64,000 nucleotides of DNA, from contig NZ_LR134440.1 in assembly GCF_900637855.1 (NCBI RefSeq), positions 1,550,001-1,614,000 on the forward strand. Direction: 5' to 3'. This document shows, piece after piece, positions 1-64,000 of this stretch (the first letter of the stretch is position 1; each line of letters opens with the position of its first letter). The DNA comes from Neisseria animaloris. GTDB lineage: Bacteria; Pseudomonadota; Gammaproteobacteria; Burkholderiales; Neisseriaceae. The notes under the pieces are model-generated. The model saw only the letters and a list, made by a program, of their open reading frames with translations, was not told the DNA's origin and ran no database searches. The position numbers and the translations under genes are program-made.

Positions 1-123
1 AAACCTCAAGATTGAGAATAAGCGGTGTGTGCACAAAAATGCGCAGCGTATGAAGAGTTTGGAAAGATTTCAGTTTCTTGGTACCTTTGCCTCCGTATTC
101 GGCGACACAGCTTGCAAATCCTG

Positions 124-129
124 TACAAT
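124..129 (+). promoter_or_regulatory. possible -10 box ahead of the YccS-like gene
   Basis: TACAAT lies 30 bp ahead of the chosen start of the YccS-like gene, with only a weak -35 candidate (GCGACA, 16 bp upstream). The rest of positions 1-158 shows no convincing gene; the open frames there overlap the membrane protein in other frames. Confidence 0.25.
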
Positions 130-158
130 TCGCGCTTCAGACACACGAAACACCTGAT

Positions 159-2312
159 ATGAGAACACCTCCCGTTAATCCTAAAGTTATCGCCACGCTG
201 CCGATTTTCGTCAGCGTGTTTATTGCCGCTTCGCTGGTTTGGTATTTCAACGTGCCCAAACTGACGACGCCGTTTGTGCTGGGAGTAATCGCGGGCGGTT
301 TGGTGGATTTGGATAACCGTTTGACAGGCCGTCTGAAAAACATTGTGATTACACTGGTGCTGTTTTCTGTGTCGTCGCTGGGCGCACAGATGACGCATGG
401 TACGGGCTTGCCTTTTATCTTGATGATGACGGCGTTTACTTTCCTGTTTACTTTAACCGGCGCGGTGGGTTTGCGTTACCGCACCTTTGCTTTCGGCACG
501 TTGGCAGTGGCGACTTACACCACGCTGTCGTACACGTCGGAGATACCGTGGTTTGTGAGCCCGTTGATGATTTTGTGCGGCACGCTGCTTTACAGCATGA
601 TGACTTTGTTGCTGCATGTGGTGTTTCCGCACCGACCCGTGCAGGAAAGCGTGGCCGATGCGTATGCCGCTTTAGGCGGTTATTTCGATGCCAAAGCTGC
701 GTTTTTCGATCCTGATGAAGCCGATTGGTTGGAAAGCCGCCAGATTGATTTGGCCATGAAAAACACCGGTGTGATTGATGCGTTCAACCAATGCCGTATT
801 GCGCTGTTTTACCGTATGCGCGGGCAGCACCGCCACCCGCGCACCAACCGCATGCTCCGGTATTATTTCGCCGCGCAGGATATTCACGAGCGCATCAGTT
901 CGGCGCATGTCGATTATCGGGAGTTGGCTGACCGCCTCAAAAACACCGACCTGATTTTCCGCATCAACCGCTTGCTTGAGTTGCAGGGGCAGGCTTGCCG
1001 CGATGTGGCCGAAAGTCTGCGCAGCGGCAAGTCTTACCAATACGGTAAACGGTTGGAGCGAGCCATCCAAGGTTGCCGCCAATCGTTGAAAATTTATGCC
1101 GAAAACCATAACGGTGCGGAAGTCCACACCCTGCAAAGGCTGCTGGAAAATCTGTTCAGCGTCGATTACCAGCTTTCCCATTTGGAGAAAGATGAACATA
1201 ATGCGGCGGGAATGCATTCCGATAAATCCGGCATTGCTGCGATGGAGCGCGGCGGTCTGCGCCATGTATGGAACACGGTACGCAGCCAGATGAATTTCGA
1301 ATCTGCCGTGTTCCGCCATGCCGTGCGCTTATCGATAGTGGTGTTTGCCGCCTGTGCGATTGTCGAAGTGTTCCACCTTGATCTTGGTTACTGGATTCTG
1401 ATGACAGCCCTGTTTGTGTGCCAGCCTAACTATTCCGCTACCAAATCCAGGGTTGTCCAACGTATTGCCGGTACGATACTGGGCGTGGTGGTCGGTTCGT
1501 TGGTGCCGTATTTCACCCCTTCGGTTGAAACCAAACTGTGGATTGTGATTGCCTCTACCACGCTGTTTTTCTTTTTCCGCACCAATAAATACAGCTTTTC
1601 TACTTTTTTCATTACCGTACAGGCGCTGACCAGCCTGTCGCTGGCCGGTATCGACGTATCCGCCGCCTTGTGGCCGCGTTTTACTGATACCGTTATCGGT
1701 ACGGGTATTGCGTGGGCGGCGGTGTCTTATCTGTGGCCCGATTGGCGCTATCTCACCCTCAGCCGCACGGCCGGGCAGTCGGTCAGCCAAAACGGACGTT
1801 ATTTGCGCCATATCCTCGGCCAACTGCAAAACGGCAGCGTCGACGACATGGCTTACCGCAGCGTGCGCCGCCAAGCGCATGAGCGGGCGGCGGCACTCAG
1901 CAGCACGCTTTCCGATATGAGCGGCGAGCCGAAGAAATACGGCGGTAAACTGCAAGACGGTTTCAACCTGCTTAAAACCAGCTATGCTTTAATCGGCTAC
2001 ATTTCCGCGCTCGGAGCCTTCCGCAACCGGATGGTAAAAGATTGTGCGCTCGACTTTACCGAAGGCTTTTTCCAAACGGCCTATCAGATTGCCGATATAT
2101 TGGAAAACATCGCCGTAGAACCGCCGGAGGCTTTTCAGACGGCCTTAAACGAAGTGAAGGACAGTTTGGAAAACCTGCATGAACGGGTGGCCGACGACCG
2201 CCAAAGCAGTATATTGTGGCACCAACTCTGCCTGATTGCCCGCCAGCTTCAACCTTGCTATACCGCATTGCACGGGGCGCAGGAAGAGGCCGATCAGGTG
2301 CAGGCCGTCTGA
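159..2312 (+). CDS. YccS/FUSC-family inner membrane protein
   Basis: Predicted 717-residue polytopic membrane protein. A hydrophobic block covers about residues 10-165, a long soluble central region about 170-385, and a second hydrophobic block about 390-530, followed by a soluble tail: the twin-block layout of the YccS/YhfK branch of the FUSC (fusaric acid resistance-like) superfamily. Its substrate is unknown; an efflux role is inferred from the family only. The frame is open from position 78, but the ATG at 159 (MRTPPVNPK) begins where YccS homology is expected and is preferred. The last codons lie inside an AGGCCGTCTGAA uptake sequence, so the TGA stop is part of the DUS. It stands alone, ending at a DUS-pair terminator facing the convergent ABC ATPase gene. 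Confidence 0.8.
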   Translation: MRTPPVNPKVIATLPIFVSVFIAASLVWYFNVPKLTTPFVLGVIAGGLVDLDNRLTGRLKNIVITLVLFSVSSLGAQMTHGTGLPFILMMTAFTFLFTLTGAVGLRYRTFAFGTLAVATYTTLSYTSEIPWFVSPLMILCGTLLYSMMTLLLHVVFPHRPVQESVADAYAALGGYFDAKAAFFDPDEADWLESRQIDLAMKNTGVIDAFNQCRIALFYRMRGQHRHPRTNRMLRYYFAAQDIHERISSAHVDYRELADRLKNTDLIFRINRLLELQGQACRDVAESLRSGKSYQYGKRLERAIQGCRQSLKIYAENHNGAEVHTLQRLLENLFSVDYQLSHLEKDEHNAAGMHSDKSGIAAMERGGLRHVWNTVRSQMNFESAVFRHAVRLSIVVFAACAIVEVFHLDLGYWILMTALFVCQPNYSATKSRVVQRIAGTILGVVVGSLVPYFTPSVETKLWIVIASTTLFFFFRTNKYSFSTFFITVQALTSLSLAGIDVSAALWPRFTDTVIGTGIAWAAVSYLWPDWRYLTLSRTAGQSVSQNGRYLRHILGQLQNGSVDDMAYRSVRRQAHERAAALSSTLSDMSGEPKKYGGKLQDGFNLLKTSYALIGYISALGAFRNRMVKDCALDFTEGFFQTAYQIADILENIAVEPPEAFQTALNEVKDSLENLHERVADDRQSSILWHQLCLIARQLQPCYTALHGAQEEADQVQAV

Positions 2313-2360
2313 AAAAGCGCAATCCCATCATCCGCCGCATGTTTTATTGCGGAATACGGC

Positions 2361-2396
2361 GAAGAGGCCGTCTGAAAATTTTCAGACGGCCTCTTC
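2361..2396. terminator. DUS inverted-repeat terminator
   Basis: Perfect 36-nt palindrome made of two head-to-head AGGCCGTCTGAA copies with 3 extra paired bases on each side. It separates two convergent genes and can serve both strands. Confidence 0.8.
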
Positions 2397-2414
2397 GATC
2401 GTTATCCGAAGCAG

Positions 2415-3314
2415 CTACTTCGCCCGCATCATCTGCACGAATACGTCTTCCAAATCCGTTTCCGGCAGCGACAAGTGCTTGACTTCCACGCCCGCATATT
2501 TCAGCGTTTGCAGCACAAACGCAAGCTGGTCGTAGTCTTCCAGCTTGAGCAACACCGCATCGTTTTCTTGCGGTACCTGCCATTGTTGCAGATTTTCCGG
2601 CAGCGCACCGCCGAGCAGCAGTTCCACGCGCAGGCCTTTTTCATTGTGCAGCAAATGTTCGGTTTTATCCAAAGCTACCAACTCGCCGTGCTTCAGCATG
2701 GCAATACGGGTACACATACTTTGCGCTTCTTCAAGATAGTGGGTGGTCAGGATAATCGTGTGGCCCTGACGGTTTAAACCGGAAATAAACGTCCATAGAT
2801 TTTGACGCAGCTCCACGTCTACACCGGCAGTCGGCTCATCGAGCACAATCACCGGCGGGCGGTGCACCAACGCCTGTGCCACCATCAAACGCCGTTTCAT
2901 ACCGCCGGAAAGGTTGCGGGTATTGGTGCCGGCTTTGTCGGTCAAGCCCAGATTTTCGATAATTTCATCTATCCAGACATCGTTGTTTTTAATGCCGAAA
3001 TAGCCCGATTGGAATTGCAGCGCTTCGCGCACGGTAAAAAACGGGTCGAACACCAATTCCTGCGGCACCACGCCCAAACTCATGCGCGCGGCGTAGGCAT
3101 CGGCCACCACATCATGCCCCATCACGCTGATGTTGCCCGAGGTCAGCCGGCTCAAGCCCGCCATCGCTGAAATCAAGGTGGTTTTGCCCGCTCCGTTGGG
3201 GCCGAGCAAACCGAAAAATTCGCCTTGTTCTACATTGAAGCTCACATCTTTCAAGGCAGTGAAGCCGTTTTTATAAGTTTTAACGGCATTTTGGATATGG
3301 ATGGCGGCAGACAT
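2415..3314 (-). CDS. ABC transporter ATP-binding protein (YadG-like)
   Basis: 299-residue ABC ATPase of the drug/polysaccharide exporter class. Walker A GPNGAGKT is at residues 38-45, the Q-loop near 85 (PQEL), signature LSGGMKRR at 135-142, Walker B VIVLDEP at 155-161 and an H-loop at TTHYLEEA. A C-terminal extension of about 80 residues is typical of the YadG/CcmA-like group. It should power a dimeric permease in the inner membrane. The likely partner is the YadH-like permease at 5681-6436, which in most genomes sits next to the ATPase; here metG lies between them and the two genes face opposite ways. Substrate unknown. Confidence 0.85.
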   Translation of the reverse strand: MSAAIHIQNAVKTYKNGFTALKDVSFNVEQGEFFGLLGPNGAGKTTLISAMAGLSRLTSGNISVMGHDVVADAYAARMSLGVVPQELVFDPFFTVREALQFQSGYFGIKNNDVWIDEIIENLGLTDKAGTNTRNLSGGMKRRLMVAQALVHRPPVIVLDEPTAGVDVELRQNLWTFISGLNRQGHTIILTTHYLEEAQSMCTRIAMLKHGELVALDKTEHLLHNEKGLRVELLLGGALPENLQQWQVPQENDAVLLKLEDYDQLAFVLQTLKYAGVEVKHLSLPETDLEDVFVQMMRAK

Positions 3315-3430
3315 AGGTTCTTTCGTTTTCAGACGGCCCCATTAGGGAAGAAGGCCGTCTTAAAAAGGCAGGGTTGGAAAAACAGAATTATAAACGCAGA
3401 GTTTGAAAAATACGGCATCTATCTTTGCCT

Positions 3431-3464
3431 GAGGCCGTTTGAAAGATGTTTTTCAGACGGCCTC
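3431..3464. repeat. DUS inverted pair upstream of metG
   Basis: An imperfect copy (AGGCCGTTTGAA) faces a perfect DUS across a short loop, between the divergent ABC ATPase gene and metG. It ends 3 bp before the metG -10 box, so it is an unusual pair placed on the promoter side of a gene. Confidence 0.6.
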
Positions 3465-3467
3465 AGG

Positions 3468-3473
3468 TATAAT
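3468..3473 (+). promoter_or_regulatory. probable metG -10 box
   Basis: Consensus TATAAT 38 bp upstream of the metG start. No good -35 box lies at 16-18 bp because the DUS pair occupies that stretch. Confidence 0.4.
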
Positions 3474-3511
3474 ACAGCCTATTTCTATACTCAAATAAGC
3501 CGAACCTAACC

Positions 3512-5596
3512 ATGACCCAACGCAAAATCCTCGTTACCTCCGCCCTGCCGTATGCCAACGGCAGCATCCACTTAGGCCACATGGTCGAGCACATCCAAAC
3601 CGACATCTGGGTGCGCTTTCAAAAACTGCGCGGCCACGAATGCTATTACTGCTGCGCCGACGACACTCACGGCACGCCCGTGATGCTGGCCGCCCAAAAA
3701 CAAGGCATGAAGCCCGAAGACATGATTGCCAAAGTGCGCGAAGAGCATTTGGCCGACTTTACCGGCTTCCACATCGGTTACGACAACTATTACAGCACCC
3801 ATTCGCCTGAAAACAAACAGCTTTCCGAACAAATCTACCTTGCCCTCAAAGCCAACGGCAAAATCGAAAGCCGTGTGATCGAGCAGTTGTTCGACCCCGA
3901 AAAAAACATGTTCCTGCCCGACCGCTTCGTGAAAGGCGAATGCCCCAAATGCCACGCCAAAGACCAATACGGCGACAACTGCGAATCGTGCGGCACCACC
4001 TACTCGCCCACCGAGCTGATCAACCCCTATTCCGCCGTATCCGGCGCCACCCCCGTGCTGAAAGAATCCGAACACTTCTTCTTCAAACTGGGCGAGTGCG
4101 CCGACTACCTGAAAGAATGGACTTCAGGCAGCACCACGCTTTCAGACGGCCGCATCCAGCCGCACCTGCAACCCGAAGCCCTCAACAAAATGAACGAATG
4201 GCTGGGCGGCGGAGAAAACGGCGAAACCACCCTTTCCGATTGGGACATCAGCCGCGACGCACCTTACTTCGGCTTCGAAATCCCCGGCGCACCCGGCAAA
4301 TACTTCTACGTTTGGCTCGACGCGCCCGTCGGTTACATGGCCTCGTTCAAAAACCTGTGCGACCGCATCGGCCTGAATTTTGACGACTATTTCCGCGCTG
4401 ACAGCGATGCCGAAATGTACCACTTCATCGGCAAAGACATTCTCTACTTCCACGCCCTGTTTTGGCCCGCCATGCTCAAATTCAGCGGCCACCGCGCTCC
4501 CACCGGCGTGTTCGCCCACGGCTTTTTAACCGTCGACGGCCAAAAAATGTCCAAATCGCGCGGCACCTTCATCACCGCCAAATCCTACCTCGACGGCGGC
4601 CTCAACCCCGAATGGATGCGCTACTACATCGCCGCCAAGCTCAACAGCAAAATCGAAGACATCGACTTGAACCTGAACGACTTCATCGCCCGCGTCAACA
4701 GCGATTTGGTCGGCAAATACGTCAACATCGCCGCCCGCGCCTCAGGCTTTATCGCTAAACGCTTTGAAGGCCGTCTGAAAGACGTTTCAGGCAGTGAATT
4801 GGTACAAAAACTCGCCGCCGAGCGCGACAACATCGCCGCCGATTTCGAGCACCGCGAATACGCCAAAGCCCTGCGGGAAATCATGGCGCTGGCCGACGCA
4901 GTGAACGAATACGTCGATGCCAACAAACCGTGGGAATTGGCCAAACAAGAAGGCCAAGACGCGCGCCTGCACGAAGTATGCAGCGAGCTGATCAACGCCT
5001 TCAAAATCCTCACCATCTACCTCGCGCCCGTGCTGCCCAAAGTCGCCGAACGTACCGCCGCTTTCCTCAATCTCGACAGCCTGCGCTGGGCCGATGCCGC
5101 AACCGTGCTGCCCGAAGGCCACGCCATCAACAAATACGAACATTTAATGCAACGAGTGGAGCAAAAACAAGTGGACGATTTAATCGAAGCCAACAAACAA
5201 AGCATTCAGGCAGCCTCAACCGAAGCCGCCCCCGCCGAAACCGACCAATACGCGCCCGTCGCCGAACAAGCGAGTTTCGACGACTTTATGAAAATCGACA
5301 TGCGCGTCGCCAAAGTGCTGAACTGCGAAGCCGTCGAAGGCAGCACCAAACTGCTCAAATTCGACCTCGACTTCGGTTTTGCAAAACGCATCATCTTCTC
5401 AGGCATCGCCGCCAGCTACCCCAACCCCGCCGAACTCAACGGCCGCATGGTCATCGCCGTCGCCAACTTCGCCCCGCGCAAAATGGCCAAATTCGGCGTA
5501 TCCGAAGGCATGATCCTTTCCGCCGCCGCGGCAGACGGTAAATTGAAGCTGCTGGACGTGGATGCAGGCGCGCAGCCGGGGGATAAGGTGGGTTAA
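3512..5596 (+). CDS. metG: methionyl-tRNA synthetase
   Basis: 694 residues; charges tRNA-Met and initiator tRNA with methionine in the cytoplasm. Class I signatures are clear: HLGH at residues 20-23 and KMSKS at 345-349. A zinc knuckle with two CxxC pairs (CPKC...CESC) lies in the connective domain near residues 146-162. The anticodon-binding helical domain follows, and the C-terminal 110 residues (from [11 protein letters not shown]) form the EMAP/Trbp111-type tRNA-binding domain used for dimerisation in long bacterial MetRS. Length matches the dimeric E. coli type. Translation starts at ATG with a poor ribosome binding site. The gene stands between the two halves of an ABC exporter. Confidence 0.98.
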
Positions 5597-5619
5597 TCTG
5601 AAAACCGGCAAACCGCAGA

Positions 5620-5647
5620 AGGCTGTCTGATAACTTTCAGACGGCCT
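5620..5647. terminator. imperfect DUS-pair terminator after metG
   Basis: AGGCTGTCTGA and TTCAGACGGCCT form a hairpin 23 bp after the metG stop; the first arm carries one mismatch to the DUS. Confidence 0.55.
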
Positions 5648-5680
5648 GCACATTAAAAACATAAAGAAACCTTGCCAAAA

Positions 5681-6436
5681 ATGATCGGCTTTTACACCCT
5701 TTTTAAAAAAGAAATCCTGCGCTTCTGGAAAGTCGGCCTGCAAACCATTGCCGCACCGATGCTGACGGCACTGCTTTACCAGCTTATTTTTTCGCATGCC
5801 ATCGGCAGGCATGTCGAAGCCTTGCCCGATGTGGCCTACAATGCGTTTCTAATTCCCGGTTTGGCGATGATGAGCATGACTCAGAATGCGTTTGCCAACT
5901 CTTCCAGCAGCCTGATTCAGTCGCGATTGGCGGGCAATCTGGTGTTCATTTTGCTGCCGCCGCTCTCAACCACCGCTTTTTTCTCCGCTTACGTCGGTGC
6001 GGCGGTGGTGCGCGGGTTGTTAGTGGGGGCGGGGGTGATTGCGGTTACTGCGCCGTTCGGTCTGCCCATGCCGCATAATATCGGCTGGATATTGGCATTT
6101 TCGCTGTTGGGCTGCACGATTATGGGAATGTTGGGGCTGCTGGCGGGCATTGTGGCCGAGAAATTCGACCAGCTTGCTATGTTTCAGAATTTTTTGATTA
6201 TGCCGCTCACTTTTTTATCGGGCGTGTTTTATTCGATTAACAGCCTGCCGGCATTTTGGCGCGGTATGAGCGGTTTGAACCCCGTGTTTTATATGATAGA
6301 CGGCTTCCGTTACGGCTTTTTCGGCGTGGGTGATGTGTCTCCGTGGCTGTCGTTTGCCGTGGTCGGCGGCTTTTCGCTGGTGCTGGGCGCGGGCGTGCTG
6401 GCTATATTGAAATCGGGGTGGAAGCTGCGGAACTAG
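5681..6436 (+). CDS. ABC-2 type permease (YadH-like)
   Basis: Membrane protein of about 251 residues with six predicted transmembrane segments, typical of ABC-2 permeases. The conserved late region around NFLIMPLTFLSGVFYSI and the LNPVFYMIDGFRYGFFG stretch are hallmarks of YadH/NodJ-like exporter subunits. It would form the membrane channel for the ATPase encoded at 2415-3314. An in-frame TTG at 5672 could add three residues and has an AAAGAAAC purine stretch before it; the ATG at 5681 fits the family N-terminus better. It is transcribed with metG orientation, so the transporter is encoded by two separate transcripts. Confidence 0.8.
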   Translation: MIGFYTLFKKEILRFWKVGLQTIAAPMLTALLYQLIFSHAIGRHVEALPDVAYNAFLIPGLAMMSMTQNAFANSSSSLIQSRLAGNLVFILLPPLSTTAFFSAYVGAAVVRGLLVGAGVIAVTAPFGLPMPHNIGWILAFSLLGCTIMGMLGLLAGIVAEKFDQLAMFQNFLIMPLTFLSGVFYSINSLPAFWRGMSGLNPVFYMIDGFRYGFFGVGDVSPWLSFAVVGGFSLVLGAGVLAILKSGWKLRN

Positions 6437-6469
6437 GAAATTTTGTTTCGTTATTGCCAGCGCATAGCG

Positions 6470-6533
6470 AAAGGCCGTCTGAAAAACTTTAGCTTCGCAG
6501 AAATTGCGCGGCATTTGTTTTCAGACGGCCTTT
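6470..6533. terminator. DUS-pair terminator
   Basis: AAAGGCCGTCTGAAAA and its complement flank a 32-nt loop between the convergent permease and outer-membrane protein genes. Confidence 0.6.
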
Positions 6534-6565
6534 ATTCACATTAGCCAGAGGCTGTTTCAGAGGGA

Positions 6566-7123
6566 TTATTTAAAGCGGTAACCGATAGTAGCCATGTAGC
6601 TGTTGTTGGTTGCTTTGTTATCACTGCGTTTGTAGCGGGTTTGTTCCCATTCTCCACCTACTTCCACATTAGGCGTAACGGCGTATTTCAAACCTGCGCC
6701 GTAACCCAAGCCGTTCATGTGGCGGTTGGTACCGGCGATAACGTTGTCGAATTTACCGTAGTGGTAACCCACTTTGCCGTAAACCATGGCATCTTGCGCA
6801 AAACGGTAACCTTGCAGATATGACACGGAAGCATCATATTTTTGTTTCACTTTGCCATTGCCGTGGTTGGAAATTTTACGGTTCAACGGTTTCAACGCCA
6901 CTTCCGCACCGCCGATCCAGTTGTTGCCGTATTCAACATTGTAATTACCGCGCACCGACACATCGGCTTTGTGTTTTTCATTCAAGCTTCTGTGTTTCAC
7001 ATCGGTTTTGCTGACACCTACACCCACTTCAACGGCGGGGCCGGTGAAAGTGTCTGAGAATGATTCGGCGGATGCGATGGCGGTAGAACCTAAAATTAAA
7101 ACAGTCAGTAAGGCTTTTTTCAT
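6566..7123 (-). CDS. outer-membrane beta-barrel protein (OMP_b-brl type)
   Basis: 185 residues. A cleavable signal peptide ends at ASA before ESF (about residue 19). The mature part has alternating strands with aromatic girdles and glycine-rich turns, and ends in YMATIGYRFK, as in small eight-stranded porin-like or OmpA-like barrels (PF13505 class). It ends in Lys after the usual C-terminal Phe, so the BAM recognition signal is slightly shifted. The start has a good AGGAGT ribosome binding site. No loop resembles the hypervariable loops of Opa proteins and there is no CTCTT repeat, so it is not an Opa protein. Exact role unknown. Confidence 0.7.
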   Translation of the reverse strand: MKKALLTVLILGSTAIASAESFSDTFTGPAVEVGVGVSKTDVKHRSLNEKHKADVSVRGNYNVEYGNNWIGGAEVALKPLNRKISNHGNGKVKQKYDASVSYLQGYRFAQDAMVYGKVGYHYGKFDNVIAGTNRHMNGLGYGAGLKYAVTPNVEVGGEWEQTRYKRSDNKATNNSYMATIGYRFK

Positions 7124-7183
7124 TGTTTGTACTCCTATCAGGATAAAATCGGAACACGTCAGAATGCGCCTTCCGTGTAATCA

Positions 7184-7212
7184 AGTATCGTGCCGGACAG
7201 ACCTTGCCGCAA
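7184..7212 (-). promoter_or_regulatory. candidate promoter of the outer-membrane protein gene
   Basis: On the minus strand TTGCGG, a 17-bp spacer and GATACT (4 of 6 matches to -10) lie about 60 bp ahead of the start codon. Moderate match only. Confidence 0.25.
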
Positions 7213-7532
7213 CTGCTATGTTGCAGGCATTACATGATTTCGCGTTCGCTTAACATTTGTAATTTAAGAACTTTTTGTAATTATGTATAGCAGGAAACTG
7301 TTTCAGACGGCCTAAATGGAGTAAAAACTCTTTGCCAAAACACTGAAACCGCTGATAAAAAGTATCTGTATCGGAGCATAGACACGAAACAGCCACCTCC
7401 GGTTTGCAGAGTCTCCGAAACATCCTGCCCTGAAAACATAGAATATTTATTTACATTATCAAATGTGGTTTTTTCGGCAATTTTCTGCTGCCTGTTAACA
7501 ACAGTCGCTGTAAACGGAACAGAAAATCAACA
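7213..7532. other. intergenic region between divergent genes
   Basis: AT-rich spacer between the outer-membrane protein gene and the coiled-coil protein gene. It holds one single DUS (TTCAGACGGCCT near 7302-7313) and no open frame with a credible start. Another single DUS lies near 7581-7592. I see no RNA gene here. Confidence 0.5.
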
Positions 7533-7561
7533 TTAAACACTGTACCGTTCGGCTATATAAT
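7533..7561 (+). promoter_or_regulatory. candidate promoter of the coiled-coil protein gene
   Basis: TATAAT at 7556-7561 with TTAAAC 17 bp upstream. The -10 is consensus, the -35 weak. It lies 80 bp before the start codon at 7641. Confidence 0.35.
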
Positions 7562-7640
7562 AAACGAATGCGGAAGACTTTTCAGACGGCCTGGATCGAT
7601 CATCCGCATATACATCCATATAGAAGACTGAAGGAATAAT

Positions 7641-7964
7641 ATGAAAAAACTGATTGTACTAACCTTACTCGCTGTTTCTCCCTTGGCTTTTGCCGATAAC
7701 GCGGCAGACGAATTACTCAGTGCACAGGCGGCCTACCGCGATGCCTTAAAAGCGCAAAGCACGGGCGGCAACCGCATTGCCACGCTGCAATCCGAATTAT
7801 CGGCGGCACAGTCGCGCTTGAAGCAGGCACAAGCCGATGTGGTCGGCTTGCAGGAAAAACTGCATAAAGAAACCGCAGCCCAAGCGCAGGCCGACAATGT
7901 GTTCCAAGCCGCCAGCAAACGTTTGGATGCCGCTTGGAAAGCCGCCCGCACCACATCGAATTAA
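7641..7964 (+). CDS. small periplasmic coiled-coil protein, function unknown
   Basis: 107 residues starting with a signal peptide (cleavage expected after AFA, residue 18). The rest is almost one long amphipathic helix rich in Ala, Gln, Lys and Glu (about residues 22-100) with heptad-like spacing, so it probably forms a coiled coil in the periplasm. There is no lipobox and no enzyme motif. The GGAATAAT stretch before the ATG is a fair ribosome binding site. The stop codon is followed at once by a run of 12 C, and then by a DUS pair. I do not recognise its function. Confidence 0.7.
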   Translation: MKKLIVLTLLAVSPLAFADNAADELLSAQAAYRDALKAQSTGGNRIATLQSELSAAQSRLKQAQADVVGLQEKLHKETAAQAQADNVFQAASKRLDAAWKAARTTSN

Positions 7965-7976
7965 CCCCCCCCCCCC
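7965..7976. repeat. poly-C tract (12 C)
   Basis: Twelve consecutive C directly after the TAA of the coiled-coil gene and 78 bp ahead of the M16-like gene. Homopolymers of this length are slippage-prone in Neisseria. Confidence 0.9.
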
Positions 7977-7985
7977 TTATGCCGC

Positions 7986-8020
7986 AGGCCGTTTGAACAA
8001 AACCGTTTTTCAGACGGCCT
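7986..8020. terminator. DUS-pair terminator
   Basis: AGGCCGTTTGAA (one mismatch) faces TTCAGACGGCCT, followed by TTT; sits between the coiled-coil gene and the M16-like gene. Confidence 0.55.
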
Positions 8021-8054
8021 TTCCCGAAAGCCTCCGCATATTCAGAAAGCACCT

Positions 8055-9359
8055 ATGTTTCCACACAAAACCTTAGCTGCCTTGCTTTTTCTGCCCTTGG
8101 CCGCCCAAGCCGCCGTCGGCATCCAACGCTGGCACACGCCCGAAGGTACGCAGATTTTATTGGTCGAACGCCATGAAAACCCCATCGTCGATATCCAAAT
8201 CAGCTTCAAAGGCGCAGGCAGCGCGTTCAACCCTCAAGATAAAGGCGAAGTATCCGAATTTACTGCCGGTCTGCTTACCGACGGTACCCGGCAGCTTGAT
8301 GAAGAAGCTTTTAAAGAACGTACCAACGATTTGGCCGTCAGCCTAAGCAGTGGCAGCAGCAGCGAAGGTGCCAGTATTACCTTGCGCAGCCTTAGCAAAC
8401 CGAAAAACCTCAATGCCGCCGTTACCCTGCTCAACCACTCGCTCACACAGCCGCGTTTCGATGCCGCCGTGTTCGACCGCCAGCAGAAACAAAGCATTAC
8501 CGCTCTGAAGCAAAACGAAACCGACCCCGGTTTTATCGCCGACCGCGCCTTCACCCGTTTGAGCTACGGCAACCACCCCTACGGCCGTTCCGCCCAAACC
8601 AGTGTCGAAAGCATCCGCCGTGTTACCCTTGACGACATCCGCGCCTTCCACCGCACCCGTTACGGCAAAAACAACGCCATTGTTGCCGTAGTGGGCGATC
8701 TCAACCGCCATCAAACCGAAGCACTGGTCAAAAAAGCTCTTGACGGCCTGCCCGAACGCAGCAAAGAAAGCGGTAGCATTCCCGCCGTGCCCGTCCGCAG
8801 AGCCATGCGTCAGAATATTCCCTTTGCCGGCGAACAGGCGCAAATCATCATGGGCATGCCTCTCATCAAACGCCACGACCCCGATTACTATGCATTGGTT
8901 GTCGGAAACTACGTGCTGGGCGCAGGCGGATTCGACAGCCGCCTGATGAAAGTATTGCGCGACCAATACGGCTATACCTACGGCGCATACAGCAGCCTTT
9001 CCCCCTCCACCGAAGCCGGCCCCTTGAGCATCGCCTTTTCCACCCAGAAAGCCAACACCACCCAAGCCTTAGCCGCCGCCCGCAAAGTGCTGGCCGACTT
9101 TATCGCCGAAGGCCCCACCGAAGCAGAGCTGGCCCAAGCCAAAGCCAATCTTACCGGCAGCTTCCCGCTGCGTTTCGACACCAACGCCAAATTGCTCGGC
9201 TACCTGAGTTTGATCGGTTTCCACAATCTGCCCGACGATTATCTCGAAGCCTATCCGAAAGCCGTTTCGGCCGTTACCGCCGAACAAATCAAATCCGCAT
9301 GGCAACGCCGCGTGAAAGCGGAACAGATGAATATCGTGGTTGTGGGCGCGGATAAATAA
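8055..9359 (+). CDS. M16-family peptidase homologue lacking the zinc site
   Basis: 434 residues with a signal peptide (cleavage near AQA, residue 19) and the two-domain M16 fold (PF00675 N-terminal, PF05193 from about residue 190). Where active members have HxxEH, this protein has SEFTA (residues 67-71), aligned by the flanking KG...LLTDGT. The zinc ligands are therefore absent. In the family such proteins are the non-catalytic partner of an active M16 subunit. The active partner is probably the M16 protein at 22127-23452, which keeps HALEH. Expected location is the periplasm. The reading frame is intact throughout, which argues against decay. Confidence 0.85.
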   Translation: MFPHKTLAALLFLPLAAQAAVGIQRWHTPEGTQILLVERHENPIVDIQISFKGAGSAFNPQDKGEVSEFTAGLLTDGTRQLDEEAFKERTNDLAVSLSSGSSSEGASITLRSLSKPKNLNAAVTLLNHSLTQPRFDAAVFDRQQKQSITALKQNETDPGFIADRAFTRLSYGNHPYGRSAQTSVESIRRVTLDDIRAFHRTRYGKNNAIVAVVGDLNRHQTEALVKKALDGLPERSKESGSIPAVPVRRAMRQNIPFAGEQAQIIMGMPLIKRHDPDYYALVVGNYVLGAGGFDSRLMKVLRDQYGYTYGAYSSLSPSTEAGPLSIAFSTQKANTTQALAAARKVLADFIAEGPTEAELAQAKANLTGSFPLRFDTNAKLLGYLSLIGFHNLPDDYLEAYPKAVSAVTAEQIKSAWQRRVKAEQMNIVVVGADK

Positions 9360-9362
9360 CGG

Positions 9363-9396
9363 AAGGCCGTCTGAAATGATGTTTTCAGACGGCCTT
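9363..9396. terminator. DUS-pair terminator
   Basis: AAGGCCGTCTGAAA and TTTTCAGACGGCCTT directly after the M16-like gene. Confidence 0.7.
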
Positions 9397-9458
9397 GATG
9401 GAAAGGCACATATCCTTACATATCGGTGCTGACCGGCGGTTGCCATCCGAAAGCCGTA

Positions 9459-9598
9459 AGGTTGGCGAAATATTTTTTTCGACCATTCAGGCAGTTAAAA
9501 ATCAAGCGGCTGTGATATAGTCTGTTCGTACATCTTTTTGAACAGGTTGGCGAAAACAGGCTTTTGAGTCTTTGCCTGCCAACGGTTTGAGAAGGGCT
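9459..9598. other. spacer with 12-bp direct repeat, possible CRISPR leader relic
   Basis: AGGTTGGCGAAA occurs at 9459-9470 and again at 9544-9555, upstream (repeat-strand sense) of the CRISPR-like repeats. The segment is non-coding and has a TATAGT-like box near 9515. Leader identity is an inference from position. Confidence 0.3.
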
Positions 9599-9694
9599 TC
9601 AGCCACCTTCGGGTGGCTGTGTGTTGAAACCCGATGGCCGACCATGACGACGGCCCCGATGCGGCAGCCACCTTCGCGCGGCTGTGTATTAAAC
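9599..9694 (+). CRISPR. two-repeat CRISPR relic, type I-C-like repeat
   Basis: Repeat 1 (9599-9630) contains AGCCACC-TTCG-GGTGGCT followed by GTGTGTTGAAAC. Repeat 2 (about 9664-9694) is a degenerate copy with AGCCACC-TTCG-CGCGGCT and GTGTATTAAAC. Between them is a 33-35 nt unique spacer starting CCGATGGCCGACC. A 7-bp stem with TTCG loop and a GTTGAAAC end is the architecture of type I-C repeats. The degenerate last repeat is usual at array ends, so this may be a shrunken array with one spacer left. No cas gene is present in the window, so it is probably inactive unless served in trans. Confidence 0.65.
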
Positions 9695-9707
9695 CTTCTC
9701 AAAACAC

Positions 9708-9741
9708 AACAGGCCGTCTGAACATTTTCAGACGGCCTGTT
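9708..9741. terminator. DUS-pair terminator of purB
   Basis: Perfect 15-bp arms (AACAGGCCGTCTGAA and complement) 20 bp after the purB stop. Confidence 0.75.
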
Positions 9742-9760
9742 ATCATTTCAAACGCCTTGA

Positions 9761-11224
<1,464 letters not shown>

Positions 11225-11240
11225 TCAGACGGCCTCGTTA

Positions 11241-12095
11241 TCAAAGCCGCTCCAACAGGTTTTCCATTTGCCGTGCCGATTCTTCGCTTAACCGTGCTCT
11301 TGCCAATTCCAGCGTTGCCTGCGCCCATAAACGGTAGTTTTTCTGCTCCTGGACATTCATACACGCCAGATGTGCGGCAACGGTGGAATCGTCGCCGCGT
11401 ACAATCGGGCCGGTAAGTGCCTGTAACGGTGTAAGGCGGGCAAGATTGTTAACACTTTGCTGCATCAGGTTGCATACCAGCTCCCGAGATAATTGTTCGG
11501 GCAGGTGCAACGGGTGCAGCAGGTCTTGGGCAAACGCGGCCAGAGTTACTGAAAAATTGGATGCGGCTGACAATGCCGCATGATAACGGGCTTTATGTTC
11601 GGAAGGTATTTCAAACGCCCGCAATCCGGCGGCATCGGCCAATTCGTGCAGAACCGTCATAGCTGCTTCACTGCCGGCTTCGAGTGCGCATAAGTTTCCG
11701 GCAAGTTCCGCAACCGATTTTTCAATATCGGCGAAGGCGAAAACGGGATGCAGACTGCCGGTCATCGCACCGCTTCGGGCAGCGGCATCCAGCACCGCCA
11801 CGGTTTTCGCACCGCTCATATGCAGCACCAGCGTGCCTGTATTCAGCCACGGCAGGCAGGCGACTGCTGCTGCCGTTTCTTCAATAATATTGTCGGGTGT
11901 ACAAATAAAAACGGTATCGGCTTCAGGCAGGTAGGAAATACGGGGAACTATTGCCTTGCTGATACAGTCTGCCATGGCAACCGTACTGCTTCGGCTGACG
12001 ACATTTGCAAGCTGCCAGCGGCCGTTTTTCGGCAAAACGGTTGCAAAAGTCTGTCCGACGCGTCCGGCACCGATAATATGGAAGGTTTTTTTCAT
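11241..12095 (-). CDS. Rossmann-fold DUF2520 protein, putative oxidoreductase
   Basis: 284 residues. An N-terminal dinucleotide-binding motif (IIGAGRVGQ, residues 7-15) opens a Rossmann domain of about 130 residues with the SLHPVFAF region. It is followed by an all-helical C-terminal DUF2520 domain (about 145-275) resembling the dimerisation domain of ProC-like and F420-dependent NADP reductases. The reaction is unknown; an NAD(P)-dependent reductase role is inferred from the fold. It lies divergent from minC with 67 bp between the start codons, and a DUS separates its end from purB. Confidence 0.75.
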   Translation of the reverse strand: MKKTFHIIGAGRVGQTFATVLPKNGRWQLANVVSRSSTVAMADCISKAIVPRISYLPEADTVFICTPDNIIEETAAAVACLPWLNTGTLVLHMSGAKTVAVLDAAARSGAMTGSLHPVFAFADIEKSVAELAGNLCALEAGSEAAMTVLHELADAAGLRAFEIPSEHKARYHAALSAASNFSVTLAAFAQDLLHPLHLPEQLSRELVCNLMQQSVNNLARLTPLQALTGPIVRGDDSTVAAHLACMNVQEQKNYRLWAQATLELARARLSEESARQMENLLERL

Positions 12096-12114
12096 TTCAG
12101 ACAGCTTAAACAGA

Positions 12115-12143
12115 TTGAATAGCTTAGGTTATCACGGTAAACT
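12115..12143 (+). promoter_or_regulatory. candidate minC promoter
   Basis: TTGAAT (4 of 6), exactly 17 bp, then TAAACT (4 of 6), 20 bp before the minC start. It would drive minCDE and possibly oxyR. Confidence 0.35.
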
Positions 12144-12162
12144 TAGCTCATTAAATTTTTTT

Positions 12163-12879
12163 ATGACTGAACAGAAAATGAAACCTGCTTTTGACGTGAA
12201 ATCAGCACGGCTTGATGTGCTTTCAGTGCAGTTGCATACTGCGGATTTAGGGGAATTGGAAGAATTTTTACAGCAGCGGGTGAGCCAGCACAAAGAGCTC
12301 GACAGCATGCTGTTTTTATTGGACGTGCAGGAATTTAACAATCCCGGGGAACTCAATATCGGCGGGATTGTTTCATTGTTTGCCCGTTACGGACTGCAAA
12401 TCGTAGGTCTGCGCCATGAAAACGAAGCTTGGGCGGCACATGCTGCGGCCTACCATTTGTCGTTCAGCCAAAATGAAAAAGCGCCCGAGACGCAAACCCA
12501 GCCGGCTGCGGCAAAGCCGGTCAAAGCTACCGTTATCAGCAAACCCACCGTGTTGGTCAGCACACCTATCCGTACCGGTCAGCAGGTTTATGCCGAAAAT
12601 GCCGATCTGATTGTTACCGATATCGTAAACGAGGGTGCGGAAATCATTGCCGACGGCAACATCCATGTATACGGAACCATGAGGGGCCGGGCTCTTGCCG
12701 GAGCAACCGGCAACAGGGAAGCACGGATTTTTATCTATTCCATGCAGGCGGAATTGGTTTCGGTAGCAGGTATTTACCGTAATTTCGAGCAAAGCCTGCC
12801 TGCACACCTACACAAAAAACCGGTGCAGATATCGCTGCAGGATAACCGGCTGGTTATCAGCCCGATCGGTGAGGAATAA
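12163..12879 (+). CDS. minC: septum-site inhibitor MinC
   Basis: 238 residues. MinC blocks FtsZ ring assembly away from midcell and is brought to the membrane by MinD. The N-terminal FtsZ-inhibiting domain covers about residues 10-105. A Pro/Ala/Lys-rich linker follows, then a C-terminal beta-helix domain (about 130-235) containing the conserved GAEIIADGNIHVYGTMRGRALAG region that binds MinD. The start MTEQKMKP at 12163 is preferred; the frame remains open upstream to 11956 but that stretch overlaps the divergent gene. First gene of minCDE-oxyR. Confidence 0.95.
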   Translation: MTEQKMKPAFDVKSARLDVLSVQLHTADLGELEEFLQQRVSQHKELDSMLFLLDVQEFNNPGELNIGGIVSLFARYGLQIVGLRHENEAWAAHAAAYHLSFSQNEKAPETQTQPAAAKPVKATVISKPTVLVSTPIRTGQQVYAENADLIVTDIVNEGAEIIADGNIHVYGTMRGRALAGATGNREARIFIYSMQAELVSVAGIYRNFEQSLPAHLHKKPVQISLQDNRLVISPIGEE

Positions 12880-12911
12880 CTGTTTTATATTTGAAAGAAA
12901 AAGGAAAAATC

Positions 12912-13724
12912 GTGGCAAAAATCATTGTAGTAACTTCAGGTAAAGGCGGCGTCGGTAAAACCACTACCAGTGCCAGCATCGCATCAGGCCTGGCTTTGCG
13001 CGGCCACAAAACAGCTGTAATCGACTTTGACGTAGGTTTGCGCAACCTCGATTTGATTATGGGTTGCGAACGTCGTGTCGTATATGATTTGATAAACGTG
13101 ATTCAGGGCGAAGCAACCCTAAATCAAGCTTTGATTAAAGACAAACACTGCGACAATCTGTATATCTTACCCGCTTCTCAAACCCGCGACAAAGATGCTT
13201 TAAGCCGCGACGGCGTAGAAAAAGTGCTGCAAGATTTAGCAGGTGAAATGGGTTTCGAGTTTGTGATTTGCGACTCTCCCGCCGGTATCGAACAAGGTGC
13301 GCTGATGGCGTTGTATTTTGCCGATGAAGCTATTGTTACCACCAATCCGGAAGTGTCGAGCGTGCGCGACTCCGACCGTATTCTGGGCATTCTGCAAAGT
13401 AAGAGCCGCAAAGCCGAAAAAGGCGAAACCGTTAAAGAACATTTGCTGATTACCCGTTACTCGCCCGAGCGTGTAAACAAAGGCGAAATGCTGTCGGTGC
13501 AAGATATTTGCGATATCCTGCGTATTCCGCTGATCGGCGTGATTCCCGAATCGCAAAGCGTATTGCAGGCATCCAACTCCGGTTCGCCTGTTATCCACCA
13601 AAATGATGCAGTGGCTGCCGAAGCTTATAAAGACGTTGTCGCCCGCTTGTTGGGTGAAAACCGTGAAATGCGTTTTTTAGAAGCCGAGAAGAAAGGTTTC
13701 TTTAAACGTCTGTTCGGAGGTTAA
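12912..13724 (+). CDS. minD: septum-site ATPase MinD
   Basis: 270 residues. A deviant Walker A motif (GKGGVGKTT) lies at residues 10-18 and the C-terminal amphipathic membrane-targeting helix ends KKGFFKRLFGG. MinD cycles on the membrane with MinE and recruits MinC to keep division at midcell. The start is GTG at 12912 (MAKIIVVTSG), set by an AAAGGAAAA ribosome binding site; a TTG at 12891 would include that site in the coding region and is rejected. 32 bp follow minC, and minE starts 3 bp after the stop. Confidence 0.97.
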   Translation: MAKIIVVTSGKGGVGKTTTSASIASGLALRGHKTAVIDFDVGLRNLDLIMGCERRVVYDLINVIQGEATLNQALIKDKHCDNLYILPASQTRDKDALSRDGVEKVLQDLAGEMGFEFVICDSPAGIEQGALMALYFADEAIVTTNPEVSSVRDSDRILGILQSKSRKAEKGETVKEHLLITRYSPERVNKGEMLSVQDICDILRIPLIGVIPESQSVLQASNSGSPVIHQNDAVAAEAYKDVVARLLGENREMRFLEAEKKGFFKRLFGG

Positions 13725-13727
13725 ACC

Positions 13728-13997
13728 ATGTCTTTGATTGATTTGATCTTCGGTAGAAGAAATAAAACTGCTGAAGTAGCACGCGACCGTTTGCAGATCA
13801 TCATCGCCCAAGAACGTGCCAAAGATCAGGCTCCCGATTACCTGCCTACGTTGCAAAAAGAGCTGCTGGAAGTGCTGTCTAAATATGTGCATGTTTCGCT
13901 GGACGACATCCGTATTACTCAGGAGAAGCAAAACGGCATGGATGTGCTTGAATTGAACATTACGCTGCCGGAGCAGCAAAAAAAGGCTGAAGAATGA
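13728..13997 (+). CDS. minE: cell-division topological factor MinE
   Basis: 89 residues. The N-terminal segment [10 protein letters not shown] is the membrane/MinD-contact helix and IIAQERA is the core anti-MinCD motif. The C-terminal half forms the dimeric topological-specificity domain. MinE stimulates MinD ATPase and gives the pole-to-pole oscillation or gradient. Its stop overlaps the oxyR start by 4 bp (ATGA), indicating translational coupling. Confidence 0.97.
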
Positions 13998-14923
13998 CAT
14001 TGACCGAATTGCGTTACATCGTTGCAGTGGCGCAGGAACGTCATTTCGGGCGTGCTGCCCGCCGCTGTTTTGTCAGCCAGCCCACACTTTCGATTGCCAT
14101 TAAAAAGCTGGAAGAAGAGCTGTCTGTATCGCTGTTTGACCGGAGCAGTAACGATATCATTACCACCGAAGCTGGAGAGCGCATCATTGCCCAAGCCCGC
14201 CGTGTGCTCGAGGAGGCGGAACTGATCCGCCATTTGGCAAATGCGGAGCAAAACGAATTGGAAGGTGCGCTGAAACTCGGTTTGATTTTTACCGTTGCGC
14301 CTTATTTGTTGCCGAAGCTGATAGTGGCTTTGCGTAAAATCGCGCCGAACATGCCGTTGATGCTCGATGAAAACTATACCCATATTCTGACTGAAGCCCT
14401 TAAACGCGGCGATTTGGATGCGATTGTAGTGGCCGAGCCGTATCATGAGCCGGGCATCATAACCGAGCCGTTGTATGACGAACCGTTTTTTGTGATTGTG
14501 CCCAAAGGCCATCATTTTGAGGATTTGGATGCGGTTACGCCCGAATTGTTGGCGGAGGAGCAAGTGTTGTTGCTTTCAGAGGGCAATTGTATGCGTGATC
14601 AAGTATTGACAAGCTGTTCGGAATTGGCTTCCAAACAGAAAATACAAGGGCTGACCAACACGTTGCAAGGCAGCTCGATCAACACTATCCGCCATATGGT
14701 TGCCAGCGGTTTGAGCATCAGTGTGATGCCTGCCACGGCATTAACCGAAAACGACCATATGTTGTTCAGCATTATTCCGTTTGAAGGCGTGATTCCGCAC
14801 CGTCGGGTGGTTTTGGCTTACCGCCGTAATTTTGTCAGACCCAAAGCGTTGGCGGCCTTGCGTAATGCAGTGCTGTCTTCGCAACTGAGCGGCGTTACCT
14901 TTGTCGGGAATCAGGCCGTCTGA
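13994..14923 (+). CDS. oxyR: LysR-type peroxide sensor OxyR
   Basis: 309 residues. N-terminal winged helix (residues 1-65, with [20 protein letters not shown]) and a periplasmic-binding-like sensor domain. The redox pair is visible as EGNC199 and SC208, the same positions as E. coli OxyR, so the disulfide peroxide switch should work. In neisseriae OxyR controls katA and other oxidative-stress genes. It overlaps minE by 4 bp; cotranscription with min genes is reported in gonococcus. The TGA stop is embedded in an AGGCCGTCTGAA uptake sequence. Confidence 0.95.
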
Positions 14924-14948
14924 AAAGAGGTTTGGCGAATCTCCAAAG

Positions 14949-14999
14949 CCGGTTAAAAAAAACAGCTGTCGATTGAAGACAGCTGTTTTTTTTAACCGG
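14949..14999. terminator. strong bidirectional intrinsic terminator
   Basis: Perfect 22-bp arms with a 7-nt loop (GATTGAA). The core GACAGCTG is flanked by eight A on one side and eight T on the other, so the hairpin ends transcription on both strands, for oxyR and for the convergent symporter gene. Confidence 0.9.
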
Positions 15000-15029
15000 T
15001 TGTTTTAAAGGCCGCAGACCGTCTGAAAA

Positions 15030-16451
15030 CTACCAGATATCCGATTTGATACGGCGTTTCAGGCCGGGGTGTTCGGAAAGTTTGAACTCAGGGTCTTTGC
15101 CCATTTTCAGTTTAGCGGTGTAGTCCCTCAGCAGCAGGAACACCAGCGGCGATAAGGCGATGATGGCAATCAGGTTGATTAGCGCCATAATCCCCATCGA
15201 TAAGTCGGCCATATCCCATACCACCGGCACGCTGTTTACCGCGCCGAAGTATACAAACCCCAGCACGATAGAGCGGAAAATGGCCAGTGAAAGGCGGCTG
15301 CTCTTGATGAACTGCACATTGGATTCCGCATAAGCATAATTGCCGATGATCGAAGAATAAGCAAACATAAACAGCAATACGGCCAAAAAGTCTTTGCCCC
15401 AAGCACCGACATGGCTTTCGATGGCTGTTTGAGTGAGCTGCACCCCGGTCATCTCGCCCGGGTTTTGGGTAACGTGCGACAGCAGCAGGATGAAGGCGGT
15501 GCAGGAGCACACGACAACGGTATCGACAAACACGCCCAACATCTGAATCATGCCTTGCGAAACAGGATGTTTGACTTCGGCAGCGGCGGCAGCGTTGGGA
15601 GCCGAACCCATACCGGCTTCATTGGAGAACAAGCCGCGTTTGATGCCCAGCATCATGGCTTGGGCGGCCATGCCGCCGAAGAAACCGCCTGCGGCAGCTT
15701 GAAAATCGAAGGCTTTTTCAAAAATCAGCGCGAATACGGCAGGCACGGCAGAGAGGTTGGTCAGAATCACGTAAACTGCCATCAACAGATAAAGAATGGC
15801 CATTACCGGCACCACGCCTTCCGAAATTTTCGATACGCGGCGGATACCGCCGAAAATAATCGGGGCGGTCATAATCACCAAAGCCAGGCCCACCAATTCC
15901 GGTTTCCAGCCCCAAGCGGTTTGGGTGGCGGCAACGATGGAATTGGCTTGAACGGCGTTGAAGACGAAACCGAATGCGAGAATCAGGCTCAGGGCGAACA
16001 AAATACCGAGCCAACGTTGTTTCAAGCCTTGGGTAATGTAATAGGCGGGGCCGCCGCGAAAATGGTGGCTGTCGTAGTCACGCACTTTGAAGAGTTGGGC
16101 AAGCGAAGATTCGGCAAAGGCCGAACTCATGCCTAAAAGAGCGGTCAGCCACATCCAGAACACCGCGCCGGGGCCGCCCATCGATACCGCAATGGCTACA
16201 CCGGCAATGTTGCCCACCCCCACGCGGCTGGCCAAGCCGGTAACGAATGCTTGAAAGGGCGTAATGCCGTGCGGGTCGCCGCCTTCTTGCCGCCCGCCCA
16301 ACATTTCTTTCACACTACGTGCGAACAGGCGGATTTGTACGAAACCTGTACGGAATGTAAAAAACAGGCCGACTCCCAGCAAAAGGAAAACCAGCAATTG
16401 CCATAGCGGGCCGTTGAGTTTGTTAACGAACGTATGAATGGTTTCAACCAT
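15030..16451 (-). CDS. alanine/glycine:cation symporter (AGCS family)
   Basis: 473 residues with about 10-11 transmembrane segments. Diagnostic AGCS stretches are present: GITPFQAFVTGLASRVGVGNIAG near residues 63-85 and the GLFSNEAGMGSAPNAAA segment near 275-290. It imports alanine (and possibly glycine or D-alanine) with sodium across the inner membrane. Two DUS copies lie upstream (16482-16520) and none inside. It appears monocistronic. Confidence 0.93.
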   Translation of the reverse strand: MVETIHTFVNKLNGPLWQLLVFLLLGVGLFFTFRTGFVQIRLFARSVKEMLGGRQEGGDPHGITPFQAFVTGLASRVGVGNIAGVAIAVSMGGPGAVFWMWLTALLGMSSAFAESSLAQLFKVRDYDSHHFRGGPAYYITQGLKQRWLGILFALSLILAFGFVFNAVQANSIVAATQTAWGWKPELVGLALVIMTAPIIFGGIRRVSKISEGVVPVMAILYLLMAVYVILTNLSAVPAVFALIFEKAFDFQAAAGGFFGGMAAQAMMLGIKRGLFSNEAGMGSAPNAAAAAEVKHPVSQGMIQMLGVFVDTVVVCSCTAFILLLSHVTQNPGEMTGVQLTQTAIESHVGAWGKDFLAVLLFMFAYSSIIGNYAYAESNVQFIKSSRLSLAIFRSIVLGFVYFGAVNSVPVVWDMADLSMGIMALINLIAIIALSPLVFLLLRDYTAKLKMGKDPEFKLSEHPGLKRRIKSDIW

Positions 16452-16613
16452 AAATCCCTCTCTTGTTACTGATGGTTTTCAGACGGCCTCTTGTAAATCA
16501 GAGCATGCAGGCCGTCTGAAAAAAACACATTTTAACGATTGTCGACAAAAATAGCGAAGATTTTACGCAGAGTAATTTTGGTGTTTTTAATAAATTCAAT
16601 TATTTATACTTGA

Positions 16614-17216
16614 TTAAAAACACTTTGGCATTTTAAAACGCATTTCCCCGAGCTCGCAGACGAAGCCGTTTAGCGTCGTATCATGTATTTCGCGGGGCAA
16701 TTCGTCGCAGAGCTGGCAGGCGAAACCGACACCCAACGTGCGCGGTTGCAGACGGTGGCGGCAGGCGGCCAGCGACACGTCGTAATACCCGCCGCCCTGA
16801 CCCAGACGGCAGCCTTGGCGGTCAATACCGACAACCGGCACCAGCAGCAGGTTCAGGCGGTGGGCGCGGATTTTTTCGCCGGCAAACTGGGGAATATAAA
16901 GTTTGCCGTTGCCGCGTTGACGTTCGGCGGCTTTGCGGTTGCCGGAATAGGGTGTGAACCATAATCTGAGCGAGTGCGGTTCGATATAGGGCAGATAGGG
17001 TTTGGCTCCGCGTTTTAAGACGGCCTCGATCAAGCCGTCCAAGCGCAATTCGCCGCCTATCGGCCAATACACCCCGATGCGGCTGTTGCGGCGTATGTAG
17101 CGTTTGAGAAGATTATTGATTTTACGGGTGGCCTGCCGGCGCTCGCTTTTACCCAGCTTTGCGCGTGCAAGGCGGAATTGCCGGCGCAGTGAGGCTTTAT
17201 CGGCTGTACGGGGCAT
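16614..17216 (-). CDS. 5-formyltetrahydrofolate cyclo-ligase
   Basis: 200 residues. It converts 5-formyl-THF to 5,10-methenyl-THF using ATP, rescuing folate from the inhibitory formyl form. The nucleotide/folate-site signature GQGGGYYD is present about 55 residues from the C-terminus, with the N-terminal basic helix KASLRRQFRLARAKL. The open frame continues upstream to 17369, but the ATG at 17216 fits the family; longer versions would translate an uptake sequence (RPSE) and intergenic DNA. It runs in the same direction as the lipoprotein gene upstream (17351-17818), 134 bp away. Known as fau/ygfA in E. coli. Confidence 0.9.
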   Translation of the reverse strand: MPRTADKASLRRQFRLARAKLGKSERRQATRKINNLLKRYIRRNSRIGVYWPIGGELRLDGLIEAVLKRGAKPYLPYIEPHSLRLWFTPYSGNRKAAERQRGNGKLYIPQFAGEKIRAHRLNLLLVPVVGIDRQGCRLGQGGGYYDVSLAACRHRLQPRTLGVGFACQLCDELPREIHDTTLNGFVCELGEMRFKMPKCF

Positions 17217-17307
17217 TTCAGACGGCCTTTCGTTTAAGGCAGGAAACCACATAGACATCCGGTTTTGATGTCGTGGCGGATGCATTCGGGATAAAACGGA
17301 AAAGAGA

Positions 17308-17329
17308 CCCGGATTCGCCGGAATCCGGG
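17308..17329. repeat. small inverted repeat
   Basis: CCCGGATTC, GCCG loop, GAATCCGGG: a 9-bp perfect stem between the lipoprotein stop and the cyclo-ligase start. On the minus strand it is followed by TCTCTTTTCC, so it may be a weak terminator of the lipoprotein gene. Confidence 0.45.
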
Positions 17330-17350
17330 CACCATAAGTAGACAGCCCGC

Positions 17351-17818
17351 CTACAGTTTTTTGTCGCAAACGGCTTCAAACTGTTTTTCGGTTATCGAGC
17401 CAGACATTACGCTCAACGGGCGCAAACCGGCGGCGGTGTAAGTTTCATTCACCAATAGCATGCCTTTTTCATCAATCAGCTGCAACTCTGTCAAACGGTA
17501 AGTTTTGTTGACACAATGCATTTCCCAAGTACCGATGGCGGTTTTGTATCTGGGCGTGTTTACATAACGCTCTTCGTTGGGTTTCTGCACGGTTTTTTTA
17601 TCTCGGAAAGTAACGAGGTTGCCGTTTTTCTGGATGCTGTTGCGGTCGATAAAGGCTTTGATATTGCCGTTGGACGTGGTACCGATTTTATCCCAGTGGC
17701 CGCTCACGTTGGGGCCTTTGCCGCCCATGTCGCCCATGTCATCCATGGCCGTACAAGCGGCAATGCTTGAAACCAGAGCGGCAGCAGCGGTACGGCGCAG
17801 AATAAGAGAGATGTTCAT
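17351..17818 (-). CDS. lipoprotein with surface-adhesin E-like domain
   Basis: 155 residues. The signal peptide ends in the lipobox IAAC with lipidated Cys22. A short Gly/Met/Asp-rich linker follows, then a domain with the adhesin-E layout: W-D-K-I near residue 42, FIDRNSI, a Y/K-rich middle strand, a two-cysteine motif (MHC...VCDKKL) and the TAAGLRPLSV turn. This domain class includes NTHi protein E but is common in neisserial lipoproteins of unknown role, so adhesion is only a possibility. A DUS (17828-17839) ends just inside the ribosome binding site AAAGGAAT. Confidence 0.7.
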   Translation of the reverse strand: MNISLILRRTAAAALVSSIAACTAMDDMGDMGGKGPNVSGHWDKIGTTSNGNIKAFIDRNSIQKNGNLVTFRDKKTVQKPNEERYVNTPRYKTAIGTWEMHCVNKTYRLTELQLIDEKGMLLVNETYTAAGLRPLSVMSGSITEKQFEAVCDKKL

Positions 17819-17973
17819 TAAATTCCTTTCAGACGGCCTTCAGGCCATGTTCGGTTTGTTTTTCAGACGGCCTCGAAAGGTTTCCGTTCATACTTTTCTC
17901 GGATTGCATGCGGATAAGCCCGCCGCAGAAAATTATTCGGAAGCCGTTTAAAAAAGCTAAAATAACAGCTTTC

Positions 17974-17979
17974 TATAAT
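17974..17979 (+). promoter_or_regulatory. probable recQ -10 box
   Basis: TATAAT 16 bp before the recQ start codon, with no clear -35 box. So close a -10 implies a very short 5' leader. Confidence 0.3.
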
Positions 17980-17995
17980 ATACGGAAACCGTTTC

Positions 17996-20332
17996 ATGAC
18001 CAAGCCGCCTGCCGCCCAAATTCTGCACGACGTTTTCGGCTACCCCGAATTCCGCGGCAGTCAGGCCGAGATTGTGGACACATTGGCGGTCGGCAACAGC
18101 CTGCTGGTGTTGATGCCCACCGGCGGCGGCAAATCGTTGTGTTACCAAATTCCCGCCCTGATGCGCGAAGGCGTGGCCGTGGTGGTGTCGCCGCTGATTG
18201 CCCTGATGAACGACCAAGTGGCCGCGCTGCACACGGCGGGTGTGGCGGCGGCCTGCGTGCACAGCGGCACTACTCCCGACGAAGCGCGGCAGATTGCCGA
18301 CGATATCCAGTCAGGCCGTCTGAAACTGCTTTACGTTGCCCCCGAACGCTTGGTTGGCGAGCGTTTCCTGCGCTTTCTCGACCAACACACCATCAGCCTG
18401 TTTGCCATCGACGAAGCCCATTGCGTGAGCCAATGGGGGCACGACTTCCGCCCCGAATACCAACAGCTCGGTTTGCTGGCCGACCGCTATCCGCACGTTC
18501 CCCGCATCGCCCTCACCGCCACCGCCGATGCCGCCACCCGCGCCGACATCAAACATTACCTGCGCTTGGAAGACGCGGCCGAGTTCGTGGCCAGCTTCGA
18601 CCGCCCGAATATCTACTACCAAGTAATTGAAAAAAACAACGGTAAAAAACAACTGCTTGATTTCATCGTGAAACAGATGGCGGGGCAAAGCGGCATCGTT
18701 TATTGCCTGAGCCGAAAAAAAGTGGAAGACACCGCCGCCTTTTTATGTGAGCACGGCTTGGATGCCATTCCCTACCACGCCGGTTTGAGCATGGACGTGC
18801 GCGAGGCCAACCAGCGGCGTTTTACCCGTGAAGACAACGTTATCGTCGTCGCCACCGTCGCTTTCGGCATGGGCATCGACAAACCCGATGTGCGTTTCGT
18901 CGCCCATCTCGACATGCCGCAAAGCGTCGAACATTTCTACCAAGAATCAGGCCGAGCGGGGCGCGACGGCCTGCCCGCCGCAAGCTGGCTGTGCTACGGC
19001 CTTAACGACTGGGTGTTGCTGCGCGAACGCATCCAAACCGGCAACAGCGACGACATGCAAAAACAAATCGAACTGCAAAAACTCGATGCCATGTTGTCGG
19101 TATGCGAAACCGCCGACTGCCGCCGCGTTTTGCTGCTCAAACACTTCGGCGAAGATTCCCAACCCTGCGGCCATTGCGACAACTGCCTGCATCCGCCCGT
19201 GCGCTTCGACGGCACCGTGCCGGTGCAGAAACTGCTCAGCTGCGTGTACCGGGTCGGCCAACAGTTCGCCGCAGGTTATGTGATTAACGTATTGCGCGGC
19301 AAAAGCGACGATTGGATTGCCCGCAACCGCCACCACGAATTATCCACCTTCGGCATCGGCGACAACCTTTCCGACAAAGAATGGCGCGCCGTTATCCGCC
19401 AATGCATCAGCGCCGGCTACCTCACCGTCAACCCCCTGATGCACCAAGCCCTGCAACTCACCCCCGCCGCCAAAACCGTGCTCAAAGGCGGCACACCCGT
19501 ATGGCTGCGCCCGCTCAAACGCGACAAAGCCGCCACCCAAAAACCGAAAGAAGAATGGCTGCGTACCGAACGTGAAGAACGCATCTGGCAAGCATTGCGC
19601 GCTTGGCGGCTCAAACGCGCACAGGCCGAAGAAGTGCCCGCTTATGTGATTTTCGGCGACAAAACCCTGCGCGACATCGTCGAAAAACTGCCCGCCACCC
19701 CCGCCGAACTGTACGACATCTACGGCTTGGGCGAAGCCAAAATCAACAGCTTCGGCAACGAAATCATCGAAGTGTGCCAAGCCTTTACAGAACACGGCAG
19801 GCCGTCTGAACACCCATCCGCCTTGCCCGATACCGTTTCAGACGGCCTCGAAACCGAACGCGACCGCCGGCTTTGGCAAGCCTTGAACACATGGCGCAGC
19901 CGTACCGCACAGACAGAAGGCGTTACCCCGCATACCGTCTGCCCCGACGACAGCCTGCTCGATTTAGTCCGCAACACCCCCGAAGAAGCCGCTGACTTAA
20001 ACGGCATCTACGGCTTGGGCGCAGTACGCATCGGCAAATTCGGCAGCAGCATACTGGCTGTCTGCAAACCCTTTTCAGACGGCCTCAGCAACGAAGCCAA
20101 ACACAAACGCCGCCTGATGCGCGCCCTGATGCAGTGGTGCGCCGCCACCGCCGAAACCGAAGGCGAACCCGAGCACACCGTTTTCAGCAAAATCACCCTG
20201 CGCGCCATCGCCGCCAAACAGCCGCAAACGTTGGCGGAGTTGGGCGGTATACACGGCGTGGGTGCAGACAAAATCGAAAAATACGGCAAGGCGGTGTTGG
20301 AAGTGTGCAGACAGCAGCAGGGAATAATGTAA
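17996..20332 (+). CDS. recQ: ATP-dependent DNA helicase RecQ with three HRDC domains
   Basis: 778 residues, much longer than E. coli RecQ (about 610). Helicase core: Walker A PTGGGKS near residues 41-47, DEAH at about 140, and motif [12 protein letters not shown] near 318. The RecQ zinc module has four cysteines (C-x-DC...CGHCDNC, about 378-400), then the winged helix. Three consecutive HRDC domains follow (about 520-595, 617-690, 700-775), each with a GLG/GVG..KI..(Y/F)G core. Three-HRDC RecQ is known from N. gonorrhoeae and N. meningitidis, where it takes part in DNA repair and pilin antigenic variation. Three DUS copies (19799, 19837, 20074) encode the linkers between the HRDC domains. Confidence 0.97.
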
Positions 20333-20387
20333 ACCGCGTTATATCAATCTTTCCGCGCAAATCAAACGTAACACAATAAAAAATAAG

Positions 20388-20427
20388 AGGCCGTCTGAAA
20401 AGTTGGGAATACTTTTTCAGACGGCCT
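20388..20427. terminator. DUS-pair terminator
   Basis: AGGCCGTCTGAAAAGT and complement around a 7-nt loop, then TTTTGTTTT. It lies between convergent recQ and thiG. Confidence 0.8.
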
Positions 20428-20441
20428 TTTGTTTTATGCTT

Positions 20442-21236
20442 TCAATATTCAGCCGAATGCCAAAAGGGTTGGCCTACGGTCGGCGTGCTGGCTTGTGCTT
20501 GCGTGCGCGGTTGTACGGGTTCGGCTTCGAAGGCCAGCCTTCCGGCTTCGGTGGCGGCAGCAAAGGCGCGGGCCATGTCGACGGGGTGGCCGGAGCGGGA
20601 AACGGCGGTGTTCAGCAACACGGCATCAAACCCCCATTCCATTACTTGGGCGGCTTGCGAGGGCAGACCCAAGCCTGCGTCGATAATCAGCGGGGTATCT
20701 GGCAGGCGTTCGCGTAATACTTTTAAGGCGTATTCGTGCACCACGCCCAAGCCTGTGCCGATGGGGGCGGCCCACGGCATCAAGGCTTGGCAGCCTGCAT
20801 CGAGCAGGCGGCGGCAGGCGATGAGGTCTTCGGTGCAGTAGGGCAACACTTTGAAGCCGTCGCCGATCAGGATGCGGGCGGCTTCGACGAGCTGGAATAC
20901 GTCGGGTTGCAGGGTGTCGTCGTCGCCGATGAGTTCGAGTTTGATCCAGTCGGTTTCAAACACTTCGCGTGCCATCTGCGCGGTGGTTACGGCCTCCTGC
21001 ACGCTTTGGCAGCCTGCGGTATTGGGCAGGATGGGGATATTTAAATCTTGCAGTAAATTCCAAAAGCCTTGCCCGTGTGTTTCGCCGGCTGTGCTTTGGC
21101 GGCGCAGTGACACGGTAATCATGGCGGGGCGGGCGGTTTCAATCGATCGGCGCAGGATTTCGGCGGTGGGGTAGGCCGCGGTGCCGAGCAGCAGGCGGGA
21201 AGGGAAGGCTTGGTTGTAGAGGCTCAAGTTGCTCAT
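20442..21236 (-). CDS. thiG: thiazole synthase ThiG
   Basis: 264 residues, TIM-barrel. It makes the thiazole phosphate moiety of thiamine from deoxyxylulose 5-phosphate, dehydroglycine and ThiS thiocarboxylate. Signatures: [10 protein letters not shown] near residue 15-24, the SLRRQ segment, the [11 protein letters not shown] region, [20 protein letters not shown] with the catalytic Lys replaced by the usual ThiG pattern upstream, and [24 protein letters not shown]. It lies downstream of thiS on the same strand, but yciA lies between. No TPP riboswitch was recognised in the 123 bp upstream, which hold a DUS pair. Confidence 0.95.
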
Positions 21237-21261
21237 AGGGAGGTTTCCTCGATGGAAATGT

Positions 21262-21322
21262 TCAGGCCGTCTGAAATGCCGGATACGGGAGGACGGCTGC
21301 TTCTCGCTTTCAGACGGCCTGA
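21262..21322. terminator. DUS pair between yciA and thiG
   Basis: TCAGGCCGTCTGAAA and TTTCAGACGGCCTGA, perfect 15-bp arms with a 31-nt loop that itself contains GACGGCTG. It follows yciA and would separate its transcription from thiG. Confidence 0.55.
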
Positions 21323-21359
21323 GGCAGTATGGCGGTTATTCTACACCTTGTATGGGTGT

Positions 21360-21815
21360 TTAATAAGCCAGTGCCTGCTCCAGCTCGGGGTTGTTTTCTT
21401 TCGGTACGGGACGAGGGCGGCCTTGGGTGTCGATGGCTACGTAAGTGAACACGGCTTCGGTAACGAGTTGGCGGTCGTTGTCTTGCTTGTCGTGCATGGC
21501 CTTTTTCACCCACACTTCGATCTTCACTTGCAGCGAGGTGTTGCCGACGTGCACGCAACGGCCGTAACAGCATACGACATCGCCCACGCTTACGGGGCGG
21601 ATGAAGGCCATTTGTTCGACGGCCACGGTAACGATGCGGCCTTGCGCGATTTCGGCTGCCATGATGCCGCCGCCGATGTCCATTTGCGACATAATCCAGC
21701 CGCCGAAAATGTCGCCGTTCGGGTTGGTGTCGGCAGGCATGGCGAGGTTGCGCAGCAGCAGGCTGCCTCTGGGTGCGTCGTGCGGTAGGTGTGTGTTTGT
21801 TGTCGGGTGGTTCAT
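21360..21815 (-). CDS. yciA: acyl-CoA thioesterase YciA
   Basis: 151 residues, single hot-dog domain (about residues 15-130). The family motif NPNGDIFGGWIMSQMD (residues 32-47) holds the catalytic Asp and the helix-start glycines. Hydrolyses a broad range of acyl-CoAs in the cytoplasm, forming hexamers in Haemophilus. It sits between thiS and thiG on the same strand, which is not a functional pairing that I know of. The start codon has only a weak ribosome binding site. Confidence 0.92.
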   Translation of the reverse strand: MNHPTTNTHLPHDAPRGSLLLRNLAMPADTNPNGDIFGGWIMSQMDIGGGIMAAEIAQGRIVTVAVEQMAFIRPVSVGDVVCCYGRCVHVGNTSLQVKIEVWVKKAMHDKQDNDRQLVTEAVFTYVAIDTQGRPRPVPKENNPELEQALAY

Positions 21816-21861
21816 ATGGTTTGCCTTTTTATGGTTTGTTTTGACGGGTTTTAAGACGGCC

Positions 21862-22056
21862 TTATCCGCCGACCACGGGGCGTACGATGTCTATTTTGTC
21901 GCCTTCGTCCAGAATGGTTTCGGCATAACGGGTTTTGGATACAAATGCGGTGTTTACTGCTACGGCGAAAGGTTTTGGCGGCTTAACCTGTTCGATTAAA
22001 TCGGCGACGGTAGAACCGCTTAACTGCACGGTTTCGCCATTCAATCTGATGTTCAT
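21862..22056 (-). CDS. thiS: sulfur carrier protein ThiS
   Basis: 64 residues, beta-grasp fold, ending in the required Gly-Gly (RPVVGG). The C-terminus is adenylated and turned into a thiocarboxylate, which gives its sulfur to ThiG. It lies 45 bp upstream of yciA and is separated from the M16 peptidase gene by a DUS pair. An AAGGAAC ribosome binding site precedes the ATG. Confidence 0.95.
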   Translation of the reverse strand: MNIRLNGETVQLSGSTVADLIEQVKPPKPFAVAVNTAFVSKTRYAETILDEGDKIDIVRPVVGG

Positions 22057-22076
22057 CGTTTGTTCCTTCGAGGGTG

Positions 22077-22121
22077 GAGGCCGTCTGAAAACGGGGCGGA
22101 TAGATGTTTTCAGACGGCCTC
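22077..22121. terminator. DUS-pair terminator
   Basis: Perfect 16-bp arms (GAGGCCGTCTGAAAAC and complement) after the M16 peptidase gene, before thiS. Confidence 0.75.
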
Positions 22122-22126
22122 GGGAT

Positions 22127-23452
22127 TTATGGTTTCTTCACATAAGCCGCTTCGGGGCGCACCACCACCACGCTGGAGCGTTGTGGCGTGAGCAGTTTGG
22201 CGGCGGCCTGCACATCGGCGGCGCTTACTTTTTGCAAACGGCGGCGGATTTCGGCTTCGTCGCTATATTTGAAACCGCGTGTTTCCAACTGGCCCAACAG
22301 CGATGCTTGGGAAGTCATGGAATCTTTGGCGTAGATTTCTGAAGCGGCGCTCAGGCGGCGCACTCTCTCCAGTTCGCTTTGGCTGATGCCGTTGTCGGCA
22401 ATGTTTTTGATTTCGCTGTGGATGGATTCGAGCAGGGCTTTGTCGCCGGTGCCTTCGGCAGGCATGGCGACGATGCTGAACAGCGGCATGTCGCGGCTGA
22501 ACATGTCGTAGTTTACACCGATATCCAAGGCGAGCTGTTTGCCGCGCACGAGGTTTTTATCCAAACGGCTCGACGAGTTGCCGCCGAGAATATCCGACAA
22601 CACGTCTAAGGCATAAGGCAGCTTGTCGGTGGTTTTTTCCAGTTTGGGCACGCGGTAGGAAAGCGCGATAACGGGCTGGCGGGTAACGGCGGAAGTGGTT
22701 TCGGCCGAAACAGGCGCGCGTTCGGCGGTTTCATTGATGCGGTTGCGCGGCGGCAGGGTTTTGGCGGGAATGTTGCCGAACAGGTTTTCCGCCGTTTTCA
22801 AAGTCTGCTTGGCGTTCACATCGCCCACAATCACCAGCGTGGCATTGTTTGGCGCATACCATTGTTTGTACCATTGGCGCAAATCGTCGGCTTTGAGCGT
22901 GTGCAGGTCGTTCATGTAGCCGATTACCGGCGCGCGCAGGGCGGGGATTTGATAGCTGTTGAGAAACACATGTTCCCATAGTTTTCCGAACGGGCTGTCG
23001 TCGGTGCGCTGGCGGCGTTCTTCGCGTATCACGTTCATTTCGTTGATAAATTCTTTATCGCTGAAATTCAGGTTTGCCATACGGTCGGCTTCCATTTTCA
23101 GCACTTCGGGCAGATTGGCGGCGGCCACGTTTTCGTAATACACGGTTTCGTAGCGGTTGGTGTAGGCATTGTTCTGCCCGCCCAAAGCCGAAACGCGGCG
23201 GCTGAATTCGCCCGAAGGCACGGCGGGCGTGCCTTTAAACATCATGTGTTCCAACGCATGGCTCAGGCCGGTTTTGCCTTCCTTTTCGTCGATACTGCCC
23301 ACTTTATACCAAAGCTGCGACACCGCCACCGGCGCGCGGCGGTCTTCCTTTACAATCACTTTCAGGCCGTTGGGCAGCGTGCGGGCAAGCGTTTGCGCCC
23401 ATGCGGGGGTGGTAGCGGCCAGTGCGGCCAGCAAAATAATACGGCGTAACAT
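22127..23452 (-). CDS. M16-family zinc metallopeptidase, catalytic
   Basis: 441 residues with a signal peptide (cleavage after AWA, residue 19), so periplasmic. The inverted zinc motif HxxEH is intact (H65-A-L-E68-H69) and the third ligand is expected at Glu144/145 in the NVIREERRQ segment. The second M16 domain (PF05193) starts near residue 185 (DDLRQWYKQWYAPNNATLVIVGDV). These peptidases degrade small proteins and peptides. It probably works with the zinc-less M16 protein at 8055-9359, which in many other bacteria is encoded in the same operon; here the two genes are about 13 kb apart. Confidence 0.92.
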   Translation of the reverse strand: MLRRIILLAALAATTPAWAQTLARTLPNGLKVIVKEDRRAPVAVSQLWYKVGSIDEKEGKTGLSHALEHMMFKGTPAVPSGEFSRRVSALGGQNNAYTNRYETVYYENVAAANLPEVLKMEADRMANLNFSDKEFINEMNVIREERRQRTDDSPFGKLWEHVFLNSYQIPALRAPVIGYMNDLHTLKADDLRQWYKQWYAPNNATLVIVGDVNAKQTLKTAENLFGNIPAKTLPPRNRINETAERAPVSAETTSAVTRQPVIALSYRVPKLEKTTDKLPYALDVLSDILGGNSSSRLDKNLVRGKQLALDIGVNYDMFSRDMPLFSIVAMPAEGTGDKALLESIHSEIKNIADNGISQSELERVRRLSAASEIYAKDSMTSQASLLGQLETRGFKYSDEAEIRRRLQKVSAADVQAAAKLLTPQRSSVVVVRPEAAYVKKP

Positions 23453-23512
23453 GAATCGTCCTCGAAATGAAAATTGCCAAAATAATAGCTTTTGCCTGCG
23501 TATTAAACAAGG

Positions 23513-23545
23513 AGGCCGTCTGAAAATAGGATTTCAGACGGCCTT
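23513..23545. terminator. DUS-pair terminator
   Basis: AGGCCGTCTGAAAAT and ATTTCAGACGGCCTT just after the PH-domain gene (minus strand). Confidence 0.7.
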
Positions 23546-23565
23546 CGGAAGCTGTGGGATCGCTC

Positions 23566-24012
23566 TCAATGCGGTTGGTTGATTTCCTGCCGGTTTTGCA
23601 TCGCCAACGACCCCAACATGGTGTAAAGCGGCACGATATCGGTTGATTTGGGAAACTCGAATTTATAAGTAAGCAACTGTTCGTTGTGTGCTTTTCTGTA
23701 AATGCTTTGCAGACAGGTAATCGTGATTTCACAGTCATCCAGCCCCGTGCCCGCGGTTTCCATTTCCACATCGACAATGTTCATCAGATAAATGGATTTG
23801 AAACTCTGCTTTTTACCTGTTGCGCCCTGTTTGTCGATAAATAAAATACGCTGGTTGGTGAAAATAATTAAATCCCGAATCAGTTTGTAGCCGATAGAGA
23901 TTTTTTCCCCTTCGAAAAGATAGCGGCCGAACTGTTGTGCCAATTCCTCCACGGGCATTTCGCTCATATTGCCCAAAACGCCTTGCACCAGTTTGCCCAA
24001 ACCAAAAGCCAT
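23566..24012 (-). CDS. bacterial PH-domain protein
   Basis: 148 residues. From about residue 30 the sequence follows the bacterial pleckstrin-homology (PF08000) pattern: LFEGEKISIGYKLIRDLIIFTNQRILFIDKQG, then KSIYLMNIVDVEMETAG and a final helix. There is no signal peptide and no membrane segment; the N-terminal 25 residues are a short amphipathic helix. These proteins form rings or oligomers with unknown biological role. The gene is single and points away from ftsY. Confidence 0.8.
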   Translation of the reverse strand: MAFGLGKLVQGVLGNMSEMPVEELAQQFGRYLFEGEKISIGYKLIRDLIIFTNQRILFIDKQGATGKKQSFKSIYLMNIVDVEMETAGTGLDDCEITITCLQSIYRKAHNEQLLTYKFEFPKSTDIVPLYTMLGSLAMQNRQEINQPH

Positions 24013-24154
24013 AGTGAATATCCTCGATTATTTTTCAACATTAAAATACCGTTTCTCGCGGAACGGCATTTTATCATGACTAAAATATTGATAATAAATT
24101 TACAGTTACCGATATGACTTATTTTCCTCTGACGTGTTTCTCTGCTCCGGCGGA

Positions 24155-24182
24155 TTGGCATTCTCTGAAAATACGTTACAAT
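24155..24182 (+). promoter_or_regulatory. ftsY promoter
   Basis: TTGGCA (5 of 6), 16-bp spacer, TACAAT (5 of 6), ending 36 bp before the ftsY ATG. It is the best sigma-70 match noticed in the window. Confidence 0.5.
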
Positions 24183-24218
24183 TCAGGTCTGAAACCACTT
24201 TTTCAAACAAGGAAAGCC

Positions 24219-25589
24219 ATGTTCAGCTTCTTTAAACGCAAGAAAAAACAGGAAACTGCCGAAACCGTTGCCGAACCTGTGCAAAAGCCGGTATCGGAAA
24301 CGGGTGCCGAAATCGCGGACGAGCCGTCCGCCCTTGAAATCTCCACGCCTGAAACCCTCGAACCGCTGACCGAAACCCAGCTTGAAGCGGTAGAAGAACA
24401 TGAAGAAAGCAGCGTGCTCGACCAGTTGGTGTCGGGCGTGGTTTCCGGCAGCAGCGAATTGCCCGAACAATATGATCCGAATGCGCCGGTAGCCAAAATC
24501 CACGTTTCGCCGATACCCGAAGGCGATGCCGCACCGGTGGAAGAGGCGGCCGAACTCAACAGCAGCGAATTGGCCGATGCTTTGAGACTGCCCGACAGCA
24601 TCGCCACGATGACTGCGCCGGTGGTTGCCGCTGCCGACGCGCCTACCAAGCCTGTGACGGAGGAAGACGAACCTGCCAAGCTCGGTTGGGCGGCGCGTTT
24701 GAAAAAAGGCCTTACCAAATCGCGCGACCAAATGGCCAAATCGCTGGCCGGCGTATTCGGCGGCGGCCAGATCGACGAAGACCTGTATGAAGAATTGGAA
24801 ACCGTGCTGATTACCAGCGATATGGGCATGGAAGCCACCGAATATCTGATGAAAGACGTGCGCAAACGTGTATCGTTGCGCGGTTTGAAAGACGGCAACG
24901 AGCTGCGCGGTGCCTTGAAAGATGCGATTTACGATTTAATCAAGCCGTTGCAGAAACCGCTGGTGATTCCCGACAACGGGCAGCCGTTTGTGATTATGCT
25001 GGCCGGCATCAACGGTGCGGGTAAAACCACTTCTATCGGCAAACTGGCCAAATACTTCCAATCGCAAGGCAAATCGGTATTGCTGGCGGCGGGCGATACT
25101 TTCCGCGCCGCCGCCCGAGAGCAGTTGCAGGAATGGGGTGCGCGCAACGGCGTGACCGTGATTTCGCAAAGCACGGGCGATTCCGCAGCCGTCTGCTTCG
25201 ATGCCGTCGAAGCTGCCAAAGCGCGCGGTATCGACATCGTGTTGGCCGACACCGCAGGCCGTCTGCCGACCCAGCTTCATTTGATGGAAGAAATCAAAAA
25301 AGTGAAGCGCGTGCTGCAAAAATCCATGCCCGACGCGCCGCATGAAATTATTGTGGTGTTGGATGCCAATATCGGTCAAAACGCCATTAATCAGGTGGTG
25401 GCATTTGATGACGCGCTCGATGTTACCGGCCTGATTGTTACCAAACTCGACGGTACGGCCAAAGGCGGTATTTTGGCTGCGCTGGCTTCCAACCGCCCGA
25501 TTCCGGTGCGCTATATCGGCGTGGGCGAGAGCATCGACGACTTGCGCCCGTTTGACGCGCGTGCGTTTGTGGATGCTTTGTTTGATTAA
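24219..25589 (+). CDS. ftsY: signal recognition particle receptor FtsY
   Basis: 456 residues. FtsY docks SRP-ribosome complexes at the membrane and delivers them to SecYEG. A basic start (FSFFKRKKKQ) and a long acidic Glu/Ala/Pro-rich A domain (about residues 12-150) precede the NG GTPase domain. G1 GINGAGKTT lies near 263-271, DTAGRLPTQ near 342-350 and TKLDGTAKGG near 408-417. The frame is open back to 24114, but the ATG at 24219 has an AAGGAAA ribosome binding site and a promoter just upstream. Confidence 0.97.
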   Translation: MFSFFKRKKKQETAETVAEPVQKPVSETGAEIADEPSALEISTPETLEPLTETQLEAVEEHEESSVLDQLVSGVVSGSSELPEQYDPNAPVAKIHVSPIPEGDAAPVEEAAELNSSELADALRLPDSIATMTAPVVAAADAPTKPVTEEDEPAKLGWAARLKKGLTKSRDQMAKSLAGVFGGGQIDEDLYEELETVLITSDMGMEATEYLMKDVRKRVSLRGLKDGNELRGALKDAIYDLIKPLQKPLVIPDNGQPFVIMLAGINGAGKTTSIGKLAKYFQSQGKSVLLAAGDTFRAAAREQLQEWGARNGVTVISQSTGDSAAVCFDAVEAAKARGIDIVLADTAGRLPTQLHLMEEIKKVKRVLQKSMPDAPHEIIVVLDANIGQNAINQVVAFDDALDVTGLIVTKLDGTAKGGILAALASNRPIPVRYIGVGESIDDLRPFDARAFVDALFD

Positions 25590-25606
25590 GTTGCGGTAAA
25601 AGAAAC

Positions 25607-25640
25607 AGGCCGTCTGAAAAATAAGTTTTCAGACGGCCTT
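25607..25640. terminator. DUS-pair terminator
   Basis: AGGCCGTCTGAAAA and complement between convergent ftsY and the BolA-family gene. Confidence 0.75.
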
Positions 25641-25658
25641 TCCATATCGGCGGTGCAA

Positions 25659-25910
25659 TCAATCCCGCTGCTTGGCTTCCCATTCCGCAGGCGTGGCGGC
25701 AGTGGTGATGGAGAGCGCGTGCAGTTCGTTGCTGGCGAGTTTGTCGGCCAGCCCGTCTTTAATCAGACGGTGGCGGGCAAGGCGGGCTTTGCCTTCGAAT
25801 TCGGAAGAAACGATGTGGGCGAAAAAGTGGTGGCCGTCGCCTTCCACTTCCACATATTCGCATTTGGCCACGGCTTCGATCATGGCTTTGACTTGTTCGG
25901 GTGTGAGCAT
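25659..25910 (-). CDS. BolA/IbaG family protein
   Basis: 83 residues, one BolA-like class II KH-type domain with the conserved VEGDGHHFFAHIVSSEFEGK segment and LHALSI strand near the end. The short length and the V-x-x-x-GDGxHF pattern fit IbaG (YrbA), which binds a [2Fe-2S] cluster with monothiol glutaredoxin, rather than BolA itself. In many genomes ibaG sits beside mla or murA genes; here it stands alone between ftsY and ftsEX. Confidence 0.88.
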   Translation of the reverse strand: MLTPEQVKAMIEAVAKCEYVEVEGDGHHFFAHIVSSEFEGKARLARHRLIKDGLADKLASNELHALSITTAATPAEWEAKQRD

Positions 25911-26114
25911 GGGGGTTCCTTTTGAAAAAACGGTTTTCAGGCGGCTTGCGGAAAGCCGGGGCCGTCTGAAAAATACGTTGCATTATATAAGATAATGCCT
26001 GACTGCGGCGGCTGAACAGCGGCAACATTATTCGGTATAATCGGTCTCAATGATTTTCAGACGGCCTGTCGGCAACAAAGGCCGTCTGAAACCAACCTTC
26101 CTACGAGAAAATTC

Positions 26115-26768
26115 ATGATTCGTTTCGAACAAGTTTCCAAAACCTATCCCGGCGGTTTTCAAGCGTTGAAAAACGTCAACTTCAAAATCGACAAAGGCGA
26201 GATGATTTTCGTGGCCGGCCATTCCGGTGCGGGCAAATCCACCGTGCTCAAACTGATTGCGGGCATCACCAAGCCCACCGAAGGCAAAGTGTGGATGAAC
26301 AACCAAGACATCGGCAGCCTCAACGACAACCAAATCGGCTTCATGCGCCAGCATATCGGCATTGTGTTTCAAGACCACAAAATCCTGTTCGACCGCAATG
26401 TGCTGCAAAACGTGCTGCTGCCGCTGCGTATTATCGGCTACGATGCCAAACAAGCCGAAACCCGCGCGCGGATTGCGATTGAAAAAGTGGGTTTGGGCGG
26501 GCGCGAGCTTTCCGACCCGGTTACCCTTTCCGGCGGCGAGCAGCAGCGTTTGTGCATTGCCCGCGCCGTCGTCCACCAGCCCAGCCTCTTGATTGCCGAC
26601 GAGCCATCGGCCAACCTCGACCGCGCCTATGCCCTCGATATTATGGAACTCTTCAAAACCTTCCACGAAGTCGGCACCACCGTGATTGTGGCCGCACACG
26701 ACGAAACCTTGATGGCGGATTACGGCCATCGTATTTTGCGTTTGCAGGAAGGCAGGTTCGCATCATGA
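26115..26768 (+). CDS. ftsE: cell-division ABC ATPase FtsE
   Basis: 217 residues. Walker A GHSGAGKST at residues 35-43, signature LSGGEQQR, Walker B LLIADEPSANLD. With FtsX it forms the type VII ABC complex that activates septal peptidoglycan hydrolases at midcell. The stop overlaps the ftsX start (ATGA, 4 bp). Two DUS copies lie just upstream (around 26055-26092), leaving only a short leader. Confidence 0.97.
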   Translation: MIRFEQVSKTYPGGFQALKNVNFKIDKGEMIFVAGHSGAGKSTVLKLIAGITKPTEGKVWMNNQDIGSLNDNQIGFMRQHIGIVFQDHKILFDRNVLQNVLLPLRIIGYDAKQAETRARIAIEKVGLGGRELSDPVTLSGGEQQRLCIARAVVHQPSLLIADEPSANLDRAYALDIMELFKTFHEVGTTVIVAAHDETLMADYGHRILRLQEGRFAS

Positions 26769-27679
26769 ATCATTATTTGTCGCTCCACCTCGATGCTGCT
26801 GCCAACGCCGCACGGCAGTTGCTGAAACAGCCCGTGGGCACGCTGCTGATTTTGCTGATGCTGGCTGTGGCGATGACGCTGCCGCTCACGCTTTACCTTG
26901 GCGTGCAAAGTTCGCAGGCCGTGTTGGGTAAGCTCAACGAGTCGCCGCAAATTACGCTTTATATGGAGCTTAGTGCCGATGAAGCCGATACTGAAGCGGT
27001 AAAATCCCTGCTGGAGAAAGACCCCCGCATCACCAAAAGCGAATTTATCGGCAAGCAGAAAGGCTTGGAAGAATTGCAAATCAGCATGGGCGGGCAGGAT
27101 TTGGTGTCCATGCTTGATGAAAACCCGTTGCCCGACGTGTTTATCGTTACTCCCGATGCCGCCACTCCGCCGGAAGAAATGACGGCCCTGCAAAAAGATT
27201 TGGGCGAGCTGCCGATGGTGGAATCGGCCAAGCTCGATACCGAATGGATGCAGACGCTTTATCAAATCAACGACTTCGTGCATAAAATCTTCTGGTTTTT
27301 AGCCGTTACCCTGAGTGTGGCGTTTGTTTTGGTGGCGCACAACACCATCCGTCTGCAAATTCTCAGCCGCAAAGAAGAAATCGAAATCACCAAGCTTTTG
27401 GGTGCACCCGCTTCGTTTATCCGCCGTCCCTTCCTCTATCAGGCCGCATGGCAGAGCGTGCTGTCGGTGGCGGTGAGCCTCGGTTTGTGTGCGTGGCTGG
27501 TGAATGTGTCGCAGCCGCTGGTCAACCAGATTTTCAAACCCTACGGCCTCAATATCGTTTGGCGGTATTTCCATTTATGGGAAGTGTTGCTGGTATTGGC
27601 TGTGGTAGCCGCCCTCGGCATGGCCGGCGCATGGTTGGCAACGCAGCAGCATTTGCTGGGGTTTAAAGCGAAAAGATAA
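26765..27679 (+). CDS. ftsX: cell-division membrane protein FtsX
   Basis: 304 residues, four transmembrane segments (about residues 22-44, 175-197, 225-247, 270-292) with a large periplasmic loop (about 45-170) that contacts murein-hydrolase activators. The MacB-like C-terminal FtsX domain includes the LSRKEEIEITKLLGAPASFIRRPFL coupling region. The start overlaps ftsE by 4 bp; the frame is open upstream within ftsE but that is a shadow. Confidence 0.96.
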   Translation: MNHYLSLHLDAAANAARQLLKQPVGTLLILLMLAVAMTLPLTLYLGVQSSQAVLGKLNESPQITLYMELSADEADTEAVKSLLEKDPRITKSEFIGKQKGLEELQISMGGQDLVSMLDENPLPDVFIVTPDAATPPEEMTALQKDLGELPMVESAKLDTEWMQTLYQINDFVHKIFWFLAVTLSVAFVLVAHNTIRLQILSRKEEIEITKLLGAPASFIRRPFLYQAAWQSVLSVAVSLGLCAWLVNVSQPLVNQIFKPYGLNIVWRYFHLWEVLLVLAVVAALGMAGAWLATQQHLLGFKAKR

Positions 27680-27694
27680 GCCGTTCGCGGTTGG

Positions 27695-27742
27695 AGGCCG
27701 TCTGAAAACAAGCCTGTGGAGCTAAAAGTTTTCAGACGGCCT
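27695..27742. terminator. DUS-pair terminator after ftsX
   Basis: AGGCCGTCTGAAAAC and complement followed by TTTTT on the plus strand. Confidence 0.8.
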
Positions 27743-27761
27743 TTTTGCGGTGAAGCGGGCA

Positions 27762-27807
27762 TATATGGCAAACAAACTTAATCTTCGATGCAAGGCGCAC
27801 GCCGTAG
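27762..27807. repeat. dispersed repeat, copy 1 (truncated)
   Basis: TATATGGCAAACAAACTTA, then CTTCGATGCAAGGC and ACGCCGTAG. It matches the block at 38789-38834 with a few changes. This copy lacks the inverted arm found in copy 2. Confidence 0.5.
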
Positions 27808-27979
27808 CAGTCGGAAGTTTCACTGTAAAACCCGCTTCGTAAAAATATCCGTATTTGTTATGCTGTTGGAAACCAAAGATTGCTTTTAACGGTCTGGTAT
27901 AGAAAGCAGCTTGCAAAATCTCAGGCCGTCTGAACCCCTCCGTTTCGGCCGCCTGACAACATGAAAAGAAAGCCATGAA

Positions 27980-28453
27980 ATGAACATTTTAGAATCCATA
28001 ACCGCCCGCCTCGCCGAACGTAGGCATACCGTTACCTGTGCCGAATCCTGTACTGGCGGCCTGCTGGCTGCCGAGTTGACCAAACTTCCCGGCAGTTCGG
28101 CATGGTTTGAAACCGGTTTTGTTACTTACAGCAACGCCGCCAAGCAGCAGCTTTTGGGGGTGAAGGCCAATACGCTGGATTTTTACGGCGCGGTGAGCGA
28201 AGAAACCGTGCGCGAAATGGCTTTGGGGGCACTGCTTACCGCCAAAGCCGATTTTGCCTTGAGCATCTCGGGCATTGCCGGGCCGACCGGCGGCAGCGAT
28301 GAGAAACCCGTCGGTACGGTATGGTTCGGCTTGGCAACCAAGCAGCGGATTTGGGCGAAAACCGCTTTGTTCTCCGGCGATCGCGACAGCATCCGCGCGC
28401 AGTCCGTTCAGTTTGCGTTGGCGTTTTTAGATGAAAAAATGGCCGATGCGTGA
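27980..28453 (+). CDS. pncC: nicotinamide-nucleotide amidohydrolase PncC (CinA C-terminal type)
   Basis: 157 residues, a stand-alone CinA C-terminal domain. It deamidates NMN to nicotinate mononucleotide in NAD recycling. Signatures: CAESCTGGLLAAELT (residues 20-34), FVTYSNAAKQQLLGV, and GIAGPTGGSDEKPVGTVWFG. The N-terminal MoCF-like half of full CinA is absent, as in E. coli PncC/YgaD. The ribosome binding site is weak (GAAAG with long spacing). The gene is monocistronic. Confidence 0.93.
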   Translation: MNILESITARLAERRHTVTCAESCTGGLLAAELTKLPGSSAWFETGFVTYSNAAKQQLLGVKANTLDFYGAVSEETVREMALGALLTAKADFALSISGIAGPTGGSDEKPVGTVWFGLATKQRIWAKTALFSGDRDSIRAQSVQFALAFLDEKMADA

Positions 28454-28600
28454 CGGTCGGGAGGTCGGGTGCTTTTATAGCGGGATAATGTAATATCCCA
28501 TAGCATTGGTTTGCTTTTTCTTATTTTGCCGCTTTGGGTAGCAAAGATTCGGTTTTCCGGCCATGAAAGATTGGTCGGGTTTTCAAGCAGGTTCGGTTAC

Positions 28601-28635
28601 CAAGAGGCCGTCTGAAAATTTCAGACGGCCTCTTG
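28601..28635. terminator. DUS-pair terminator
   Basis: Perfect 17-bp arms (CAAGAGGCCGTCTGAAA and complement) with essentially no loop, between convergent pncC and the patatin-like gene. Confidence 0.75.
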
Positions 28636-28663
28636 GCTTCTCGGGAAGTTGTACGGCAGGCTT

Positions 28664-29560
28664 TTAACGTTTATACGCCGCCAGCTTGCGCTTGATTTCA
28701 GGCAAAACCGCCAGAGCCGCCTGTTCGCCGAGCTTGATGGCTTGGGTTTTTTGGTCGAAACCGCCCACCGCGCCCAAATGCTGCACTTGCGGCTTAATCA
28801 CGATGTCGGCTTTGGCCAGCTCGTTTTGCAGTGCGGCGGTGCTCATGATATTCAGGCTTTGGTCGAGATACGAAAAAAAGCCGGCATCGGAAAGTTTGGC
28901 GGGTTTGGCGGAAATATCCACCGCAATCACAAAATTTGCCCCCAGATTTTTGGCGGCATTAACCGGCACCGGCGCGGCCAGACCGCCGTCGACATAACGC
29001 TGATTGCCGATAACCGTAGGCCGGAACACGTTGGGGATGCTCACCGAAGCACGCACTGCTTGGCCGACGTTGCCGCGGTTGAAGGCAACCATTTTGCCGG
29101 TGTCCAGATTGGTGGCGACGGCGGCGAATTTAACCGGCAAGGCTTGCAGCGGGCGGTTGCCCACTTTTTGGTTGATGTAGTTTTGCAGTTTTTCGCCCTT
29201 GATGAAACCGGTGGTGGAAAGGGTTAAATCCACCAAATCGGTTTTGCCCAAAATTTCCGCTTCCAGTTCCAAACGGTCGGGCGGCATGCCGCTGGCGTAG
29301 AGGCTGCCGACAATCGAACCTGCGCTGGTGCCGGTAACGATATTGACGGGAATATTATTTGCTTGCAAAACTTTAAGCACGCCGATGTGGGCAAAGCCTT
29401 TTGACGCGCCGCCGCCGAGTGCCAGCCCGACAACCGCTTTAGGCTTGGCCTGTACCGAAGGGATAGGCTGCGGCTTGGGTTGGGTGGCGGTTCCGCAGGC
29501 GGCGAGAACCAGCACTGCCGTGGCTGCCAATAAGGTGCGGCGGGAATATCGTTTGCTCAT
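28664..29560 (-). CDS. patatin-like phospholipase (RssA type), lipoprotein
   Basis: 298 residues. The N-terminus MSKRYSRRTLLA...LAAC combines a twin-arginine-like SRRTLL with a lipobox (Cys22), so it is a predicted lipoprotein and may use the Tat route. The patatin core is complete: oxyanion motif GGGASKGFAHIG (49-60), nucleophile GTSAG with Ser79, and catalytic Asp191 in DGG. This resembles the RssA/YlbK family of serine hydrolases. An upstream extension of the frame to 29734 is open, but contains an uptake sequence (29566-29577, AT dialect) and no good start. Substrate unknown. Confidence 0.85.
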   Translation of the reverse strand: MSKRYSRRTLLAATAVLVLAACGTATQPKPQPIPSVQAKPKAVVGLALGGGASKGFAHIGVLKVLQANNIPVNIVTGTSAGSIVGSLYASGMPPDRLELEAEILGKTDLVDLTLSTTGFIKGEKLQNYINQKVGNRPLQALPVKFAAVATNLDTGKMVAFNRGNVGQAVRASVSIPNVFRPTVIGNQRYVDGGLAAPVPVNAAKNLGANFVIAVDISAKPAKLSDAGFFSYLDQSLNIMSTAALQNELAKADIVIKPQVQHLGAVGGFDQKTQAIKLGEQAALAVLPEIKRKLAAYKR

Positions 29561-29863
29561 GATGTTTTCAGACGGCATGGTTAAAGATGCGGAATTATAA
29601 CGGCTTATGGGATTGAGAAAAACATGGTTGCGGAGTGGTATACGGCTTGCAGAATTTTTTTTTGAAATGCAAAAAGGACATCTGAAAACCGTTCGTGCGG
29701 GGTAACAGATCGAATCTGTGGCTGTGAAAAGCATTCCTAAGCCCGCCGCCGTTTATGCTTTATCACAATATATTCGCTGCAATTGTTTTGCCGATTCATG
29801 CGGCGAAATGATGTAAGACCGATTATTGACGATGGGGCGCACATCGTTTTCTTTTAAATAATT
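29561..29863. other. intergenic region without a recognised gene
   Basis: It holds the AT-dialect DUS at 29566-29577, a run of nine T, and otherwise no open frame with a credible start and no RNA gene that I can recognise. Confidence 0.4.
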
Positions 29864-29905
29864 AAGGTTCCAAGCAACAGGATAACCCTGTCGGCTCGGA
29901 ACCTT
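29864..29905 (-). terminator. glmS terminator, two-tier hairpin
   Basis: Outer stem AAGGTTCC/GGAACCTT and inner stem ACAGG/CCTGT. On the minus strand it follows glmS by 58 bp and is succeeded by an A/T-rich run. It is one of the few terminators here not built from DUS. Confidence 0.65.
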
Positions 29906-29962
29906 GTTTATTTTTAGAACGACCGAATCATTCTGCCATTCAGGCGGCCTCTCGCAGTCCGC

Positions 29963-31798
29963 TTATTCCACCGTAACCGATTTGGCCAGATTACGCGGTT
30001 TGTCGACATCGGTGCCGCGTGCAAGTGCGGCATGGTAGGCCAAAAGCTGAACCGGAATCGTATGTACAATCGGAGACAGCACGCCGACATGGCGCGGGGT
30101 GCGGATAACGTGCACGCCTTTGTCTTCGTTGAAATTGCTGTCGAGGTCGGTAAACACAAACAGTTCGCCGCCGCGCGCGCCGACTTCCTGCATGTTGGCT
30201 TTCACTTTGTCCAAAAGCATATCGTTGGGGGCAATCACCACCACCGGCATGTTTTCGTCTACCAATGCTAACGGGCCGTGCTTCAGTTCGCCGGCAGGGT
30301 AGGCTTCGGCATGGATATAGGTGATTTCTTTCAGCTTCAACGCACCTTCGAGCGCAATTGGATAGTGGATGCCGCGGCCGAGGAACAATGCGCTGTTTTT
30401 AGAAGCGAATTTTTGCGACCATGCGGTAATTTGCGGCTCGAGGTTGAGCACGTGCTGGATGCTGCCGGGCAGTTGGCGCAGTTCTTCGGTGTATTCCTGT
30501 GCCTGTGCTTCGGAAACATGGCCGCGCATTTTGCCCAAGGTAACGGCCAAGCCGAACAATACTACTAATTGGGTGGTAAAGGCTTTGGTGGACGCTACGC
30601 CGATTTCGGCACCGGCGCGGGTGTACAGCACCAATTCGCTTTCGCGCGGCAGAGCGGATTCCATCACGTTGCAGATGGAAAGGCTGTGCTTGTGGCCGAG
30701 CGACTGGGCGTATTTCAAGGCTTCCATGGTGTCGAGGGTTTCGCCCGATTGGGAAATGGTAATCACCAGTTGTTTGGGGTTGGCGATCACGTCGCGGTAG
30801 CGGTATTCGCTGGCGATTTCGACATCGGTCGGCACTTTGGCAATGCTTTCCAGCCAATACTTAGCGGTAAGGGCCGAATAGAAAGAAGTGCCGCAGGCGA
30901 GGATTTTGATGCTGTCGATTTCGCCGAACACTTCGCGTGCTTTCTCGCCGAAGTTCTCCGGTTTGAAGCCTCCTCCCAAAAACACTTCGGCAGTATCGGC
31001 AATCGCGCGCGGCTGCTCGTGGATTTCTTTCTGCATAAAGTGGCTGTACGGGCCGAGTTCGAGCGAAGCCAGCGACAGCTCGGATACTTTCATTTTACGC
31101 TCGGAGGACTCGCCGTTTTTATCAATCAGTTTTTCGATGCCTTTGGTGCTTAAGAGGGCAATATCGCCGTCTTCAAGGTAGGCGATGTTGCGGGTGAAAG
31201 CGATGACGGCGGAAACGTCCGAGGCGATAAAGGTTTCGTCTTCGCCGAATGCCACCAGCAGCGGGCAGCCCATACGTGCCACCACCATGTGGTCGGTGTT
31301 GTCCTGCGCCATCACGGCAATGGCAAAGGCACCGTGGAAGCGTTTGCAGGCGGCTTCTACCGAAGCGAACAAATCGCCGCTTTGCAGATATTCGTGGCTC
31401 ACGCTGTGTGCAATCACTTCGGTGTCGGTTTGCGATTCAAACACATAACCGAGTTTTTGCAGGCGGGTGCGTTCTTCTTCAAAGTTTTCGATGATGCCGT
31501 TGTGCACCACCGCAATCGTGCCGCTCGAAATATGGGGGTGGGCATTCGGTTCGGTAACGCCGCCGTGGGTAGCCCAGCGGGTATGGCCGATACCGATATG
31601 GCCGAACATGCCGCGCTCTCTGGCGGCTTCTTCCATCAGGGCGACACGGCCGACACGGCGCACACGTTTGATTTTGTTGTCTGAATTGACGGCGATGCCC
31701 GAAGAGTCGTAACCCCGGTATTCGAGGCGTTTCAAGCCGTCGGTGAGAAAGTCCACTACATTGTGGTTGGCGCGGATGGCGCCGACGATACCGCACAT
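29963..31798 (-). CDS. glmS: glutamine-fructose-6-phosphate aminotransferase
   Basis: 611 residues. It makes glucosamine 6-phosphate from fructose 6-phosphate and glutamine, the first step toward UDP-GlcNAc for peptidoglycan and lipooligosaccharide. Cys2 (MCGIVGA) is the amidohydrolase nucleophile once Met is removed. The glutaminase domain covers about 1-240, followed by two SIS isomerase domains ([10 protein letters not shown] near 350; [20 protein letters not shown] near 475). It ends KSVTVE, the conserved C-tail. glmU lies 183 bp upstream in the same direction. No glmS ribozyme-like sequence was recognised upstream. Confidence 0.98.
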
Positions 31799-31926
31799 AA
31801 TTGTTCCTTAGTATCAAGTGGTTGGAAAGAATCAGCCCGGCTGACGTTCAGGCGGCCTGATATGGGAAAGGTAAGGAAAAACAAATCATCGGTTTGTTTT
31901 CTTTAAAAAATTCATTCCGGTTCATG

Positions 31927-31970
31927 TTTTTCAGACGGCCTGTCATAGAAGGCTTGGGGCCGTCTGAAAA
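31927..31970. terminator. DUS pair after glmU
   Basis: TTTTTCAGACGGCC and GGCCGTCTGAAAA with a 17-nt loop, 12 bp after the glmU stop on the minus strand. Confidence 0.65.
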
Positions 31971-31981
31971 GACAGCAGAAC

Positions 31982-33358
31982 TTAAGATGCTTTCTTGCCG
32001 CTTTTTTCAGGCCGCTCCCAGCCTTCAATTACGGTTTGGCGGGCGCGGGCAACCGCCAGAGTGTTGTCTTCGCAGTTTTTGGTAATCGAGCTGCCTGCGC
32101 CGACGGTAACTTTGTTGCCCAGCTTAACCGGGGCCACGAGCACGACGTTGGAACCGATGCGTACATCGTCGCCGATTTCGGTTTTGTGTTTGTTCACGCC
32201 GTCGTAGTTGGCGGTGATGGTGCCCGCACCGATATTGGTTTTGCTGCCGATTTCGGCATCGCCTAAGTAGGTAAGGTGGTTGGCTTTGCTGCCTTTGCCC
32301 ATCACGGTGTTTTTCACTTCGACGAAGTTGCCTATATGCACTTCGCCGGCGAGCTTGGCGTTGGGGCGTAAACGGGCGAACGGGCCGATGCGGGCATCTT
32401 CGCCGACTTCGCAACCTTCGAGGTGCGAGAAGGGGGCGATTTGGGTGCCGGAGGCGATTTTGGCGTTTTTGATTACGCAATGTGCGCCGATTTCCACATC
32501 ATCACCCAATTCGACATCGCCTTCGATGACCACGTTTACATCAATCACGACATCTTGGCCGTGTTTCAGACGGCCTCTCAAATCGAAGCGGGCGGGGTCG
32601 CGCAGGGTAACGCCGGCTTTGAGCAGGGCTTGCGCCTGATTGTTTTGGAAAATGCGTTCCAACTCGGCAAGCTGCACTTTGTTGTTTACGCCGGCGGCCA
32701 GATAGGAGGCGGAAACTTGAACGGGATGCACGGCGATGCCGTCTGAATTGGCCAGTGCAATCAGGTCGGTTAAGTAGTATTCGCCTTGGGCGTTGTTGCT
32801 GGAAAGGCTGTTCAGCCAGCCTTCGAGTTTGGCGTTGGGCAACACGAGAATGCCGGTGTTGGTTTCTTTTACGGCTTTTTGGGCGGCATCGGCATCTTTT
32901 TCTTCGACGATTGCCACCACTTTGCCGCCTTCGCGGATGATGCGGCCGTAACCTGTGGGGTCGTCGAGCACGTCGGTCAGCAGGCCGACTTCGTTACCGG
33001 CGGCATCCAGCAGTTTTTGCAGCGTGTCGGCATCGGTGAGCGGCACGTCGCCGTAAAGCACCAGCGTGCGGCCTTCTTTAGGCAGGTGCGGCAAGGCCAT
33101 TTTGACGGCGTGGCCTGTGCCGAGCTGTTCGGTTTGTTCCACCCAGTTCACATCGCGTTCAACCCGCGCCAACACTTGCTCTTTGCCGTGGCCGATCACC
33201 ACGCAGATGCTTTGAGGATTAAGGCTTTGCGCAGTGTCGATCACCCGTTGCACCATCGGTTCGCCGCCGATTTCGTGCAACACTTTGGGAAGTTTGGAAT
33301 ACATGCGCGTGCCTTTGCCGGCTGCGAGGATGACGATGTGCAGGGGAGATGAACTCAT
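31982..33358 (-). CDS. glmU: bifunctional GlcNAc-1-P uridyltransferase / GlcN-1-P acetyltransferase
   Basis: 458 residues. The N-terminal pyrophosphorylase domain has LAAGKGTRM (residues 11-19) and YGDVPL. The C-terminal left-handed beta-helix has hexapeptide repeats from about 250 ([16 protein letters not shown]...) and the acetyl-transfer [11 protein letters not shown] stretch with catalytic His. It performs the last two steps to UDP-GlcNAc. It shares pathway and direction with glmS, but a DUS hairpin between them suggests partly separate transcription. A DUS (32567-32578) encodes GRLK within the linker. Confidence 0.98.
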
Positions 33359-33391
33359 GATTATGCCTTATTTACAAGGTAGATTTAATAG

Positions 33392-33420
33392 ATGCCGTCT
33401 GAAAAAGTTTCAGACGGCCT
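33392..33420. terminator. DUS-pair terminator
   Basis: An AT-dialect copy (ATGCCGTCTGAA) faces an AG-dialect copy; it follows the small lipoprotein gene on the minus strand. Confidence 0.6.
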
Positions 33421-33459
33421 TATTAGATTACTTATTTTTTATTTTTATGTAAGAAGGAG

Positions 33460-33765
33460 TTAATGCTGGCTGCCGTCGGGCATGGCTTCCGAGGCGGCGG
33501 TATTTTGCGGCATCGGCGTTACACCGGGTTTTTGCCAGTTGGTGCCGCGTACTTCGGCGGCTTCACCGTTTTTGGTAACGGCACGCTGCTCGGGGCGGAA
33601 TTGGTTGTATCTCATATTGCGCGAATATGATCCGTCTTGATAATACACGGGAGTGCCGGTTTCATATTTTTGACGCAATGCCGTGTGGCCGTCGGCGGTT
33701 CGGTAAGTTTCCCAAGAGCAGCCGCCCAAAGCTGAAAATGCCAATAGTAAGACGATTGAACGCAT
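33460..33765 (-). CDS. small lipoprotein, function unknown
   Basis: 101 residues. Signal peptide with lipobox LGGC (Cys16), then a mature part that is rich in Tyr, Arg and Gln (YRTADGHTALRQKYETGTPVYY) and ends in a Pro/Ser/Ala tail. There is no membrane segment after the lipobox. I do not recognise a domain. The AAGGAAAA stretch before ATG is a good ribosome binding site. Confidence 0.7.
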   Translation of the reverse strand: MRSIVLLLAFSALGGCSWETYRTADGHTALRQKYETGTPVYYQDGSYSRNMRYNQFRPEQRAVTKNGEAAEVRGTNWQKPGVTPMPQNTAASEAMPDGSQH

Positions 33766-33841
33766 GATTTTTCCTTATCAAAGATTATTCGAAAACCGCC
33801 TGCCATTTTAATCAATTTGCGTACCGATTGATAGCATGCGT

Positions 33842-34495
33842 CTAAGTTTGTTCTGATTCTCCGACCCAGCGGGCGAGTCCGGCCATATCATTGGCAGCGA
33901 AGTCGATAAACGGCAGCGGATGTGCATGTTTGCCAAACCATACCGTGCGCATGTTCAATGCTTTTGCAGCATGAAGGTTGTCGGCGCTGTCGTCCACCAT
34001 AATGCAGTTTTCAGGGCGGGCCGCAAACAGGCGGCAAACGGAAAGGTATGACTGTTCGTCGGGTTTATAGCAAAGGCCGAAATCGTCGGTGCCGAAGAGG
34101 GCATCGAAATACGGCGTGATATTCAGTGCATCGGCCAGCGCCTGTACGTAAAACGAGGGGCCGTTGGAGAATATTGCTTTTCGACCTTTCAGACGGCCTA
34201 AAGTTTCTATCGTGTTTTCCATCGGCACCAGTGCGGCCAGAATTTCGGGCAAAGGGTGGCTTTGTTGTAAAAATTCTTCCACGCAGATTTCGGGGTGGTG
34301 CTTTTGCAGCCCTGCCAGGGTTGCGCCGTAACGGTGCCAGTAATCCTGCCGCAGCGCCGATGCCGCTTCGGTGCTCAAACTCAGTTTGCGGGCAAGATAA
34401 TCCGTCATGTGGCGGTTGATTAAATGGAAGATGCCGTTGTCGGCATGATGGAGGGTGTTGTCGAGGTCGAACAACCAAATCGTTTGACAATCCAT
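33842..34495 (-). CDS. HAD-family hydrolase, pyrimidine 5'-nucleotidase-like
   Basis: 217 residues. HAD motifs: I DLDNTLHH (residues 10-17), II FSNGP, III K in CYKPDEQSY, IV MVDDSADN. A helical cap domain lies between motifs I and II. The pattern LFDLDNTLHHAD with W at position 7 is typical of the pyrimidine 5'-nucleotidase (SDT1-like) subgroup, which dephosphorylates UMP/CMP or similar; the true substrate cannot be told. It lies divergent from thiB across 83 AT-rich bp. Confidence 0.85.
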   Translation of the reverse strand: MDCQTIWLFDLDNTLHHADNGIFHLINRHMTDYLARKLSLSTEAASALRQDYWHRYGATLAGLQKHHPEICVEEFLQQSHPLPEILAALVPMENTIETLGRLKGRKAIFSNGPSFYVQALADALNITPYFDALFGTDDFGLCYKPDEQSYLSVCRLFAARPENCIMVDDSADNLHAAKALNMRTVWFGKHAHPLPFIDFAANDMAGLARWVGESEQT

Positions 34496-34578
34496 AACAT
34501 TTAAAATATTTTATATTGAAGAAGTTAGCTGTTGTAACAAAAAATATTAACACACCCGTTTATATTATTAAGATAGAA

Positions 34579-35589
34579 ATGAAAATGAATCGGAAAATTG
34601 TTTTTGGTTGGGGAGCATTGCTGTTCAGCTTGAGTGCGTGGGCACAAACCGAAGTACGCTTGGTGGTACACAATTCGTTCAGTCTGCCCAAAAATGCGTT
34701 TGTCAAATTCGAGCGTGAAAACAAGGCCAAAGTAACCGTTATCAAGGCGGGCAGCGGCAATGAAATGCTCAACAAACTGATTCTCAGCCGTGCCAAGCCG
34801 ATTGCCGATGCGGTATATGGTTTGGATAATGTAAACATCGGCAAGGCCGCCCAAAGCGGCATTTTGGCGGTACAGCAGCCGCGCTCGGCCGCTACGGACG
34901 TTACGCTGCCCGGTGCGGCAGCGGTAGATTATGCTTATGTAGTGTTGAACTACGATAAAAAATGGTTTGCCGAGAAAAACCTGCCTCTGCCCAAGTCGTT
35001 GGAAGATTTAACCAAACCCGCCTACAAAAACCTGTTGGTTACTCAAAACCCCGGTACTTCGGGCCCTGGTTTGGCTTTCTTGATGGCCAATATTGCCGGC
35101 ATGGGTGAAGAGCAGGCGTTTAAATGGTGGGCTGATATGCGTAAAAACGGCGTGAAAGTATCAAAAAGCTGGAGCGACGCTTATTATACCGACTTTACTC
35201 AAAACGGTGGTTCGCGCCCGCTGATTGTCAGCTATGCCACCAGTCCGGCCGCCGAAGTGCATTTCGGTAAAGGTAAATATCAAACACCTCCCACGGGCAA
35301 CCTGTTTTTGAAAGGCGCGGTTTTCCGCCAGGTAGAAGGCGCGGCGGTATTGCGCGGTGCCAAACAGCCTGCGTTGGCGGCCAAGCTGGTGAGTTATCTG
35401 CAAAGCGGCGAAGTGCAGAAAGCGCTGCCGTCTGAAATGTGGGTTTATCCGGCGGTAAAAGGTACGCCGTTGCCCAAAGTGTTCGATTTTGCTCAACTGC
35501 CCGATCACCACTACACGCCGGATACGGCTCAGATCACCCAAAAGCAGAAAACATGGGTCAGCCGTTGGGTACGGGTGGTGTTGAAGTAA
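34579..35589 (+). CDS. thiB: thiamine ABC transporter substrate-binding protein
   Basis: 336 residues with a signal peptide (cleavage near AWA, about residue 22). It resembles E. coli ThiB/TbpA along its length: DAVYGLDN, FDYAY-like VDYAYVVLNYDKK, TSGPGLAFL, the SKSWSDAYYTDF segment, IVSYATSPAAE and the WMYP-like MWVYPAV near the end. It binds thiamine or its phosphates in the periplasm. Its usual partners thiP and thiQ are not next to it or elsewhere in the window. The start at 34579 (MKMNRK) or 34585 (MNRK) cannot be separated; both have weak ribosome binding sites. No TPP riboswitch is visible in the 83 bp upstream. Confidence 0.88.
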   Translation: MKMNRKIVFGWGALLFSLSAWAQTEVRLVVHNSFSLPKNAFVKFERENKAKVTVIKAGSGNEMLNKLILSRAKPIADAVYGLDNVNIGKAAQSGILAVQQPRSAATDVTLPGAAAVDYAYVVLNYDKKWFAEKNLPLPKSLEDLTKPAYKNLLVTQNPGTSGPGLAFLMANIAGMGEEQAFKWWADMRKNGVKVSKSWSDAYYTDFTQNGGSRPLIVSYATSPAAEVHFGKGKYQTPPTGNLFLKGAVFRQVEGAAVLRGAKQPALAAKLVSYLQSGEVQKALPSEMWVYPAVKGTPLPKVFDFAQLPDHHYTPDTAQITQKQKTWVSRWVRVVLK

Positions 35590-35614
35590 ACGGCATTTCT
35601 ATATTCAAATGGTT

Positions 35615-35650
35615 AAGCAGGCCGTCTGAAAGATTTCAGACGGCCTGCTT
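35615..35650. terminator. DUS-pair terminator after thiB
   Basis: Perfect 17-bp arms (AAGCAGGCCGTCTGAAA and complement) with a 2-nt loop. Confidence 0.8.
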
Positions 35651-35771
35651 TGTTGGTTATGTTGCCGCGCATCGAACAATTTGAGGGCTTGGTAAATTTC
35701 CGAGCAGCATTCGAGCATTTCGGAAAGGTTTTAATCGGAGAAATAAAGTTTCAGGCCGTCTGAAAAAGCGG

Positions 35772-36515
35772 CTAGTGCCGTTCAAAAAATTCAGCCAACA
35801 ATGCCGCAAATTCATCTGCCTGCGTTAAAAACGGCGCATGGGCGGCTTTGGGAATGATGTACAGCTCGCTTTCGGGCAAGTGGCGGTGCAGGTATTCGCC
35901 CATGCGCGGGGGCGTGATGGAATCTTTGCCGCCGAATATCAGCAGCGTGGGGGTGGCGATATCCGGCAAAAACACGCGGGCATCGGCATTGGCCACGGCA
36001 TCCAACGCGGCCTGCATTGCCGCCGGTGCGCCGTGTTTGACGATGTCGGGCAGCACTTTTTCCAAGACGGGTTGCTGTTCTTTGGCATATAAAAATTGCA
36101 ACTGGAGAAACTGTTTCATATATTTGTGATAATCTTGCTGAAACAGCGCTATCATTTTCGCCAGTGCCGGATTGGTTAAGCCTTCAGGATAGTCGGGTGC
36201 GGCTTGGAAGCGGGCGAAGCTGGCGGTCAGGCAGAGGGAACGGACTTTTTCAGGGTAATTGGCCGCAAGATAAAGCGAAATCAGCCCGCCGAGCGACCAG
36301 CCGAGCAGATAGGCCGGCTCATCGATTTGGCGGGCGATCATATCGGCGGTCGCGGCGACATCGAATTCGCCGTTAAACGGCGCATCGCCGTGGCCGGGTA
36401 AATTGACGGTGCGGATTTCCCATCCGGCAGGCAGGCGCGGGGTTAAGTCGTCGAAAATATGGCGGTTCGCCGCCCAGCCGTGGATCAGATAAACTTTTTT
36501 GGCAGGATGCTGCAT
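35772..36515 (-). CDS. bioH: pimeloyl-ACP methyl ester carboxylesterase BioH
   Basis: 247 residues, alpha/beta hydrolase. The nucleophile elbow GWSLGG (residues 72-77, Ser74), the Asp in [10 protein letters not shown] and His in KAAHAPF complete the triad; the [12 protein letters not shown] start is typical of BioH. It removes the methyl group from pimeloyl-ACP methyl ester, ending the BioC-BioH route to the biotin precursor. The start at 36515 (MQHPAKK) is set by GAGAG at proper distance; an ATG at 36521 is too close to that site. Its start codon overlaps the comF start codon on the other strand. Upstream frame extension to 36686 runs through comF. Confidence 0.9.
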
Positions 36516-37227
36516 GAACATACTCTCGTGGTGGCGTAAATTATCAGGCGTGAAACGCTGTGTATTATGCCATGCTTCCGCCGTTTCAGACGGCCTGTGT
36601 GCAGGTTGTGCGGCGGATTTGGCCGGATTGCGCACCGATGCGGCCAATATCTGCCCTTGCTGCACCAATGTCAGCACGGGCGGCACGATATGCGGGCAAT
36701 GTCAGCGGAAGCCGCCGCCGTTTGAAAAATTGTGGACATCGGTTTATTACGAGCCGCCCGTCAGCACCATGATTCATGCGTTTAAGCATCAGGCAGATTT
36801 GAGTATGCTGAACCCGTTGTCGGCACTGATGCTCGATCATGCGCCGCCCTGGCTGGCCGGTGCGGAAATCGATTCCGTGCTGGCCGTGCCGTTAAGCAAA
36901 GACAGGCGTTTGTTTCGCGGTTTCAACCAGAGCGACGAATTGGCTGAAATTGTAGGCAGGGTTTACGGTTGGGAAATTTTGCCGCATCATACGATATTCA
37001 GACGGCATCATCTGCCGCAAAGCACACTGAAACGGAACGAACGCCGTAAAAATGTACGGAACGTGTTCACAGTGAAAAATCACGGTGTTAAGAATCGTAA
37101 GATACTATTGATTGATGACGTTACTACAACAGGTGCAACGATTGAAGAATTGGCGCGAACGCTAAAAAATGCGGGCGCTGCCGCAGTTTTTTGTTGGGCA
37201 CTGGCACATCCGCAAATGAAAAAATAA
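36514..37227 (+). CDS. comF: ComF-family phosphoribosyltransferase-like competence protein
   Basis: 237 residues. The N-terminal zinc region has cysteine pairs C16-x2-C19, C29-x2-C32, C47/C49/C50 and C60-x2-C63. The C-terminal phosphoribosyltransferase domain has the PRPP loop [13 protein letters not shown] (near residues 196-208). ComF is needed for DNA transformation, likely at the inner-membrane uptake step with ComFA/PriA-like helicases; GntX in E. coli is its homologue and also lies beside bioH. An AGGA site 7 bp upstream sets the ATG at 36514. A DUS in the second cysteine pair encodes SDGLC. Confidence 0.92.
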
Positions 37228-37437
37228 CCAAAGATTTTTGACTAGGCCTACCGTTTGAGGCATAGTGCGTACTCTTAAATATTTGATTTATAGAACCTAT
37301 CTGTCATTTTGTCGTCGGTTGCGCTTTTTGTGCGGCATACGGAACGGCTTTCAAAGGGAACAGTATTTCCGAATCTTTAAGAGCAGGCGCAACAGACATT
37401 TACAAAAGAAGACAAAATAAACAATAAAAGGTTCCCA

Positions 37438-37902
37438 ATGTTTACGGTTGTTTTATACCAGCCTGAAATACCGCCCAATACGGGCAACATTATCCGTTTG
37501 TGCGCCAATACCGGCGCGGATCTGCATTTGGTCAAGCCGCTCGGTTTTCCGCTGGACTCAAGCAAGATGAAACGGGCAGGGCTGGATTACCATGAGTTTG
37601 CCAAGTTGACCGTTCATGAAAATTTCGACGATTGTTTGCAAACTCTGGCAGGGCGGCGCATTTTCGCGCTAACCACCAAAGGCAGCGCCCGCCCCGACCG
37701 AGCGGAGTTTGAAGCGGGGGATGTGTTTTTGTTCGGCCCCGAAACCCGCGGCCTGCCGGCTGAAATTCTCAACAGCCTGCCTGCGGAACAAAAATTGCGC
37801 TTGCCGATGATGCCCGGCAGCAGAAGCATGAATTTATCGAATACCGTTGCCGTGATGTTGTTTGAAGCGTGGCGGCAGCACGACTATCAGGGCGGTTTGT
37901 AA
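37438..37902 (+). CDS. trmL: tRNA (cytidine(34)-2'-O)-methyltransferase TrmL
   Basis: 154 residues, minimal SPOUT methyltransferase. It methylates the wobble ribose of tRNA-Leu isoacceptors. Trefoil-knot motifs: PEIPPNTGNIIRLCANTG (residues 9-26), FGPETRGLP and MNLSNTVAV near the C-terminus. The AAAAGG site precedes the ATG. The 210 bp before it (37228-37437) show no gene. rlpA follows 67 bp downstream. Confidence 0.95.
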   Translation: MFTVVLYQPEIPPNTGNIIRLCANTGADLHLVKPLGFPLDSSKMKRAGLDYHEFAKLTVHENFDDCLQTLAGRRIFALTTKGSARPDRAEFEAGDVFLFGPETRGLPAEILNSLPAEQKLRLPMMPGSRSMNLSNTVAVMLFEAWRQHDYQGGL

Positions 37903-37969
37903 CAGGCCGCCTGAAAATGCTTCGGATTCCCGAAGCGCAGCGTTATCAACTCGAGAATTGGAATTTGTT

Positions 37970-38689
37970 TTGACTCAAGCCAAAAATACTTTCTTTACCG
38001 GCGTATTTGCCGCTCTTTCATTAGGACTGGTTTTCAGTGGTAACGCCAACGCGGATGCCGTTGTAAAAGCCGAAAAACTGAATCGTGCCGCCAATATGAG
38101 CTACAAAGTGGCCGGCAAACGCTACACCCCGTTAAAAAAAGTATCTTCCTTCAGCCAAACCGGTAAGGCATCATGGTATGGTGGCCAATTCCACGGCCGT
38201 AAAACTTCCAGCGGCGAGCGTTACAATATGCACGCGATGACTGCCGCGCATAAAACCCTGCCGATTCCCAGTTATGCCCGTGTTACCAATCTTGCTAACG
38301 GTAAAAGCGTGGTAGTACGCATCAACGACCGCGGCCCGTTCCACGGTAGTCGTGTGGTGGATGTGTCCAAGGCTGCTGCCCAAAAATTGGGCTTCATCCA
38401 CAAAGGCACGGCAAAGGTGCGTGTGGAGCAAATCCTGCCGGGCGGCCAAAAAGCCGAAAACTTTGCACAGGCCGATGCCCGCAGTATCTATGTGAATCTG
38501 AAAAGTTTCGATACCAAAGCCGAAGCCCGCGATTATGTGAAACGCGCCGGCAGCCGTTTGAAATCGGCAGATATGGAGCAAAAGGTGGTTATGGAAAAAC
38601 AGGCCGACAGTTATGTTGTCAAAATGGGTCCGTTCAACCGTCAGGAACATGCCGACGATGCAAGAAGCCGGGTGTCCGCAGCTATTTAA
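37970..38689 (+). CDS. rlpA: RlpA-like septal lytic protein with SPOR domain
   Basis: 239 residues from a TTG start at 37970, chosen for its GGA site 7 bp upstream and because it opens a good signal peptide (cleavage after ANA, residue 28). The frame upstream to 37862 overlaps trmL. A double-psi beta-barrel follows (about 60-150; SWYGGQFHGRKTSSGERYN and RINDRGPFHGSRVVDVS with the catalytic Asp). A C-terminal SPOR domain (about 158-235) binds denuded septal glycan. There is no lipobox, unlike E. coli RlpA, so it should be soluble periplasmic. Confidence 0.9.
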   Translation: MTQAKNTFFTGVFAALSLGLVFSGNANADAVVKAEKLNRAANMSYKVAGKRYTPLKKVSSFSQTGKASWYGGQFHGRKTSSGERYNMHAMTAAHKTLPIPSYARVTNLANGKSVVVRINDRGPFHGSRVVDVSKAAAQKLGFIHKGTAKVRVEQILPGGQKAENFAQADARSIYVNLKSFDTKAEARDYVKRAGSRLKSADMEQKVVMEKQADSYVVKMGPFNRQEHADDARSRVSAAI

Positions 38690-38701
38690 TTTTGTTTTCA
38701 G

Positions 38702-38724
38702 ACGGCCTGCATTATGCAGGCCGT
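38702..38724 (+). terminator. rlpA terminator
   Basis: ACGGCCTGCAT and its exact complement around one T, followed by TTTTGTTT, 12 bp after the rlpA stop. One arm is fused to a DUS. Confidence 0.75.
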
Positions 38725-38748
38725 TTTGTTTGTGCGGTGTATAATGCG

Positions 38749-38780
38749 GGGCCGTCTGAAAAAGCTTTCAGACGGCCCCC
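38749..38780. repeat. DUS inverted pair
   Basis: GGGGCCGTCTGAAA and complement with a 4-nt loop, 8 bp after a TATAAT at 38740-38745. Like the metG case, it sits between a -10-like box and a gene (ruvA). Confidence 0.6.
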
Positions 38781-38788
38781 ATGATTTT

Positions 38789-38849
38789 TATATGGCAAAT
38801 AAACTTATTTTTGATACAAGGCAGTAATGCTGTAGTTAAGTTTATTTGC
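38789..38849. repeat. dispersed repeat, copy 2, with inverted arms
   Basis: Shares TATATGGCAAAYAAACTTA...GATRCAAGGC...GYYGTAG with 27762-27807. Here GCAAATAAACTTA (38795-38807) is repeated in inverse at 38837-38849, so the block can fold into a hairpin. Confidence 0.55.
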
Positions 38850-38908
38850 GGTAACTGTGGAAAGTTCAGTTCCACAGCCATATCCCACAATACCGAACGG
38901 AAGCAACC

Positions 38909-39493
38909 ATGATCAGCAGACTCACCGGTAAACTCATCGAAAAAACACCTCCGCAAATCGTGATTGATGTCAACGGGGTGGGTTACGAAGTCGATGTATC
39001 GATGCAGACTTTTTATCTGCTGCCGCCGCTTGGCGAAACCGTGCAGCTCTATACCCAGCTTGTGGTGCGCGAAGATGCGCATCTGCTGTTCGGATTTGCC
39101 TCGGCCGCCGAACGCGCCACGTTCCGCCAGTTGGTTAAGGTAAGCGGCATAGGGGCCAAAACCGCATTGGGTATTTTGTCGGCCATGACTTCGGACGAAC
39201 TGGCGCAGGCTGTGGCTCAGGAAGATGTGAAACGGCTTTCTTCCGCGCCCGGCATCGGCAAAAAAACCGCCGAACGCATGGTGCTCGAACTGCGCGGCAA
39301 ACTGGTGTCGGAACAAACCGCCACCGGCCTGTTCGCCCCCGCTGCCGCGCCGGACGAAACCGACGATATCGTCAGCACGCTTTTGGCCTTGGGCTACAAC
39401 GAGCGTGAAGCCAAAGCCGCGGTAAAAGGCATTGCGGCAGGCACGGATGTGAGCGAAGGCGTGCGTTTGGCTTTGAAGAATTTGTTGAAATAG
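38909..39493 (+). CDS. ruvA: Holliday junction branch-migration protein RuvA
   Basis: 194 residues. OB-fold domain I (1-64), tandem helix-hairpin-helix domain II with [11 protein letters not shown] and [11 protein letters not shown], and C-terminal domain III (about 145-194) that contacts RuvB. RuvA tetramers hold Holliday junctions flat for RuvB and RuvC. ruvB and ruvC are not adjacent. A DUS starts 3 bp after the TAG stop. Confidence 0.97.
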
Positions 39494-39541
39494 TTTTCAG
39501 ACGGCCTATCGGGTGTTTAAACCGCTGAGGCCGTCTGAAAA
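39494..39541. terminator. DUS-pair terminator
   Basis: TTTTCAGACGGCCT and complement with a 20-nt loop directly after ruvA. Confidence 0.7.
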
Positions 39542-39574
39542 AACCGCAAGCCGTTATGATTAAGCAGTGAAAGT

Positions 39575-41419
39575 ATGATGAAGAAAATATTTGACTGGTT
39601 CGAATCCCGTATCGACCCTTATCCCGACAATGCACCGGCTACGCCGCCGAAAGGCTTATGGCCTTTCCTTTGGGGCAGCATGGAAGGCATGCGCGGTTGG
39701 ATTTTGGTGCTGGCTCTGATGACTGTAGGCATTGGCATCATGGAAGCCCTACTGTTTCAATTTATGGGCAAAGTGGTCGATTGGCTGGGCGCATACACGC
39801 CGCAAACTCTGTGGGCGGAAAAAGGCCGGGCATTAACGGGCATGGCCGCGCTGATGGTGTTTGCCGTGTTTTGGCATTTCGTTGCGTCGAACGTGCGCCT
39901 GCAAACTTTGCAAGGCGTGTTTCCGATGCGCCTGCGCTGGAATTTCCACCGCCTGATGCTGGGGCAGAGCCTTGGGTTTTATCAGGACGAATTTGCCGGA
40001 CGGGTTTCGGCCAAAGTGATGCAAACCGCGCTGGCGGTGCGCGATACGGTGATGACGCTGGCCGATATGGTGGTTTATGTGCTGGTGTATTTCATCAGCT
40101 CGGGCGTGATTCTGGCGGCGTTCGACGGCTGGCTGCTGCTGCCGTTCGTGTGTTGGATTATCGCGTTTGGCACCGTGATGCGCGTGCTGATTCCCAAGTT
40201 GGCGAAAACGGCACAGCGTCAGGCAGATGCCCGCTCGTTGATGACCGGCCGCATTACCGATGCCTATTCCAATATCACCACAGTTAAACTGTTTTCGCAT
40301 GGTGCGCGAGAGGCAGGTTATGCCAAGCAGTCGATGCAGGAATTCATGGTAACGGTGCATGCACAAATGCGTTTGGCGACTTTGCTGTCGACTTGTAATT
40401 TTATTGTGAGTACGTCGCTCACCTTGTCCACCACCGCTTTAGGCATTTGGCTGTGGCAGAACGGGCAGGTCGGGGTAGGCGCGATTGCCACCGCCACCGC
40501 CATGGCTTTGCGCGTGAACGGGTTGTCGCAATACATCATGTGGGAATCGGCCCGTTTGTTTGAAAACATCGGCACCGTGAATGACGGCATGGTTACTTTG
40601 TCTAAACCGCAAACCATTTTAGACAAACCGGCCGCACTGCCGTTGAAAGTGGAGCATGGCGACATCCGTTTCGAGCATGTCGATTTTTCTTACGAAGTAG
40701 GCAAACCATTGCTCAACGGCTTTAACCTGCACATCAAACCGGGCGAAAAAGTCGGTTTGATCGGGCGTTCCGGTGCCGGTAAATCGACCATCGTTAATCT
40801 GTTGTTGCGCTTTTACGAACCGCAAAGCGGTGCCATCACCATCGACGGCCAAAGTATCAACGACATTACCCAAGAAAGCCTGCGCGCCCAAATCGGCTTG
40901 GTAACACAAGATACCAGCCTGCTGCATCGCTCCGTGCGCGACAACATTGTTTACGGCCGACCCGATGCCACCGAAGAAGAAATGTATCAGGCTGCCGAAA
41001 AAGCCGAAGCCGCCGATTTCATCCCTAATCTTTCCGATGCCAAAGGCCGCAGGGGATACGATGCACATGTGGGCGAAAGAGGCGTGAAACTTTCAGGCGG
41101 CCAGCGGCAGCGCATCGCCATCGCCCGCGTGATGCTGAAAGATGCACCGATTCTGCTGCTCGACGAAGCCACCAGCGCACTGGATTCCGAAGTGGAAGCG
41201 GCGATTCAGGAAAGTTTGGATAAGATGATGGAAAACAAAACCGTGATCGCCATCGCCCACCGTTTATCCACCATTGCCGCTATGGACAGACTGATTGTGC
41301 TTGATAAAGGACGTATCGTCGAAGAGGGCAGCCATGCCGAATTGCTGGAGAAAAACGGTTTGTATGCCAAACTGTGGGCGCACCAAAGCGGCGGATTTTT
41401 GGCAGACCACATAGGGTAA
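39575..41419 (+). CDS. ABC exporter half-transporter (fused TMD-NBD)
   Basis: 614 residues. Six transmembrane segments lie in about residues 40-335, followed by an NBD with Walker A GRSGAGKST (about 397-405), signature LSGGQRQR (about 506-513) and Walker B ILLLDEATSALDS. It works as a homodimer or with another half-transporter. It resembles the neisserial MsbA-like/lipid-A-exporter-related group of multidrug ABC proteins, but the long soluble N-terminus (DPYPDNAPATPPKGLWPFLW) is unlike MsbA, so I do not name it. ATG at 39575 is followed by a second ATG at 39578. Single gene, ended by a DUS pair. Confidence 0.88.
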   Translation: MMKKIFDWFESRIDPYPDNAPATPPKGLWPFLWGSMEGMRGWILVLALMTVGIGIMEALLFQFMGKVVDWLGAYTPQTLWAEKGRALTGMAALMVFAVFWHFVASNVRLQTLQGVFPMRLRWNFHRLMLGQSLGFYQDEFAGRVSAKVMQTALAVRDTVMTLADMVVYVLVYFISSGVILAAFDGWLLLPFVCWIIAFGTVMRVLIPKLAKTAQRQADARSLMTGRITDAYSNITTVKLFSHGAREAGYAKQSMQEFMVTVHAQMRLATLLSTCNFIVSTSLTLSTTALGIWLWQNGQVGVGAIATATAMALRVNGLSQYIMWESARLFENIGTVNDGMVTLSKPQTILDKPAALPLKVEHGDIRFEHVDFSYEVGKPLLNGFNLHIKPGEKVGLIGRSGAGKSTIVNLLLRFYEPQSGAITIDGQSINDITQESLRAQIGLVTQDTSLLHRSVRDNIVYGRPDATEEEMYQAAEKAEAADFIPNLSDAKGRRGYDAHVGERGVKLSGGQRQRIAIARVMLKDAPILLLDEATSALDSEVEAAIQESLDKMMENKTVIAIAHRLSTIAAMDRLIVLDKGRIVEEGSHAELLEKNGLYAKLWAHQSGGFLADHIG

Positions 41420-41447
41420 TCAATAGTAATAAGAAGTAGTGTGAAAA

Positions 41448-41480
41448 GAGGCCGTCTGAATAAAAGTTTCAGACGGCCTC
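41448..41480. terminator. DUS-pair terminator
   Basis: Perfect 13-bp arms (GAGGCCGTCTGAA) with a 7-nt loop after the ABC exporter gene. Confidence 0.75.
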
Positions 41481-41755
41481 AGTGTTTGGTATTGTAGTAA
41501 TTAATATGTGAATAATTTAAAGTTTTGATTTTTATGTAATTTCTATTTTTACAAAATGGCTGTCAGACGCGATGGAAAGCTACTTAGACTACATATCGCT
41601 ACATTGCAATTAAATTTCGTTAAAACAAAGATTTGAGGCATGAATTCAAGTATTAAGAAAAGTTAATTATATTTTAATCACAGTAAAGGCTATCGAGGCC
41701 GAAATAACGATTTGTAAACTTTAAAATGATGCCGTTTTGTTAATGATTAAATTGA
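41481..41755. other. AT-rich leader region ahead of the nuo operon
   Basis: About 275 bp with very low GC compared with the flanking genes, no credible open frame and no uptake sequence. Its composition and position suggest a regulatory region. Confidence 0.4.
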
Positions 41756-41774
41756 ATTAATGATAATCGTTATC
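41756..41774. promoter_or_regulatory. Fur box upstream of nuoA
   Basis: ATTAATGATAATCGTTATC matches the 19-bp consensus GATAATGATAATCATTATC at 16 positions; ATGATAA/TTATCAT form perfect half-sites. It lies 130 bp before the nuoA start and about 75 bp before the -10 candidate. Direct Fur activation of nuoA is described in N. meningitidis, and this distance suits activation rather than repression. Confidence 0.7.
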
Positions 41775-41849
41775 ATGAAGAGTTTGAAATTATTAGGTTT
41801 TTCAAGGATTTTTTTAATACTTCAACTTTTAAACATTCCTGAAATTCGC

Positions 41850-41855
41850 TACAAT
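41850..41855 (+). promoter_or_regulatory. candidate nuoA -10 box
   Basis: TACAAT 49 bp before the nuoA ATG with a poor -35 region, consistent with a promoter that needs an activator. Confidence 0.35.
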
Positions 41856-41904
41856 GAAAAAGCGTTTTACCAGCATTTTCATGTTAACACTTTAGGTACA
41901 AACC

Positions 41905-42261
41905 ATGTTGGCTAATTATTTTCCCGTATTCGTTTTTATTCTCGTCGGCCTGATTGCCGGTGTAGTGTTTCTCGTTTTGGGTAATCTGCTCGGTCCGAAA
42001 CGGCACTATGCGGAAAAAGATGCCCCCTTTGAATGCGGCTTTGAAGCTTTTGAAAATGCGCGTATGAAATTCGACGTGCGTTACTATCTGGTTGCAATCT
42101 TATTTATTCTTTTTGATTTGGAAATCGCTTTCATGTTTCCGTGGGCAGTTGTGTTCAAAGATTTGGGCGCATTCGGTTTCTGGTCGATGTTCGTGTTTAT
42201 CGTGATTCTCACGATAGGTTTTGTTTATGAATGGAAAAAAGGCGCTTTAGAATGGGAATAG
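41905..42261 (+). CDS. nuoA: NADH-quinone oxidoreductase subunit A
   Basis: 118 residues, three transmembrane segments (about 8-30, 62-84, 88-110) with the conserved YECG-like loop [21 protein letters not shown]. It is part of the membrane arm at the junction with the quinone site of complex I. First gene of the nuo operon; overlaps nuoB by 10 bp. Confidence 0.97.
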
Positions 42262-42731
42262 AAGGCGTTTTGAAAAAAGGTTTCATTACCACCAGTGCAG
42301 ATACTGTGCTCAACTATATGCGTACTGGCTCGTTGTGGCCGGTAACGTTCGGTTTGGCTTGCTGCGCGGTTGAAATGATGCAGGCTGGTGCGTCGCGTTA
42401 CGACCTCGACCGATTCGGGATTATTTTCCGACCCTCTCCGCGGCAGTCCGATTTGATGATTGTGGCCGGTACCCTGTGCAACAAAATGGCACCCGCCTTG
42501 CGCCGCGTATACGACCAGATGGCCGAGCCCCGCTGGGTGTTGTCGATGGGGTCTTGTGCCAACGGCGGCGGTTACTACCACTATTCTTACTCAGTGGTGC
42601 GTGGTTGCGACCGCATCGTACCGGTAGACGTTTATGTGCCCGGTTGCCCGCCGACAGCCGAAGCATTGATTTACGGTTTGATTCAGCTCCAACAAAAAAT
42701 CAAACGCACATCAACGATTGCACGGGATTAG
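42252..42731 (+). CDS. nuoB: NADH-quinone oxidoreductase subunit B
   Basis: 159 residues. It carries the N2 [4Fe-4S] cluster next to quinone: [28 protein letters not shown] and [11 protein letters not shown] provide the ligands. The start at 42252 ([11 protein letters not shown]) lies within nuoA; the frame open from 42231 is a read-through of nuoA. Confidence 0.97.
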
Positions 42732-42740
42732 GAGGGCATT

Positions 42741-43331
42741 ATGGCAAATGTAAAAACCTTGCACGAAACCGCTACCCGTATTCTGGGCGATAAAGCCTCC
42801 AAAGTTATTCTGGCTTTGAATGAAGTAACGGTCGAATGTGCGGCAAAAGATTATTCGGAAGTAATGAACATTCTGCGCGACCATGAAGAACTGCATTTCG
42901 AGCAGTTGGTTGATTTGTGCGGAGTGGATTACAGCACGTATAAAAACGAAGTTTGGGAAGGCAAACGCTTTGCCGTAGTCAGCCAGCTTCTGTCTATCAA
43001 AAACAACCAACGCATCCGTGTGCGCGTGTGGGCGGCAGATGACGATTTTCCTGTTGTCGATTCCGTTACCGATATTTACAACAGCGCCGATTGGTACGAA
43101 CGCGAAGCCTTCGACCTGTTCGGTATTCTGTTCAACAACCACCCCGATTTGCGCCGCATTCTCACCGACTACGGTTTTGTCGGCCATCCTTTCCGCAAAG
43201 ATTTCCCGATTTCAGGCTATGTAGAAATGCGTTACGACGAAGCCGAGAAACGCGTGATTTACCAACCCGTAACCATCGAGCCGCGCGAAATTACCCCGCG
43301 CATCGTCCGCGAGGAGAACTACGGTGGCTAA
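42741..43331 (+). CDS. nuoC: NADH-quinone oxidoreductase subunit C
   Basis: 196 residues, the 30-kDa peripheral subunit. The signature region is [31 protein letters not shown] followed by GHPFRKDFP. It is separate from nuoD here, unlike the NuoCD fusion of E. coli. AGGAGG precedes the start. Confidence 0.97.
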
Positions 43332-44580
43332 TAAATTAAGAAACTACACCATCAACTTCGGCCCGCAGCACCCTGCCGCGCACGGCGTATTGCGTATGAT
43401 TTTGGAGCTGGAAGGCGAAACCATCGTCCGTGCCGACCCGCATATCGGCCTTTTGCACCGCGGTACCGAAAAACTGGCCGAAACCCGCACCTACCTGCAA
43501 GCCCTGCCTTATATGGACCGCTTGGACTACGTTTCCATGATGGTCAACGAGCAGGCGTATTGTTTGGCAGTAGAAAAACTGACCGGAGTCGAAGTCCCTA
43601 TCCGCGCCCAATACATCCGTGTGATGTTTGCCGAAGTAACCCGCATTCTGAACCACCTGATGGGTATCGGTTCCCATGCGCTCGATATCGGCGCGATGAC
43701 TGTGTTTCTCTATGCTTTCCGCGAGCGCGAAGAGTTGATGGACTTATACGAAGCCGTATCCGGCGCCCGTATGCACGCGGCCTACTTCCGCCCCGGTGGT
43801 GTATATCGCGATTTGCCCGACTTCATGCCTAAATACGAATCGAGCAAATTCCGCAATGCCAAAGTGCTGAAAAAGCTCAACGAAGCCCGCGAAGGCACCA
43901 TGCTCGATTTTATCGAGGCCTTTACCGAACGCTTCCCCGGTTGTGTAGACGAATACGAAAGCCTGCTCACCGACAACCGTATTTGGAAACAGCGTACCGT
44001 CGGCATCGGCGTGGTTTCGCCCGAACGCGCCCTGCAAAAAGGCTTTACCGGCGTGATGCTGCGCGGTTCGGGCATCGAATGGGATATCCGCAAAAAAGCC
44101 CCTTATGATGCCTATGCCAACGTTGATTTCGATATTCCCGTCGGCGTAAACGGCGACTGCTACGACCGCTATCTGTGCCGTATCAACGAAATGCGCGAAT
44201 CTAACCGCATTATCAAACAGTGCGTGCAATGGCTCAAAGCCAACCCCGGTCCCGTGATTGTCGATAACCACAAAGTCGCGCCGCCCAAACGTACCGAAAT
44301 GAAAATGGGTATGGAAGACTTGATTCACCACTTCAAACTGTTTACCGAAGGCATGCACGTGCCCGAAGGCGAAACCTATGCCGCAGTCGAGCACCCCAAA
44401 GGCGAGTTCGGCATTTATATGATTTCAGACGGCGCCAACAAACCTTACCGCCTGAAAATCCGTGCGCCCGGCTTTGCCCACCTGCAAGGCATGGACGAAA
44501 TGGCACGCGGCCACATGTTGGCCGACGTGGTAGCCATCATCGGTACGCAAGACATCGTATTCGGAGAGGTAGACCGATAA
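43324..44580 (+). CDS. nuoD: NADH-quinone oxidoreductase subunit D
   Basis: 418 residues, the 49-kDa subunit forming the quinone pocket with Nuo[14 protein letters not shown] at residues 12-24 with the quinone-site His, and [16 protein letters not shown]. It starts at GTG 43324 inside nuoC (8-bp overlap) with GAGGAGA upstream, and ends sharing one base with the nuoE start. Confidence 0.97.
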
Positions 44581-45053
44581 TGTTATCCGCAGAATCTTTA
44601 AAACTGATAGATGTTGAATTGGCGAAATACCCTGCCGACCAACGCCGTTCCGCCATCATGGGCGCATTACGCATTGCCCAAGAAGAAAAACGCTGGCTCA
44701 CGCCCGAAACCATAGAGTTTGTGGCCGATTATGTCGGCATCGCACCGGCAGCCGCTTACGAAGTCGCCACTTTCTACAATATGTACGACCTCGCCCCCGT
44801 AGGCAAATACAAACTCACCGTCTGCACCAACCTGCCTTGCGCCCTGCGCGGCGGTGTGAATGCAGCCGAATACCTGAAACAGAAACTCGGCATCGGCTTT
44901 GGCGAAACCACTTCAGACGGCCTCTATACCTTAATGGAAGGCGAGTGCATGGGCGCATGCGGCGATGCCCCCGTGATGCTGGTAAACAACCACAAAATGT
45001 GCAGTTTTATGACTGAAGAAGCGATTGAGCAAAAATTGGCGGAATTGCAGTAA
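44580..45053 (+). CDS. nuoE: NADH-quinone oxidoreductase subunit E
   Basis: 157 residues, thioredoxin-like subunit of the NADH-dehydrogenase module with a [2Fe-2S] cluster. Ligands lie in CTNLPC and CMGAC; CxxxxC-x36-CxxxC spacing is typical. A DUS within the gene encodes TSDGLY. TAATG links it to nuoD. Confidence 0.96.
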   Translation: MLSAESLKLIDVELAKYPADQRRSAIMGALRIAQEEKRWLTPETIEFVADYVGIAPAAAYEVATFYNMYDLAPVGKYKLTVCTNLPCALRGGVNAAEYLKQKLGIGFGETTSDGLYTLMEGECMGACGDAPVMLVNNHKMCSFMTEEAIEQKLAELQ

Positions 45054-45077
45054 GGGCTACCTGAAAGGCCGTCTGAA
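45054..45077 (+). repeat. tandem Eikenella-like and AG-type uptake sequences
   Basis: GGGCTACCTGAA (one base off the Eikenella dialect AGGCTACCTGAA) is followed directly by AGGCCGTCTGAA, between nuoE and nuoF. Confidence 0.6.
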
Positions 45078-45181
45078 AACCCTTCAGACAGGCATGTAAA
45101 AAATATCAGCGCATAACCGCATCAGGCGGTTGGGCGGCTAAACAAAAGATTGAAGAAGATTAACCGATTAGGGCTAAGCAA

Positions 45182-46477
45182 ATGGCTATTTTCCAATCAG
45201 GCGTGATTTTTGAAAACGTCGATACCCGTAATCCCGACTGTTGGCACTTGGAAGCATACCAAGCGCGCGGCGGCTACCAAGCGCTGCGTAAAATCCTGAC
45301 TGAAAACATGTCGCAAGACGACGTGATTGCCGAAGTCAAAACTTCGGGCTTGCGCGGCCGTGGCGGTGCGGGCTTCCCCACCGGTTTGAAATGGAGCTTT
45401 ATGCCCCGTTCCTTCCCCGGTGCGAAATACGTCGTCTGCAACACCGATGAAGGCGAACCCGGCACATTCAAAGACCGCGACATCATCAACTTCAACCCCC
45501 ATGCGTTGATTGAAGGCATGATCATTGCCGGATACGCAATGGGTGCGGAAGCAGGCTATAACTATATCCACGGCGAAATCTTCGAAGGTTACCAGCGTTT
45601 TGAAGAAGCTTTAGCCGAAGCCCGCCAAGCCGGTTTCTTGGGTAAAAACATCATGGGAACGGATTTCAGCTTCGAGCTGTTTGCCGCCCACGGTTACGGC
45701 GCATATATCTGCGGCGAAGAAACCGCATTGCTGGAATCGCTCGAAGGCAAGAAAGGCCAACCGCGTTTCAAACCGCCGTTCCCCGCTTCATACGGCCTGT
45801 ACGGAAAACCCACCACCATCAACAATACCGAAACCTTTGCTTCGGTGCCGTTCATTATCCGTGACGGCGGACAGACTTTTGCCGACAAAGGCATCGAAAA
45901 CGCAGGCGGCACCAAGCTGTTTTCCATTTCCGGCCACGTTGAACGCCCCGGCAACTACGAAGTGCCGTTAGGTACGCCGTTTGCCAAATTGTTGGAAATG
46001 GCCGGTGGCATGAAAGACGGCAAAAAACTCAAAGCCGTGATTCCCGGCGGTTCGTCAGCGCCTGTATTGCCCGGCGAAGTGATGATGACCTTGAACATGG
46101 ATTACGATTCCATCGCCAAAGCAGGTTCCATGCTCGGTTCGGGCGCGATTATCGTGATGGACGAAGACGTGTGCATGGTCAAAGCGCTTGAACGCTTGAG
46201 CTACTTCTACCACGAAGAATCCTGCGGCCAATGTACTCCCTGCCGCGAAGGTACCGGCTGGTTATACCGCGTGGTGCACCGCATTGCCGAAGGCAAAGGC
46301 CGCCCCGAAGATTTGGACTTGCTCGATTCGGTCGGCAACAACATGGCCGGCCGCACCATCTGCGCCTTGGCCGATGCCGCCGTATTCCCCGTGCGCAGCT
46401 TTACCAAGCATTTCCGCCACGAGTTTGAACACTATATCGAGCATGGCAAACCGGCTAAAGAGCATAAGTGGTGTTAG
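45182..46477 (+). CDS. nuoF: NADH-quinone oxidoreductase subunit F
   Basis: 431 residues, the NADH- and FMN-binding subunit. [13 protein letters not shown] (near 60-72) is the NADH site, [10 protein letters not shown] and [17 protein letters not shown] the FMN region, and [12 protein letters not shown] with a further Cys near the end bind the N3 [4Fe-4S] cluster. A 128-bp gap separates it from nuoE; a lipoprotein gene starts 16 bp after its stop. Confidence 0.97.
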
Positions 46478-46493
46478 AAATTTTCGAAGTGAA

Positions 46494-46877
46494 ATGAAAT
46501 TATTCAAACATTTATTAATATATATTGCCGTGGTCTTTTTGTGTGCTTGTGGAGGTGGTGGTGGGCGTTATTCTTCTGATGATCAAATATACAACGATGA
46601 TTATCATCAGAATATACAATATGAAAATGAGTTGAATGCTCACGAAGCTGAGGCTCAAGAAGCTGAAATTGAAAAATTACGACAGCAGGTTTCAGATTAT
46701 GAGCAATACCAAGAGGATATGAATCAGCATATTGAAGAGCTCAAATATAAGTCTCAGCAAGTTGATAATCAATTGAATAGATTCCAAACTGATAATTGGA
46801 GAGATGTTGTACCCGATGTAGTTGATGCTCAGGAAGACTTATACATTGAGTTTAATAATGCACCAATTGAACCATAA
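46494..46877 (+). CDS. coiled-coil lipoprotein inserted in the nuo operon
   Basis: 127 residues from ATG 46494. Lipobox LCAC with Cys19, five glycines after it, then an Asp/Asn/Tyr-rich stretch. A Glu/Gln-rich helix (about residues 50-105, EAEIEKLRQQVSDYEQYQED) is likely a coiled coil. Codon use and base composition are far more AT-rich than nuoF or nuoG, which suggests acquisition. The frame extends upstream through nuoF, which is a shadow. The position inside the operon implies cotranscription with nuo. Function unknown; not a known complex I subunit. Confidence 0.7.
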   Translation: MKLFKHLLIYIAVVFLCACGGGGGRYSSDDQIYNDDYHQNIQYENELNAHEAEAQEAEIEKLRQQVSDYEQYQEDMNQHIEELKYKSQQVDNQLNRFQTDNWRDVVPDVVDAQEDLYIEFNNAPIEP

Positions 46878-46881
46878 GTAG

Positions 46882-46954
46882 AGTAGGTTGGGTTGTAAAA
46901 CCCAACACAAACATCAGGCCGTCTGAAACGTTGGGTTTAACAACCCAACCTACT
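46882..46954. repeat. 25-bp inverted repeat with DUS in its loop
   Basis: Arms start with AGTAGGTTGGGTTGT and end AACAACCCAACCTACT, with a single mismatch over 25 bp. Each arm holds its own smaller palindrome (TTGGGTT/AACCCAA). An AGGCCGTCTGAA copy (46917-46928) lies between them. Confidence 0.8.
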
Positions 46955-47031
46955 TAAACTGATTTTCTTTCACTCAGGCGAAAGTTGGCTTTGAAGCTTT
47001 AAATTGATTAATGAAGTAGGAATTGAAAAAC

Positions 47032-47043
47032 AGGCTACCTGAA
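47032..47043 (+). repeat. Eikenella-dialect uptake sequence
   Basis: Exact AGGCTACCTGAA in the spacer before nuoG. A second exact copy on the minus strand lies in nuoG at 48482-48493. Confidence 0.6.
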
Positions 47044-47153
47044 ACATAGCCGAAAAACAAAATACCTGTCTGAAAACTTGGTAAACGTATAAAAACAGCA
47101 TTTCAGACGGCCTCATTTAAGTTTTTAATAAAACCGTAACTAGGAAACACACC

Positions 47154-49412
47154 ATGTTACAAATTGAAATCGACGGTAAACAGATTGCAGTCAAGCAGGG
47201 TGCGACCGTAATGGAAGCGGCGCACGAGCTGGGCACTTATATCCCGCATTTCTGCTACCACAAAAAATTATCCATTGCCGCCAACTGCCGCATGTGCTTG
47301 GTGGAGGTGGAAAAAGCCCCCAAACCCTTGCCTGCCTGTGCCACGCCGGTAACAGACGGCATGGTGGTGCATACCCATTCCGCCAAGGCCAAGCAGGCGC
47401 AGGAAGGCGTGATGGAATTTCTGCTCATCAACCACCCGCTGGATTGCCCGATTTGCGACCAAGGCGGTGAGTGTCAGTTGCAGGATTTGGCCGTGGGTTA
47501 CGGTAAATCGTCAAGCCGTTACCAAGAAGAAAAACGCTCGGTTGTGCCTAAAGATATGGGGCCGTTGGTGTCGGCGGAAGAAATGAGCCGCTGTATCCAC
47601 TGTACCCGCTGTGCGCGCTTTACCGAAGAGATTGCCGGTTTGCAGGAAATCGCTATGGCCAATCGCGGCGAGTTTTCCGAAATCATGCCGTTTATCGGCA
47701 AAGCGGTGGAAACCGAGTTGTCCGGCAACGTGATTGATTTGTGTCCGGTGGGTGCCTTAACCAGCAAACCGTTCCGCTACGATGCCCGCTCTTGGGAATT
47801 GAGCCGCCGCAAAACCATTTCCGCACATGATGCTTTGGGCAGCAATTTAATCGTGCAAACCAAAGACCACACCGTACGCCGCGTGTTGCCGTTGGAAAAT
47901 GAAGCCGTGAACGAATGCTGGATTTCCGACCGCGACCGCTTCGCCTACGAAGGCCTGTATCACGAAAGCCGTCTGAAAACCCCGAAAATCAAACACGGCG
48001 GCCAATGGCATGAAGTGGATTGGCAAACCGCGCTCGAATATGTGCGTAAAACCTTAGATTGCATTCAAAAAGAAGACGGCCAAGATGCGGTAGGTATTTG
48101 GGCCAACCCGATGAATACCGTTGAAGAGCTGTATCTGGCCAAAAAACTTTCAGACGGCCTCAATATCAAGCATTTCGACACACGCTTGATGCAGCAAGAC
48201 AGCCGCCTTGCGGGCAGCTTGAAAGGTGCACAATGGCTGGGTCAAAGCATTGAAAGTTTGGGCAATGCCGATGCCGTGCTGGTTGTGGGCGCGAATCTGC
48301 GCAAAGAACAACCGCTGCTGACTGCCCGTTTGCGCCGCGCCGCTAAGTCTTACATGGCGTTGAGCATCATTGCCAGCAGCAAAGAAGAGCTGCATATGCC
48401 CCTGCTGGCACAAGAAGCCGTGCACCCGAACGAATGGGCAGGCCGTCTGAAAAACATGGCGCAAGACCTTGAAAACGCTGTTTCAGGTAGCCTGAAAAAT
48501 GCCGAAAAAGCGGCAATCGTGTTGGGTGCCGAAGTGCAAAACCACCCCGATTATGCGGCGGTTTATGCTGCCGCTCAGGAATTGGCCGATGCCACCGGTG
48601 CGGTTTTGGGTGTTCTGCCGCAAGCCGCCAACAGCGTGAGTGCGGATGTGTTGGGCGTGAACCGCGGCAACAGCATTCAAGAAATGTTGGCGCAACCGAA
48701 AAAAGCGGTATTGCTGCTGAATGTAGAACCTGAAATCGACGTTGCGAACGGCGGTAAAGCGGTCGATGCATTGAAGCAAGCCCAAAGCGTGATGGCATTT
48801 ACGCCGTTTGAAAGCGAAACCTTGCGCGAAGTGTGCGATGTGATGTTGCCGATCGCGCCGTTTACTGAAACATCGGGCAGCTTCATCAGCATGGAAGGCC
48901 GTCTGCAATCGTTCCACGGTGTGGTAAAAGGCTTTGCCGATTCGCGTCCGTTGTGGAAAGTTTTGCGTGTGCTGGGCAATGTGTTCGAGCTGGAAGGCTT
49001 CGAATACGACAGCAGCGAGCAAGTGTTGAGAGAAGCGGTAAACAAAGAAAGCCTGCCTGAAAAACTCAACAACCGCAGCACTTGGCAAGGCGAAGCCGTT
49101 CAGACGGCCTCCGGTTTGGTGCGCGTAGGCGGTGTGGGCATCTACCATACCGATGCGATTGTGCGCCGCTCCGCTCCGTTGCAAGCGACTTCACATGCAC
49201 AAGTGCCTGCCGCCCGTATTCATCCTAACACCTTGGCTGCTTTGGGTTTGCAAGACGGCGAGGCCGTGCAGGCAGGGCAGGGCAGCGCGGCGGTTGGTGT
49301 GCGTGTAAGCGCCGATGCGGGCCTGCCTGAAAATGTTGTGTATCTGCCGCTGCATTCTGAAAATGCTGCGTCGGGTGCGTTGATGAACACTATCGAACTG
49401 ACGCGGGGTTAA
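47154..49412 (+). CDS. nuoG: NADH-quinone oxidoreductase subunit G
   Basis: 752 residues, the largest peripheral subunit, carrying several Fe-S clusters. Cysteines for N1b ([15 protein letters not shown]...C), the His-Cys3 cluster N5 ([14 protein letters not shown]) and N4 (CIHCTRC...CPVGA) are all present in the first 205 residues. The rest resembles molybdopterin oxidoreductases without the cofactor. It is shorter than E. coli NuoG and fits the betaproteobacterial type. An Eikenella-dialect DUS and several AG copies lie inside the C-terminal half. Confidence 0.97.
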
Positions 49413-49414
49413 TC

Positions 49415-50464
49415 ATGCAGGAATGGTTCCAAGCCTTGTTGGGTAATGAGATCGGCTTAATCGTTTCGATTGTGCTGAAAATCGTGATTATCTTGATCCC
49501 GTTGATTTTGACGGTGGCTTATCTTACCTACTTCGAGCGTAAGGTAATCGGCTATATGCAGCTGCGCGTCGGCCCTAACGTAACCGGCCCGTTTGGTTTG
49601 ATTCAGCCGTTTGCCGACGTGTTGAAGTTGCTGTTTAAAGAAGTTACCCGCCCCAAACTGTCGAATAAAGCGTTGTTTTATATCGGCCCGATGATGTCGC
49701 TGATGCCTGCGTTTGCAGCTTGGGCGGTGATTCCGTTTTCTGATGAATGGCTGCTGACCAATGTGGATGCGGGTTTGCTGTATATTCTGATGATTACCTC
49801 TTTATCGGTGTATGGTGTGATCATTGCGGGTTGGGCTTCCAACTCCAAATATTCATTCTTAGGTGCCATGCGTTCTTCAGCCCAAACCATTTCTTACGAA
49901 ATTGCCATGGGTGCGGCATTGGTATGTGTGGTAATGGTTTCGGGTAGCATGAATTTCAAAGAAATTGTTGCCAGCCAAGCCCAAGGCATTGCCGGCGGTT
50001 CGATTTTCTCTTGGAACTGGTTTGCTTTGTTCCCCGTATTCATCGTGTATCTGATTTCCGCCGTAGCCGAAACCAACCGTGCACCGTTCGACGTTGCCGA
50101 AGGCGAGTCGGAAATCGTGGCCGGTTTCCATGTGGAGTATTCGGGCTTTGCATTTGCCCTGTTCTTCCTTGCCGAATATATTTTCATGATTCTGATCGGT
50201 GCGCTTACCGCCATCATGTTCTTAGGCGGTTGGCTGTCTCCGTTCCCGCAAAGCTGGGGTATTATCGGTACGCCGAGCGCATTTTGGATGTTCTTGAAAA
50301 TGGCCTTTATCCTTTACGGCTATTTGTGGATTCGTGCCACTTTCCCGCGTTACCGTTACGACCAAATTATGCGCTTGGGCTGGAAAGTGCTGATTCCGGT
50401 AACTTTTGTGTGCATCGTATTGCTCGGTTTGTGGATGATTTCGCCCCTAAGCCTATGGTCGTAG
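49415..50464 (+). CDS. nuoH: NADH-quinone oxidoreductase subunit H
   Basis: 349 residues, eight transmembrane segments. It forms the quinone chamber in the membrane arm. Conserved [17 protein letters not shown] (near 33-50) and [27 protein letters not shown] (near 213-240) are intact. It starts 2 bp after the nuoG stop. Confidence 0.97.
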
Positions 50465-50630
50465 TTGATGAGATTACATTGAAATTTGAAAGCTTACCGT
50501 TAATCGTATGTAATAAGTATCTTGAGACAAGAGAGTGTGTTTTTTTCTATTGAAAAAGATTGCAAAATAACAAAGCTGAAGGTGCTTTTGTGTATTGATA
50601 GATTAGTTATTTATCATGTGGAGAGGAAAT

Positions 50631-51428
50631 ATGGTTTTACAAAAAACTGTTTTTCGTATCGCACAAATGGATTGTTCTTGTGAAGAGCAGTTAATTCGCA
50701 TGAAATTAGATGATGTGGTTGAAGTTAAAAAACTTCAGTTTAATTTATCAAATAAAACTTTAACGGTGTACCATGAAGATGGTGGTAAATCTGTTTTAGA
50801 ACATCTACAAACATTGGGTTGGGACATTCAATGTATTGAGCACACGCGGGTTGATTCAGTAGAGATTCCTGTTGAGCAACAACAGAAAAAGTTGTTGTAT
50901 GTGGTGTTAGTCATTAATTTTGTGTTCTTTCTGATTGAAAGTATTGCAGGGTGGTGGTCACACTCAGTAGGTTTGATAGCAGATAGTTTGGACATGTTGG
51001 CAGACAGCTTAGTTTATTTTATGGCTTTATTGGCTGTGGGTAAAAGTACGATTTATAAGAAAAATATTGCGTATTGGGCTGGGTGGTTTCAGATAACTTT
51101 AGCTGTAATGGGTCTTATAGAAGTGTTAAAACGATTTTGGGATTTTGAGATGTTACCTGATTTTAAAATGATGATGTGGGTGTCATGTTTGGCTTTAATG
51201 GCTAACGTAGTGTGTTTGTATTTATTGCGCCAAAATGGTAGTCAAGAAGAACATATGCAGGCTAGTATGATTTTTACTTCTAATGATGTATTGGTAAATT
51301 TGGGAGTGATTGTGGCAGGTGCTTTGGTATTATGGTGGCAATCACCCTATCCAGATTTGATTGTTGGTGTCATTGTATTTGCATGGGTAATTTTAGGTGC
51401 AATTAGAATATTGAAATTGGCACGATGA
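50631..51428 (+). CDS. CDF-type cation transporter with N-terminal HMA-like domain, inserted in nuo operon
   Basis: 265 residues. Residues 1-75 look like a heavy-metal-associated ferredoxin fold with MDCSCEEQLIRM in the metal-loop position (C-x-C instead of CxxC). Five to six transmembrane segments follow with cation-diffusion-facilitator features: GLIADSLDMLADS in the TM2 position and SNDVLVNLGV in the TM5 position. The usual cytoplasmic CDF C-terminal domain is missing. A divalent-metal exporter is inferred; the metal is unknown. GAGAGGAAAT sets the ATG at 50631 rather than the ATG at 50616. The gene is very AT-rich compared with nuoH and nuoI, pointing to horizontal origin. Confidence 0.8.
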   Translation: MVLQKTVFRIAQMDCSCEEQLIRMKLDDVVEVKKLQFNLSNKTLTVYHEDGGKSVLEHLQTLGWDIQCIEHTRVDSVEIPVEQQQKKLLYVVLVINFVFFLIESIAGWWSHSVGLIADSLDMLADSLVYFMALLAVGKSTIYKKNIAYWAGWFQITLAVMGLIEVLKRFWDFEMLPDFKMMMWVSCLALMANVVCLYLLRQNGSQEEHMQASMIFTSNDVLVNLGVIVAGALVLWWQSPYPDLIVGVIVFAWVILGAIRILKLAR

Positions 51429-51588
51429 ATAGAACGAAGCATTTGACGGCAGTCGGTTGAATTTTTATGCAGAAAAATTTTTGAAGAAATATTATGGAAG
51501 TGATTTGTTTAATAAACAGTTTTTTATTAACCAAGATAAATTTTTAATTAAAAGAAAGCTATCCGCAACAATAGGGTAGGGTGTAATT

Positions 51589-52068
51589 ATGGCAAATTTA
51601 GTCAAAACCTTCCTGCTAGGCGAATTGGTAAAAGGCATGGGTGTTACGCTCAAAAACTTTTTCGCCCGCAAAGAAACCATTATGTTCCCCGAAGAAAAAA
51701 CGCCGCAATCCGTGCGTTTCCGCGGCCTGCATGCCCAGCGTCGCTATCCGAACGGGGAAGAGCGCTGCATTGCCTGCAAACTGTGCGAAGCGGTTTGCCC
51801 GGCAATGGCGATTAATATCGAATCGGAGCAACGCGAAGACGGCAGCCGCCGTACCACCCGTTACGATATCGATTTGACCAAGTGCATTTTTTGCGGCTTT
51901 TGCGAAGAAGCCTGCCCGACCGATGCCATTGTGGAAACCCATATTCTCGAATACCACGGTGAGAAACGTGGCGATCTGTATTACACCAAACCTATGCTGC
52001 TGGCGATTGGCGATAAATACGAAAATGAAATCGCCAAACGTAAAGCGGCTGATGCACCGTATCGTTAG
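51589..52068 (+). CDS. nuoI: NADH-quinone oxidoreductase subunit I
   Basis: 159 residues, two [4Fe-4S] clusters (N6a, N6b) in [12 protein letters not shown] and [12 protein letters not shown]. It relays electrons from NuoG to NuoB. The GGTAGGGTG before the start is a fair ribosome binding site; the 160 bp upstream are AT-rich and belong to the inserted segment. Confidence 0.97.
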
Positions 52069-52080
52069 AGGAGCAGAAAG

Positions 52081-52737
52081 ATGACTTTTACGACCATTCT
52101 GTTCTATGTGTTGGCAGCTATCGTGCTTTTCGGTGCGTTAAAAACCGTAACGGTAAAAAACCCCGTGCATGCCGCACTCTATCTGGTGCTGACTTTCAGT
52201 ACGAGTGCCATGATTTGGATGTTGATGCAAGCGGAGTTTTTGGGCATTACTTTGGTGCTGGTGTATGTCGGTGCGGTAATGGTGTTGTTCTTGTTCGTGG
52301 TTATGATGTTGAACATCGATATTGAGGAAATGCGTGCCGGCTTCTGGCGGCATGCTCCCGTTGCCGGTTTGGTCGGCGTATTGATGGCCGTTGCGCTGAT
52401 TTTGATTTTGGTGAACCCGAAAACCAATTTGGCCGCTTTCGGTGCAATGAAGGATATCCCTGCCGATTACAATAATATTCGTGATTTAGGCAGCCAGATT
52501 TATACGACATATCTGTTGCCGTTTGAGTTGGCCGGTGTTTTGTTGGTGCTGGGTATGATTGCCGCCATTGCTTTGGTACACCGTAAAACTTATAACCCGC
52601 GCTATATTAATCCTGCCGATCAAGTCAAAGTAAGCGCCAAAGAAGGCCGTTTCCGCATGGTAAAAATGGAAGCTGTAGTGCCGTCTGAAGAAAAAGAAGT
52701 TTCAGACGGCCAAGAAGAAGAGGAGGGCAAAGTATGA
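52081..52737 (+). CDS. nuoJ: NADH-quinone oxidoreductase subunit J
   Basis: 218 residues with five transmembrane segments and a charged tail. The tail ([19 protein letters not shown]) is written by two facing uptake-sequence cores (GCCGTCTGAA ... TTCAGACGGC), so DUS insertion appears to have shaped the C-terminus. Overlaps nuoK by 4 bp. Confidence 0.96.
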
Positions 52738-53039
52738 TTACCTTGACGCATTACTTGGTTTTGGCTGCGCTTCTCTTCGGTATCAGTGCTATGGGCATTT
52801 TTATGAACCGTAAAAACGTGCTGATTCTGCTGATGTCGATTGAGCTGATGTTATTGGCGGTTAATTTTAATTTCATCGCATTTTCACAGCATTTGGGTGA
52901 TACCGCCGGCCAGATTTTCGTATTTTTCGTATTGACGGTAGCTGCTGCTGAATCCGCCATCGGTTTGGCTATTATGGTGTTGGTGTTCCGTAACCGTAAC
53001 ACAATCAATGTGGCCGATTTGAACAGCCTTAAAGGTTAA
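52734..53039 (+). CDS. nuoK: NADH-quinone oxidoreductase subunit K
   Basis: 101 residues, three transmembrane segments, MrpC-like. Conserved membrane glutamates are in [10 protein letters not shown] and [11 protein letters not shown]. Translationally coupled to nuoJ (ATGA). Confidence 0.97.
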
Positions 53040-53057
53040 TCGGGAGAATAAGCAATA

Positions 53058-55088
53058 ATGAGTGAGATGAACTTATATCTGGCGATTGCCTTGATTCCGT
53101 TGGCAGGATCGCTGTTGGCCGGGCTGTTTGGAAAGCAAATCGGCCGGGCCGGAGCACACACCGTAACCATTTTAGGTGTGGGAATCTCCACCGTCTTATC
53201 GGGTTGGGTATTGTATGGTTTCCTCAATGGTACACGTACCCGCTTTGATGAGAATGTGTACACATGGTTAACCATGGGCGGCTTGGATTTTTCAGTCGGT
53301 TTTTTGGTAGACACCCTTACTGCCATGATGATGGTGGTGGTAACCAGCGTATCTTTGATGGTGCATATCTATACCATTGGCTATATGCATGATGAAAAAG
53401 TAGGCTACCAACGTTTTTTCAGTTATATCTCATTATTCACTTTCAGTATGCTGATGTTGGTGATGAGTAATAACTTTATTCAGCTTTTCTTCGGATGGGA
53501 GGCCGTCGGCTTAGTGTCTTATCTGTTGATCGGTTTCTACTTCAAACGGGAAAGCGCAATTTTTGCCAATCTGAAAGCCTTTTTAGTAAACCGCGTGGGT
53601 GACTTCGGTTTCTTGTTGGGTATCGGTTTGGTATTGGCTTATTTCGGCGGTAGTTTGCGTTATGCGGATGTGTTTGCTTATCTGCCGAATGTGCAGAATG
53701 CCACTATCCAACTGTTTCCCGGAATGGAATGGTCGTTGATGACGGTTACCTGCTTGTTGCTGTTTGTAGGAGCAATGGGTAAATCGGCACAGTTTCCTCT
53801 GCATGTGTGGTTGCCTGATTCTATGGAAGGCCCGACACCAATTTCCGCATTGATTCATGCGGCAACCATGGTAACCGCCGGTTTGTTCATGGTGTCGCGC
53901 ATGTCTCCGATGTATGAGATGAGCTCAACCGCACTGAGTGTAATCATGGTGGTCGGTGCGATTACTGCGTTGTTTATGGGCTTCTTAGGTACGATTCAAA
54001 ACGACATCAAACGTGTGGTTGCTTATTCTACTTTGTCGCAATTGGGCTATATGACGGTCGCTCTGGGCGCATCGGCTTATTCGATTGCTATGTTCCATGT
54101 AATGACGCACGCCTTTTTTAAAGCCTTACTGTTTTTGGCCGCAGGTAGCACTATCATCGGCATGCATCACGATCAAGATATGCGCCATATGGGTAATTTG
54201 AAAAAGTACATGCCGATTACTTGGATTACCATGTTAATTGGTAACTTATCATTAATCGGTACCCCGTTTTTTGCCGGCTTCTATTCTAAAGATTCTATTA
54301 TTGAAGCAGCCCATGCCAGCACTTTGCCGGGGAGCGGGTTTGCCTACTTCGCCGTGCTTGCCAGTGTGTTTGTAACGGCGTTTTACGCATTCCGCCAATA
54401 CTTTATGGTATTCCACGGTAAAGAAAAATGGCGTGAACTTCCTGAGCATCATGATGAACACCACGATGACGGACACCATCACGGTTTAGGGAAAAACGAC
54501 AATCCGCATGAAAGCCCATGGGTGGTTACGTTGCCGTTGATTTTGCTGGCCATTCCGTCGGTAATCATTGGTTATATTGCAATTGAACCCATGCTCTATG
54601 GCGATTTTTTCAAAGATGTGATTTTCGTGAATCATGAAGTCCACCCGACAATGGCTCTCTTGAAAGAAGAGTTTCACGGCCCGTTGGCGATGGTTGCACA
54701 TAGTTTGCACACTCCGGTGTTGTATTTAGCGGTTGCCGGTGTAGTTAGTGCTTGGATTCTGTATGTTAAAGCGCCGCATTTGCCTGCAAAGATTGCTGCC
54801 GCTTTCAGCCCGGTTTACAAGTTGCTTGATAACAAATACTACTTGGATACGATTTACTTTAATGTATTTGCCAAAGGCAGCCGTGCATTGGGTAATTTCT
54901 TCTGGAAAGTAGGTGATACCGCCATTATTGATAACGGTATTGTAAACGGTTCGGCAAAATTAGTAGGTGCCGTTGCCGCCCAAATCCGCAAAATGCAGAC
55001 CGGCTTTATTTACACTTACGCAGCCGCAATGGTTTTTGGCGTGTTGGTGTTGATCGGTATGACGTTCTGGCATTTATTTGCCGGTTAA
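53058..55088 (+). CDS. nuoL: NADH-quinone oxidoreductase subunit L
   Basis: 676 residues, antiporter-like proton-pumping subunit at the far end of the membrane arm, ending in the lateral helix region. Proton-channel signatures: FFGWEAVGLVSYLLIGF, KSAQFPLHVWLPDSMEGPTPISALIHAATMVTAG. A His/Asp-rich loop (EHHDEHHDDGHHHG, residues 463-476) lies between transmembrane segments; it is unusual and could bind metal. Confidence 0.97.
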   Translation: MSEMNLYLAIALIPLAGSLLAGLFGKQIGRAGAHTVTILGVGISTVLSGWVLYGFLNGTRTRFDENVYTWLTMGGLDFSVGFLVDTLTAMMMVVVTSVSLMVHIYTIGYMHDEKVGYQRFFSYISLFTFSMLMLVMSNNFIQLFFGWEAVGLVSYLLIGFYFKRESAIFANLKAFLVNRVGDFGFLLGIGLVLAYFGGSLRYADVFAYLPNVQNATIQLFPGMEWSLMTVTCLLLFVGAMGKSAQFPLHVWLPDSMEGPTPISALIHAATMVTAGLFMVSRMSPMYEMSSTALSVIMVVGAITALFMGFLGTIQNDIKRVVAYSTLSQLGYMTVALGASAYSIAMFHVMTHAFFKALLFLAAGSTIIGMHHDQDMRHMGNLKKYMPITWITMLIGNLSLIGTPFFAGFYSKDSIIEAAHASTLPGSGFAYFAVLASVFVTAFYAFRQYFMVFHGKEKWRELPEHHDEHHDDGHHHGLGKNDNPHESPWVVTLPLILLAIPSVIIGYIAIEPMLYGDFFKDVIFVNHEVHPTMALLKEEFHGPLAMVAHSLHTPVLYLAVAGVVSAWILYVKAPHLPAKIAAAFSPVYKLLDNKYYLDTIYFNVFAKGSRALGNFFWKVGDTAIIDNGIVNGSAKLVGAVAAQIRKMQTGFIYTYAAAMVFGVLVLIGMTFWHLFAG

Positions 55089-55118
55089 GTGGGAATTCAA
55101 TCTTAAGAATGTCAGGTT

Positions 55119-56621
55119 ATGAATATGTTAGATAACTTACTCAGTTTAGCTGTATGGGTGCCGATAGCAGCGGGTGTGCTGGTATTGGCAACCGGCTCCG
55201 ATAGCCGAGCCGGTATTGCCCGTGTGCTGGCTTTTATCGGCGCATTGGCCGGTTTCTTGGTAACGCTGCCGTTATTTACCCGGTTTGACCGGTTAAGCGG
55301 AGGCTATCAGTTTACCGAGTTCCATAGTTGGATTCCTGCTTTAAATATCAACTATGCTTTGGGTGTGGACGGTATTTCGGTATTGTTTATCATCTTGAAC
55401 AGCTTTATCACGTTGATGGTGGTATTGGCCGGATGGCAAGTGATTCAGAAGCGCCCGGCGCAATATATGGCGGCGTTTTTGATTATGTCGGGTTTGATTA
55501 ACGGAGCTTTTTCTGCACAAGATGCCATTCTGTTTTATGTATTCTTTGAAGGCATGCTGATTCCGTTGTATTTAATCATCGGTATGTGGGGTGGCCCACG
55601 TCGTGTATATGCTTCAGTGAAGCTGTTTCTCTATACTCTGCTCGGATCGTTGCTGATGTTGGTAGGGTTGGTTTATCTGTCTTATCAAATCGGCGGCAGT
55701 TTCTCGATTGTGGATTTCCAAAATTTGAAGCAGATTCCGTTGGGTGTTCAGCAGTTTCTGTTTATCGCATTCTTCCTATCATTTGCTGTGAAAGTACCGA
55801 TGTGGCCGGTACATACGTGGTTGCCTGATGCTCACGTTGAAGCACCTACCGGAGGTTCGATGGTGTTGGCGGCAATTACATTGAAAGTGGGGGCATATGG
55901 TTTCTTACGTTTTGTTTTGCCTATTCTGCCTGATGCTTCACGCTTCTTTGCTCCTACAATCATTGTGCTTTCTCTGATTGCGGTAATTTACATCGGTATG
56001 GTGGCGTTAGTGCAAACTGACATGAAAAAACTGGTGGCTTATTCTTCCATCAGCCATATGGGATTTGTCACTTTAGGTATGTTTTTGTTTGCGGGCGGTT
56101 ATTTGAATGACTGGGCATTAAAAGGTGCTGTTATTCAGATGATTTCCCACGGATTTGTTTCTGCTGCCATGTTTATGTGTATCGGTGTAATGTACGACCG
56201 CCTGCACTCGCGAAATATCGCCGATTACGGTGGTGTAGTAAATGTAATGCCGAAATTTGCTGCGTTTATGATGTTGTTTGCGATGGCTAATGCCGGTTTA
56301 CCTGCAACCTCGGGTTTTGTCGGTGAATTTATGGTTATTATGGGTGCGGTAGAAGTTAATTTCTGGGTGGGCGCTTTGGCTGCTTTAACTTTGATTTATG
56401 GTGCCGCTTATACGTTGTGGATGTACAAGCGGGTGATTTTTGGTGCCATTACCAATCCCGAAGTAGAAAAACTGCAAGATATCAATTGCCGTGAGTTTGC
56501 TATTTTGGCTATTTTGGCGTTGGCGATTCTGGGCATGGGTTTGTATCCGCAAGCCTTCATTGAAGTAATCCACCAAGCTGCCAACGATTTGATTACCCAT
56601 GTGGCGCAAAGCAAGATTTGA
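55119..56621 (+). CDS. nuoM: NADH-quinone oxidoreductase subunit M
   Basis: 500 residues, antiporter-like subunit with about 14 transmembrane segments. Signatures: FYVFFEGMLIPLYLIIGMWGG and KVPMWPVHTWLPDAHVEAPTGGS. An in-frame ATG at 55125 could also be used. Confidence 0.97.
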   Translation: MNMLDNLLSLAVWVPIAAGVLVLATGSDSRAGIARVLAFIGALAGFLVTLPLFTRFDRLSGGYQFTEFHSWIPALNINYALGVDGISVLFIILNSFITLMVVLAGWQVIQKRPAQYMAAFLIMSGLINGAFSAQDAILFYVFFEGMLIPLYLIIGMWGGPRRVYASVKLFLYTLLGSLLMLVGLVYLSYQIGGSFSIVDFQNLKQIPLGVQQFLFIAFFLSFAVKVPMWPVHTWLPDAHVEAPTGGSMVLAAITLKVGAYGFLRFVLPILPDASRFFAPTIIVLSLIAVIYIGMVALVQTDMKKLVAYSSISHMGFVTLGMFLFAGGYLNDWALKGAVIQMISHGFVSAAMFMCIGVMYDRLHSRNIADYGGVVNVMPKFAAFMMLFAMANAGLPATSGFVGEFMVIMGAVEVNFWVGALAALTLIYGAAYTLWMYKRVIFGAITNPEVEKLQDINCREFAILAILALAILGMGLYPQAFIEVIHQAANDLITHVAQSKI

Positions 56622-56630
56622 GGTGTGTGA

Positions 56631-58073
56631 ATGAACTGGACTGATTTGAATTTAATTCCTGCCATGCCTGAAATCGTTTTGCTTTCGGCATTATTTACCG
56701 TGCTGCTGATTGATCTGTGGGTAAGTGATAAAAACCGCTATATTACTCACATTCTCAGCTTGCTTTCACTCGTAGCGGTTGCCGTTACGCAATGGGCGGT
56801 ATGGGCTTCCGGCAGTATGTCTGCATTCAGTGGGATGTATATTGCCGACGGGATGTCGCAGTTGTCGAAAATGGTTATGTATGCGGTATTGTTTGCTTTA
56901 TTTGTGTACAGCAAGCCGTATAATCAGGTGCGCAATATTTTTAAAGGCGAATTTTATACGTTGTCGTTATTTGCATTAACCGGTATGAGCATAATGGTAA
57001 GTGCCGGCCATTTTCTGACCGCCTATATCGGTTTGGAGCTTTTATCTCTCGCACTGTATGCAATGATTGCTTTGCGTCGTGATTCGGCAGAAGCGGCAGA
57101 AGCCGCCTTAAAGTATTTCGTACTGGGCGCATTGGCTTCCGGTTTGTTGTTATACGGTATTTCAATGGTGTATGGAGCAACAGGGTCTCTTGAATTTGCC
57201 ACCGTATTGGCCAATGCCTACGACGGTGAGGCGAATACTTGGTTGTTAAAACTGGGTTTGGTATTTATCGTGGTGGCTGTAGCCTTTAAACTCGGTGCCG
57301 TACCGTTTCATATGTGGGTACCTGATGTATACCAAGGTGCGCCTACTTCCGTTGCCGCTTTTGTAGGTACCGCTCCTAAAGTTGCTGCTGTGGTGTTTGC
57401 TTTCCGTATTTTAGTTACCGGTTTGGGAACGACTGCTGCGGATTGGGCTCCGATGTTGGCTATTTTGGCGGTTATATCGTTGGTAGTCGGTAACTTGGTT
57501 GCCATTATGCAAACTAACATCAAGCGCATGCTTGCGTACTCTACAATCAGCCACATGGGATTTATTTTGTTGGCGTTTATGGCCGGAGCAATCGGTTTTA
57601 CCGCCGGGTTGTATTACGCTATTACTTATGTGGTTATGGGCTTGGTAGGTTTCGGCGTATTGATGTTGTTGTCTAATGAAGCACATGAATGCGAGGATAT
57701 CAACGATCTGGCAGGGCTCAACCAGCGTAATGCTTGGTATGCTTTTCTAATGTTGTTGGCAATGTTCTCTATGGCTGGTATCCCGCCGTTAATGGGTTTC
57801 TATGCCAAGTTTGCCGTTATTAAAGCATTATTATCGCAAGGCTATATTTGGTTATCGGTTTTCGCAGTGGTTATGTCGTTAATAGGTGCGTTTTACTATT
57901 TACGAGTAGTAAAGGTGATTTATTTCGATAATGCAAATAACCATCATCCGATTGGCAGCAACTTTGCCACTAAAGTGTTTTTATCATTGAACGCAGGTTT
58001 ATTGCTGGTGTGGGGTGTTATGCCTCAAAGTATGATGGATTGGTGTTTGAAAGCGTTAGAAAATACTTTATAA
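56631..58073 (+). CDS. nuoN: NADH-quinone oxidoreductase subunit N
   Basis: 480 residues, antiporter-like subunit, last gene of the operon. LLSLALYAMIALRRDSAEAAEAALKYFVLGALASG and KLGAVPFHMWVPDVYQGAPTSVAAF are conserved. It starts 9 bp after nuoM and is followed by a strong terminator. Confidence 0.97.
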   Translation: MNWTDLNLIPAMPEIVLLSALFTVLLIDLWVSDKNRYITHILSLLSLVAVAVTQWAVWASGSMSAFSGMYIADGMSQLSKMVMYAVLFALFVYSKPYNQVRNIFKGEFYTLSLFALTGMSIMVSAGHFLTAYIGLELLSLALYAMIALRRDSAEAAEAALKYFVLGALASGLLLYGISMVYGATGSLEFATVLANAYDGEANTWLLKLGLVFIVVAVAFKLGAVPFHMWVPDVYQGAPTSVAAFVGTAPKVAAVVFAFRILVTGLGTTAADWAPMLAILAVISLVVGNLVAIMQTNIKRMLAYSTISHMGFILLAFMAGAIGFTAGLYYAITYVVMGLVGFGVLMLLSNEAHECEDINDLAGLNQRNAWYAFLMLLAMFSMAGIPPLMGFYAKFAVIKALLSQGYIWLSVFAVVMSLIGAFYYLRVVKVIYFDNANNHHPIGSNFATKVFLSLNAGLLLVWGVMPQSMMDWCLKALENTL

Positions 58074-58094
58074 AAGAAATAAATTAATATAGTG

Positions 58095-58120
58095 CGGCAG
58101 CCTTAAGGCTGCCGTTTTTT
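58095..58120 (+). terminator. nuo operon terminator
   Basis: CGGCAGCC, TTAA loop, GGCTGCCG, then six T; 21 bp after the nuoN stop. Classic intrinsic terminator. Confidence 0.92.
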
Positions 58121-58419
58121 GCAGATATACCGCGGGTAATAACATACATGCAGTATTATTCTGCCTTGTAATGCCGTTTGTAATTTACTTCTTGAAACTA
58201 TTGTGAACCTGTAATAACCATAGTAGTGGCTAAACTGCTTTGTTAATCTTTGGAGATGCTTTTGTTCCATGCGGATTGTAAGTATAACAGTCGGCAATTA
58301 CGGTTATACAAATGCCTTAGATACATGATTGAGAAGAGGTTGATTGTTAAAGAAAATAGAAAAGCGGGATTGGGAGTTTGATATTGCTTTGTATAAAGGA
58401 AATTTTGGTAAACATTTGG
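58121..58419. other. intergenic region, no recognised gene
   Basis: AT-rich chromosome between nuoN and the tRNA-Lys remnant. Only short open frames without good starts; one on the minus strand overlaps the nuoN terminator and is not credible. Confidence 0.4.
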
Positions 58420-58445
58420 AGGCCGTCTGAAATTTCAGACGGCCT
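58420..58445. repeat. perfect DUS palindrome
   Basis: 26-bp perfect palindrome of two AGGCCGTCTGAA copies joined by two bases, with no gene directly beside it. Confidence 0.8.
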
Positions 58446-58559
58446 GATAAAAATTTGTAAAATGAAAACGGTTTCTTATTTTTAAGATTGGGAAAATTTT
58501 TAGACCGAAAAAGCCTAAAGGTAAACTTTAAAAGCCTTGTAAAATTGGAGATTGTCTAA

Positions 58560-58597
58560 AACAACATAAGCCGCAAGCAATTGCGGCTTATGTTGTT
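58560..58597 (-). terminator. host terminator of tRNA-Lys
   Basis: Perfect 17-bp arms (AACAACATAAGCCGCAA and complement) with GCAA loop. On the minus strand it begins 8 bp after the tRNA CCA end and is followed by TTTTAGAC. It remained on the host side of the insertion. Confidence 0.8.
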
Positions 58598-58605
58598 GAT
58601 TTATT

Positions 58606-58653
58606 TGGTGGGTCGTGAAGGATTCGAACCTTCGACCAACGGATTAAAAGTCC
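58606..58653 (-). pseudogene. 3' portion of tRNA-Lys(UUU): attachment site of the mobile element
   Basis: Reading the minus strand: GGA-CTTTTAA-TCC (anticodon arm, anticodon TTT), GTTGGTC, then the T arm GAAGG-TTCGAAT-CCTTC, acceptor strand ACGACCC, discriminator A and CCA. The D arm and the 5' acceptor strand are missing; past 58653 the sequence becomes AT-rich and unrelated, and even the last anticodon-stem pair is lost. A 48-bp 3' tRNA fragment beside conjugation genes is the mark of an att site (attL) left by a tyrosine-integrase element in a tRNA gene. Confidence 0.85.
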
Positions 58654-58867
58654 TAGAATATAAATATAACTAATTGTTTTTAAAGAAGAGTTAAGCCTGC
58701 AATTACAGTCATATACAGCCGTATTAAAGTGCATTCAGGCACAAATACGGCACACTTTTAAAACGAAAACTTAAGCCTGCCTATCGTATAGGGTATGTTT
58801 AAATTTTCGTTTTTATTTTGAGCTTATCTGTAAAAAAGCGTTAATTATTTGAAGAGGATTTTAAAAA
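58654..58867. other. element terminus with direct and inverted repeats
   Basis: Non-coding. TTAAGCCTGC is repeated at 58691-58700 and 58771-58780. Between them GCCGTATT (58718-58725) and AATACGGC (58744-58751) form an inverted pair. Such repeats next to an att core may be integrase arm sites or an excision-factor/transfer-origin region. Confidence 0.45.
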
Positions 58868-59194
58868 ATGAATTTAATTCAATGGTTGCTGAATGATTAT
58901 GGTTTCCTTAACACTTTAACGATTAGCTCCATAGTAATTTTAGTTTTTTCCTTATGTGTTATTTTTGAAGGGGCATCTATCACTTCAGTAATTTTCGCAG
59001 GAATAATTGGATATATATTAATTGTAAATTTGGGACCAAGTATTGAAACCTCAAACAAATATGGTTCCACCACTCAAAAACAGAATCTTCACCGTTGCAT
59101 CAAATTTTATCAAGAGAAACATCCATATCTGACGATAGATGACAACAATATAGAAGCTGTAACGGCTTTTTGTAATATCAATTTGCGTTGGTAA
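58868..59194 (+). CDS. small membrane protein of the mobile element, unknown
   Basis: 108 residues. Two transmembrane segments (about 15-35 and 38-56, TISSIVILVFSLCVIF and SVIFAGIIGYILIVNL) are followed by a soluble C-terminal half of about 50 residues with two cysteines. GAAGAGGA lies about 10 bp before the ATG. I do not recognise a family. First gene inside the element and much more AT-rich than the host genes. Confidence 0.6.
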   Translation: MNLIQWLLNDYGFLNTLTISSIVILVFSLCVIFEGASITSVIFAGIIGYILIVNLGPSIETSNKYGSTTQKQNLHRCIKFYQEKHPYLTIDDNNIEAVTAFCNINLRW

Positions 59195-59200
59195 GTGTGG

Positions 59201-59359
59201 ATGGATTTTAAACCGCGCTGCCGCCGTTGTTTTGATTCGATTTTGTGGTATCTGAGAAAATCCATTAGAGGAATAAATTATGAACTTCCGAAAAAAACAA
59301 ATTTTACGACGGCGTTTCATATTGAAACCCGAATCTTCTTTTATCCTTTATTTTACTGA
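59201..59359 (+). CDS. possible short ORF with CRRC motif
   Basis: A 52-codon frame starting MDFKPRCRRCFDSILWYL, seven bases after the previous gene's stop. It overlaps the next gene in another frame from 59280. CxxC and the position between two genes make it possible, but it may be chance. Confidence 0.25.
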   Translation: MDFKPRCRRCFDSILWYLRKSIRGINYELPKKTNFTTAFHIETRIFFYPLFY

Positions 59360-59486
59360 AGACGGTTCTTTTGTTTGTATCGTGAAAGCCAAACCACAAT
59401 TACCAAAAATAAAATTAAAGGAGCCATTGCCTATTCGTAATTTCACGATTGAAGAGCCATTGAGTTTAGAACTTCCCACAACTTAA
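59280..59486 (+). CDS. small basic protein of the mobile element, unknown
   Basis: 68 residues. Very basic first 15 residues (FRKKQILRRRF) then beta-rich sequence with prolines (KAKPQLPKIKLKEPLPIRN). No signal peptide or membrane span. A clear AGAGGAATAA ribosome binding site supports translation. Function unknown. Confidence 0.5.
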   Translation: MNFRKKQILRRRFILKPESSFILYFTEDGSFVCIVKAKPQLPKIKLKEPLPIRNFTIEEPLSLELPTT

Positions 59487-59527
59487 TACCAGTCTCTAAA
59501 TAATGCTTATATATCATTTATCGTGAT

Positions 59528-59557
59528 GCCGTCTGAAGTATTTCAGACGGCTTTTTT
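59528..59557 (+). terminator. DUS-pair terminator with T-run
   Basis: GCCGTCTGAA, a 4-nt loop, TTCAGACGGC, then TTTTTT. The first copy is of the AT dialect. It stands just before virB1. Confidence 0.75.
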
Positions 59558-59581
59558 ACCCTTCACATAGGAGTATGTAAA

Positions 59582-60196
59582 TTGAAACGAAATAAGACTA
59601 TTTTCGTATTGGCAGCAGCATTATATTCCGCCATCTGCTCCGCCGCCCCGTATCCTCAATATCAACATTTAGTAGAAAAACATGCGGAGAAGCAAGGTTT
59701 GGACGTAAATCTAGTATGGGCGGTGATTGCCCGTGAAAGCGGTGGCCGATGGAATGCAACTTCACCCAAAAATGCGCGTGGGTTGATGCAGGTGATTCCG
59801 CCAACGGCAGCCCGGATGGGCGTAAACCCCAAGTATCTCTACAACCCTGAACATAACATCATGGCTGGAACACGTTACTTGAAATTCTTGAGTGAGCGTT
59901 ATAACGGCAATATTGACTTGATGCTTGCAGGGTATAACGCTGGAGAGGGAGCCGTGGACAAATACAAAGGTATCCCTCCATACAGAGAGACACAAAATTA
60001 TGTGCGCTTGGTTCGTAACCGCTACGCACAATTGAGTGGGAACCCTGCTCATGTAGCTGGTACACGTACGGCATTCACTAAAGCGGTTTCCCGAGCCAAA
60101 CCCGTCGCTAAAACAGAACGAGCCGAACCGTTAGAAGCCGCTTATGCTCAGGCTCCTAAACAGCATGCGTCTTGGGATGTATTTGGTGACTTTTGA
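59582..60196 (+). CDS. virB1: VirB1-like lytic transglycosylase
   Basis: 204 residues from TTG 59582, set by AGGAG 8 bp upstream. Signal peptide (cleavage after CSA, about residue 21). SLT domain (about 27-150) with the catalytic Glu in IARESGGRW and motifs NARGLMQVIPPTAARMG and MLAGYNAGEGAVDKY. It opens peptidoglycan for assembly of the type IV secretion channel. The C-terminal 50 residues are Ala/Lys/Pro-rich and end DVFGDF. First of a virB1-virB5 gene row. The ATG at 59575 just before it is followed at once by TAA. Confidence 0.9.
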   Translation: MKRNKTIFVLAAALYSAICSAAPYPQYQHLVEKHAEKQGLDVNLVWAVIARESGGRWNATSPKNARGLMQVIPPTAARMGVNPKYLYNPEHNIMAGTRYLKFLSERYNGNIDLMLAGYNAGEGAVDKYKGIPPYRETQNYVRLVRNRYAQLSGNPAHVAGTRTAFTKAVSRAKPVAKTERAEPLEAAYAQAPKQHASWDVFGDF

Positions 60197-60225
60197 TTAA
60201 TTACATATGAAGTTTTTTTGTGTGT

Positions 60226-60248
60226 CCGCCTCTAGGCGGTTTTTTTTT
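60226..60248 (+). terminator. intercistronic hairpin before virB2
   Basis: CCGCC-TCTA-GGCGG followed by nine T, 10 bp before the virB2 start; the GGAG ribosome binding site is the end of the T run. Terminator-like but inside the virB row. Confidence 0.7.
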
Positions 60249-60258
60249 GGAGATTCGT

Positions 60259-60579
60259 ATGAAATATGTAAGTGAAAATACTCGCCAATGGATTAAAGCT
60301 TTTTTGTTGTCCGTCATGCTTGGCGGCGCACAAGCTGCATTGGCTGCTGGTGGACTGTCTTCGGCAGAGAGCAGTCTTAAAGATGTTATTTTGAGTTTTT
60401 ACGGCATCGTGGCCATTTTGGCAGGGCTGGCCATGCTTGTAACGGCTGTTTGGGGTTATTTGGGTCATAAAACCCTGAAAGACGTCGTTGAAGTATGTGC
60501 CTGGATTTTCTTTGCCGGTGCAAGTTTGGCAATAGCCAAGGCGATCTTTGATTGGGGCAAACAAGCCTACTTTTCTTAG
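60259..60579 (+). CDS. virB2: VirB2-type conjugative pilin
   Basis: 106 residues. Long signal peptide (cleavage near ALA, residues 27-29) and two hydrophobic helices (about 43-65 and 75-97) separated by a short GHKTLKD loop, the standard TrbC/VirB2 pilin layout. It polymerises into the T4SS pilus. The ATG at 60259 follows GGAG; the frame upstream passes through the hairpin. Confidence 0.88.
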   Translation: MKYVSENTRQWIKAFLLSVMLGGAQAALAAGGLSSAESSLKDVILSFYGIVAILAGLAMLVTAVWGYLGHKTLKDVVEVCAWIFFAGASLAIAKAIFDWGKQAYFS

Positions 60580-60590
60580 GATAACTAAAA

Positions 60591-61022
60591 ATGCGGAATT
60601 TACCGGAAGTCGATATAGATACCGAATACAGCACCTATGACGGACTGTCCCGCGAAGCCATGATAGCCGGTGTACCGATTGTACCGGCTTTTATTTTGCT
60701 TATCGCATTGATGGTTAGTGCAATGGGGCTGATACCTTTGTTGGGCTTAAAAGCTCTATCCATTTTTTTATTGGGTATTCCTGTTATTGTTTTTTTGCGC
60801 ATCTTGGTAAAAAGGGATGATCAGGCAATACGGATATTAGGATTGGAAATCTACTGGTGGTTTGTCCGACGGAAGTCCGTTTTATTCGGAGACACTTTAA
60901 CTATTTCTGCAACTAAATTTGGAAGAGACCGAGATGATTATACCCGATTTATTAATGAAGATATTGAGGAAGCAGCCGCCGCAGCAAGACTTTTTTCCGA
61001 AAGTCAGTCAGCACGTTTCTGA
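60591..61022 (+). CDS. virB3: VirB3-type T4SS membrane protein
   Basis: 143 residues. A hydrophobic pair (about 30-70, PIVPAFILLIALMVSAMGLIPLLGL...FLLGIPVIVFLRILV) preceded by GLSREAMIAGVP, typical of VirB3/TrbD proteins, and then a charged C-terminal half KRDDQAIRILGLEIYWW. It anchors near VirB4. The 3' end overlaps virB4 by 89 bp in another frame. Confidence 0.85.
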   Translation: MRNLPEVDIDTEYSTYDGLSREAMIAGVPIVPAFILLIALMVSAMGLIPLLGLKALSIFLLGIPVIVFLRILVKRDDQAIRILGLEIYWWFVRRKSVLFGDTLTISATKFGRDRDDYTRFINEDIEEAAAAARLFSESQSARF

Positions 61023-63321
61023 ACATATTTTTCATTACGACAGCGGCTACTTCGGTTTTACCCTTCAATTTGAAGGTATCCCTTTTGAAGGTGTTAACGA
61101 TGGGCATTTGATCGCTGCCAATGAAACATTGAAAAGAGTGCTTAATGCCGCTGGTAAACAGTATGGTAGCCGGTTAGGGTTGTGGACAACAATTCAGAGA
61201 CAGGAAATCAGCTTAGATCACAAGTATGAGTTTTCCTCGACTTTTTGTAAGGAATTTTCAGAACACTATATCAAAGAGTTCGGTGGCAAAAATTACTATG
61301 AAAACCTGTTTTACATAACAGCCGTATTGAAATATACAGATTTTTCAGACGGCCTTGAGGAGGCTCGAGAGCTTTTGGACTTGATGGTAAAAGGGTTGTC
61401 ACTCTTTGAGCCGCAGCCTTTGTCGGTTTATGAAAATGATTCAGGCGTGATCTTCTCCGAGGCATATCAGTTTTTAGGTACTTTGTGCAATGGCGGCTTG
61501 CGCGAAGAAATTCCCTTAACCGCTTCTGCGGCATATAAGGTCATTCCATCGGCAGATCTACATTTCGGTACGGATATTTTGGAAATCAGGAGTGCTGAAC
61601 ACCGTAAATTCGCCACATGTTATGACTTAAAGGACTTTGGCAAAAGCAAAATCATGGTTTTGCTGCCCGTTCTCTCGTTGCCTTGTGAATTTACACTGAC
61701 GCAGAGTTTTGTCTTTACTGAAAATTCGGAGATGCAGACGGCCATTAATAAACAGAATAATGCCTTGATCAGTGCCAACGACCAAGCAACAGATCAGCAG
61801 GAAGAGTTACTGATCGGTAAAGGGGAGCTGGCAGCAGGCAGAACCATGTTTGGTGATTATTCCGCTTCTCTTGTGGTTTATGGTAAGACAGAAAAGGCCG
61901 CCGATAGAAACGGTTCGGCAGCTGTGACGGCATTTCTAAGTGCCCATGCCTTCCGCTTTGTCCGGGCGACTGGCTCTATGCCTTCAACCTTCTTCAGCCA
62001 AATACCCGGCTATCGCCAACGTCCTCGCATGATTCCCAAAACCACTACCAACCTTGCCACTGTTTTCGGTATGCACAATTACCCGCAAGGTAAAAGTTGG
62101 GGAAACCCAATTGGTGATGGTTCCCCCGTTATGCCGCTGAAAACTCTGTCCAATACGCTGTTTAATTTAAGTCTGCATTACAGCCTGAAAAACCTCAATA
62201 TGGTTGGTAAAAAAATAGCGGGGCATACTCTGATTACCGGTGCGACGGGTACAGGTAAGACGGCACTCGAAACGACTGTTTTGGCCTTTATGGAACGCTT
62301 TAATCCCTATATGTTTGTGTTGGATTTGGATAGGGGGATGGAGATTTTTGTGAGAGTGTTGGGTGGGTCATATTTCGCCCTGGAAGAAGGCGTGGATAGC
62401 GGGTTAAATCCGTTCCAACTGCCGGATCTGCCGAAAAATCGCAGTTTTCTGTACCGGTTGGTCAATCTGTGTGCCGGTGGTGCGGACGCTTCGGAAGAAA
62501 GGCAGATCAAATTGGCGGTAGATACCTTGTATGAGCTGGCTTCAGAGCATAGAAATTTCAGCACTTTGTTGGATAACCTGCCTTTTTCCACTTCCAAAAA
62601 TTCGCTACGCACCCGTTTGTCAAAGTGGTGTCGAAGCGAAAATGGGGAGTACGCATGGTGTCTAGACAGCCTGCAAAACCGTTTCAATCCCGACGCTTTC
62701 TACCGGATAGGAATGGATGCCACTTGTATTCTGAAAACAAATTATGAGCCAACAGGACCAGTATTGTCGTACCTGTTTTACCTGAAAGAAATCATGTCGG
62801 AGCGTGTAGCACAGGAAGGTAGTCTGTTGGCTTCGGTTATTGCCGAGTTTTGGTATGCAGACCGTTTCGATATTACTTCCGAGTTGATGCTTAAAACCTT
62901 GAAGACCGGCCGGAAGTTGGGTGAATTTATGTTTTTGGATTCACAATCTCCCGAGGACGCGGCCAAATCTCCCAATGCAGCTGCAATTGTTCAGCAGACA
63001 CCAACTAAGATTTTCCTGCCTAATCCTGATGCCAGCAAAGACGCTTATATGCAATGCGGACTGACGTATAAAGAGGCTGAGGAAGTCATCAAGCTGCACC
63101 CGCTCAGTCGCACATTCCTGATTAAGCAGGGAAAACAAAGCACGTTGGCAACGCTTGATCTGCATGAGTTCGACAAGGAACTGATTGTGTTGTCCGGCAC
63201 GTCGGAAAACGTAGCTCATATGCACCGCATCATGGAAGAGACCGGCAGCGAAGATCCCGAAGTATGGCTCCCGCTGCTTTATCAGACGGTACTGGGGAAA
63301 ACGACCGCCGATACCGCCTAA
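60934..63321 (+). CDS. virB4: VirB4-type T4SS ATPase
   Basis: 795 residues. CagE/TrbE/VirB family N-terminal domain (about 20-400) and a RecA-like ATPase domain with Walker A TGATGTGKTA (about 435-444), MFVLDLDRGMEIF as the following motif and FLDSQSPEDA around the Walker B region. It energises pilus assembly and substrate transfer. GGAAGAG before ATG 60934 sets the start; other in-frame starts are TTG 60919 and ATG 60955. An AG-type uptake sequence (61344-61355, encoding SDGL) shows that the element has evolved within Neisseria. Confidence 0.93.
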   Translation: MIIPDLLMKILRKQPPQQDFFPKVSQHVSEHIFHYDSGYFGFTLQFEGIPFEGVNDGHLIAANETLKRVLNAAGKQYGSRLGLWTTIQRQEISLDHKYEFSSTFCKEFSEHYIKEFGGKNYYENLFYITAVLKYTDFSDGLEEARELLDLMVKGLSLFEPQPLSVYENDSGVIFSEAYQFLGTLCNGGLREEIPLTASAAYKVIPSADLHFGTDILEIRSAEHRKFATCYDLKDFGKSKIMVLLPVLSLPCEFTLTQSFVFTENSEMQTAINKQNNALISANDQATDQQEELLIGKGELAAGRTMFGDYSASLVVYGKTEKAADRNGSAAVTAFLSAHAFRFVRATGSMPSTFFSQIPGYRQRPRMIPKTTTNLATVFGMHNYPQGKSWGNPIGDGSPVMPLKTLSNTLFNLSLHYSLKNLNMVGKKIAGHTLITGATGTGKTALETTVLAFMERFNPYMFVLDLDRGMEIFVRVLGGSYFALEEGVDSGLNPFQLPDLPKNRSFLYRLVNLCAGGADASEERQIKLAVDTLYELASEHRNFSTLLDNLPFSTSKNSLRTRLSKWCRSENGEYAWCLDSLQNRFNPDAFYRIGMDATCILKTNYEPTGPVLSYLFYLKEIMSERVAQEGSLLASVIAEFWYADRFDITSELMLKTLKTGRKLGEFMFLDSQSPEDAAKSPNAAAIVQQTPTKIFLPNPDASKDAYMQCGLTYKEAEEVIKLHPLSRTFLIKQGKQSTLATLDLHEFDKELIVLSGTSENVAHMHRIMEETGSEDPEVWLPLLYQTVLGKTTADTA

Positions 63322-63341
63322 ACAATGCGGTGTGCCGCCAA

Positions 63342-63374
63342 CAAATACCGTCTGATTTTTTCAGACGGTATTTG
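63342..63374 (+). terminator. hairpin after virB4 built from a variant DUS
   Basis: CAAATACCGTCTGA, 5-nt T loop, TCAGACGGTATTTG. Perfect 14-bp arms containing a DUS-like core with one change (ACCGTCTGA). Confidence 0.65.
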
Positions 63375-63381
63375 CTTTTGT

Positions 63382-63403
63382 CCGCCATTTGGCGGCTTTT
63401 TCT
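63382..63403 (+). terminator. intercistronic hairpin before the virB5-like gene
   Basis: CCGCC-ATTT-GGCGG then CTTTTTCTTT, 21 bp before the next start. Nearly the same design as the hairpin in front of virB2. Confidence 0.65.
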
Positions 63404-63423
63404 TTATCTAAAGTGAGGTAATC

Positions 63424-64000
63424 ATGAATATTCGAAAACTCAAAAAAACAGCCATGACAACTTTGATTTCTACAGGATTAATGTTTGGTGCCCTCGCCCC
63501 TGCTACGGCTGGTATTCCAGTAACTAACCCGCTAGGGTTAGCGCAGCAAGTTCAGCAGACAATTCAAATGGGGCAGCAAATCCAAAACCAAGTGAAGCAG
63601 ATTGCAGAAATTAAAAATCAACTAAAAGCCATTACCGGCAACCGCAACCTCGGTAATATCTTAAAAACCGAAGCATTCGAGCGATTGCCGGACGAGTGGA
63701 AGTCGGTTTACAGCCAAGCTATGAAGGCTAAAAACGGGAACTTTGAAGATTTACTGAGTTCCAAAGGCTATGACAAAAATGCCGACGATAACCGTTTGGT
63801 TAAGCATTATGATCTGACTTTAAAAGCCATTAAAGATTCAGAACTGCGTTTTAAAAACATCAAGGCATTGATGAATCAGGTCAACACAACCCAAGATGCG
63901 AAGGCGGCTGCCGACCTGATGAACCGTATTCAATTGGAAAATGCCTATATCCAGCAAAACCAAACCCAATTGGATATGTTGGAACGCTTTATGGCGTTGG
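63424..64000 (+). CDS. virB5: VirB5-like T4SS protein, cut by the window end
   Basis: Partial; 192 codons are visible and the frame is open at the edge. Signal peptide MNIRKLKKTAMTTLISTGL...ATA, cleavage before GIP (about residue 30). A Gln-rich helix follows (LAQQVQQTIQMGQQIQNQVKQ), then mostly helical sequence with the NLGNILKT segment, matching VirB5/TrbJ-type minor pilus-tip proteins. GTGAGGTAATC precedes the ATG. Family assignment rests on helix pattern and gene order after virB4. Confidence 0.75.
   Translation, partial: MNIRKLKKTAMTTLISTGLMFGALAPATAGIPVTNPLGLAQQVQQTIQMGQQIQNQVKQIAEIKNQLKAITGNRNLGNILKTEAFERLPDEWKSVYSQAMKAKNGNFEDLLSSKGYDKNADDNRLVKHYDLTLKAIKDSELRFKNIKALMNQVNTTQDAKAAADLMNRIQLENAYIQQNQTQLDMLERFMAL

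What the first reader, a model, noticed from the sequence alone, without database searches (positions are those of the whole stretch)
58606..64000. Left end of an integrative conjugative element in tRNA-Lys(UUU)
Seen: a 48-bp 3' tRNA-Lys fragment with CCA end on the minus strand, its host terminator still in place to the left, and AT-rich unrelated DNA where the 5' half should be. To the right lie two unknown genes and a virB1-B2-B3-B4-B5 row. Known: tyrosine-integrase elements insert at the 3' end of tRNA genes, leaving a partial copy at one side and restoring the tRNA at the other. Inferred: an ICE whose integrase, relaxase and remaining virB genes lie beyond the window. Uptake sequences within virB4 and its flanks suggest long residence in Neisseria, so it could also spread by transformation.
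Basis: partly seen in the sequence, partly recalled or inferred. Interest (0 to 1): 0.8.

Follow-up and report, generated by a model that had tools for sequence, protein, structure and literature searches.

The report
Neisseria conjugative element with self-exclusion tail
This is the left end of a complete 42-kb element with genes for its own transfer, parked in a lysine-tRNA gene of a Neisseria; next to its pilus-tip gene lies a small lipoprotein whose tail copies the pilus tip's own tail, a match also seen in known plasmid exclusion proteins, which may explain how cells recognise and refuse an element they already carry.

Summary
The window lies in a closed 2.34-Mb Neisseria genome. Its 48-bp tRNA-Lys fragment recurs exactly 42,273 bp to the right in a complete tRNA-Lys(UUU) that overlaps the end of a tyrosine integrase gene. 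Between lie virB1-B11, virD4, MobC and a MobP1-like relaxase. A related genome, G027, has one intact tRNA-Lys here with terminator and right flank; its left side holds 5.6 kb of other DNA. It is an integrative conjugative element of a kind known in Neisseria (PMC7371117); excision and transfer are not shown.

Unexpected: the lipoprotein between virB5 and virB6 carries the C-terminal tail of its own VirB5. The match changes together between elements and recurs in entry-exclusion families (TrbJ/TrbK, VirB5/EexN). Of 24 non-redundant pairs the own partner ranks first in 18; 0 of 100,000 permuted pairings reached the mean; a neighbouring VirB5 segment gave no signal. In 11 of 26 Neisseriaceae loci no partner was found. 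I propose that such exclusion imitates the pilus-tip tail; this is inferred, and one published exclusion protein acts more broadly (PMC8923210).

The parts
58560..58600 (-). terminator hairpin of the flanking host DNA, downstream of the old tRNA-Lys
   Evidence: sequence; similar hairpin at the same place in G027
58606..58653 (-). attL: 48-bp 3' part of tRNA-Lys(UUU). Its partner attR, a complete tRNA-Lys, lies outside the window at genome 1650879-1650954, beside the integrase gene (genome 1649810-1650943)
   Evidence: identical to the 3' part of the complete tRNA-Lys; integrase PF00589, 7.5e-35
58868..59194 (+). unknown 108-aa ORF
   Evidence: no Pfam match
59280..59486 (+). unknown 68-aa ORF
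   Evidence: no Pfam match
59582..60196 (+). virB1, lytic transglycosylase
   Evidence: PF01464, 1.3e-27
60259..60579 (+). virB2, pilin
   Evidence: PF04956, 1.2e-5, under cut-off
60591..61022 (+). virB3
   Evidence: PF05101, 2e-10
60919..63321 (+). virB4, ATPase
   Evidence: PF03135, 1.1e-23
63424..64000 (+). virB5, pilus-tip protein, cut by the window end (genome 1613424-1614089). Its last residues, outside the window, carry the tail motif; the candidate exclusion lipoprotein follows at genome 1614110-1614316
   Evidence: PF07996, 3.7e-27; tail and lipoprotein

Best explanation
The window ends in the first 5.4 kb of a complete 42.3-kb integrative conjugative element (ICE) inserted in tRNA-Lys(UUU) of a Neisseria. 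SHOWN: attL and attR share 48 bp; the integrase lies at the attR end; a full VirB/VirD4 set (virB7 by position), MobC and a MobP1-like relaxase lie between; a related genome has an intact tRNA at this place. INFERRED: the integrase, with the HTH_17 protein as excisionase under Cro / S24-repressor control, recombines attL with attR to free a circle and restore the tRNA; the relaxase nicks an origin not located here, VirD4 hands the strand to the VirB channel, and the element re-enters a tRNA-Lys in the recipient. INFERRED: the lipoprotein after virB5 stops cells that carry the element from receiving it again. Its C-terminal part copies the tail of the element's own VirB5, the pilus-tip protein. 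Sitting in the recipient envelope it would occupy the site that the incoming VirB5 tail must engage, most likely on an element-encoded partner (VirB5 itself or VirB6), because the match follows the element.
For: ICE. Site in G027: the right flank (92.4% over 6.7 kb) runs through one intact tRNA-Lys into a similar terminator. Same site and polarity in three other elements, G005 20.4 kb and G007 53.1 and 28.7 kb: a complete tRNA-Lys beside the integrase and only a partial copy (98, 91 and 81% identical) at the far end. Tail: VirB5 tail against own lipoprotein scores 89, internal VirB5 windows at most 27; 17 identical residues, only 8 with the same codon; statistics over 24 pairs; TrbJ/TrbK and EexN pairs; three trb elements with the matching lipoprotein about 7.9 kb upstream of the end of trbJ. 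TrbK's C-terminal region is needed for exclusion, and no donor partner of IncP TrbK is known (PMC8923210, passages and Discussion); recipients expressing RP4 trbJ or trbK resisted killing by an RP4-T4SS donor (PMC11045733, passages); VirB5 forms the pilus tip (PMC12624023, passages).
Against: No excision or transfer was observed and no origin of transfer identified. G027's left side is not simply joined: 5.6 kb of other DNA with two large genes lies between the terminator and the point where the nuoN-side flank resumes. The lipoprotein matches neither the EexN nor the TrbK model (own genome). Of 26 Neisseriaceae VirB4 loci, 12 have a small lipoprotein resembling the VirB5 tail (10 strongly, 2 weakly), 11 have none that I found (G007 searched over the whole element, best ORF 39 and not lipoprotein-like; the others over a few kb, G025 also at its far end), 3 could not be judged. 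The classical IncN pair of R46 scores no better than its controls (21 against 22). Six of 24 pairs do not rank first. In pKPC_UVA01, TrbK was needed in the donor too and, in the recipient, excluded IncP R751 and IncN R46, whose own systems did not exclude it (PMC8923210); that fits strict tail-for-tail recognition poorly. In F, IncC and SXT systems the donor target is TraG (PMC8923210).
Confidence: 0.85

Rival explanations
1. The tRNA fragment is a leftover of a host tRNA duplication, and the virB row is there by coincidence.
For: A second complete tRNA-Lys lies 5.4 kb further right, so tRNA-Lys copies are clustered here.
Against: G027 has both complete tRNA-Lys genes in the same arrangement, with the right flank and terminator conserved, and no fragment was found there; three other elements show the same arrangement.
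Confidence: 0.01
2. The element is a stranded island: complete-looking but no longer able to excise or transfer.
For: Uptake sequences of the host dialect have reached half the host density; a relative in N. weixii has its virB4 split over several reading frames; no circle was looked for in reads.
Against: The conjugation genes and the integrase have open frames here; the related ICEriNK and ICENmu exist as circles (PMC7371117, passages).
Confidence: 0.15
3. The tail match is a trace of recent duplication or gene conversion between the end of virB5 and the neighbouring lipoprotein gene.
For: The genes are adjacent in most cases; the tail region seems to be exchanged between elements: G015a and G023 are 97% identical at the end of virB4, 85-94% in the virB5 body and 94% at the start of virB6, but 59% in the last 22 codons of virB5 and 71-83% in the lipoprotein gene.
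Against: Identical residues are often coded differently: 52 of 94 same codon over 8 chosen pairs, 8 of 17 in the own pair, 2 of 11 in Acinetobacter pAB3. In three trb elements the genes are about 7.9 kb apart.
Confidence: 0.12
4. The shared tail is a docking motif for a donor-side partner (channel or outer-membrane complex), and the lipoprotein is a structural part, not an exclusion protein.
For: VirB5 and the lipoprotein are made together in the donor; pKPC_UVA01 TrbK is needed in the donor for exclusion (PMC8923210); the own lipoprotein has Gly, not Asp, after the lipid Cys, so it may sit in another membrane than TrbK (sequence; sorting rule recalled).
Against: The match occurs in TrbK and EexN, known as exclusion proteins, and TrbK is not needed for transfer (PMC8923210). 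The element has a separate VirB7-like lipoprotein.
Confidence: 0.2

Closest known systems
ICEriNK of N. gonorrhoeae / N. meningitidis (PMC7371117, abstract and passages)
   Same: MPF_T virB operon, MOB_P relaxase, coupling protein, terminal integrase at attR, about 50-bp tRNA 3' repeat at attL, Cro/C1-like regulators
   Different: sits in tRNA-Asn; this one in tRNA-Lys; integrases and cargo were not compared directly
ICENmu of N. mucosa-like commensals (PMC7371117, abstract and passages)
   Same: MPF_T virB, MOB_P relaxase, terminal integrase
   Different: inserts at a 21-bp uptake-sequence motif, not a tRNA gene
VirB/D T4SS of N. subflava bv. perflava KU1003-02 (PMC7643975, passages)
   Same: commensal Neisseria VirB/D system distinct from the gonococcal genetic island
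   Different: the terms integrative and conjugative, ICE, integrase and tRNA do not occur in that text; no virB7 found there, a candidate is found here
TrbK (IncP) and EexN (IncN) entry-exclusion lipoproteins
   Same: small lipoprotein between the VirB5/TrbJ and VirB6/TrbL genes; C-terminal part resembles the tail of the adjacent VirB5/TrbJ in many pairs
   Different: sequence models for both families miss the Neisseria lipoprotein; exclusion not tested

Membership tests
tRNA-inserted ICE (MPF_T) | flanking direct repeats, one completing a tRNA gene | tested here: met
   48-bp repeats
tRNA-inserted ICE (MPF_T) | site-specific recombinase beside the tRNA | tested here: met
   PF00589
tRNA-inserted ICE (MPF_T) | complete conjugation apparatus, coupling protein, relaxase | tested here: met
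   virB2 under cut-off, virB7 by position
tRNA-inserted ICE (MPF_T) | unoccupied site in a relative | tested here: met
   G027: right flank, intact tRNA and terminator continuous; left side beyond the terminator differs by 5.6 kb
tRNA-inserted ICE (MPF_T) | excision and self-transfer | not testable with these tools
   needs bench work or raw reads
ICEriNK | insertion in tRNA-Asn | tested here: not met
   tRNA-Lys(UUU)
ICENmu | insertion at a 21-bp uptake-sequence motif outside tRNA genes | tested here: not met
   inserted in a tRNA gene
EexN / TrbK entry-exclusion lipoproteins | small lipoprotein between virB5 and virB6 | tested here: met
EexN / TrbK entry-exclusion lipoproteins | match to the curated family models (NF033894, TIGR04359) | tested here: not met
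   no match in the own genome at E <= 0.001, none
EexN / TrbK entry-exclusion lipoproteins | reduces transfer into cells that make it | not testable with these tools
   needs mating assays

The most novel reading that the evidence does not exclude
Entry exclusion by small lipoproteins of P-type conjugation systems (TrbK, EexN and the unnamed Neisseria lipoproteins) works by molecular mimicry of the pilus tip. The lipoprotein's tail is a copy of the element's own VirB5/TrbJ C-terminal tail; in the recipient envelope it takes the place that the incoming tip needs, so a cell refuses elements whose tail it already displays. The tail plus the lipoprotein form an exchangeable self-recognition cassette. 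This would supply the missing donor-side partner of TrbK and would let exclusion groups be read from sequence. (Odds lowered from 0.60 to 0.55 on rereading the broad-range TrbK result of PMC8923210.)
Probability: 0.55. Interest if true: 0.87.

Novelty: new member of a known kind. Interest (0 to 1): 0.74.

Why it matters
As an ICE it extends the known Neisseria elements to a tRNA-Lys site that is used by at least three other elements in the genus, and it carries a pair that matches the IetAS anti-phage system. The exclusion finding could matter more widely. The mechanism of such exclusion is called unknown in PMC9825185 (passages), and no donor partner of IncP TrbK has been identified according to PMC8923210. 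A tail copy that follows the element through VirB5 and TrbJ systems gives a specific, testable answer and, if right, a way to predict which conjugative elements can share a cell.

Tried and rejected
Chance repeat or host duplication for the tRNA fragment: rejected by G027's intact tRNAs. The 68-aa lipoprotein as VirB7: rejected because a separate VirB7-like lipoprotein lies before virB8. Recent gene duplication as sole cause of the tail match: disfavoured by codons and by distant pairs. Origin of transfer: inverted repeats near mobC were listed, none convincing. Protein database searches failed three times (for VirB5, 81 for the lipoprotein).

Rows dropped before the 24-pair count: Xanthomonas citri EexN (cut by the stretch end) and a second ORF there without lipobox; Photobacterium (no lipobox); Burkholderia and Caballeronia ORFs (behind virB6); two plasmids without an ORF between virB5 and virB6 (L138, L140); Moraxella (EexN cut); G081 (lipoprotein behind virB6, score 49); the first of two trbK genes of pTE_C_2 (score 22; the second, 62, and R751 and pAB3 were in the 45 but fell away as redundant); the distant trb pairs; and loci without a VirB5/TrbJ ORF (VirB5/TrbJ found in 13 of 36 short loci and 9 of 20 longer stretches). 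L165/L166 had a VirB5-like ORF but no adjacent lipoprotein. The pairs were collected after the pattern had been noticed. One of the 24, Sphingobium, has a partner without a lipid cysteine, and the Comamonas one has only an unusual lipobox. Of seven trb elements searched for a distant partner, three matched strongly (58, 44, 59) and four did not (26, 29, 30, 30).

Full report
1. Observation. The window is bases 1550001-1614000 of a closed 2,338,721-bp Neisseria genome (genus from the relatives and the uptake sequences). At window 58606-58653 lies a 48-bp minus-strand 3' part of tRNA-Lys(UUU), CCA included; ARAGORN finds no whole tRNA in the window. The same 48 bp recur inside a complete tRNA-Lys at genome 1650879-1650954, 42,273 bp to the right; a second complete tRNA-Lys follows at 1656250-1656325. 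The ORF row reads unknown 108 aa, unknown 68 aa, virB1, virB2 (weak), virB3, virB4, virB5.

2. The element (genome coordinates). To the right follow the 68-aa lipoprotein 1614110-1614316, virB6 1614363-1615355, a virB7-like lipoprotein 1616099-1616218, virB8-virB11 1616218-1620166, an SSB, virD4 1624513-1626537, a primase-like protein (PriCT_2, Toprim), MobC and a relaxase 1634175-1635809 (PF03432; best NCBIfam match MobP1, under its cut-off), zeta- and PemK-toxin-like proteins, a P22 Cro-like and an S24-type repressor, a ParA-like ATPase, an HTH_17 protein 1649607-1649936 and a tyrosine integrase 1649810-1650943. The integrase frame runs into the tRNA. In the integrated form it ends ...GLKVRCSTG, in the predicted circle ...GLKVLEYKYN.

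3. Site in relatives. In G027 the right flank (92.4% over 6.7 kb, tRNA included) runs on through an intact tRNA-Lys into a terminator like the one left of attL. The nuoN-side flank is also conserved (95.6% over 4.36 kb, ending 381 bp short of the site here), but in G027 about 5.6 kb of other DNA lies between it and the terminator, with two large ORFs that look like a TonB-dependent receptor and its lipoprotein partner (resemblance recalled, not searched). So the unoccupied tRNA is shown; the left neighbourhood has changed separately. Of 46 genus genomes, 20 (own included) have an integrase relative at E <= 1e-60. In G005 (20.4 kb) and G007 (53.1 and 28.7 kb) a complete tRNA-Lys lies beside the integrase and only a partial copy at the other end, so the site is reused. 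G020 instead has two complete tRNA-Lys genes at the corresponding places. VirB4 relatives at E <= 1e-120 occur in 24 of 83 family genomes, own included; the closest full-length ones are 79% identical, N. weixii's pieces 73-82%; the 5000 best plasmid records (cap reached) all stay under 60%.

4. Uptake sequences. The element has 31 copies of GCCGTCTGAA in 42,225 bp, against 3158 in the genome and 82 in the 58.6 kb of host DNA in the window, mostly the same AG form; G+C is 43.9% against 51.4%. This fits a foreign element partly adapted to the host dialect. Only one copy lies in virB4.

5. The tail. The 68-aa lipoprotein between virB5 and virB6 contains ...RDNCIRDNRINNTNVDC...; VirB5 ends ...VDNCIRDNRINNTNKSCG. 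In other Neisseriaceae elements the tail differs, and the lipoprotein differs with it: ARNSCIRQNRINNSN / QRNSCIRQNRINNTN (G023), KDRCFIAAKY / KDECFIKAKY (G078), AKCIASHLEDRNF / ASCIASHTLDKNF (G051). Matched scores are 57-89 in nine adjacent pairs (internal VirB5 windows 23-32) and 37 in two more (windows 26-27); in G081 the lipoprotein lies behind virB6 and scores 49, the next ORF 25. Over 26 VirB4 loci: 12 with a partner (10 strong, 2 weak), 11 without one found, 3 not judged (contig edge, no virB5 in the stretch, different build).

6. Beyond Neisseria. R751 TrbJ/TrbK, an exclusion pair of IncP, score 53 (controls 22-28) and share their C-terminal ends. Other TrbJ/TrbK-type pairs: pAB3 76, Sphingobium 67 (its partner has no lipid cysteine), the second of two TrbKs of pTE_C_2 62 (the first 22), Comamonas 61. 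[quoted passage not shown] IncN-type pairs range from clear (38, control 26) to unconvincing by score (R46: 21, control 22; Shigella plasmid 20, control 21). In three trb elements the matching lipoprotein lies about 7.9 kb upstream of the end of trbJ (58, 44, 59); in two of them the lipoprotein next to trbJ scores only 25. Four similar elements showed no strong match.

8. Why the match is probably kept by selection. Identical residues use the same codon in only 52 of 94 cases over 8 chosen pairs, and in 8 of 17 in the own pair. G015a and G023 are 97% identical at the end of virB4, 85-94% in the virB5 body and 94% at the start of virB6, but 59% in the last 22 codons of virB5 and 71-83% in the lipoprotein gene; there G015a is closer to the window's element (77% and, in the middle and motif of the lipoprotein gene, 85-90%). 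Tail and lipoprotein thus seem to travel as one specificity cassette.

9. Mechanism. From what I read: VirB5 forms the pilus tip (PMC12624023, passages); TrbK's C-terminal region is needed for exclusion, and no donor partner is known for IncP TrbK (PMC8923210, passages and Discussion); recipients expressing RP4 trbJ or trbK resisted killing by an RP4-T4SS donor (PMC11045733, passages); the exclusion mechanism 'remains unknown' (PMC9825185, passages). A recipient-side copy of the VirB5 tail would explain these. Against it, pKPC_UVA01 TrbK was needed in the donor as well and excluded R751 and R46 (PMC8923210), so either that larger TrbK works differently or recognition is not purely tail-for-tail. 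Because the match follows the element and not the host, I place the partner on the element (VirB5 itself or VirB6/TrbL) rather than on a host receptor. This is inference.

10. Novelty. The ICE is a new member of the kind described in PMC7371117. For the tail I ran eight literature searches and read passages of PMC8923210 (and its Discussion), PMC11045733, PMC9825185, PMC12624023, PMC13381706, PMC2848598 and PMC7690428; none of what I saw states the VirB5-tail/exclusion-protein similarity. Of the other papers I saw only the listings. Subscription papers, including the 1996 TrbK paper (not held), and preprints were not searched, so it may be known there.

Noticed in passing
genome 1626713-1630059 (inside the element): AAA ATPase plus subtilisin-like protease matching the anti-phage pair IetA/IetS (PADLOC 3.1e-40 and 1.9e-62).
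   Followed up: partly
genome 1621797-1623969 (inside the element): DUF5131 protein plus TcmP-like partner, matching candidate defence pairs PDC-M30/PDC-M41 and NCBIfam tcm_partner.
   Followed up: partly
genome 1649810-1650943: The integrase reading frame overlaps the tRNA-Lys, so its last residues should differ between the integrated and circular forms.
   Followed up: partly
G027 C4, between nuoN and tRNA-Lys (L095): About 5.6 kb absent from the window's genome at this place, with two large ORFs (925 and 589 aa) that look like a TonB-dependent receptor and a lipoprotein partner (recalled).
   Followed up: no
G007:C1 952430 and 1304405: Two integrase copies, each beside a complete tRNA-Lys with a partial copy 53.1 kb and 28.7 kb away; a VirB4 relative (E <= 1e-120) found only in the first.
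   Followed up: partly
G005:C1 496427-516869: A 20.4-kb element at tRNA-Lys with an 89% identical integrase but no VirB4 relative at E <= 1e-120 in the genome; possibly mobilizable rather than conjugative.
   Followed up: no
L022 (Neisseria weixii NZ_CP023429.1): Relative of the element with virB4 split over several reading frames.
   Followed up: no
L212 1707-1847 (N. gonorrhoeae WHO L plasmid 2): 46-aa lipoprotein ORF between trbJ and trbL missing from the plasmid gene table, with a tail like that of TrbJ.
   Followed up: partly
L183, L186: trb-type elements with two EexN-like lipoproteins: the distant one matches the TrbJ tail, the one next to trbJ does not.
   Followed up: partly
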